Part shown: positions 1 through 23,398 of the stretch, piece after piece
Position numbering within the stretch: position 1 is the first letter of the stretch
How the letters are laid out: every line of letters begins with the position of its first letter
DNA from: a virus
Reading direction: 5' to 3' (one strand)
Virus record (IMG/VR): IMGVR_UViG_3300025141_000786
Location: 1-23,398 of that record
DNA length: 23,398 nucleotides
The notes under the pieces: generated by a model
Seen by the model: the letters and a program-made list of their open reading frames with translations, nothing else
What the model was told of the DNA's origin: nothing
Database searches by the model: none
Made by a program: the position numbers and the translations under genes

Positions 1-82
1 CGGGACTGCCTTCTACAACTACTTTTCGTCCGTCAGGATCCTTCGCCTTGGTGGGCAGAATGGTGGAGCCGGTTAGCTTCAA
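1..82 (-). CDS. Possible 5' end of a divergent minus-strand gene (partial, uncertain)
   Basis: Read on the minus strand from a TTG at 82-80, the edge stays open for 27 codons and gives a peptide containing KDPDGRKVVVEGSP. Its codons are mostly purine-first, as in real genes, and an in-frame TAG lies just upstream (91-89). On the plus strand one frame is also open to a TAA at 90-92 and could be the last 29 codons of an upstream gene, such as the prohead protease that precedes the scaffold gene in T4. I favour the minus-strand reading on codon pattern only. The TTG start is weak, with AGGA four bases upstream, and no product can be named. Confidence 0.3.
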   Translation of the reverse strand, partial: MKLTGSTILPTKAKDPDGRKVVVEGSP

Positions 83-125
83 AAGATCCTAAATCACAAC
101 TATTAGTCATTTCCCACTCTTACGA

Positions 126-133
126 ACTATTTA
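126..133 (+). promoter_or_regulatory. ACTATTTA motif ahead of the scaffold gene
   Basis: The octamer ACTATTTA lies about 35 bases before the scaffold ATG, in the only non-coding stretch near it. The same octamer occurs in the leaders of the sheath and tube genes, and TCTATTTA occurs before the gp13-like gene. It is AT-rich like the T4 late promoter box TATAAATA but not identical. Here the reverse strand reads AATAAATA, one mismatch from that box, so it could instead serve a divergent gene. Function is inferred from position alone. Confidence 0.3.
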
Positions 134-167
134 TTTCTGATAAGTCATCAGATCTGGAGTTAATTCT

Positions 168-1274
168 ATGTCTTCACTATTAGAAGAAGCGATTGTAGAC
201 GCTAAAGCCCTCAAAGAAGCCGCCCTCAAAAATGCAGAGGCGGCCGTATTGGAGAAATATTCGGTTGAAGTGAAGGGCGCCCTAGACACCTTATTAGAGC
301 AAGACGACCTGGCCCTTGGGGATGAAGAAGATACAGATGTTGATCCAAAACTCACAGAATTTATTGAAGATATCCCGTACGCCTTCCAAAACGAAGAAAT
401 AGAAGCCCCTCCTCAAGAAGAAATTATTGAGATTGATTTTGATGCTCTTAAAACTCGTATTGCTGAAGAAGAGGCAGAGGGTATAGAACCAACAGTTGAT
501 GAGATGGCGAGTTCTGAGGAAGTAGCACTAGACTTGGCCGAAGGCGATGTAAATCCTGACGTTGATGCTATGGAGCGGGACGAAGACGAAGCTGAAAAGT
601 CATCAGCCGCCGCCAGTGCAACTCCCACCAACCCCCTTGAAGAAGACGAGGACATTGATCTTACAGAAGAGATGTTATCGGATTTAATTGAAGAACTAGT
701 TGTCGACATGACTCCGAGGCCCCAAGGATGGGCTTCTGTGAACTCTGCCGACAACAGTATCGAGCAGGCCAACAATGATGCTATGGCCGATGCCCAGGCT
801 GCTCACCTGGAAGAAGAAGAAATCGAAGAGGAAGTCGGCACGGCCGGCGACGTTGTATCCGACGCAGAGCTTTATGAGTCCAAGATTTCCCAACTTACAG
901 AATCAACAAGGGAGCTTCGTGCTCTCTTAATTGAAGCCAAGGATCAACTTACTAAGTTGAACTTGGAAAACGCCAAGCTTGTTTATCAAAACAAGGCTTT
1001 GAATAGCGCCTCCTTGAATGAGCGACAAAAGAAACAAATTGTCGAAGCTGTTCAATCTGCCAATTCGGTTGAAGAAGCCAGTATGATCTATGAAACAATT
1101 CAAAACGCAGTGGGGGCTCCTACCGACAGTAGAGGACGCCCACAAACACTTCGTGAAGCAGTTCAAAGACCTACGTCGCTTTTGATCAATTCGAATTCTA
1201 AGAAAAACAACACGGCAAGTAGCGATCCAAAAATGGGTCGCATGCTGCGTTTAGCAGGTTTGAATAAAAAATGA
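168..1274 (+). CDS. Prohead core / scaffolding protein (gp22-like)
   Basis: 368 aa. It likely forms the internal core on which the capsid assembles and is degraded by the prohead protease during maturation. The N-terminus (residues 1-45) is helical and alanine/glutamate-rich. Residues 40-225 are extremely acidic, with runs of D and E and no globular pattern. Residues 232-312 form a predicted coiled coil with a block SLNERQKKQIVEA followed by a VEEASMIYETIQ-type helix, the pattern I associate with scaffolds of T4-like marine phages. The C-terminus is short and basic. Several (L/I)-x-E triplets could be protease sites. GGAG ends about 8 bases before the ATG. Its place directly before the capsid gene matches T4 order 22-23. 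The role is clear from context and composition; the exact family is less so. Confidence 0.82.
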   Translation: MSSLLEEAIVDAKALKEAALKNAEAAVLEKYSVEVKGALDTLLEQDDLALGDEEDTDVDPKLTEFIEDIPYAFQNEEIEAPPQEEIIEIDFDALKTRIAEEEAEGIEPTVDEMASSEEVALDLAEGDVNPDVDAMERDEDEAEKSSAAASATPTNPLEEDEDIDLTEEMLSDLIEELVVDMTPRPQGWASVNSADNSIEQANNDAMADAQAAHLEEEEIEEEVGTAGDVVSDAELYESKISQLTESTRELRALLIEAKDQLTKLNLENAKLVYQNKALNSASLNERQKKQIVEAVQSANSVEEASMIYETIQNAVGAPTDSRGRPQTLREAVQRPTSLLINSNSKKNNTASSDPKMGRMLRLAGLNKK

Positions 1275-1284
1275 CATTCAACAT

Positions 1285-1296
1285 AACTATAGGAGG
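1285..1296 (+). promoter_or_regulatory. Strong ribosome binding site of the capsid gene
   Basis: AGGAGG at 1291-1296 sits 8 bases before the capsid ATG and is preceded by AACTAT. The same AACTATA(A)GGAG arrangement recurs only before the SSB gene (23107-23118), another protein made in large amounts. Confidence 0.55.
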
Positions 1297-1304
1297 TTTA
1301 TAAT

Positions 1305-3089
1305 ATGTCCATCGTTCAGAAATTAACTGAAGGCATTGTTAATCGAGATCTCTCTACAGAAGGCGCTGCGCTCATCTCCAAGTGGGAAAGCACAGGACTT
1401 CTAGAGGGAATCGGTGATGATTCCAACCGAAACGGTATGGCCCGTTTGCTTGAGAACCAGGCAAAAGAGTTACTCCGTGAGTCCAGCAGTATGGCTGCTG
1501 GTGATGTCGAGGGTTTTGCGGCTGTCGCATTCCCCCTCGTCCGCCGTGTATTCGGCAATCTGATCGCCAACGATCTCGTTAGCGTTCAACCGATGAGTTT
1601 GCCCTCGGGCCTCATCTTCTTCCTCGACTTTATCTATTCACCAAATGTCGGGAACGTCGGTGAGGTGACTTCTCGTCTCGGCAACGTTGCTAATGAGTCC
1701 ATTTATGGTGGCGATGAGGTTGGTTCACAGATCACCGGCGGCATCAGTCTTGGCGGACAGTTCGTTTCGCGTGGTCCTTATTCTTTGAATAATGGCTATT
1801 CGTCTCCGACAGGTTCCACAACGCTGGAGTTCGGCGGCGGAATTATTACTCCGCTACAAAAAGGCACCTATGGTGCTGGCGATACCACGCTGGATCGCCT
1901 ATGCCAGTATGACCCGGATCTTACTTCCGGCTCGTCTCTTGTAGCGTTCTATGAAGTCCCAAGGGTCCTGCTCACCGGCTCGACGACGACAACTGAGTTC
2001 AACTTTGATGATCTCATCGCGTTGACTGTTGATACTGCTCGAGACCATTCCCTCAGCGCCGGCACGTCGGCCGTATCTGGTACGCAGTTGCGGCGACTGA
2101 CTCAGTTCTCGTCCTCTAATGGACAGCCTGATCGTGATAACAGTGTTATTGTTGGCTTCTTGGCCAGCACCACGCTCCTCGCGCTGACCGCTTCTCTTGA
2201 GAATGGCGTGCTCAATAACGCGATAAAGGATCACGGTCTGACGTTCCCATCTGTTGATCGCTTTACGAATGGGGCCGCACTCGGTTCCGTTGTAGGTGCT
2301 CAGACATGGGGCCTCGAAGGTGAGGCTAACATCCCCGAGATCGACATCAAGGTCGATTCCGTGGCTGTCACAGCTATCACCAAGAAGCTGAAGGCTAAGT
2401 GGACTCCGGAGTTAGGACAAGATCTTAACGCCTACCATAACCTTGATGCCGAGGTCGAGCTCACTCAGATTCTGTCTGAGCAGATCGCTCTCGAAATCGA
2501 TCGTGAGATCCTCGACGATCTCGTCCGTGGCGCTGCTGCGGGCGTTCGTTATTGGTCTCGATCCCCAGGCCGTTTCCTTAATCGGGAGACTGGTGTGGAG
2601 ATTGGTGCGGCTTCAACCCCTGACTTCACGGGTAACGTGAGTGAGTGGTATGAGACCCTCATTGAAACCATCAATGATGTCTCGGCACAGATCCACCGGA
2701 AGACTCTCCGTGGTGCTGCCAACTTCGTCGTCTGCGGACCTGAAGTTGCCAACGTCATGGAGTTCACCGCCGGTTTCCGTGCTAATGTGACTGCTGATAG
2801 CGACCGCGGCGACGCGGGGGCTGTTAAGGTTGGTTCCCTTTCGAAGAAGTTCGACATTATTGTCGATCCTTACTTCCCGCGTAACTTGGTCCTCGTTGGC
2901 CGCCGCGGAAGTAGCTTCCTTGAGAGTGGCTATGTGTATGCACCTTATGTGCCGCTGCAGACCACACCTACGATCTTTGGTGTTGAGGACTTCGTGCCCC
3001 GTAAGGGAGTCATGACTCGATACGCCAAGAAGATGGTCCGTCCAGATATGTACGGCCTCGTGGTTGTCGCAGATCTTGTGGGTGGCTGA
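1305..3089 (+). CDS. Major capsid protein (gp23-like)
   Basis: 594 aa. It forms the hexamers of the icosahedral head and has the HK97-type fold known for this family. The N-terminal region has ISKWESTGLLEG (residues 24-35), then LLENQAKELL, then GFAAVAFPLVRRVFGNLIAND and VQPMSLPSG (94-102), the best-conserved block of T4-type capsid proteins. The C-terminal half has the usual strand-rich pattern ending VVVADLVGG. In T4 the N-terminus is removed by the prohead protease after an (L/I)-x-E motif; LRE at residues 57-59 is a candidate here (inference). Length is slightly above the T4 protein (521 aa). The gene is preceded by the scaffold and followed by a strong terminator, so its transcript can be ended separately. 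Codons are more GC-rich and uniform than in the neighbouring neck gene, as expected for high expression. Confidence 0.95.
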   Translation: MSIVQKLTEGIVNRDLSTEGAALISKWESTGLLEGIGDDSNRNGMARLLENQAKELLRESSSMAAGDVEGFAAVAFPLVRRVFGNLIANDLVSVQPMSLPSGLIFFLDFIYSPNVGNVGEVTSRLGNVANESIYGGDEVGSQITGGISLGGQFVSRGPYSLNNGYSSPTGSTTLEFGGGIITPLQKGTYGAGDTTLDRLCQYDPDLTSGSSLVAFYEVPRVLLTGSTTTTEFNFDDLIALTVDTARDHSLSAGTSAVSGTQLRRLTQFSSSNGQPDRDNSVIVGFLASTTLLALTASLENGVLNNAIKDHGLTFPSVDRFTNGAALGSVVGAQTWGLEGEANIPEIDIKVDSVAVTAITKKLKAKWTPELGQDLNAYHNLDAEVELTQILSEQIALEIDREILDDLVRGAAAGVRYWSRSPGRFLNRETGVEIGAASTPDFTGNVSEWYETLIETINDVSAQIHRKTLRGAANFVVCGPEVANVMEFTAGFRANVTADSDRGDAGAVKVGSLSKKFDIIVDPYFPRNLVLVGRRGSSFLESGYVYAPYVPLQTTPTIFGVEDFVPRKGVMTRYAKKMVRPDMYGLVVVADLVGG

Positions 3090-3123
3090 TATCAGCCTAA
3101 CCTAGCATAAGGTCAAAATAGTT

Positions 3124-3153
3124 AAAGCCCCGTCTCTTTTGAGGCGGGGCTTT
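3124..3153 (+). terminator. Rho-independent terminator after the capsid gene
   Basis: AAAGCCCCGTCTC, loop TTTT, GAGGCGGGGCTTT: a 13-bp stem with one G-T pair, followed by a broken T tract (TTTCTATTT). It lies 35 bases after the capsid stop, and the next gene begins 34 bases further on. Confidence 0.9.
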
Positions 3154-3160
3154 CTATTTA
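3154..3160 (+). promoter_or_regulatory. CTATTTA motif ahead of the gp13-like gene
   Basis: CTATTTA (here TCTATTTA) begins right after the capsid terminator stem and 28 bases before the GTG start of the next gene. A promoter placed just behind a terminator would make sense, but part of the motif may simply be the terminator T tract. Confidence 0.3.
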
Positions 3161-3187
3161 GTAGTGAACTAATATCGGAGCTTCTAA

Positions 3188-4456
3188 GTGGCCATACCAA
3201 AACTAAATCCCGCATCTACATCCAATGCCAATGTACTTTCAGTCACCGGGAGCACTGCTAATGTGGTGGCTACGCTACCCTTTGGAATGTATGGGGGCTC
3301 CAATGCGTTTTTATCAGGCGCCGCCGATCAAGTATCTTATACTTACAAGAAATTGGGAGGAGATGTTCTAGACATCGAGCTCACCGAGGGGAATGTTTAT
3401 TCTGCCTATGAAGAAGCTGTTTTAGAATACTCTTATTTATTAAATCTGCATCAAAGTAGAAATTCTCTTTCGAGTTTACTTGGCGCTCCAACTGCCTCCT
3501 TTGATCAAGATGGCGCAATTGTATCCGGAGACGCCTTATCGGGCTCCAACGTTGAATTAGCATATCCTAAATATGATTATGGATATGCTCGCCGCGTAAT
3601 GGAGGGTATTGCTACAGACACAGCAATTGGAGGTACCCTTCCTATATATTCGGGCTCAATTAATAGGGTGGTTGGCCAACAAGACTATAATCTACAGACT
3701 CTCCTGTCCGCATCCTCAGTTACCGACACTAGTGAAGCATATGCCGGCCGTATTGAGGACAAAAGAATCATTATTAGAAAAGTATTTTTTAAAACTCCGC
3801 GTGCAATGTGGAGATTTTATGGATATTATGGAGGTTTTTCAGTAGTGGGGAACATGAGAACTTACGGCCAGTATGCCGACGACTCTACTTTTGAAATTGT
3901 CCCGACCTGGCAAAATAAGCTGCAGGCCATGGCATACGAAGATGCTCTTTGGACTCGGACCTCTCACTATTCGTATAAACTTCAGAACAATATGTTAAGA
4001 ATATTCCCCGAACCCCAGATGGAGACACCAGAAAAGTTTTGGATCCAGTTTTCTATCCAGAATGATTATAAACCATGGGAAGATAGTAATTCCGGAGCCA
4101 CAGGAGCTGACGGTATTAATAATATGAACACTCTTCCGTTCCAAAACATTCCATTTGAAAGTATTAATTCTATCGGAAAGCAGTGGATTCGCCGGTTTGC
4201 GCTAGCATTGACAAAAGAAATGCTAGGACAAATTAGAGGGAAATTCTCAGTAGTACCAATTCCAGGAGAAAGTGTGACACTGAATTTTGCGGATCTTCTT
4301 AGTCAAGCCAAGTCCGAGCAAGAATCTCTTAGAGAAGAATTAAAGACAATTCTTGATGAGATGACATATGAGAAACTCGGCACGTATGATGCATCTTTAC
4401 AGGATTCTACCAAGAAGGTGACCGAGAATATCCCCGCTGGCATTTTTGTAGGTTAG
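3188..4456 (+). CDS. Neck protein (gp13-like head completion protein)
   Basis: 422 aa, likely part of the neck that seals the filled head and joins it to the tail. The start is GTG, with GGAG at 3177-3180 seven bases upstream. The C-terminal part (about residues 336-422) has the layout I know from gp13 proteins: WIRRFALALTKEMLGQIRGKF, then PIPGESVTLN, then a long charged helix, ending PAGIFVG. T4-type gp13 proteins end with a similar KF..(x)PGGVTLNG and P..FFVG. The N-terminal two thirds carry aromatic-rich segments (for example YGYYGGFSVVGNMRTYG) and are longer than in T4 (309 aa). It is followed closely by the gp15-like gene, as in the T4 order 13-14-15, with no clear gp14. The call rests on remembered family patterns. 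Confidence 0.65.
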   Translation: MAIPKLNPASTSNANVLSVTGSTANVVATLPFGMYGGSNAFLSGAADQVSYTYKKLGGDVLDIELTEGNVYSAYEEAVLEYSYLLNLHQSRNSLSSLLGAPTASFDQDGAIVSGDALSGSNVELAYPKYDYGYARRVMEGIATDTAIGGTLPIYSGSINRVVGQQDYNLQTLLSASSVTDTSEAYAGRIEDKRIIIRKVFFKTPRAMWRFYGYYGGFSVVGNMRTYGQYADDSTFEIVPTWQNKLQAMAYEDALWTRTSHYSYKLQNNMLRIFPEPQMETPEKFWIQFSIQNDYKPWEDSNSGATGADGINNMNTLPFQNIPFESINSIGKQWIRRFALALTKEMLGQIRGKFSVVPIPGESVTLNFADLLSQAKSEQESLREELKTILDEMTYEKLGTYDASLQDSTKKVTENIPAGIFVG

Positions 4457-4460
4457 CTGA

Positions 4461-5381
4461 ATGCCCAATAGCAAGAGGACTCAGAAACAAATCCTTCAGG
4501 GCAAAGATGCCCATAATGATAATATTGCAGATACAAAAATAGCTGCAAAGATTAAAAATATTGAATTTGCGCCGTCATCTCTAGAAACCATAGATCAAGC
4601 GATGCTCCGGTATATAGATGATACACTAAATTTATCTGTTACCACCAACGAGGGCTTTAAAAAGGTGCCAGTCTTGTGGGTCACAGCCGAAAGGGCCTAT
4701 CAATTAAAGCACAATAAAGAACTTCGAGATTCAGAAGATACCCTCATTTTGCCTTTAATTACCATCAACAGGACAAGCATAGAAAAAAATCCAGCGTCAG
4801 AGTATGCGGTGCCTGCCGCAAACATCCCAGAAGTCCGGGACGCTTTGGGGGGCAGTATTACAATTGCACGAAGGATAAATCAGAAAAAAACAGCTGAATT
4901 TCAAAATGCTTATTCTAAAAGAAAGTTTGGGCGCCAAACCTGGCCAGACGTAAAGCCAGGCCGCGTTGTTTATAAAACTGTGTCCATTCCATTTCCCACC
5001 TGGGTTGCATTAAATTATGAAATCTCCGTGCGCACTGAGTATCAGCAACAAATTAACGAGATTTTGAGAAAGTTCATCAGACAAGGAGGTCTTAACCGGA
5101 TGCCTTTTAGAATTGAACAAGAAGGTCACAAATTTGAAGCCTTTATAGATGGCTCGCTGACTAACAATTCGAACGTTTCCAATCTTGGAATGGCCCAGCG
5201 TAATTATGAGACTCTCATAAAGATAAAAGTGTTAGGATACTTGGTTGGAGATGGCGATAATCAAGAGCGTCCGAATATAGTGGAAAGAGAGAATGCTGTA
5301 GAAGTTAAGATACCCCGAGAAAATGTTATTTTTGGAAATATTCAGGACTTCTTGGATAATTCAGGCTTTTATAAAGAGTAA
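4461..5381 (+). CDS. Tail completion / sheath stabiliser protein (gp15-like)
   Basis: 306 aa. In T4, gp15 caps the finished tail and contacts the neck. The order of short patterns matches gp15: KKVPVLWVTAERA (about residues 67-79), then a stretch ending LILPLITINRTSIEKNPA, then PTWVALNYEISVRTEYQQQINEILRKF (about 175-201) and a final strand region NYETLIKIKVLGYL. T4 gp15 has equivalents at the same places (RVPITYASKEHF, ILPRINLHLVDFSYN, YELSIFTRYEDDMFQIVEQIL). The first 35 residues are lysine-rich and probably flexible. It starts four bases after the upstream stop with a poor SD, suggesting translational coupling to the gp13-like gene. Confidence 0.65.
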   Translation: MPNSKRTQKQILQGKDAHNDNIADTKIAAKIKNIEFAPSSLETIDQAMLRYIDDTLNLSVTTNEGFKKVPVLWVTAERAYQLKHNKELRDSEDTLILPLITINRTSIEKNPASEYAVPAANIPEVRDALGGSITIARRINQKKTAEFQNAYSKRKFGRQTWPDVKPGRVVYKTVSIPFPTWVALNYEISVRTEYQQQINEILRKFIRQGGLNRMPFRIEQEGHKFEAFIDGSLTNNSNVSNLGMAQRNYETLIKIKVLGYLVGDGDNQERPNIVERENAVEVKIPRENVIFGNIQDFLDNSGFYKE

Positions 5382-5403
5382 AAGTTGTTTCAAGATTTAT
5401 TTT

Positions 5404-5411
5404 ACTATTTA
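5404..5411 (+). promoter_or_regulatory. ACTATTTA motif ahead of the sheath gene
   Basis: ACTATTTA lies 45 bases before the sheath ATG in a 75-base gap. It sits in the loop of an imperfect inverted repeat (TTCAAGAT at 5389-5396, ATCTTTGAA at 5411-5419). The reverse strand reads GATAAATA, one mismatch from the T4 late box. A late promoter role is inferred. Confidence 0.33.
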
Positions 5412-5456
5412 TCTTTGAACATAATGAACATAAAGTTCTTGTAGGAGAGATTACAA

Positions 5457-8400
5457 ATGCCAGTAGATAGTTTTAGATTTGTATCGCCGGGCGTTTTTAT
5501 TAACGAAATCGATCAGTCCCAGGTCGCCCGCTCAAGCGGTGGCGCATCCGGACCCGTTATTTTTGGAGTGGCCGAAAAAGGGCCAGCGCTGATCCCCACC
5601 AAAATTTCAAGTTTTTCAGAGTTTGTAAGCACATTCGGTAACCCCATCCCGGGCTCAGACGGTGTTTCGGATGTGTGGAGAATGGGCAACTATTCTAACC
5701 CCACATACGGTGCATATGCCGCCCAAGCATATCTTGCTAATGGGGGTCCTATAACCTTTGTAAGATTAGTAGGAGATCAAGACCCCGCAGGCACAGATAA
5801 AGCCGGCTGGGAAGTTGGCCAAGTCAGCGCCGGCGGTACCGCAGGAACATATGGCCTCTTCATTGCTGGAACTGGTTCTAACACCGCTGAAGGTGTTTTG
5901 GCAGCCGTTATTCACTGCAAGAACTCTGCGAGTGTTTATATTAAAGGCCGCACCATGGACTCCGGCGACTCTGCCACATATACGCTCCAGGGAGCGTTCC
6001 AGAAACCTGGATCAGTGACTTCCGCCGATGGTACCGCATGCGAATACAAGCTTCTTATCTCTAGTTCCACCACGGGCCGCACCGAGGAGACTACTTTTAA
6101 CTTTAAGCCGACAAGTGCGCGGTATATTCGAAAAGTTCTTAATACTAACCCACACTTATTAAATTCAAGCATCACACCTGCTGCAAACCTAAAGGACTAC
6201 TTTTTAGCCGAATCCTTTGATCGACTTGTAGTTGACAATGTTTCAGGCTTCGATAGTGCTACTGTAACTTCGACTAATTTGTCGGGCACATATGGGATTG
6301 TTTTGGGCCTTAGCACTGGATCCGCTTATGGTGGATATTTTAAGGGTAAGTATGAAAATCCCGCAACTCCGTGGATTGTCGGCCAGGACCTTTCTGATGA
6401 TGTAACCAACTTTGATATCAACAGCAGTGTTCAAAGGCTTTTCCGAGTGGTTTCTAAGGAGGGCGTTGAGTATGCCCAGTCTCATTTCAAAATATCCATC
6501 TCGGATGTGAAACAATCCCCCAACCCTCAGTTTGAGAACTATGGTACTTTCACCTTATTGGTAAGAGATATCCGCGATACGGATGAAAACCCGGTTATTC
6601 TTGAGCAGTATAATAATTTGAACCTTAACCCTGCATCCAACAACTTTATTGCAAAGAGAATTGGTGACAGGAGTTACGAATACGATACCACAAACCAGAA
6701 ATGGAGAGAGCTGGGACAGTACCCGGTTCGTTCTAATCTGATTCGCGTGCAGCTTGATGAAACTGTTGATAACGGTGATCATGAGGCATCTTTGCTTCCC
6801 TTCGGATTCCGCGGCGTTCCCATTTATACCCCGTTTAATCTTCAAAGCGGCTCGGCCCATGCACTAGCATACGGTCTCGATGCATCGGGATCTCTCGATA
6901 GTAAATGTATTGTAGCCTCCGGTATTTCGGGCAACCTCCCGAATCTGCGCTGGGACACTCTCACAGACGTCAGTGGAATCCCCACTGCTGCAGCCTATAT
7001 GGGCGGCTACGGCGGCTGTCAGTTCCTGACTGCCAGTCTTGCGTTCCCGGATCTCCCCCAGCGACTCTCTTCTTCAGACGGCCGCCTTAAGAAGACCACA
7101 AAAGCTTTCTTCGGTTTAACGACCAATCAAGCAGCCAACACACTGGTATTTGATGGAGTAATCAGAGATCTTGTAAGGATTAAGCCCCTTAATATCGCCG
7201 GCGCAAATGTGATTTTGAGCCCCGGGTTCTCTCTTGATGACCTAATATATGATGCGGGCGATGCTTTCCACAGCGGTTCCGATATTTTCATGTATTGTAA
7301 CGGTGTTGTGGGAACAGGAAACCCCCTAGGCGCGACTGCAGGCGGAGACGCCGGCGGCAGTAATGTTCGCCGCGGAACGCCGCAAGGCGGACGACGCGAC
7401 AACTTGTCAATGACGGCCGTGAGCAGCAGTTACCAAGAGGTTTTGATTCAGGGATTCGACAAGTTTACGATTCCCATGTATGGCGGCTTTGATGGGTTTG
7501 ATATCTTTGAGAAGAACCCCTTCAATAACGAACGAGCGCTCACTGGCGAGTCAAAGACCACGGCCGCGTCCGCGGAGTACTATACTTTAAGAAAAGCTAT
7601 AGACTCTGTGTCAGATGTAGATCAAGTCGACATCAACATGGCAGCAATGCCCGGTATTACTGATAGTCAAACTATGGATTTCTTGATTTCCATGGCAGAA
7701 GACCGAAAGGATACACTGGCAATTATTGATTTGGAAGGCGGTTATACGTCTTCGACGGAGAATACTGATACCTTCTCTGCCCGTAAGGGATCATCTGCGA
7801 ATGTTGTTACGAATGTTGAAAGCAGAGAGTTTAATTCAAGCTACGCCGCGGCCTACTACCCATGGGTTCAGATCAACGATACCACATCATCGCGCAGAGT
7901 GTGGGTGCCCCCATCCACAATCGCTCTGGGCGTCCTAGCAGCGTCGTCTGCAAAGGCAGAACTCTGGTTCGCCCCCGCCGGTTTCAACCGCGGCGGTCTC
8001 AACAATAGTTCGGCTGGTCTCGCTGTAGTAAACGTCATTGAGAAGCTTACTTCCGATCAGAGGGACAACCTTTATGAAGTAAACGTTAATCCGATTGCTT
8101 CTTTCCCGGCAGAGGGAATTGTGGTCTTTGGTCAAAAGACGCTTCAAGCGACCCCTTCGGCCCTAGATCGCATTAATGTAAGAAGGCTGATGATTTACTT
8201 GAAGAAAGAGATTAGAAAGATTGCAAACGGCATTCTATTTGATCCCAATGAGAGAGTTACATGGGATAGGTTCCTTAATCAGGTTAATCCGTTCCTGGCC
8301 TCGATCAAGAATCGTTTTGGCCTCTCGGACTATAGGGTTATTCTAGATAGTGACACGACTACCCCGGACTTAGTGGACAGAAATATCATGTATGCAAAGA

Positions 8401-8477
8401 TTCTACTGAAGCCAACCCGTGCTATCGAGTTCATAGCTCTAGACTTCGTGATTACCAACAGTGGAGTAGAGTTTTAA
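5457..8477 (+). CDS. Contractile tail sheath protein (gp18-like)
   Basis: 1006 aa. It polymerises around the tail tube and contracts to drive injection. The N-terminus is typical: SPGVFINEIDQSQV, then GPVIFGVAEKGPALIPTKI, then F..TFGNP and AAQAYLANGGPITFVRLVG (to about residue 107). A core block with VRDIRDTDENPVI and LNLNPASNNFIAKRIGD lies around 366-410. The C-terminal sheath domain starts with DINMAAMPGITDSQ (about 724) and continues with FAPAGFNRGG, INVRRLMIYLKKEI and WDRFLNQVNPFL to a terminal VITNSGVEF. T4 gp18 is 659 aa, so about 350 residues are extra; likely additions fall between 130 and 340 and between 440 and 700. The ATG is preceded by GGAGAG. I see no frameshift. Confidence 0.95.
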   Translation: MPVDSFRFVSPGVFINEIDQSQVARSSGGASGPVIFGVAEKGPALIPTKISSFSEFVSTFGNPIPGSDGVSDVWRMGNYSNPTYGAYAAQAYLANGGPITFVRLVGDQDPAGTDKAGWEVGQVSAGGTAGTYGLFIAGTGSNTAEGVLAAVIHCKNSASVYIKGRTMDSGDSATYTLQGAFQKPGSVTSADGTACEYKLLISSSTTGRTEETTFNFKPTSARYIRKVLNTNPHLLNSSITPAANLKDYFLAESFDRLVVDNVSGFDSATVTSTNLSGTYGIVLGLSTGSAYGGYFKGKYENPATPWIVGQDLSDDVTNFDINSSVQRLFRVVSKEGVEYAQSHFKISISDVKQSPNPQFENYGTFTLLVRDIRDTDENPVILEQYNNLNLNPASNNFIAKRIGDRSYEYDTTNQKWRELGQYPVRSNLIRVQLDETVDNGDHEASLLPFGFRGVPIYTPFNLQSGSAHALAYGLDASGSLDSKCIVASGISGNLPNLRWDTLTDVSGIPTAAAYMGGYGGCQFLTASLAFPDLPQRLSSSDGRLKKTTKAFFGLTTNQAANTLVFDGVIRDLVRIKPLNIAGANVILSPGFSLDDLIYDAGDAFHSGSDIFMYCNGVVGTGNPLGATAGGDAGGSNVRRGTPQGGRRDNLSMTAVSSSYQEVLIQGFDKFTIPMYGGFDGFDIFEKNPFNNERALTGESKTTAASAEYYTLRKAIDSVSDVDQVDINMAAMPGITDSQTMDFLISMAEDRKDTLAIIDLEGGYTSSTENTDTFSARKGSSANVVTNVESREFNSSYAAAYYPWVQINDTTSSRRVWVPPSTIALGVLAASSAKAELWFAPAGFNRGGLNNSSAGLAVVNVIEKLTSDQRDNLYEVNVNPIASFPAEGIVVFGQKTLQATPSALDRINVRRLMIYLKKEIRKIANGILFDPNERVTWDRFLNQVNPFLASIKNRFGLSDYRVILDSDTTTPDLVDRNIMYAKILLKPTRAIEFIALDFVITNSGVEF

Positions 8478-8508
8478 TGAGGAATAATGGGGGGATTTAA
8501 GTTCCCTC

Positions 8509-8516
8509 ACTATTTA
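8509..8516 (+). promoter_or_regulatory. ACTATTTA motif ahead of the tube gene
   Basis: Third exact copy of the octamer, 19 bases before the tube ATG in a 58-base gap, just downstream of a G6 run. A separate promoter for the abundant tube protein is plausible but inferred. Confidence 0.33.
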
Positions 8517-8535
8517 ATTTAAAGAGGATATTAAA

Positions 8536-9072
8536 ATGGCAGAATTCTGGAGTTCAGCAACAACCGAGCCAAAACGCTCACATCGCTTTTTGGTTTCATT
8601 TGAGTTACCAAGTGGAACAAATAGCGAAATCTACGCAAGGACGTTTACGAAGCCCGCGTACACTATAGGTGTAACCGAGCATCAGTTCTTGGACAAGACT
8701 TTTTACTATCCCGGGCGCGTGACTTGGAATGAGATCACCATGCAGTTTGTAAATTCCCTGGTTCCAGACATGGATTTCGAACTCCAAGCTATTTTAGAAT
8801 TATCTGGCTTTCAGCTTCCCAACCTCATCGCATCGGGTGGTTCAGTCCAGAATGCTGTTACAGTCAACAAGGCAGCTGCAGTCGCAGCCCTCGGCCAAGC
8901 CGTGAAGGTATCCGAACTCGACGGAGAGGGGCAAATCATTGGCTCCTATAAGCTCAACAATCCCTTTGTTACCTCCGTATCCTATGGAACACTAGATTAT
9001 GCTACTGAAGATTTGTTAACGGTTGATATTAACCTGCGATATGACTGGGCTGTTTACTCGGTCGGCGGTTGA
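8536..9072 (+). CDS. Tail tube protein (gp19-like)
   Basis: 178 aa, near the family length (T4 gp19, 163 aa). It stacks as hexameric rings to form the inner DNA channel. Recognisable parts are the N-terminal EPKRSHRFLVSF (residues 11-22), FTKPAYTIG (37-45), FYYPGRVTWNEITMQFVNS (56-74), and the C-terminal IIGSYKLNNPFVTSVSYGTLD followed by LLTVDINLRYDWA (160-172), all expected of the tube beta-barrel. AGAGG about 8 bases before the ATG serves as SD. It directly follows the sheath gene, as 19 follows 18 in T4. A larger relative is encoded immediately downstream. Confidence 0.92.
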   Translation: MAEFWSSATTEPKRSHRFLVSFELPSGTNSEIYARTFTKPAYTIGVTEHQFLDKTFYYPGRVTWNEITMQFVNSLVPDMDFELQAILELSGFQLPNLIASGGSVQNAVTVNKAAAVAALGQAVKVSELDGEGQIIGSYKLNNPFVTSVSYGTLDYATEDLLTVDINLRYDWAVYSVGG

Positions 9073-9091
9073 TTAAGGGAGGGATTTCATC

Positions 9092-10957
9092 ATGAGCATC
9101 CCCGGACCGACCCCGCCGGCAGCGAACCACTGGCCCGGTTTTTGGGATGACCCCTTCTTAGAGCCGAAACAACAACATCGTTTTCTTATCAATTTTCCGC
9201 TATTTATGCCATCCCCGGCCTTCATGGGCACCCCCACAGACACAATGCTTCTGGCCGATGATCTCATAAAAAATGGTCTCGAGCGCTGGGCCGACTCAAC
9301 GAGCGGCTTTGCTCTCAGTCATGCTCAGGCAAAGTCAGTTAATAGGGCCACCGAGGCGAAGTTCAACGCCCATCTGAAGAAGAAATTTCCACCTAAGCGC
9401 GCTGAGGAAGAACCCGCTGCGGATCCCCCCGCCGCCGGCAGAGTAACACGTGCCGGGCCCTTTACCACCGTCGACGGCGCTCCGACGAAGAGTGCACCAG
9501 CATATGGTAACATCACAGCTAACGCCAAGGCGGCCTTGACCTTGCAGGATCTTGAGAGCGCAATCGTGGGCGCTCTTCGTCCGGTCCTAGGCGGCACCGG
9601 GTTGTCCACGACGGCCTGCGCGGCGTTCGTGAAGTCAGAGGCCGGGAAGTATAAAAGACTTTTCAATCAGAGGTCGAAATTGGGCCCCAACAATCCCGGC
9701 ACGCTGTCGGGCACAAAGATCACGCTAAGAGTTGGCCAGTATTTGGGGGTTTCCTTCACGCCTCCAGCCCCCAATTATCAAAGGGGAACATATGAATTCA
9801 AAACAGGCGGAACGTCTATTTATAATCCAGCCAAAGATAGTTTTGATATGGGAGAAGCCAAACTTACTATGGTGACCTCTCTTCAAGATGATTTACATTT
9901 TTCTCTCAATCTATTATATTCAATCGCCATGCTAAGGGCTTCAATCGGGACTGGTATACCAACCGGATTTCAGTTGTTTAATGATCTTATCTATGCCAAG
10001 CTCGACCCCGACGACGGTGAATCGACCGACTTTGTAGAAGACCCGAACCGAATCCTGACCATTGTAGAATATGCCGCCAGAGGCGTCTCGAAGACCGGGC
10101 CACCCCCGATGACCGCGCCGATTCCGAACAGTGCAAAAGACGGTGTTCTCAAATCTACAATTGTTGGTATTCATAAACTACGAGATCCAATTATTAAAGG
10201 GGTCAACTATTCTGAATATTCGTATGGGGGCGCTGATTTGCTTAAGGTAACTATAACTTTGGGTTATGGTGAAATCAAACCTAATCGATTTTATTCATAT
10301 GAGGTATATGATGATGACCCCTTGGCCGGCCGCCAGGGTCGATGGGACAATAAGTATCACACGCACTTCGGAGAGAGCTTCAATCGGCCCCCGAACAAGC
10401 TATTGTCGCGGCAACGTGGCCAGGACGGCGCGCCTGAGGGCTCTCTTGCAGCTTATTATACTAAGTTTCCAAACTGGTGGAGCGACAACGACGTCGCGCG
10501 ATGGCGACTGCTTCGCCCGTTTCAAAAAGACATGGTGGATTTTCGACGGCCAACGGAGGTCGTTGGAACCCGGGGCAACCCTCACCTGGGCCGCGGCGAG
10601 CGAGAGACCCACATGGCTACGGGCGCCGGCCCGGCTTTTGAGGAGGGCCTCTCTAAACGTAACACCAGAATTCGCGAGATTGCAGCAACGTATGAAGGAT
10701 ATGCCCAACAACGTCAGGTGAAGCATTCACAGCTGTATTCAGCCCGGAAGAACGGAACTCGCGAATACAGTACTGAGCGTGAGGAGTATTCTATCCCGGG
10801 AGCAGACAAACTGAACTCTCTTACAACCGGCGCCGGCCGCTGGGCTGTATCGCCCGGATCACCGGACACGGCGGGTACCGGTCATCAAGGAGAAGGCACA
10901 CCAGATCTAAATCTGCCGACGCGACCTGACTCAAGTACTCCGGATACTCCGGCCTAG
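9092..10957 (+). CDS. Expanded tail-tube-like protein, possible tube initiator (gp48/gp54 role)
   Basis: 621 aa. Its conserved blocks appear in the same order as in the neighbouring tube protein: EPKQQHRFLINF (24-35) against EPKRSHRFLVSF; FTPPAPNYQRG onward (222-264) against FTKPAYTIG onward; EAKLTMVTSLQDDLHF (255-270) against NEITMQFVNSLVPDMDF; and IVGIHKLRDPIIKGVNYSEY with LLKVTITLGYG (357-393) against IIGSYKLNNPFVTSVSYGTL with LLTVDINLRYD. Between the first and second blocks lies an insert of about 180 residues rich in A, P, K and E. After 400 follows a hydrophilic tail of about 220 residues, rich in R, G and P, probably disordered or virion-exposed. Tube-related proteins that start the tube on the baseplate (T4 gp48, gp54) are the closest known role; a decorated minor tube subunit is the alternative. 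SD AAGGGAGGG precedes the ATG. Inserts and tail are much more GC-rich than the core. Confidence 0.6.
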   Translation: MSIPGPTPPAANHWPGFWDDPFLEPKQQHRFLINFPLFMPSPAFMGTPTDTMLLADDLIKNGLERWADSTSGFALSHAQAKSVNRATEAKFNAHLKKKFPPKRAEEEPAADPPAAGRVTRAGPFTTVDGAPTKSAPAYGNITANAKAALTLQDLESAIVGALRPVLGGTGLSTTACAAFVKSEAGKYKRLFNQRSKLGPNNPGTLSGTKITLRVGQYLGVSFTPPAPNYQRGTYEFKTGGTSIYNPAKDSFDMGEAKLTMVTSLQDDLHFSLNLLYSIAMLRASIGTGIPTGFQLFNDLIYAKLDPDDGESTDFVEDPNRILTIVEYAARGVSKTGPPPMTAPIPNSAKDGVLKSTIVGIHKLRDPIIKGVNYSEYSYGGADLLKVTITLGYGEIKPNRFYSYEVYDDDPLAGRQGRWDNKYHTHFGESFNRPPNKLLSRQRGQDGAPEGSLAAYYTKFPNWWSDNDVARWRLLRPFQKDMVDFRRPTEVVGTRGNPHLGRGERETHMATGAGPAFEEGLSKRNTRIREIAATYEGYAQQRQVKHSQLYSARKNGTREYSTEREEYSIPGADKLNSLTTGAGRWAVSPGSPDTAGTGHQGEGTPDLNLPTRPDSSTPDTPA

Positions 10958-10988
10958 AAAAACTTAATATTAAAAAAAAACTCATTAC

Positions 10989-10997
10989 TGATATAAT
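10989..10997 (+). promoter_or_regulatory. Extended -10 promoter candidate (TGATATAAT)
   Basis: A perfect extended -10 (TG-n-TATAAT) lies in the AT-rich 63-base gap before the gp26/gp51-like gene, with a likely start near 11004. The -35 position (about 10969-10974, ATTAAA) is poor, which an extended -10 tolerates. It may be a host sigma-70 type promoter for the baseplate/tape-measure block. Confidence 0.4.
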
Positions 10998-11020
10998 TAT
11001 AAAAGAAAGAGAGGTGTCAC

Positions 11021-11893
11021 TTGACACGTAGAAACAACGCAGACAGAGTGGGGGCCCCCCAACCTGATGCACCCAACATACCAGAAAATTTGTCATCTGA
11101 ACAACATGCAGATCCTCTGTCATTTGTTGTTCCGACCGAATTTATCACACTTCCGTCCCAAGGGCAATATTATCCCGAAGGACATCCTCTTCACAATGAA
11201 GAGACGGTGGAGATAAAATTCATGACAGCAAAAGAGGAAGATTTATTAACCTCTAAATCCTTATTGGAAAGGGGCATTGTACTGGATCGGCTAATCGACA
11301 GTCTGCTCGTGAATAAAAGGCTTCAGTCGCGAGACCTATTGGTGTGCGATAGAAATGCTATCCTAATCCAGGCACGATCTTCGGGCTATGGTTCTGACTA
11401 TACTACACAGATAGTATGCAAACAATGTACGGCAACAGATTCTTATCATTATGATCTTAATTCGGCAGCCGTTGAATTCCCTCTCGAACCAGCCGCTTTG
11501 TCAGAGATGTTGGTTGAGCACATCGGCCATGGCTTATTTAGAGCCACTATTCCAATGTCCAATGTGGAAGTCACTTTCAGACTTCTTAACGGTCACGATG
11601 AAAGAAGAATGACCGATAATTCTGAGAGACGCAAGAAGAAGAAGCAAGATGACCGTCTTATTACCGATCAACTAAAATTAATGTTGGTATCCGTGATGGG
11701 TCATGATGAACCAGACCTGATTAACAGGTTCGTTGAATCTCTACCACTAAGAGATTCCCGGTTTTTGAGAAAATTATATGAAACAGTAACTCCTTCAATA
11801 GAGTTACGACAGGAGTTTGTCTGTGCCGAGTGTGGGCACGAAGACGACATCAAATTTCCTTTTACAACCGACTTTTTTTGGCCTGACATCTGA
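11021..11893 (+). CDS. Baseplate hub assembly protein (gp26/gp51 family)
   Basis: 290 aa. In T4, gp26 and gp51 are needed to assemble the baseplate hub. The family signature is clear: PTEFITLPSQGQYYPEGHPL (38-57), then VEIKFMTAKEEDLLTSKSLL (63-82), then GIVLDRLIDSLLVNK and D110-R-N-A-ILIQAR-SSGYGSDY. Two CxxC pairs, C133/C136 and C268/C271, could bind one zinc ion together. Residues 195-215 are very basic. The start is TTG with GAGGTG four bases upstream; the first Met (68) is inside the conserved domain, so the TTG is favoured. The gene ends TTT-TTT-TGG-CCT-GAC-ATC-TGA, and a different frame stays open across this end into the next ORF. Its location just before the tape measure fits an assembly-factor role. 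Confidence 0.85.
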   Translation: MTRRNNADRVGAPQPDAPNIPENLSSEQHADPLSFVVPTEFITLPSQGQYYPEGHPLHNEETVEIKFMTAKEEDLLTSKSLLERGIVLDRLIDSLLVNKRLQSRDLLVCDRNAILIQARSSGYGSDYTTQIVCKQCTATDSYHYDLNSAAVEFPLEPAALSEMLVEHIGHGLFRATIPMSNVEVTFRLLNGHDERRMTDNSERRKKKKQDDRLITDQLKLMLVSVMGHDEPDLINRFVESLPLRDSRFLRKLYETVTPSIELRQEFVCAECGHEDDIKFPFTTDFFWPDI

Positions 11894-12125
11894 TTACCAC
11901 GAGAATATTTATGAGCAGTTTTTCTTCTTGAAGTATTATGGTGGGTGGGGTCTTATGGAGGCCTATAATCTACCTATTAAACTGCGCGAGTGGTTTGTAA
12001 AAAGACTGAAAAAACAGCTAGATGCCGAAGCAGCGGCCATGAAGGGTTCGAGCAAGGGAGGCGGGGGATCTACATCCTTGGGCCCCGGCCTAAACGCGCC
12101 TCGCCAACGGAAGCCATCAAAATAG
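11817..12125 (+). CDS. Overlapping ORF: possible frameshift extension of the gp26/gp51-like protein
   Basis: The protein-like part starts at about 11880 and reads GLTSDYHENIYEQFFFLKYYGGWG, LMEAYNLPIKLREWFVKRL and then a basic, glycine-rich, probably flexible end. Upstream of that, this frame only shadows the conserved zinc region of the gp26/gp51-like gene. The first ATG inside (11955) would cut off the conserved start. Two ways to make the product: a +1 (or -2) ribosomal shift at the T7 run 11873-11879, or internal initiation at GTG 11823, which has AGGAG at 11811-11815 seven bases before it (TTG 11817 is too close to that SD). Many tail operons make a G/GT-type fusion just upstream of the tape measure, and the N-x-P-x-x-x-R-x-W/F pattern resembles such extensions. 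The coding nature is quite sure, the start is not. Confidence 0.6.
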   Translation: MSVPSVGTKTTSNFLLQPTFFGLTSDYHENIYEQFFFLKYYGGWGLMEAYNLPIKLREWFVKRLKKQLDAEAAAMKGSSKGGGGSTSLGPGLNAPRQRKPSK

Positions 12126-12170
12126 CTATTATTTAATAACAAACTAATTACTATATACTGAGGGATATCC

Positions 12171-12506
12171 ATGTCTGACGAATTACAGCCCATTGTCATT
12201 AATCTAAACGCCAACAAAGAAGGTTTGGTCAACGAGAGCTGGCTAGCCATGTTTGGTGGCGCAATCGAAATGGTACTTAAGCGCATGTTCGGTGGTGTAA
12301 AGCCTTACGAAAGTAACGTTTCTGTAACAGGCACCCCATCACAGGTTGCAGCTTTTGGGACCGCCCTGGGGAAAGAAAAGAAATATATGGAGACTTTTCT
12401 TAAATACGGACTTAATGACCCTCGTTCATTTTCTTCGAAAGCACAATTAAATACGGCTATTGCTAATTTCGAACGAGAGACAAGTATTAAATGGCCATTT
12501 AATTAA
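12171..12506 (+). CDS. Small protein of unknown function before the tape measure
   Basis: 111 aa, soluble, near-neutral, no signal peptide or membrane segment. The N-terminal strand IVINLNANKEG is followed by a helix with WLAMFGGAIEMVLKRMFGG, then a strand VSVTGTPSQVAAFGTALGKEKKYMETFLKYGLNDP and a C-terminal helix ending IKWPFN. I do not recognise a family. GAGGG lies about 8 bases before the ATG. Its place between the gp26/gp51-like genes and the tape measure suggests an assembly factor or tape-measure partner, by position only. Confidence 0.8.
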   Translation: MSDELQPIVINLNANKEGLVNESWLAMFGGAIEMVLKRMFGGVKPYESNVSVTGTPSQVAAFGTALGKEKKYMETFLKYGLNDPRSFSSKAQLNTAIANFERETSIKWPFN

Positions 12507-12524
12507 AAGGAGGGGGTGAAATAA

Positions 12525-15077
12525 ATGGCCAACGACAAAATATCACAAGAAGAGCTTAAGCTCATTACCAGCGCGCTTGAGAAGCAAAAGCAGAAGTTGG
12601 CTCTTACTGAAGCCGAAACCAAAGCCCTCAAAGATAATAACATTGAGCTCAATAAGTCTTCGCAACATTTGACAAATGACCTAAAGAACGCGGAACGTTA
12701 TTTAGAAATAATGAAAGAGCGCCTCACCCTCGGCGGTAAGCTTAGTGATGTGATTGCTAAACAAAATGAAATGCGCAGCATCGAGGCGCGCCTGGCGGAG
12801 TCCAAACTCCGCGATACTAATGATTATATTAATAACTATGCAGAGAAGGAATTGCAGCTTAGAGCAGATATAAAGGCCATAGAGGATGAAATCCTGAAAA
12901 TCCAGTACGACCAGCAGACGGTCTCTAAAGAAGAAGGCGACGAACTCACAAAAATACTTAAGAAAAAAGAGGACGAGCGCAAGAACAAGAAAAAAGATCT
13001 TGAGGATGGAAAGAAAAAACTACAAGAGCAAGAAGACCTGAACAAAGAGCTCACCAAAGAAGCTAAGATCCGGGCAGACGTTAGAGACAGCACAAAAAAC
13101 ATCCAAGGCTCTGTTAAACAATTTGCAAAAACCTTCCTTGGGGTTACCGACCTAAGCGAGAGTTTCTCCGGCCAAATGATAGAGGCGGTGCAGGCCCAGA
13201 AGGAGCTTCTTGAATTAGAGGGCGAAGCCGCGGATACATCGGGCACGGCTGCGCTGTTGAAGGTTATGAAGGATCTTAAGCAAGTCATGGATGACATGAC
13301 GGATCCTTTGAAACTAAGCTTAATGTTCCTTCAGAAAGTCGCTGAGTCGACTGCTGGGTTTATAAAAAACCTAGACGGTGCTATAGGCGATTTCCGCAAA
13401 ACCACAGGCATCACCAGTACCACAATGGGCGACATGCAGGAGAACATGGTGGATGTGCAAAGGGCCAACCTGCGATTCGGGGCCACACTTCAAGAAACTG
13501 GTGCTGCGCAGGCTGCCCTCGTGACCGAAATGGCTGCCTATACCACCATGAACGAAAAAGCACAGAAACAGGTTCTTAAGACTACCGTGCTGCTACAAGA
13601 GTTCGGTGTTTCAGCTGACACCACAGCACAGATCTTCGATCTCTTCACCAAGGGAATGGGGTACACCTCCGACGAACTTGAAGATCTCAGCCTTAGTTTA
13701 ATGTCTACGGCAGATGCTTTAGGAATGCCACCACAGGTTATTTTCTCTGAATTCGCGGCTGCGTCGACAGAGCTTGCAAAGTACGGCGGGGACATGGAAG
13801 GTGTTTTCAAGGGTTTAGCGGAGCAGTCCAAGAATACGGGCATAGCTATCGGGGATCTAATTGGTATCACAAAGCAATTTGATACTTTCCGCGAAGCCGG
13901 CGAATCAGTCGGCAAGCTCAACGCTATTCTAGGCGGTCCATACTTAAATGCCATAAACATGGTATACATGACAGAAGCCCAGCGCGTTAAGGCCTTAAGG
14001 GAGAGTGTAAGGGCCTCGGGCCGTCAATTCGATGATCTTGAGCGCCACGAAAAGCAAGCAATCGCTACGGCTGCGGGAATTTCTGATATGTCCAAGGCAG
14101 CCAAATTGTTCGGCGGCACCAATAAAGAATTCGCCGAGAACGCCAAGTCGATGAAGGAACTACAAGAGAAGGCCGCGAAAGCCCAGAAAGTATCAGAGAA
14201 GTTTAGTCAAGCAATGATGGCCCTCGCTATTGCTGCAGCCCCGCTGGTTGATATTTTCGCATTTTTTGCCGATGTTCTTATTATTATGATGAATCCACTA
14301 GGTGAGATAAATCGCCTTCTCGGCGGCTCTGAAGGCCTCACAGCATTCCTGGGCGCCGCGACGATAGCCGTGATGTCTATCGCCGCTGCAATGAAGATTT
14401 ACACAATTGTGATTGGTAAAGCTGCTGTTGCAAATTTGGCTTTTGGTAGCACAATGGCTGTTGCCTTCGGCGCAATCATGGCCGGCGCCGCAGCCTTCGG
14501 TATTATGTACGTGCTCCTCGAACAAATCGAAGATTGGGCCGGAGCCGGCCCAAAAGCAATCGCCGGCGGCCTGCTGATAATTGCCGGTGCAATATTGGCA
14601 GTTCGAGCAGCGATGGGTGACTTTAGCGCTTTCGGTGTCGCTGCAGGAATCGGCGTGATGGTGGCCGGCATCGCAGGAGTCGCGACAGGCCTGGAAGCCT
14701 ATGACAACGGCAAGCTAGCAGGACAAGAGGTCCCTGGCGGCGTGGGTCTTGTGGCAGAAAAGGGCCCCGAGAAAATGAAGACCAAGAATGGTCAAGAATA
14801 TATGGTGAACAGTCCCTCTGTGGTCCCGCTGGGAAGGGACGACGAAGTCACAAGCCGGCAAGATACTGCCGCAGCTGCTGGCGGTGGCGGCGGTGGCGGG
14901 TTGGAGCAGACGGTCGCTTCTTTGGCGGCCGTAGTGGCCGACTTAAAATCTGCCGTTACGAGTGCCAATGAGTCTTTGGGCGAGTCGCAGACCCCGGTAC
15001 AGGTAGTAATGAATGATAAAGTAGTCGGCGAAGCAGCGCTGACGGCGGTGAAAGGCGCCTTGAGATTGGGGAGGTAA
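12525..15077 (+). CDS. Tail tape measure protein
   Basis: 850 aa. It sets tail length, fills the tube lumen and is ejected before DNA. Residues 5-200 are almost continuous charged coiled coil (KKKEDERKNKKKDLEDGKKKL and similar). Residues 230-560 are mixed helical with conserved-looking stretches such as DFRKTTGITSTTMGDM and EFGVSADTTAQIFDLFTKGM. Residues 560-726 contain several hydrophobic, Ala/Gly-rich helices that could insert in a membrane. The C-terminus has VAEKGPEKMKTKNGQEYMVNSPSVVPLG, a seven-glycine run (about 786-792) and a short helix. At about 1.5 angstrom per residue it would measure a tail near 125 nm (inference; T4 gp29 has 590 aa for a shorter tail). The SD AAGGAGG is very strong. 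Confidence 0.88.
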   Translation: MANDKISQEELKLITSALEKQKQKLALTEAETKALKDNNIELNKSSQHLTNDLKNAERYLEIMKERLTLGGKLSDVIAKQNEMRSIEARLAESKLRDTNDYINNYAEKELQLRADIKAIEDEILKIQYDQQTVSKEEGDELTKILKKKEDERKNKKKDLEDGKKKLQEQEDLNKELTKEAKIRADVRDSTKNIQGSVKQFAKTFLGVTDLSESFSGQMIEAVQAQKELLELEGEAADTSGTAALLKVMKDLKQVMDDMTDPLKLSLMFLQKVAESTAGFIKNLDGAIGDFRKTTGITSTTMGDMQENMVDVQRANLRFGATLQETGAAQAALVTEMAAYTTMNEKAQKQVLKTTVLLQEFGVSADTTAQIFDLFTKGMGYTSDELEDLSLSLMSTADALGMPPQVIFSEFAAASTELAKYGGDMEGVFKGLAEQSKNTGIAIGDLIGITKQFDTFREAGESVGKLNAILGGPYLNAINMVYMTEAQRVKALRESVRASGRQFDDLERHEKQAIATAAGISDMSKAAKLFGGTNKEFAENAKSMKELQEKAAKAQKVSEKFSQAMMALAIAAAPLVDIFAFFADVLIIMMNPLGEINRLLGGSEGLTAFLGAATIAVMSIAAAMKIYTIVIGKAAVANLAFGSTMAVAFGAIMAGAAAFGIMYVLLEQIEDWAGAGPKAIAGGLLIIAGAILAVRAAMGDFSAFGVAAGIGVMVAGIAGVATGLEAYDNGKLAGQEVPGGVGLVAEKGPEKMKTKNGQEYMVNSPSVVPLGRDDEVTSRQDTAAAAGGGGGGGLEQTVASLAAVVADLKSAVTSANESLGESQTPVQVVMNDKVVGEAALTAVKGALRLGR

Positions 15078-15083
15078 TTAATC

Positions 15084-15764
15084 ATGAGTAGCAAAGGAAC
15101 ACACGCAGCATTAAAACTAAGACATATGTCATCTGGCAAAAGAACAAACCTGCCGGTGGTGGTAAAAAGCTATACACAGACCGCAAAACCAAGCTTTAAT
15201 CTCACTTCAGTATATGGGCGCCCAGACCCCATTGTAACATATCAGAATACCAAGAGGACCTTTCAATGTACAATGCATACATGTCCATTTACAGAAAAGG
15301 ATAAGATTCCGACAGCGGACCTCCCGAATTTCGTTGATGCCGGCGGTGCAACCGAGTGGAACAAATCGGTCGCTGCATCTTTGGGTGCAGTATATCAAAT
15401 GATGTATGCGCAATTAGAATATAATAAAGAAGGCGGCGTGCCGGTTTATTTAATTAAGGGCCCCCCACTTTTAGAAATCACAATTGCGGGAATTTTAAAT
15501 CCGGGCGCAGGCCAAGCCAGTATAATTTTTGTGCCCGAAACCTTCCAGGTAATTAAACTAGCAGACACAAACAACCTTAATATTGTCATGACGGGCCCCG
15601 AAGATTTAAAGTTTTTGGTGCCGGCGGATGGTTATTCATTTCAACTGGGGGGTACCATCCTCCATAAGAAGGTCCCACCCGGGTTCCTTCAACAGGATGG
15701 CGCCGGCATCCAGTTCAACGATCAAACTTTCCCGTTTGGGGTCGCAGCTAGTTTTGAAGGTTAA
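15084..15764 (+). CDS. Beta-rich baseplate / tube-junction protein candidate
   Basis: 226 aa. No transmembrane segments. Conserved-looking parts are SFNLTSVYGRPDPIVTYQNT, with the word YGRPDPI..YQNTKR that I associate with inner-baseplate proteins of large myoviruses, and strand-rich pieces PPLLEITIAGILNPGAG, SIIFVPETFQVIKL and FLVPADGYSFQLGG. It begins seven bases after the tape measure stop with SD GGGGAGG and is followed by the LysM-like gene, a position often held by tube-initiator or hub-adaptor proteins in contractile tails. The precise role is not shown by the sequence. Confidence 0.6.
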   Translation: MSSKGTHAALKLRHMSSGKRTNLPVVVKSYTQTAKPSFNLTSVYGRPDPIVTYQNTKRTFQCTMHTCPFTEKDKIPTADLPNFVDAGGATEWNKSVAASLGAVYQMMYAQLEYNKEGGVPVYLIKGPPLLEITIAGILNPGAGQASIIFVPETFQVIKLADTNNLNIVMTGPEDLKFLVPADGYSFQLGGTILHKKVPPGFLQQDGAGIQFNDQTFPFGVAASFEG

Positions 15765-15778
15765 GGAGATTGATTATA

Positions 15779-16117
15779 ATGGCCAGCAGATATATTAATA
15801 CAAAGTTTTTTAAAAACAATCTTAGAATATATGATAGTGTATTTGAAGACAGAGGGGTGAAATATATAAATCAATATATGACATCTAAATTTAAGAATCT
15901 CACAGCTGACCAACGCGCATCTATTCATGTTACTAAAGTAATGTGGCAACCCGGAGATAGGCTTGAGAGATTAGCGTCCCGGGCATATGGCGACGGCTCG
16001 TATTGGTGGATTATTGCGCGCTATAACAATAAACCTACAGATGCTCATTATACGGTGGGAGACGAAGTACTTATCCCAGGCCCCTTTAGCCTTATAAGAT
16101 CGTTTTACATAGGATAG
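15779..16117 (+). CDS. LysM-like baseplate protein (gp53-like)
   Basis: 112 aa from the ATG at 15779, chosen over an in-frame TTG at 15770 because AAGGAG (15763-15768) is then 10 bases upstream. The C-terminal half is a LysM-type fold: W56-QPGDRLERLASRAYGD (56-72), SYWWIIARYNNKPTD (74-88), GDEVLIPGP (94-102). T4 gp53, a baseplate wedge protein, and the LysM adaptors of other contractile systems share this layout; here it probably acts in protein-protein contact and not in cell wall binding. The N-terminal half is basic and aromatic. It lies between two presumed baseplate genes. Confidence 0.78.
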   Translation: MASRYINTKFFKNNLRIYDSVFEDRGVKYINQYMTSKFKNLTADQRASIHVTKVMWQPGDRLERLASRAYGDGSYWWIIARYNNKPTDAHYTVGDEVLIPGPFSLIRSFYIG

Positions 16118-16131
16118 ACACAGAGTAAGAT

Positions 16132-19056
16132 ATGGCAGAAACAGCTTCAGAAGAATTAATTGATGACGCAATTCGGCTGGGAGAAGATTACGATCAAGAT
16201 ACCCTTCAATTAACTTATAGAAAAAATGCGCAACAGGCGCTCCTTTTTTGTTCGAAAACGGTGGCCTTGAAAAACCAAAATTTTTATACCGGTGCCGACA
16301 CGACTCCGATGTCCCTTCCCACTAAGGGATATGAGGCCGAGTTTGCTAAGGGCCTAGCTGCCGGCGAGACGGAACCTGAGCGATCCTGGCTTTCGGGCTA
16401 CAGAAACATCGTCCCGGTGAAGGCGGGCGAATACCCGGCGGATTCGTCAGTATCTTTACTGGCCACACGCAGTATTTTAGCAAATCAGTTTTTTACTTTT
16501 GAACTAACATCAGCTCAAATGGCTGCGTTAGTGCCCGAAATTCGCATTTATAAGGTTGACTATAAAATAGATTCTAAAACTAAAGAAATCCTCACCAAAA
16601 ACCCTACAAAGAGAGAGATCGTTTTTAACAAAAGCGTAACTCAAGGAGAGATTCAAATTTTAGAAAGCTATGGAGGAAATTTAGGATCCGCAGGAATTGA
16701 GTCTTTTTCTTGGGCTCTTAAAGGTGTCAACCCCGCCGAGGTAGATAGTAATATCGAGGCCTCTTTAAAAATTTATTTTAACAACCTGGCGTCGTTCCAA
16801 TCAATCCTGGACCACCAAAGATATGCAGCGACTCAAGCAGCAGTCTACACCGCGGCAACGGCCCCCGCTCTTCCCGCTTCCTTTCTGGATTTGATTACTT
16901 TCTCACCGCCCACTGAATTAAACACTAACCTTCCCTGCATTGATAAATACGAGCCTGAATTTTTTGAAGTTCTAGTAGAAGTGGGGTGGACTTATAGCGG
17001 TAAAAGTGGCTTGTTTAAAGACCACCAAAAGGATGCGTTGGACACGATGAAGGAAACGCTTTACCTAACGTTGACAGATCATGCATTTGATTTCAGAGAA
17101 GATGGATCTGCAACCCTTGAAGTTAATTATCGGGCCCGTACCACCTTTAATACTGCTAAGTATGATATTCTGGGGTATTCAAAAGATAAAAAGATAAAAA
17201 AAGAGATGGATCAGCTTGAGACAAGTTCCGAAGAATTAGATGAAGATGGATTGGCGCAGTCTAAGAAAGAAGAGATACAAGAACAGATGAAAAAAACAGA
17301 GTTCACGCTCCAGCACCTAACTAGGACGAAGACTCGCGAGCTGATGAATGCCCTAATCTGTTCGGCTTATACAGCCAAAATCCCAAAGGCCCTCATGTTT
17401 CATTTTGATACTGGGGACCAATCGATTGTGACGAACGTGTCGGATATGTTGGCCGCCGCGGCAGATCCAGAGCTTGGCGGTGATGCGGCCTTCGACACAC
17501 TCCGACAGCAAGTTGTGGACGACTATGACAAAGCAACAGCAAGTGCAACAAGCATTTCCGTCGAGCGCGTTTCACAAAAGTACCTTGAGGACGACGACGA
17601 CGGCGTCTTCACGACCTCAGCGGCCACGAATGCCACAACGAGCGGCCATGGCGCCGGCGGCGGCGCAGCCGAAGGCACCGGCACCTGGTGGAAGATCTTC
17701 ACGGAGGCCCACGGTCTTGACAACAAGAAGTTTGGTCGCCTCAGTGAAAAAACAAAACTTAAGTTACAAGGAGCGACCACTGAACCTGGGCAAGAAAACG
17801 GTTATTTTTCAGTAGATTTTGTTTATTTAGGTGATATACTAGAGATTTTTTTTCAAACGGCTCCCATCTTGACTCTCCTCGGCGAACAGAAATTAGCTAT
17901 TCTTCTAACGGATGTTGCTTTTTTGAATACCTTTGAGCTTTTATCAAAAATTGAGCTAAGAAACAAAAAATATGAGATAAACACCGGAGGCCAGTTTATA
18001 CCATATAGTGCCCTCAAGTGCGCGACTAATAGTGCAGGCCCCGCATTCCGACGTAGCTTATATCATGAGATTAATCTGGCAAATATGCCCATTAATCTAG
18101 AAATTTTGCTAGACTTTCTGACTGACAAAATTGTGAAAAACAACAAGACTGTATATTATTTAGATAATTTCGTGAGTGATTTGTTTAATGAGCTTGTAAA
18201 GCCTCTTATAGCAGATACCGGCGTTATGGGAGTACCGATGAACCAGCCGGCTATGATAAACATCTCTCTTGATACCATCAAGGAGTCTCCTGTTTTCCCA
18301 GATTTTTATGATCAGGCCACCCCTGATGGAGAAGTGGTGGGATATTATGATCAGGCTCGCCTAGCACCCTCAACCACCGGCGTCATAGGGCGCCTTGGTT
18401 CTGGTTATAGTTTGTCAAATAACACACACATTAAGTCTCACAGGTCAGACCCAACGGATAACGCCCCGGGCAACGGCCCCTATGGATATGCTCAAATTGG
18501 ATATCTCGCCAACTATCTTAAACAAGCCAATCCGGACGGCACGTGGGTAAAACCAGTTTTTCCCTCTAGCACAGACGTGACAAAGCAAGCGACCGTCAAA
18601 ATTTATGGAATGATATCTCAAGCACAAGCTTTCAAGGGTAACTATCTGAGAAACCAGGAATATAATATATATAATTTTGTGGTAGGAATCGATGCCGGCC
18701 TCGTTAAAGCAGTTAAATTTGAACGCGTTGATCAAGAATATTTAAGAGAATCAAGAGTTTCGAAGTCTCGAAGCTTCGGCGCCGGCCAATTAAGAGAACT
18801 GTACCACGTTAATTTAACTTTGTATGGCAATAATCTACTCAAACCCGGTGGACTTATTTATGTAGAGCCTAATCCCATAATATTTGGGCGCCCAGTCGAG
18901 GAGCATTCTATTTCGCGTGTGCTGGGCTTGGGGGGATACCATCTGGTGGTAGATGTGAGTCATAACATTTCTAAAGATGGGTGGGAAACACAAGTTAAAG
19001 CTATGCATGTATCTATGCCCATCAGTGAGCCCGCAGAACCGACCCCCGGTACTTAA
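16132..19056 (+). CDS. Large baseplate protein with hub-like C-terminus
   Basis: 974 aa. No family is certain. The C-terminal 115 residues resemble the end of baseplate hub proteins (gpD/gp27 type): KFERVDQEYLRESRVSK, then LYHVNLTLYGNNLLKPGGLIYVEP (about 887-914), then LGLGGYHLVVDVSHNISKDGWETQVKAMH (about 930-958). The N-terminal 340 residues look like strand-rich modules (ILANQFFTFELTSAQMAALVPEI; YEPEFFEVLVEVGWTYSG; TLEVNYRAR). Residues 352-408 form a charged coiled coil. Residues 420-539 are low-complexity, Asp/Ala/Gly/Thr-rich and far more GC-rich than the flanks. The gene starts 14 bases after the LysM-like gene, with a weak SD. LysM followed by hub is a common order in contractile tails, which supports the hub reading. 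A structural scaffold of the baseplate is the alternative. Confidence 0.6.
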   Translation: MAETASEELIDDAIRLGEDYDQDTLQLTYRKNAQQALLFCSKTVALKNQNFYTGADTTPMSLPTKGYEAEFAKGLAAGETEPERSWLSGYRNIVPVKAGEYPADSSVSLLATRSILANQFFTFELTSAQMAALVPEIRIYKVDYKIDSKTKEILTKNPTKREIVFNKSVTQGEIQILESYGGNLGSAGIESFSWALKGVNPAEVDSNIEASLKIYFNNLASFQSILDHQRYAATQAAVYTAATAPALPASFLDLITFSPPTELNTNLPCIDKYEPEFFEVLVEVGWTYSGKSGLFKDHQKDALDTMKETLYLTLTDHAFDFREDGSATLEVNYRARTTFNTAKYDILGYSKDKKIKKEMDQLETSSEELDEDGLAQSKKEEIQEQMKKTEFTLQHLTRTKTRELMNALICSAYTAKIPKALMFHFDTGDQSIVTNVSDMLAAAADPELGGDAAFDTLRQQVVDDYDKATASATSISVERVSQKYLEDDDDGVFTTSAATNATTSGHGAGGGAAEGTGTWWKIFTEAHGLDNKKFGRLSEKTKLKLQGATTEPGQENGYFSVDFVYLGDILEIFFQTAPILTLLGEQKLAILLTDVAFLNTFELLSKIELRNKKYEINTGGQFIPYSALKCATNSAGPAFRRSLYHEINLANMPINLEILLDFLTDKIVKNNKTVYYLDNFVSDLFNELVKPLIADTGVMGVPMNQPAMINISLDTIKESPVFPDFYDQATPDGEVVGYYDQARLAPSTTGVIGRLGSGYSLSNNTHIKSHRSDPTDNAPGNGPYGYAQIGYLANYLKQANPDGTWVKPVFPSSTDVTKQATVKIYGMISQAQAFKGNYLRNQEYNIYNFVVGIDAGLVKAVKFERVDQEYLRESRVSKSRSFGAGQLRELYHVNLTLYGNNLLKPGGLIYVEPNPIIFGRPVEEHSISRVLGLGGYHLVVDVSHNISKDGWETQVKAMHVSMPISEPAEPTPGT

Positions 19057-19090
19057 CGCAACATATTCCGAGAAGGAGTCTAATTAAAAC

Positions 19091-20503
19091 ATGGCCGACG
19101 ACCCCACCTTAGTAGAAAAATATTCTAAAGTAAGTCCTTATACGCTTACTCTTGATCGCAACTTTGAAGAAGTAGCATCCGACGGCTTTAGCGCCATTCT
19201 CCCTAACAGCGAAGCGCTGGAGACATTAAATAACTCATATCCGATGGGGAGAAATAGCGCCCCCCTAAAGATAAACTTTCTTCAGCGACAAAAATATAGA
19301 AATGCAAACTATTTTGATGCACCATCTAACCCTCTTCCCACTCCTCTTGATATGTTATATGATAAGGTTTTTTATGGTAAAGTCGATCGATTTCAAAATG
19401 TTATCATCCCCAAACAAGATTCTAGCTTGCTTAAGCATGCGTCGTCTAAAGAGAATGTGGTTGCCTTTAACTTCGTTGCGGACGCTTTTTTTCTATTAAA
19501 AAGGAATTTGAAGATAGCCGGAGACTCGGGCGGTATAGAAACAATTCAAACAAATTTATTTCAGATTGAAGCCTCTAAAGGATGGAGAAACCAGGTGGAC
19601 ACGTATAAGTCAGTCTTTAATCAATTGTGCGCTGCGTTTCAGAGTGTATATCTGACCACCCTAAGCAAAAAAGATTATAACAAAATTATTACTTTTTCTG
19701 ATTATGTGGGCGCTTTCTTAAACTTTCTTTTGACCGGTGACCTCCGACCGCGTCCCGTTACATTAACAGCTTTTGTACTTAGTCCGCAGTCATCACCGGT
19801 TGCGTTGTCTGGGCTTGGACTTGAAATAGACCGGCTCGGGTATGGTAATGATTTAATGAAATATACTGGGTATATACAAGATGTTAATTTTTCATATTAC
19901 GTTAAGGCCGCCCGAAAATTTGGGCTTTATGTAGATCGCAATGGACCTTGGCGTTTGATGGCAGATCCGTTGTCGCCTCCGATGGTTCAACTACGTTCGG
20001 CTTACCCTAATTCAAATGAAGATTTTTTTGATACATATTATGATAGAACCTATACTATGGATATTGACCTGTTAAAAGAAAATTTGTTGGCAACATATAA
20101 TAATTTCGCTCGCGGAAACCCGAGTGTTATAGAAGCAGTCATCGGTACTGTGGCATGCCCCACCACACATTTCAACGAAATTGCGACTCGGGAACAAGTT
20201 TCTTTAGATTATATAAATAATTTAGGAAATGAATTTTGGTTTAATGCTTATCTGCGGATTCGAATGTGGGAATCTTCGGTGTTCTACAAGAACGCCTCGG
20301 TATTGGTCAAAGAGGCAACTAAGATCGCCCGGGCATATGGAGACGATCGTGGAGTGATTTATATCAACAATTTGTTTAAGCCCTATCTTTATGATGAAAG
20401 AATTTTTAATACCTTGACAAGACAGACCCAAACTGTTACAGTAGGGTCAGTGTTAGATGGGTCCACAGTCACTGTTGGTTCTGGGGCCCCCGGCACATAT
20501 TAA
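19091..20503 (+). CDS. Virion structural protein of unknown role, probably baseplate
   Basis: 470 aa, mostly helical and aromatic-rich, no signal peptide. Notable pieces: FLQRQKYRNANYFDAP, NVVAFNFVADAFFLLKRNLKI, RPVTLTAFVLSP, and YTGYIQDVNFSYYVKAARKFGLYVDRNGPWRLMADP (about residues 258-293). The latter half reads like an enzyme-free structural fold (YYDRTYTMDIDLLKENLLATYNNFARGNP). The C-terminus has a repeat-like TVTVGSVLDGSTVTVGSG. AAGGAG lies 12 bases before the ATG. It follows the hub-like gene and precedes the polymerase by only nine bases. I do not recognise a family; structural assignment is from context. Confidence 0.55.
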   Translation: MADDPTLVEKYSKVSPYTLTLDRNFEEVASDGFSAILPNSEALETLNNSYPMGRNSAPLKINFLQRQKYRNANYFDAPSNPLPTPLDMLYDKVFYGKVDRFQNVIIPKQDSSLLKHASSKENVVAFNFVADAFFLLKRNLKIAGDSGGIETIQTNLFQIEASKGWRNQVDTYKSVFNQLCAAFQSVYLTTLSKKDYNKIITFSDYVGAFLNFLLTGDLRPRPVTLTAFVLSPQSSPVALSGLGLEIDRLGYGNDLMKYTGYIQDVNFSYYVKAARKFGLYVDRNGPWRLMADPLSPPMVQLRSAYPNSNEDFFDTYYDRTYTMDIDLLKENLLATYNNFARGNPSVIEAVIGTVACPTTHFNEIATREQVSLDYINNLGNEFWFNAYLRIRMWESSVFYKNASVLVKEATKIARAYGDDRGVIYINNLFKPYLYDERIFNTLTRQTQTVTVGSVLDGSTVTVGSGAPGTY

Positions 20504-20512
20504 GGAGCCGGT

Positions 20513-21700
20513 ATGCTTTTCCAAGCATTAGATTTAAAATCAGATTGTGTAGGGTATTATGCCAATAATGCTATAAACCCCAATTGCCCCCTTCCCTTGG
20601 AGGGAGAAACATGGGAGTTCTCCCCTCATTTACGTGGCGATCACTACGAAATAGGACAGATATACAGCCAAGGAGCGACCATTACAGCCGTTTGTCCGGA
20701 GGAGTTGAGGCAAGAATGGGAGAATATCAAGAAGACTCTCAAATCGTGCCTCAAGGCCTTTAGAACATCTCATCTATCTTTGGATGAAAATTGTTTTTAT
20801 GATGTTGTGCCTGAATACTTTCTGTATCAATACCTGGAGACAAAAAACAAGGTAACACAACATGTTTTGGATACTTACCCGCGCCCCAATAACTACGACC
20901 TTACCTATAACCTTCTAGAAATGCTTACGACGATTCGTGGACAACGCCTAAATGTTAATATTGGCTCAATTAAGCATTTGCTCACCTCTGTAAGAGGACA
21001 AAACTTTCAGCGTATGCTTCATACAGTTAAACATGTGTGCGACTATAACCCTTGGGGGACAATTACGGGCCGCTTGGCGGCAAACCCTAACAGTTTTCCA
21101 ATCCTTACAATGAACAAGGAATTTCGAGCATGCATTCTGCCAAAGAATGATTGGCTTGTGGAGCTTGATTTCAACGCAGCAGAACTAAGGACGCTATTGG
21201 CGCTAGCGGGCGTAGAACAACCGAAGAACGACATCCATGACTGGAATGTAAAGAACGTTTTTGATAGTAAGCTGACTCGAGAGGAAGCCAAGGTCAAGAC
21301 CTTCGCGTGGTTGTATTCTAGTAAGGAAAACAAGCAATTAGAGAGCCTTTATAACAAGGATTTAGTGCGAAATAAGTACTGGAATGGCTGTAAAATTGAG
21401 ACAGATTATGGTAGAATAATAGAGAACGTAGATGAGCACCATGCGCTCAATTACATCGTTCAAAGCACCACAATCGACATGGTGCATGAACAGGCTTACA
21501 AAGTCTATGAGCTTTTGAAGGGGAGAAAGAGCCACATCGCATTTCTTATTCACGACGCCGTGTATATCGACCTCGCTGATGAAGATCGAAAAGAACTTAT
21601 AAATCTCCTTGACACATTCAGGGAAACACGGTATGATATATTCAAGGTGAACGTCTCCGCTGGGAGAAACCTGGGAGAAATGAAGGAACTAAAATTATGA
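20513..21700 (+). CDS. Compact family A DNA polymerase (palm/fingers only)
   Basis: 395 aa. It carries the polymerase signature in order: GRLAANPNSFPIL (186-198, like GRLSS..PNLQNIP), motif A ELDFNAAELR (217-226, with D219, E224, R226), the O-helix pattern R256-x3-K260-x3-F264-x3-Y268, the ALNYIVQSTTIDM helix (Q317), and motif C LIHDAVYIDL (H347, D348). It ends GRNLGEM, like GxNWxEL endings of the family. Both catalytic aspartates are present, so activity is plausible. Oddities: no 3'-5' exonuclease domain; the thumb is very short; the usual Glu of HDE is Ala349; and the Gly after the O-helix Tyr is Ser. T4-like phages normally use a family B polymerase. AAGGAG (20502-20507) overlaps the stop of the structural gene before it, so both are probably translated from one message. 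Confidence 0.88.
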   Translation: MLFQALDLKSDCVGYYANNAINPNCPLPLEGETWEFSPHLRGDHYEIGQIYSQGATITAVCPEELRQEWENIKKTLKSCLKAFRTSHLSLDENCFYDVVPEYFLYQYLETKNKVTQHVLDTYPRPNNYDLTYNLLEMLTTIRGQRLNVNIGSIKHLLTSVRGQNFQRMLHTVKHVCDYNPWGTITGRLAANPNSFPILTMNKEFRACILPKNDWLVELDFNAAELRTLLALAGVEQPKNDIHDWNVKNVFDSKLTREEAKVKTFAWLYSSKENKQLESLYNKDLVRNKYWNGCKIETDYGRIIENVDEHHALNYIVQSTTIDMVHEQAYKVYELLKGRKSHIAFLIHDAVYIDLADEDRKELINLLDTFRETRYDIFKVNVSAGRNLGEMKELKL

Positions 21701-21924
21701 AGAACAAAGTGATAGATATAAACGCGGCCAAGTATCATATGCCGTCAACAACGCACTACACCGAGGGTGTCCGTGAAGTCGATGGAGTCGCAGGATTCAT
21801 CAGGAACGAACTACTTGGGGTGCTTGAGGAGACTGCCCTGGCATTTGACTACGACTACCAAGAACTGACCGTCGGAGACGTGTTGGAGTATTTGGTGGCA
21901 CGGGAAGAAGAGCGTCAGCAGTGA
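21697..21924 (+). CDS. Small protein of unknown function
   Basis: 75 aa, acidic. The start overlaps the polymerase stop (ATGA), and the stop overlaps the next start (GTGA), so it is translationally coupled on both sides. The N-terminal part is extended and His/Tyr-containing (NAAKYHMPSTTHYTEGVREV). The rest is predicted helical: GFIRNELLGVLEETALAFDYDYQELTVGDVLEYLV. AAGGA lies about 10 bases before the ATG. No family recognised. Its position suggests a role in DNA metabolism, by association only. Confidence 0.75.
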   Translation: MKNKVIDINAAKYHMPSTTHYTEGVREVDGVAGFIRNELLGVLEETALAFDYDYQELTVGDVLEYLVAREEERQQ

Positions 21925-22235
21925 ACAAGATTTACCAGAAGCTAGTCAGGGATCGTATTCCCGAAATCATTGAGGAGACCGGCAAGGAATTCTCGGTGTG
22001 CCAAGTAAAGGACGATCGCCTCAAGGACTACGCCATGAAGAAGCTTCAAGAGGAAGTTCAGGAATTCGTTGAGGACCCCTGTGCTGAAGAGGCTGCAGAC
22101 ATTATGGAGATCTTCCACTTTATCTGCGATCGCCTAGGCATCAAAGACAGCGAAATTATGGCCCAAACTACCGCGAAGCGTATTATGCGCGGCGGCTTTG
22201 ATATGGGTTTTGTTTTAGAATGGGTTGAGGACTAA
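21921..22235 (+). CDS. MazG-like nucleotide pyrophosphohydrolase
   Basis: 104 aa, about the length of a single MazG-like all-alpha NTP pyrophosphatase domain. The start YQKLVRDRIPEII (5-17) is the usual opening of this group. The metal-binding pattern EExxE...ExxD is complete: E44-E45-x2-E48 in KLQEEVQEF and E57-x2-D60 in EEAADI. RGGF near the end is also typical. Known relatives hydrolyse (d)NTPs to monophosphates; phage versions may tune nucleotide pools or alarmone levels. The start is GTG, overlapping the previous stop (GTGA). Substrate cannot be told from sequence. Confidence 0.85.
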   Translation: MNKIYQKLVRDRIPEIIEETGKEFSVCQVKDDRLKDYAMKKLQEEVQEFVEDPCAEEAADIMEIFHFICDRLGIKDSEIMAQTTAKRIMRGGFDMGFVLEWVED

Positions 22236-23092
22236 TGATAGTTGTGGGCTTAGGGAAGGCCGGCTGTAACATTGCGAAAGCTTTTTCAAAGTTTCCGCAA
22301 TATGAGACCTATGGTATAGATACAGTTCCTGAAGCAGATATCACAATTCAAAAAAGGTCAAACCACGAACAATACGATAAGCATTTTCCTAATCTTAAGA
22401 AGAAACTTAAACTTACCGATGAAGAGATTTTTGTTATTGTCGCCGGCGCGGGCAATATTTCTGGCGGAAGCCTTCGTCTTTTAGAACAGCTAAAGAACAA
22501 TAAGACAACAGTTGTTTATATTGAGGGCGACCTGAGTATCATGTCAGAAATACAAAAAAAACAAGAGAAGGTAGTTAGCAGCATCTTGCAGGAGTATGCC
22601 AGATCTGGTAAGGTAGAAAGCATTATAATGATCAGCAACTGTGAGCTGCAGAAAACCATTGGAGACATCTCCATTATTGGTTACTATGATACACTCAATC
22701 AAGCTGTGGTTAACACACTTCACATGATGAATATATTTAAGCATAGTGAACCAGTTATTGGAAATTTTATTGTACCCTCCGACCTGAGTAGGATCGCTTC
22801 TATCGGAATTGTAGACTTGCACGAGGAAGAAGAAATAGAAAAGTGGTTTTATGACTTGACAAACGTGCGTGACGTGGTATACTACTATGGTATCAACGAA
22901 GAAGACTTAAGGAACGACGGCACTTTGTTTAAAAAAATTAATAACTTTATTAAAGCTAAGGTCAATGACCGTGTCAACGTTTCGTATGGAGTATTTAAGA
23001 CCACCTATGATCAAAAATATTGTTATTGCATTCAGTATTCATCTATGGTACAATCATATAAAGAATTGATAGACGATCAGGATATTAGCTGA
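22235..23092 (+). CDS. Tubulin/FtsZ-like GTPase homologue
   Basis: 285 aa. The layout follows FtsZ: strand MIVV then glycine-rich VGLGKAGCNIAKAF (4-17, like GVGGGGGNAV), then GIDT (27-30, like the AANTD loop), then strand IFVIVAG with AGAGNISGGSLRLLEQL (70-86) where FtsZ has GGGTGTGAAPVVAE. Strand TTVVYIEGD (91-99) leads into a helix with IQKKQEKVV, then ESIIMISNCEL (128-138, like DTLIVIPNDRL), then YYDTLNQAVVNTLHMM (150-165, the central helix). NFIVPSDLSRIASIG (177-191) falls where FtsZ has its T7 loop INVDFADVR. The tubulin signature GGGTGSG is therefore altered (GAGNISGG), so nucleotide binding or polymerisation may differ. The C-terminal domain is short and no FtsZ tail peptide is seen. 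The ATG overlaps the stop of the MazG-like gene. Confidence 0.72.
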   Translation: MIVVGLGKAGCNIAKAFSKFPQYETYGIDTVPEADITIQKRSNHEQYDKHFPNLKKKLKLTDEEIFVIVAGAGNISGGSLRLLEQLKNNKTTVVYIEGDLSIMSEIQKKQEKVVSSILQEYARSGKVESIIMISNCELQKTIGDISIIGYYDTLNQAVVNTLHMMNIFKHSEPVIGNFIVPSDLSRIASIGIVDLHEEEEIEKWFYDLTNVRDVVYYYGINEEDLRNDGTLFKKINNFIKAKVNDRVNVSYGVFKTTYDQKYCYCIQYSSMVQSYKELIDDQDIS

Positions 23093-23106
23093 TCGTACTT
23101 TAACCC

Positions 23107-23118
23107 AACTATAAGGAG
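23107..23118 (+). promoter_or_regulatory. Ribosome binding site of the SSB gene
   Basis: AAGGAG at 23113-23118 lies six bases before the ATG, preceded by AACTAT as before the capsid gene. In T4, gp32 represses its own translation by binding near its start; whether the 32-base leader here is enough for that cannot be judged. Confidence 0.5.
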
Positions 23119-23124
23119 ATAAAA

Positions 23125-23398
23125 ATGGGTATTAACTTAGATAAGATGAGAGAGAAGCTCTCGTCACTACGCGGAGAAGGAAACTCCTCAAATGACACAT
23201 TCTGGCGCCCCGAGGACGGGGACCAGACTATTAGAATCGTTCCGACAGCGGACGGAGACCCCTTCAAAGAGATGTGGTTTCACTACAATGTCGAAAAGGG
23301 CGGTTTCCTATGTCCAAAGAGAAACTACAGCGACGAATGTCCTGTATGTGAGTTCGCCTCACAGTTGTGGCGCGAAGGCGCAGACAACAACGATGAGC
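23125..23398 (+). CDS. Single-stranded DNA-binding protein, gp32-like (5' part only)
   Basis: The first 91 codons are present; the gene runs off the window. gp32 coats single-stranded DNA during phage replication, recombination and repair. The N-terminus MGINLDKMREKLSSLRGEG is basic, as needed for cooperative binding in the family. It is followed by FWRPEDGDQTIRIVP (26-40), DPFKEMWFHYNV and a zinc site with H53, C63, C72 and C75 (HYNV...FLCPKRN...CPVCEFA). T4 gp32 has the same H-C-C-C zinc arrangement. The ATG with SD AAGGAG is unambiguous, and a 32-base gap separates it from the FtsZ-like gene. Confidence 0.93.
   Translation, partial: MGINLDKMREKLSSLRGEGNSSNDTFWRPEDGDQTIRIVPTADGDPFKEMWFHYNVEKGGFLCPKRNYSDECPVCEFASQLWREGADNNDE

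Follow-up and report, generated by a model that had tools for sequence, protein, structure and literature searches.

Frameshifted tail chaperones of the lambda gpG/gpGT type, for which Xu 2004 is reportedly the source, consist of a short and an extended product encoded by overlapping ORFs between the tail tube and tape measure genes. The shift in these lambda-type systems is mostly −1; among the cases treated in a passage of the review PMC5009743, a +1 shift is called very likely in the archaeal myovirus HSTV-2. Outside the phages, the prfB (RF2) site CUU UGA combines +1 re-pairing in the P site with a pyrimidine-rich codon. For the T4-like phages, the tail assembly chaperones gp26/gp51 (TAC-N/TAC-NC) are credited to Vladimirov, Gautam & Davidson 2022 in PMC10885494 and PMC12846349. 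According to the former, some phages of this kind have a short gene accompanied by a longer, fused one; the latter mentions −1 signals of the poly-T type in TAC-N genes of T4-like phages. It had also been noted, and left unexplained, that cyanophage gp51 is without about 200 N-terminal residues (Sullivan et al. 2010, PMC3037559). Frameshifted chaperones are already a known kind; the +1 version described here and its variant sites look new. Neither the +1 members, nor the variant sites, nor the decoupled pair discussed below were found in the literature searched, although Vladimirov 2022 may already cover part of this family.

The locus comes from the IMG/VR record IMGVR_UViG_3300025141_000786, and "the window" refers to the whole stretch of 23,398 nt that was analysed, which belongs to a marine virus of bacteria. 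The neighbouring genes are typical of a T4-related myovirus (a Gp23-type capsid protein, sheath and tail tube). ORF1 and ORF2 (11021-12125) lie between the tail tube gene and the probable tape measure gene (Table 1), the same order being found in four relatives (L081, L083, L085 and L087). ORF1 matched PF12322 (T4_baseplate) with E=9.3e-13 and phrog_150 with E=2.2e-17. A family search with the 850-aa ORF further downstream gave no match, and in L083, L085 and L087 the gene matching it in position carries a tape measure annotation; an uncharacterised ORF (12171-12506) is placed between the 850-aa ORF and ORF2. The structures of ORF1 and ORF2 were predicted apart. The top PDB match of the ORF1 model was the HK97 tail assembly chaperone (2ob9_B; E=0.58, prob 0.54), which is not significant, and a PDB search with the ORF2 fold gave no match.

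Table 1. Features of the chaperone locus and its context, in window coordinates.
Feature	Position	Strand	Remarks
Tail tube protein (context)	8536..9072	+	phrog_4542, E=1.6e-14
ORF1, short product (TAC-N, gp26-like)	11021..11893	+	290 aa, TTG start; PF12322 and phrog_150 matches
Predicted frameshift product (TAC-NC, gp51-like)	11021..12125	+	367 aa; translation skipping one T of 11873-11879
Rejected alternative start GTG	11823..11825	+	AGGAG at 11811-11815; not conserved
Putative +1 slip site TTT TTT TGG = TTTTTTTGG	11873..11881	+	UUU then Y in 178/178 non-redundant relatives
ORF2, +1-frame C-terminal domain (TAC-C, gp51 C-terminus-like)	11880..12125	+	three predicted helices, basic low-complexity tail
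Pro codon CCT	11882..11884	+	CCT in 170/170; also read as Gly-Leu after the +1 shift
Probable tape measure protein (context)	12525..15077	+	position, length, coiled composition; 850 aa

The first-pass annotation of this DNA had placed a run of seven T at 11873-11879, and it is indeed found there, in the ORF1 frame and near the 3′ end of the gene. This end reads ACC GAC TTT TTT TGG CCT GAC ATC TGA, the last triplet being the stop codon (11891-11893); six sense codons, and not seven as had been counted, extend from the first TTT to the stop. ORF2 is in the +1 frame relative to ORF1, which differs from the −1 direction of most lambda-type chaperones. Between 11802 and its own stop at 12123-12125, the +1 frame is uninterrupted and reads TFFGLTSDYHENIYEQFFFLKYYGGWG; the earlier observation that a +1 shift enters an open frame is confirmed. 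Other shifts were considered for the window: a −1 shift leads into a frame without ORF2 that closes 38 nt past the stop of ORF1. A −2 shift would reach the same frame as +1, but is judged unlikely because it requires re-pairing of the tRNA on codons derived from GAC/AGC.

Viral contigs were scanned with ORF1, giving 80 loci, and a homologue of ORF2 was present in the +1 frame in all 79 that extended past ORF1, as well as in the window. Added scans with the proteins of Flavobacterium immuto, LR756508 and Microcystis Mel-JY01 brought the total to 262 loci in which the stop of ORF1 is included; every one of these carried a homologue of ORF2, which was in +1 in 258 and in the other shifted frame in four. 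Corresponding scans for close relatives with the proteins of SP-15 and RAS14 gave one or no viral contigs. Removal of redundancy left 178 +1 loci with ORF1 identities down to ~30%, and UUU followed by U or C was found in the right frame and at the same place in all of them. The same pattern was repeated in 11/11 independent loci taken from bacterial and archaeal genome collections and kept outside the building of the ORF2 profile (ORF2 E-values of 1.5e-24 or better). The alignment of homologous loci, which had been suggested as a check, therefore bears out the frame (258/262) and the UUU-Y motif (178/178), and hundreds of independent loci exclude a sequencing error in the T run, the escape that had been allowed for. 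As to the run itself, TTT TTT TGG was the form in 136 of the 178 loci, and the variants TTT-CTT-TGG, TTT-CTA-TGG and TTC-TTT-TGG break the run, yet keep the frame.

ORF2 evolves as a coding sequence, since 3′ of the ORF1 stop the changes were distributed 24/15/62% over codon positions 1/2/3, i.e., mostly at third positions. The distance from the slip site to the ORF1 stop was 3, 4 or 6 codons among the 178 loci, leaving the ORF2 frame unaffected. At the site, the second Phe codon was TTT in 148/148, compared with 77% TTT elsewhere, and the proline codon following TGG was CCT in 170/170 despite a third base that is free in ORF1, as translation of GGC CTN in addition would lead one to expect. 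Two overlapping genes might in principle carry such a T run by chance or codon bias, with no functional coupling; in the window TTTTTTTGG was seen once versus 0.57 expected from shuffling, 44% of the shuffled windows contained it by chance, and TTT is the favoured Phe codon at the 77% given above. The slip site nevertheless exceeds chance because it is conserved across relatives, and with UUU-Y and the frame invariant over 178 divergent loci and the additional synonymous constraint on CCT, uncoupled overlap is refuted by the conservation and has a next to negligible probability.

A separate ORF2 protein could also arise by internal initiation at GTG 11823 or at another start within ORF1, and this had been named as the competing explanation. 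AGGAG is present seven bases upstream of this GTG, as had been stated, and two relatives (L008 and L015) are arranged alike, so that a separate ORF2 product is possible in the window itself. In the nearest relatives (L002, L004, L009 and L013), however, no SD-preceded start is found at this position. No start codon (ATG/GTG/TTG) lies 5′ of the slip site in 50/178 loci, a start with a preceding SD-like 4-mer occurs in only 36/178, and in 40/178 there is none from the upstream stop through slip+13 codons, which makes an internal start impossible up to that point and agrees with the earlier remark that ORF2 is without a good start at its conserved boundary. The residues of the +1 frame 5′ of the slip are unconserved as well (entropy mostly 2-3.8 bits) and interrupted by stops as near as codon −2; the frame was closed at codons −2, −4 and −8 in 12%, 8% and 20% of the loci, and never from codon −1 on. 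From the slip onwards the entropy fell to 0-0.24 bits across FFGL, a drop partly owed to the conserved ORF1 residues FFWP, and a conserved ORF2 tyrosine follows at codon +7.

A homologue with its own ORF2 start had been put forward as the case that would speak against recoding, and it exists in two relatives only, L182 and L187, in which ORF2 lies in the other shifted frame, with an ATG that overlaps the ORF1 stop, as a separate gene with an N-terminal extension (L182:2700-3050, L187:2700-3000). Their sites read TTC TTG TAT and TTC CTT TGG, with no UUU codon left. In the tree of ORF1 this derived pair is nested among the +1 loci, which indicates that the loss of UUU-Y accompanies the gain of a start. 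Internal initiation as the general source of ORF2 is extremely unlikely on these grounds.

The site was found in seven forms among the 178 loci: TTT TTT TGG (136), TTT CTT TGG (26), TTC TTT TGG (7), and, more rarely, TTT CTA TGG (3), CTT TTT TGG (3), TTT TTT TAC (2) and TTT CTT TAC (1). These forms bear on the proposal that RNA polymerase slips at the T run, omitting one U or inserting two, after which ribosomes would read the altered mRNA in the normal manner. The commonest form is indeed a run of seven T, but the broken runs TTTCTTTGG, TTTCTATGG and TTCTTTTGG (29, 4 and 12 distinct loci, respectively) keep the same ORF2 frame, leaving little for polymerase slippage, which in bacteria has been described for runs of about nine (PMC5009743); this proposal is highly unlikely. 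Because the run-breaking variants retain the frame, +1 slippage of the ribosome in the P site is favoured over both polymerase slippage and internal initiation. In TTT-CTA-TGG the shift is possible only at the first UUU (UUU to UUC), and in TTC-TTT-TGG and CTT-TTT-TGG only at the second (UUU to UUU), so the rule common to all forms, as read from the aligned sites, would be a tRNA-Phe on UUU-Y.

It is very probable, in our assessment, that +1 recoding appends a second domain to the gp26/gp51-like protein, giving a short/long pair of tail assembly chaperones; the recoding site had been the main proposal of the first-pass annotation, and it is by far the best reading of the locus. The majority of the ribosomes would stop at 11893 and release the 290-aa short form. 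A fraction would slip by +1 with the tRNA-Phe on a UUU of UUU-UUU-UGG, re-pairing in the P site to the UUU one base on, and would resume at GGC 11880 in the ORF2 frame, leading to a form of 367 aa that is extended by a helical domain at the C-terminus and has a predicted junction peptide of ...TDFFGLTSDYHENIYEQ.... If the two forms act like lambda gpG/gpGT, coating of the tape measure protein would fall to the short one and recruitment of tail tube subunits to the long one, and neither would stay in the virion.

The +1 site resembles that of prfB in its re-pairing on a pyrimidine-rich codon, with CUU before U in 29 distinct relatives, and differs from it in having neither a stop codon in the A site nor a fixed SD at 3 nt. 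The A-site codon is neither a stop nor obviously rare; UGG follows the slip codon in most loci, and no other UGG is present in 143/178 ORF1s. A search for a downstream RNA structure as stimulator gave no general fold (mean fold z −0.5), and no SD-like stimulator at a fixed spacing was found among the relatives. Inside ORF2, two Rfam matches below threshold to the L2-Alphaproteobacteria leader (12064-12120 and 11948-12011; E=0.024 and 0.38) are probably due to chance.

Both gp26 and gp51 of T4 belong to PF12322, but only gp51 has an extra C-terminal domain. Going by sequence comparison, they are paralogues that match the short and the long product: gp26 corresponds to the ORF1 part only, and the C-terminus of gp51 is related to ORF2. 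T4 differs in having two paralogous genes on opposite strands in place of one gene with a +1 shift, and every non-T4 record checked had a single ORF1 gene. The relationship of the ORF2 profile to the gp51 C-terminus was weak when compared directly by hhalign (4%, E=0.01); the link passes through the cyanophage family, as the profile matched the −1-frame ORF2 of Kyanoviridae/KVP40 (95%, E=2.5e-8), which in turn matched the gp51 C-terminus (97%, E=4.5e-11). In the fused L170 protein, the phrog_150 match extends into the C-terminal part of gp51.

The first-pass annotation knew of no recoded case in this family, but −1 sites are present in several of its members. Homologous ORF1 and ORF2, with a poly-T site coding FF at the same place and ORF2 in the −1 frame, were found in cyanophages (P-SSM2, S-PM2, Syn33 and MC09), pelagiphage HTVC008M, Methylophilales phage Melnitz, Vibrio phage KVP40 and Pseudomonas phage Astolliot (Otagovirus). 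Their sites, T_TTT_TTC or T_TTT_TTT, coincide with the last sense codons of ORF1, and Stenotrophomonas phage RAS14 and LR756511 are likewise −1 with T_TTT_TTY heptamers, whereas ORF2 is in +1 in SP-15, LIS04 and GXN1, which also have FF at this position. Three SP-15-type phages of Gram-positive hosts (L085, L087 and L088) have a +1 ORF2, but FF is followed there by a conserved CC-CGA-TT stretch. Annotations of the −1 phages list ORF2 as a short gp51 of its own; five such entries from cyanophages, KVP40 and related phages carry the name "gp51 baseplate hub assembly catalyst" (L318, L319, L320, L290 and L291), and are probably misannotated C-terminal halves of a gp26 −1 frameshift product. Cyanophage and vibriophage gp51 would then seem to miss the first ~200 residues because it is only the C-terminal half of that product.

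Four changes are needed to place the four states on the tree of ORF1, with the deep order uncertain owing to long branches. We lean slightly towards the view that one chaperone family has switched among a −1 shift, a +1 shift, duplication and a separate second gene, keeping the same Phe-Phe hinge, and that the +1 form is an undescribed, stimulator-poor UUU-Y site. The two-gene arrangement of T4 would be one among several solutions. Programmed frameshifting, in the rarer +1 direction, is extended by these loci to the gp26/gp51 family in many marine and freshwater viruses, and the annotation of the gene pair can be corrected in hundreds of genomes. The forms T7, TTT-CTT, TTT-CTA, TTC-TTT and decoupled also make up a natural mutant series for dissecting +1 slippage that does not involve a stop codon.

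Three further genes of the window may be mentioned. Directly 3′ of the tail tube gene, a 621-aa protein (9092-10957) starts with a tail-tube-like motif, KQQHRFLINFP, and continues into a long C-terminal part with no matches; it is possibly an extended second tube protein. Just 3′ of the tail genes lies the gene of a protein that resembles family A DNA polymerases but is short, at 395 aa (20513-21700; PF00476, E=2.3e-14). Finally, a 285-aa protein (22235-23092) opens with MIVVGLGKAGCNIAKAF, has a second glycine-rich stretch, GAGNISGG, and a weak TrkA_N match, and is possibly a nucleotide-binding protein of the tubulin/FtsZ-like or Rossmann type.

Follow-up and report, generated by a model that had tools for sequence, protein, structure and literature searches.

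A predicted tubulin-fold protein encoded beside the replication genes of T4-type phages, with promoter-like sequences and a candidate SSB-leader hairpin in the 3′ end of its gene

Among phages, tubulin-fold proteins are chiefly familiar from jumbo phages that form a nucleus and from partition systems. What could a frame with FtsZ-like motifs be doing among DNA metabolism genes of a T4-type phage? The question is raised by a viral stretch of 23,398 nucleotides (IMG/VR record IMGVR_UViG_3300025141_000786, positions 1 to 23,398), hereafter the window. The answer that we favour, at a probability of roughly 0.45, is a tubulin-fold protein that assembles at phage replication and whose gene serves at its 3′ end as a control region of the single-strand DNA-binding protein (SSB) gene and of later genes.

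The first-pass annotation had described the phage as T4-like, which is borne out by a gp23 capsid match (E 4e-71) together with sheath, tube and baseplate matches. The open reading frame that it had named is present as described (Table 1), and the proposed coupling to DNA metabolism genes recurs among the distinct loci whose flanks are long enough: in 59 of 59, the tubulin-fold gene has a MazG-like gene ending at most 60 nt upstream and a polA-like gene at most 2.5 kb upstream, and in 65 of 67 the start of a gp32-like SSB follows at most 120 nt downstream. The MazG label itself is weak (Pfam MazG-like E 0.09, under the Pfam cut-off). Since the frames overlap, via a 75-aa frame, the tubulin-fold protein is probably made together with the MazG-like protein and the family-A DNA polymerase. 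The full-length homologue of the SSB in G001, one of two long relatives (G001 and G002), exceeds the Pfam cut-off, and is followed by RecA-like, exonuclease, helicase, ribonucleotide reductase and DnaE genes, each above a Pfam cut-off. No tRNA was found in G001 or G002, and a lipoprotein-like gene of G001 has no relative in the species genomes searched.

Table 1. Features of the window around the tubulin-fold gene
Feature	Position	Strand	Remarks
Family-A DNA polymerase, 395 aa	20513..21700	+	opens the overlapping series polA, 75 aa, MazG-like, tubulin-fold
75-aa protein, no family match	21697..21924	+	present in G001 and L052; absent in G002 and L054
MazG-like small protein, 104 aa (weak label)	21921..22235	+	overlaps the tubulin-fold gene
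Predicted tubulin/FtsZ-fold protein gene, ATG start, 285 aa	22235..23092	+	ATG shares TAATG with the stop of the MazG-like gene
Codons 2-17: strand S1, T1 loop, helix H1 (IVVGLGKAGCNIAKAF); nucleotide-binding glycine loop	22238..22285	+	G5, L6, G7 and G10 invariant, 45/45
Codons 71-77: T4 signature loop, GxGxISG in place of the GGGTGTG of FtsZ	22445..22465	+	G71, S76 and G77 invariant, 45/45; assigned by element order
Codons 135-156: T6 to H7, probable guanine contacts	22637..22702	+	N135 42/45; N155 and Q156 45/45
Codons 176-191: T7-like region GNFxxPSxLSRIxTxG	22760..22807	+	R186 invariant; residue 183 variable
Promoter-like P1: TTGACA, 16 nt, TATACT, preceded by TGG	22856..22883	+	codon choice far from the gene's usage
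Promoter-like P2: TTGCAT, 17 nt, TACAAT, preceded by TGG	23026..23054	+	codons 261-275; not in the consensus scan list
Predicted SSB-leader RNA hairpin, 10 bp: AG+ACGATCAG, loop GATATTAG, CTGATCGT+(bulged A)+CT	23071..23099	+	covariation
Conserved A-rich SSB leader ACTTTAACCC...AAGGAG..., holds the Shine-Dalgarno	23097..23124	+	conservation
gp32-like SSB gene, start only; runs off the window	23125..23398	+	26.7 bits vs cut-off 26.8

The tubulin-fold frame is real and under purifying selection. A first scan of viral contigs returned strong relatives at 61 of 62 loci, mostly full length and 55-74% identical; the 62nd (L062), a chance partial match, was left out. A profile query of the viral contigs gave 168 stretches encoding relatives, and the distant relatives found later are 36-59% identical. 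Median dN/dS over codons 1-252 was 0.079, for the 10 of 990 pairs that fell inside the set limits. Conservation was read from a 45-sequence alignment (the window together with 44 of those 61 loci, near-duplicate and partial loci being omitted by hand), and in all counts given here distinct sequences are related rather than independent events. No relative was found by tblastn in phage records (PhuZ phages included) or in the species genomes searched; phmmer and hmmsearch against the PDB gave nothing meaningful, PHROGs nothing significant, and an E. coli FtsZ query of the viral contigs matched no pattern. Neither the family nor the SSB-leader hairpin is described in the available text of the open-licence literature searched, which included PMC535899, PMC10299810 and PMC7824862.

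Sequence profiles and structure models were both named by the first-pass annotation as checks of its assignment to the tubulin/FtsZ superfamily, and in judging the fold we weighted structure searches above profiles. By profile, a significant match is absent, as no tubulin profile attains its cut-off in any of the 45 members: Pfam Tubulin (PF00091) matches three of them at E up to 1, the best score being 16.5 bits against a cut-off of 33, and 0 of 14 records lie above the PF00091 gathering cut-off. NCBIfam ftsZ matches 2 of 45, the best E of 0.0018 being an E-value alone and not set against a cut-off. The predicted distance from both FtsZ and PhuZ holds in sequence, with hhalign at an insignificant 1.8% against an FtsZ alignment and a weak 56% (E 1e-4) and 55% against PhuZ, as compared with 96% for FtsZ against PhuZ.

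By structure, the superfamily is recovered. The AlphaFold model of the window protein (pLDDT 87.5, pTM 0.88) gave Foldseek E-values of 1e-12 to 1e-10, the 50 matches listed being all FtsZ, TubZ or tubulin by title, and VIA-align Z-scores of 23.5 for CetZ, 22.2 for FtsZ and 21.4 for TubZ over 257-272 aligned residues. A second model, of the L282 protein (36-40% identical to the window protein), gave 24.7 for CetZ, 23.4 for TubZ and 22.7 for FtsZ. The two diversity alignments (21 and 22 sequences) were hand-picked, and the two models are not fully independent, since the 21-sequence alignment of L282 overlaps that of the window model. Because both match CetZ, TubZ, FtsZ and tubulin along the chain in a two-domain fold (Z 20.5-24.7 among the matches listed), the protein belongs, to the extent that confident models can establish it, to a tubulin/FtsZ-fold branch specific to phages. 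Pfam points elsewhere: its most frequent match is TrkA_N, an NAD-binding Rossmann domain, in 34 of 45 members against three for Tubulin; of ten members scanned singly, one (L004) exceeds the TrkA_N cut-off, at 26.5 vs 23.8 bits over 33 residues (67-99). That the protein could be an unrelated, TrkA_N-like Rossmann protein is nevertheless highly improbable: the matches are short and fall at the T1 or T4 region only, and the nucleotide-binding domain of tubulins is itself Rossmann-like. Moreover, for both models, both programs and both domains, only tubulin-superfamily chains, and no unrelated Rossmann structure, occur among the 50 matches listed.

Given this fold, the nucleotide site suggests what the protein could do. 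Most motifs quoted in the first-pass annotation (GLGxAGC, D29, GxGxISGG, N135, NQA and the SRI region) are present and mostly conserved among the 45 sequences, whereas SNCEL, apart from its Asn, is no family motif. The phosphate loop and the probable guanine-contact residues are retained, including N135 and N155, which we take, by hand alignment, to be the equivalents of tubulin N206 and N226. With the P-loop and the base-contact Asn residues kept, the protein would probably bind guanine nucleotide. The T3 glycine loop is missing, and the T4 signature GGGTG[ST]G is absent, with GxGxISG in its place. Residue 183 is E in 25 sequences, P in 8, D in 3 and others in 9 of the 45-sequence alignment, which holds no invariant acid between residues 176 and 191, the T7 position being aligned by hand. 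As the T3 loop is absent and an invariant Arg occupies the T7 acid position in this hand alignment, hydrolysis is probably slow or nil. A near-invariant loop, QEYARS, is specific to the family and, by eye, not in the FtsZ or PhuZ alignments.

We therefore expect, from sequence features, a GTP-binding, slowly or non-hydrolysing assembly protein that acts at phage replication; as a best guess, head-to-tail assembly into stable filaments or short oligomers would organise or position replicating phage DNA. The lost T3 loop, the altered T4 and T7 regions, the QEYARS loop and the tight linkage to polA-like, MazG-like and SSB genes would also suit a nucleotide-sensing, non-polymerising partner or scaffold of the adjoining replication proteins (polymerase, MazG-like protein, SSB) that forms no cytoskeleton, which we regard as rather unlikely in view of the retention of both fold domains and nearly the whole chain. 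Linkage to replication genes could also be cited for a dynamic PhuZ-like spindle that moves replicating phage DNA and hydrolyses GTP with residues that stand in for the usual T7 acid; of the two profiles tried, PhuZ matches better. Yet the family has no conserved residue that corresponds to the invariant aspartates D201 and D204 of PhuZ, and phmmer with phiKZ chimallin, PhuZ and E. coli FtsZ found nothing among the genes called in G001 and G002, a search limited by divergence; we consider a spindle quite improbable. The same genomic position speaks against a role in blocking host division by capping host FtsZ or assembling together with it. Phages do encode FtsZ inhibitors and the fold is common to FtsZ, but the gene is located among replication genes and has no significant sequence kinship with FtsZ, so that such a role is unlikely. 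The assembling protein stays our preferred reading.

Beyond the protein, the 3′ third of the gene, judged by its sequence, also carries promoter-like elements and the predicted SSB leader hairpin, so that part of the apparent protein conservation would be nucleic-acid conservation. At the nucleotide level there is hardly any variation in parts of codons 208-216 and 261-275. Codon 208 is TTG in 82 of 82 loci, TTG making up 0.18 of Leu codons within codons 1-200; codon 209 is ACA in 72 of 82, and codon 216 is TAC in 77 of 82, while the neighbouring Tyr codon 217 is split 41:41. The promoter-like stretch TGGTACAAT occurs in 76 of 79 loci. Synonymous diversity in codons 261-275 is 0.22 of baseline, and the lowest 12-codon window was equalled in 0 of 10000 permutations. 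A consensus scan found 11 promoter-like matches vs 3.8 expected, i.e., such matches are common here; the -35 hexamer of P2 is poor, and its motif has no second copy as good as the original. Both the embedded promoter-like sequences and the leader hairpin had been overlooked in the first-pass annotation.

The hairpin holds the tubulin-fold stop TGA (23090-23092) within its 3′ arm, and combines a near-constant loop with a strongly covarying stem. One hairpin alignment took in 62 distinct stretches of the 121 hairpin-bearing loci. In the covariation analysis, 99.5% of cells are paired, 7 of 10 pairs have changed on both sides, and the covariation score was reached by 0 of 500 shuffles; the measure "further pair types" was no better than shuffles, being equalled by 500 of 500 in two tests and 18 of 500 in a third. 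Among 73 distinct loci, 70 have an uninterrupted 8-bp stem and one (L021) a single mismatch, and two (L052, L054) have no hairpin at the tubulin stop. In these two a gene is inserted between the tubulin-fold gene and the SSB, and the hairpin precedes the SSB. Staying with the SSB where another gene separates the two, it belongs to the SSB leader.

Wider searches agree. A pattern search with fixed loop and 3′ flank gave 114 stretches (80 listed), and 99 of 100 newly added loci (L167-L266) fit the hairpin pattern, many of them in contigs already sampled. A scan that left the stem unconstrained gave 29 loci, of which 12 have pairing bases at all eight positions (G-U allowed), exactly the 12 with an SSB downstream; these amount to about nine distinct loci, as L273 is the contig of L052 and three pairs (L274/L279, L276/L291, L282/L283) hardly differ within themselves. 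Both the loop and the 3′ flank, ACTNTARCCC, are far less variable than the stem, a constancy that is partly by construction because both were fixed in the search patterns and that is informative only in the first-found loci and in L052 and L054.

The hairpin also accounts for the protein's C-terminal end. The first-pass annotation had seen no obvious C-terminal tail, in keeping with the disorder of the last five residues in the AlphaFold model. An FtsZ-type C-terminal peptide after a linker is absent, and several divergent members stop directly past the last strand. Codon 282 reads TAG, a stop, in 8 of 76 loci, all 8 of which preserve the full stem through a compensating change; readthrough or recoding in these eight was considered and dropped. 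The terminal DDQDIS was also considered as a protein-interaction tail and rejected, since TAG falls inside it in these loci with the stem kept and it is missing in several divergent members. From the sequences, its conservation is best read as a by-product of the hairpin.

Other readings of the element fared less well. A terminator was rejected, there being no U run 3′ of the stem and no entry in the terminator-scan output, and a DNA-level inverted repeat is less likely since G-U pairs occur in the stem. No further CGATYAR-type stem copies were found in G001, G002 or the window, and four weak Rfam matches in 21600-23398 include none at the hairpin. Compared with shuffles, the window leader has only a moderate folding advantage (z -2.05; 8 of 200 shuffles equal or better), the hairpin being the only structure predicted in the SSB leader by programs that do not predict pseudoknots. 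A possible CCC/GGG pairing across the SSB start never varies and is without covariation support.

By analogy with T4 gp32, the hairpin probably serves as a translational operator, with SSB itself the most likely ligand: as in a gp32-type operator, a folded RNA, here judged by covariation, lies directly upstream of the SSB start, then an A/U-rich leader with a ribosome-binding site. The main alternative would be a 5′-terminal element of the SSB transcript that serves mRNA stability or processing. The 8-bp stem in L272, L289, L052 and L054 follows, at 9 nt, the end of a TTGACA-16-TATAAT or TATACT promoter, an arrangement that would place the hairpin at the message's 5′ end; the low variability of loop and flank relative to the stem better suits a recognised element, and we hold a stabiliser possible but doubtful. 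With the operator as the preferred reading, the 3′ end of the gene would double as a control region for SSB and then, in G001, for the replication genes that follow it, with the promoter-like sequences within the coding region and the hairpin that holds the stop codon as its control elements.

These results suggest a separate tubulin-fold lineage that is carried by many metagenome-derived viral contigs of uncultivated T4-type phages, missed by sequence profiles and linked to replication. With this family, nature provides a test of whether polymerisation survives in a tubulin that lacks the usual catalytic acid, and the strongly covarying hairpin, without an Rfam match, is a second candidate for gp32-type autogenous control. 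They also bring a caution, as the conservation of some of the most conserved protein residues can stem from promoter-like DNA and RNA structure. More speculatively, and with considerable doubt, these phages could represent an undescribed T4-type class in which a hydrolysis-impaired tubulin-fold protein serves as a static replication scaffold and its frame has been co-opted for promoters and an RNA operator of SSB and later replication genes. If true, a cytoskeleton-like protein and replisome expression would be wired together in one DNA stretch.

Among known systems, archaeal CetZ (3zid, 4b45) is the best structural match of both models, over 257-258 residues at about 3 A, although identity is 16-17% and CetZ retains the full set of GTPase loops. 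TubZ shares the fold, but its chains are longer (381-414 residues vs 285). FtsZ shares the fold and element order, whereas the phage protein is without the GAG T3 loop, GGGTGTG, equivalents of D209/D212 and the C-terminal peptide. PhuZ is likewise a phage-encoded tubulin fold with a better profile match than FtsZ; however, PhuZ phages yielded no tblastn match, the T4 and T7 motifs deviate, and the phages here are T4-type with gp23. For the leader, the closest parallel is the T4 gene 32 operator, which according to the available text of PMC535899 consists of a pseudoknot and an A/U-rich leader, its 5′ part overlapping the upstream segG frame. As far as that text describes it, both systems place, before a gp32-type SSB, a folded element and then a stretch of less structure that contains UUAAA/UAAA units and a ribosome-binding site; T4 has a pseudoknot and more than 40 nt of leader, whereas the phages described here have a hairpin, its 8-nt loop near-constant, and a 24-30 nt leader, and the sequences are unrelated.

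The relationship to FtsZ and tubulin that the first-pass annotation had proposed was borne out, strongly supported by structure prediction where sequence tools could not prove it. Sequence methods failed or merely hinted at the fold: the protein stayed under the Pfam cut-offs for Tubulin (E 0.011) and TrkA_N (E 4e-4), 34 of the 45 members aligned (the window and 44 loci) matched TrkA_N and three Tubulin, and one of ten members scanned singly (L004) passed the TrkA_N cut-off, across 33 residues. This Rossmann resemblance counts against a tubulin label from sequence alone. The match comes from residues 67-99 (window 22433-22531; strand S3 to S4, around the T4 loop), which resemble a Rossmann dinucleotide site and may bind NAD. 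In hhalign the family scored 1.8% against FtsZ and 56% against PhuZ, versus 96% for FtsZ against PhuZ, and HMMER profiles from either side did no better than E 4e-4, with very small sets. The structure check was positive. The AlphaFold model of the window protein, from the 45-sequence alignment (pLDDT 87.5, pTM 0.88), gave 50 listed Foldseek matches in the PDB whose titles all name FtsZ, TubZ or tubulin (E 1e-12 to 1e-10), and VIA-align Z scores of 23.5 for CetZ (257 residues, 3.1 A), 22.2 for FtsZ and 21.4 for TubZ. Among predicted viral structures, its top match was an uncultured-phage protein titled 'FtsZ' (E 3.5e-12); next came phage proteins named as cell division protein, tubulin-like protein or tubulin, along with some nameless ones. 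A model of the relative at locus L282 (40% identity to the window protein in its alignment of 21 hand-chosen sequences, 36-38% by tblastn), whose alignment overlaps the 45-sequence one, reached pLDDT 85.8 and pTM 0.86 and matched CetZ (Z 24.7), TubZ (23.4) and FtsZ (22.7); the Foldseek matches listed for it were likewise all tubulin-superfamily chains. Given these models, we take the predicted tubulin/FtsZ fold as settled, at about 95%.

Active-site loops were placed by the order of secondary-structure elements and by alignments. The T1 loop GLGxAGC is conserved in the family, N135 is kept in 42/45 members, and N155 and Q156 in 45/45; from hand alignment, we presume these three to be the guanine-contact positions of FtsZ and tubulin. 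N135 and N155 also pair with FtsZ Asn residues in the low-scoring hhalign alignment. Compared with FtsZ, the T3 stretch is shorter and without GAG; the T4 signature is GxGxISG, and in the T7 region Arg186 is invariant and no acid is conserved. After helix H4, LQEYARSG (residues 118-125, window 22586-22609) is near-invariant and family-specific, appearing in neither the FtsZ nor the PhuZ alignment. In phage RAY, the hydrolysis-deficient PhuZ mutant D198A makes filaments at every expression level tried (PMC10299810). By analogy, GTP hydrolysis would be slow or absent here, and polymers would be stable, if the protein assembles at all; our best guess is that it could be an assembly protein linked to replication, its hydrolysis impaired.

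The window, a virus record of 23,398 bases, is T4-type by its structural genes: it encodes a gp23 capsid protein (E 4e-71) and has matches to tail sheath, tube and baseplate proteins. Among phage records, the capsid protein comes nearest to those of Microcystis phage Mel-JY01 and Flavobacterium phage immuto, with every identity under 60%. The tail sheath protein (window 5457-8477) is unusually long (1006 aa), with sheath parts recognisable. Scanning viral contigs with the tubulin-fold protein yielded 62 loci. Of these, 61 are strong relatives at 55-74% identity, most of them covering the full length; the other, L062, was dropped as a chance match. A profile scan of viral contigs found 168 related stretches, 80 of which were sampled as loci, and more distant relatives (36-59% identity) were added by scanning for the RNA element that lies downstream. 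Relatives were found neither in the phages collection nor in the species genomes searched. The gene is under purifying selection (median dN/dS 0.079, range 0.044-0.134; 10 usable pairs of 990).

The suggested coupling to MazG-like and SSB genes held among distinct loci whose flanks were long enough: upstream, 59/59 have a MazG-like gene no more than 60 nt away and a polA-like gene no more than 2.5 kb away; downstream, 65/67 have a gp32-like SSB starting within 120 nt, the exceptions being L052 and L054. The polA-like, 75-aa, MazG-like and tubulin-fold frames overlap at stop/start codons. In the 165-kb relative genome G001, those downstream of the SSB include genes for RecA-like, 5'-3' exonuclease, DnaB-like helicase, ribonucleotide reductase and DNA polymerase III alpha proteins, each above a Pfam cut-off, so that the tubulin-fold gene stands between a structural and a replication block. 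That polymerase is of bacterial type (1146 aa; L132:1316-4756, minus strand) and accompanies a 395-aa family-A polymerase. G001 also encodes a lipoprotein-like protein with an Asp/Glu-rich low-complexity stretch (L132:7511-8539, minus strand), a possible hint at the host; no relative of it turned up in the species genomes searched.

Features at the 3' end of the window
Feature	Position	Strand	Description
Tubulin-fold ORF	22235-23092	+	ATG within stop codon of preceding gene (TAATG); 285 aa
P1, promoter-like	22856-22883	+	TTGACA-16-TATACT
P2, promoter-like	23026-23054	+	TGGTACAAT 76/79; TTGCAT-17-TACAAT 71/79
RNA hairpin	23071-23099	+	AG-ACGATCAG, loop GATATTAG, CTGATCGT-(A)-CT; tubulin stop codon in 3' arm

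The C-terminal codons of the tubulin-fold gene show few synonymous changes, diversity, scanned across the whole gene, being 0.22 of baseline at codons 261-275 and 0.39 at codons 276-285; the lowest 12-codon window was matched in 0/10,000 permutations. Two stretches within the gene, P1 and P2, resemble sigma-70 promoters with extended -10. At P1, codon 208 is TTG in 82/82 sequences, 209 ACA in 72/82 and 216 TAC in 77/82, with the adjoining Tyr codon split 41:41; TTGACA is present without mismatch in 72 sequences, TGGTATACT likewise in 71, and 61 have both, where codon usage predicts shares of about 0.05 for TTG-ACA and 0.02 for GTG-GTA-TAC. A plain consensus scan listed P1 (11/12 matches), missed P2 and found 11 promoter-like sites versus 3.8 in shuffles; the promoter argument therefore rests on conservation, not consensus. 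Synonymous diversity is also low, though less markedly, at polA codons 291-306 (window 21383-21430); this stretch includes TGGTAGAAT and might act as promoter of the MazG-like and tubulin-fold genes.

The hairpin covaries. In an alignment of 62 sequences (56 distinct), both partners changed in four of eight stem pairs, pairing held in 99.8% of cells, and the covariation score was reached by 0/500 shuffles; adding L052, L054 and 18 more gave both-side changes in 6/10 pairs. Among 22 diverse hairpins chosen by hand, with 14 distinct 5' arms between them, 7/10 pairs did so (32 cells), slid controls giving at most four such cells and 0/500 shuffles reaching the score. A measure of further pair types was no better than shuffles (reached in 500/500, 500/500 and, for the 22-hairpin set, 18/500), and single-sequence folding of the leader was moderately better than its own shuffles (z -2.05). 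Codon 282 is TAG in 8/76 loci, ending the protein early, and the opposite arm compensates, leaving the stem intact in 8/8; it is thus the stem that is selected, rather than the C-terminal peptide.

The hairpin belongs to the SSB. In L052 and L054 the tubulin stop lacks it and it sits before the SSB instead. There the tubulin-fold and SSB genes are separated by a gene resembling a DNA methyltransferase (DPPY motif, by eye; about 6834-7748 and 6828-7730, respectively), and in L272 and L289 they are likewise separated, by at least 1 kb. Where room allowed, 99 newly fetched fixed-pattern loci had tubulin upstream in 97/97 and SSB downstream in 94/94. A second scan, with loop and 3' flank fixed and the common stem excluded, gave 29 loci: all 12 that pair 8/8 stem bases (about nine distinct) have an SSB downstream (45-97% identity), and the other 17 (0-7 pairs) have none. 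In L272, L289, L052 and L054 the 8-bp stem follows, at a distance of 9 nt, the end of a TTGACA-16-TATAAT or TATACT promoter, which would place the hairpin at the start of the SSB transcript. A 5' mRNA stabiliser is the main rival to the SSB-bound operator proposed below, and we consider it rather unlikely. The leader after the stem is 24-30 nt, A-rich and carries the ribosome-binding site; its CCC and SSB codon 2 GGT are present in 62/62 (base before CCC: A in 56, G in 6) and can pair, but without covariation. In the window, ACCCA (23103-23107) and UGGGU (23126-23130) can pair across the SSB start codon.

Taken together, the 3' end of the tubulin-fold gene appears to serve in controlling the SSB and its downstream genes, a more testable novelty than the protein's role. 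Rfam gave no match at this covarying hairpin, nor was it found in the literature searched. T4 gp32 represses translation of its own message (PMC535899) by way of a folded element on the 5' side, which overlaps the upstream segG frame and is succeeded by a leader of looser structure containing UUAAA/UAAA units and the ribosome-binding site. The arrangement here is very similar, whereas fold and sequence differ; from this likeness we propose that the hairpin could be an operator bound by SSB, at roughly even odds.
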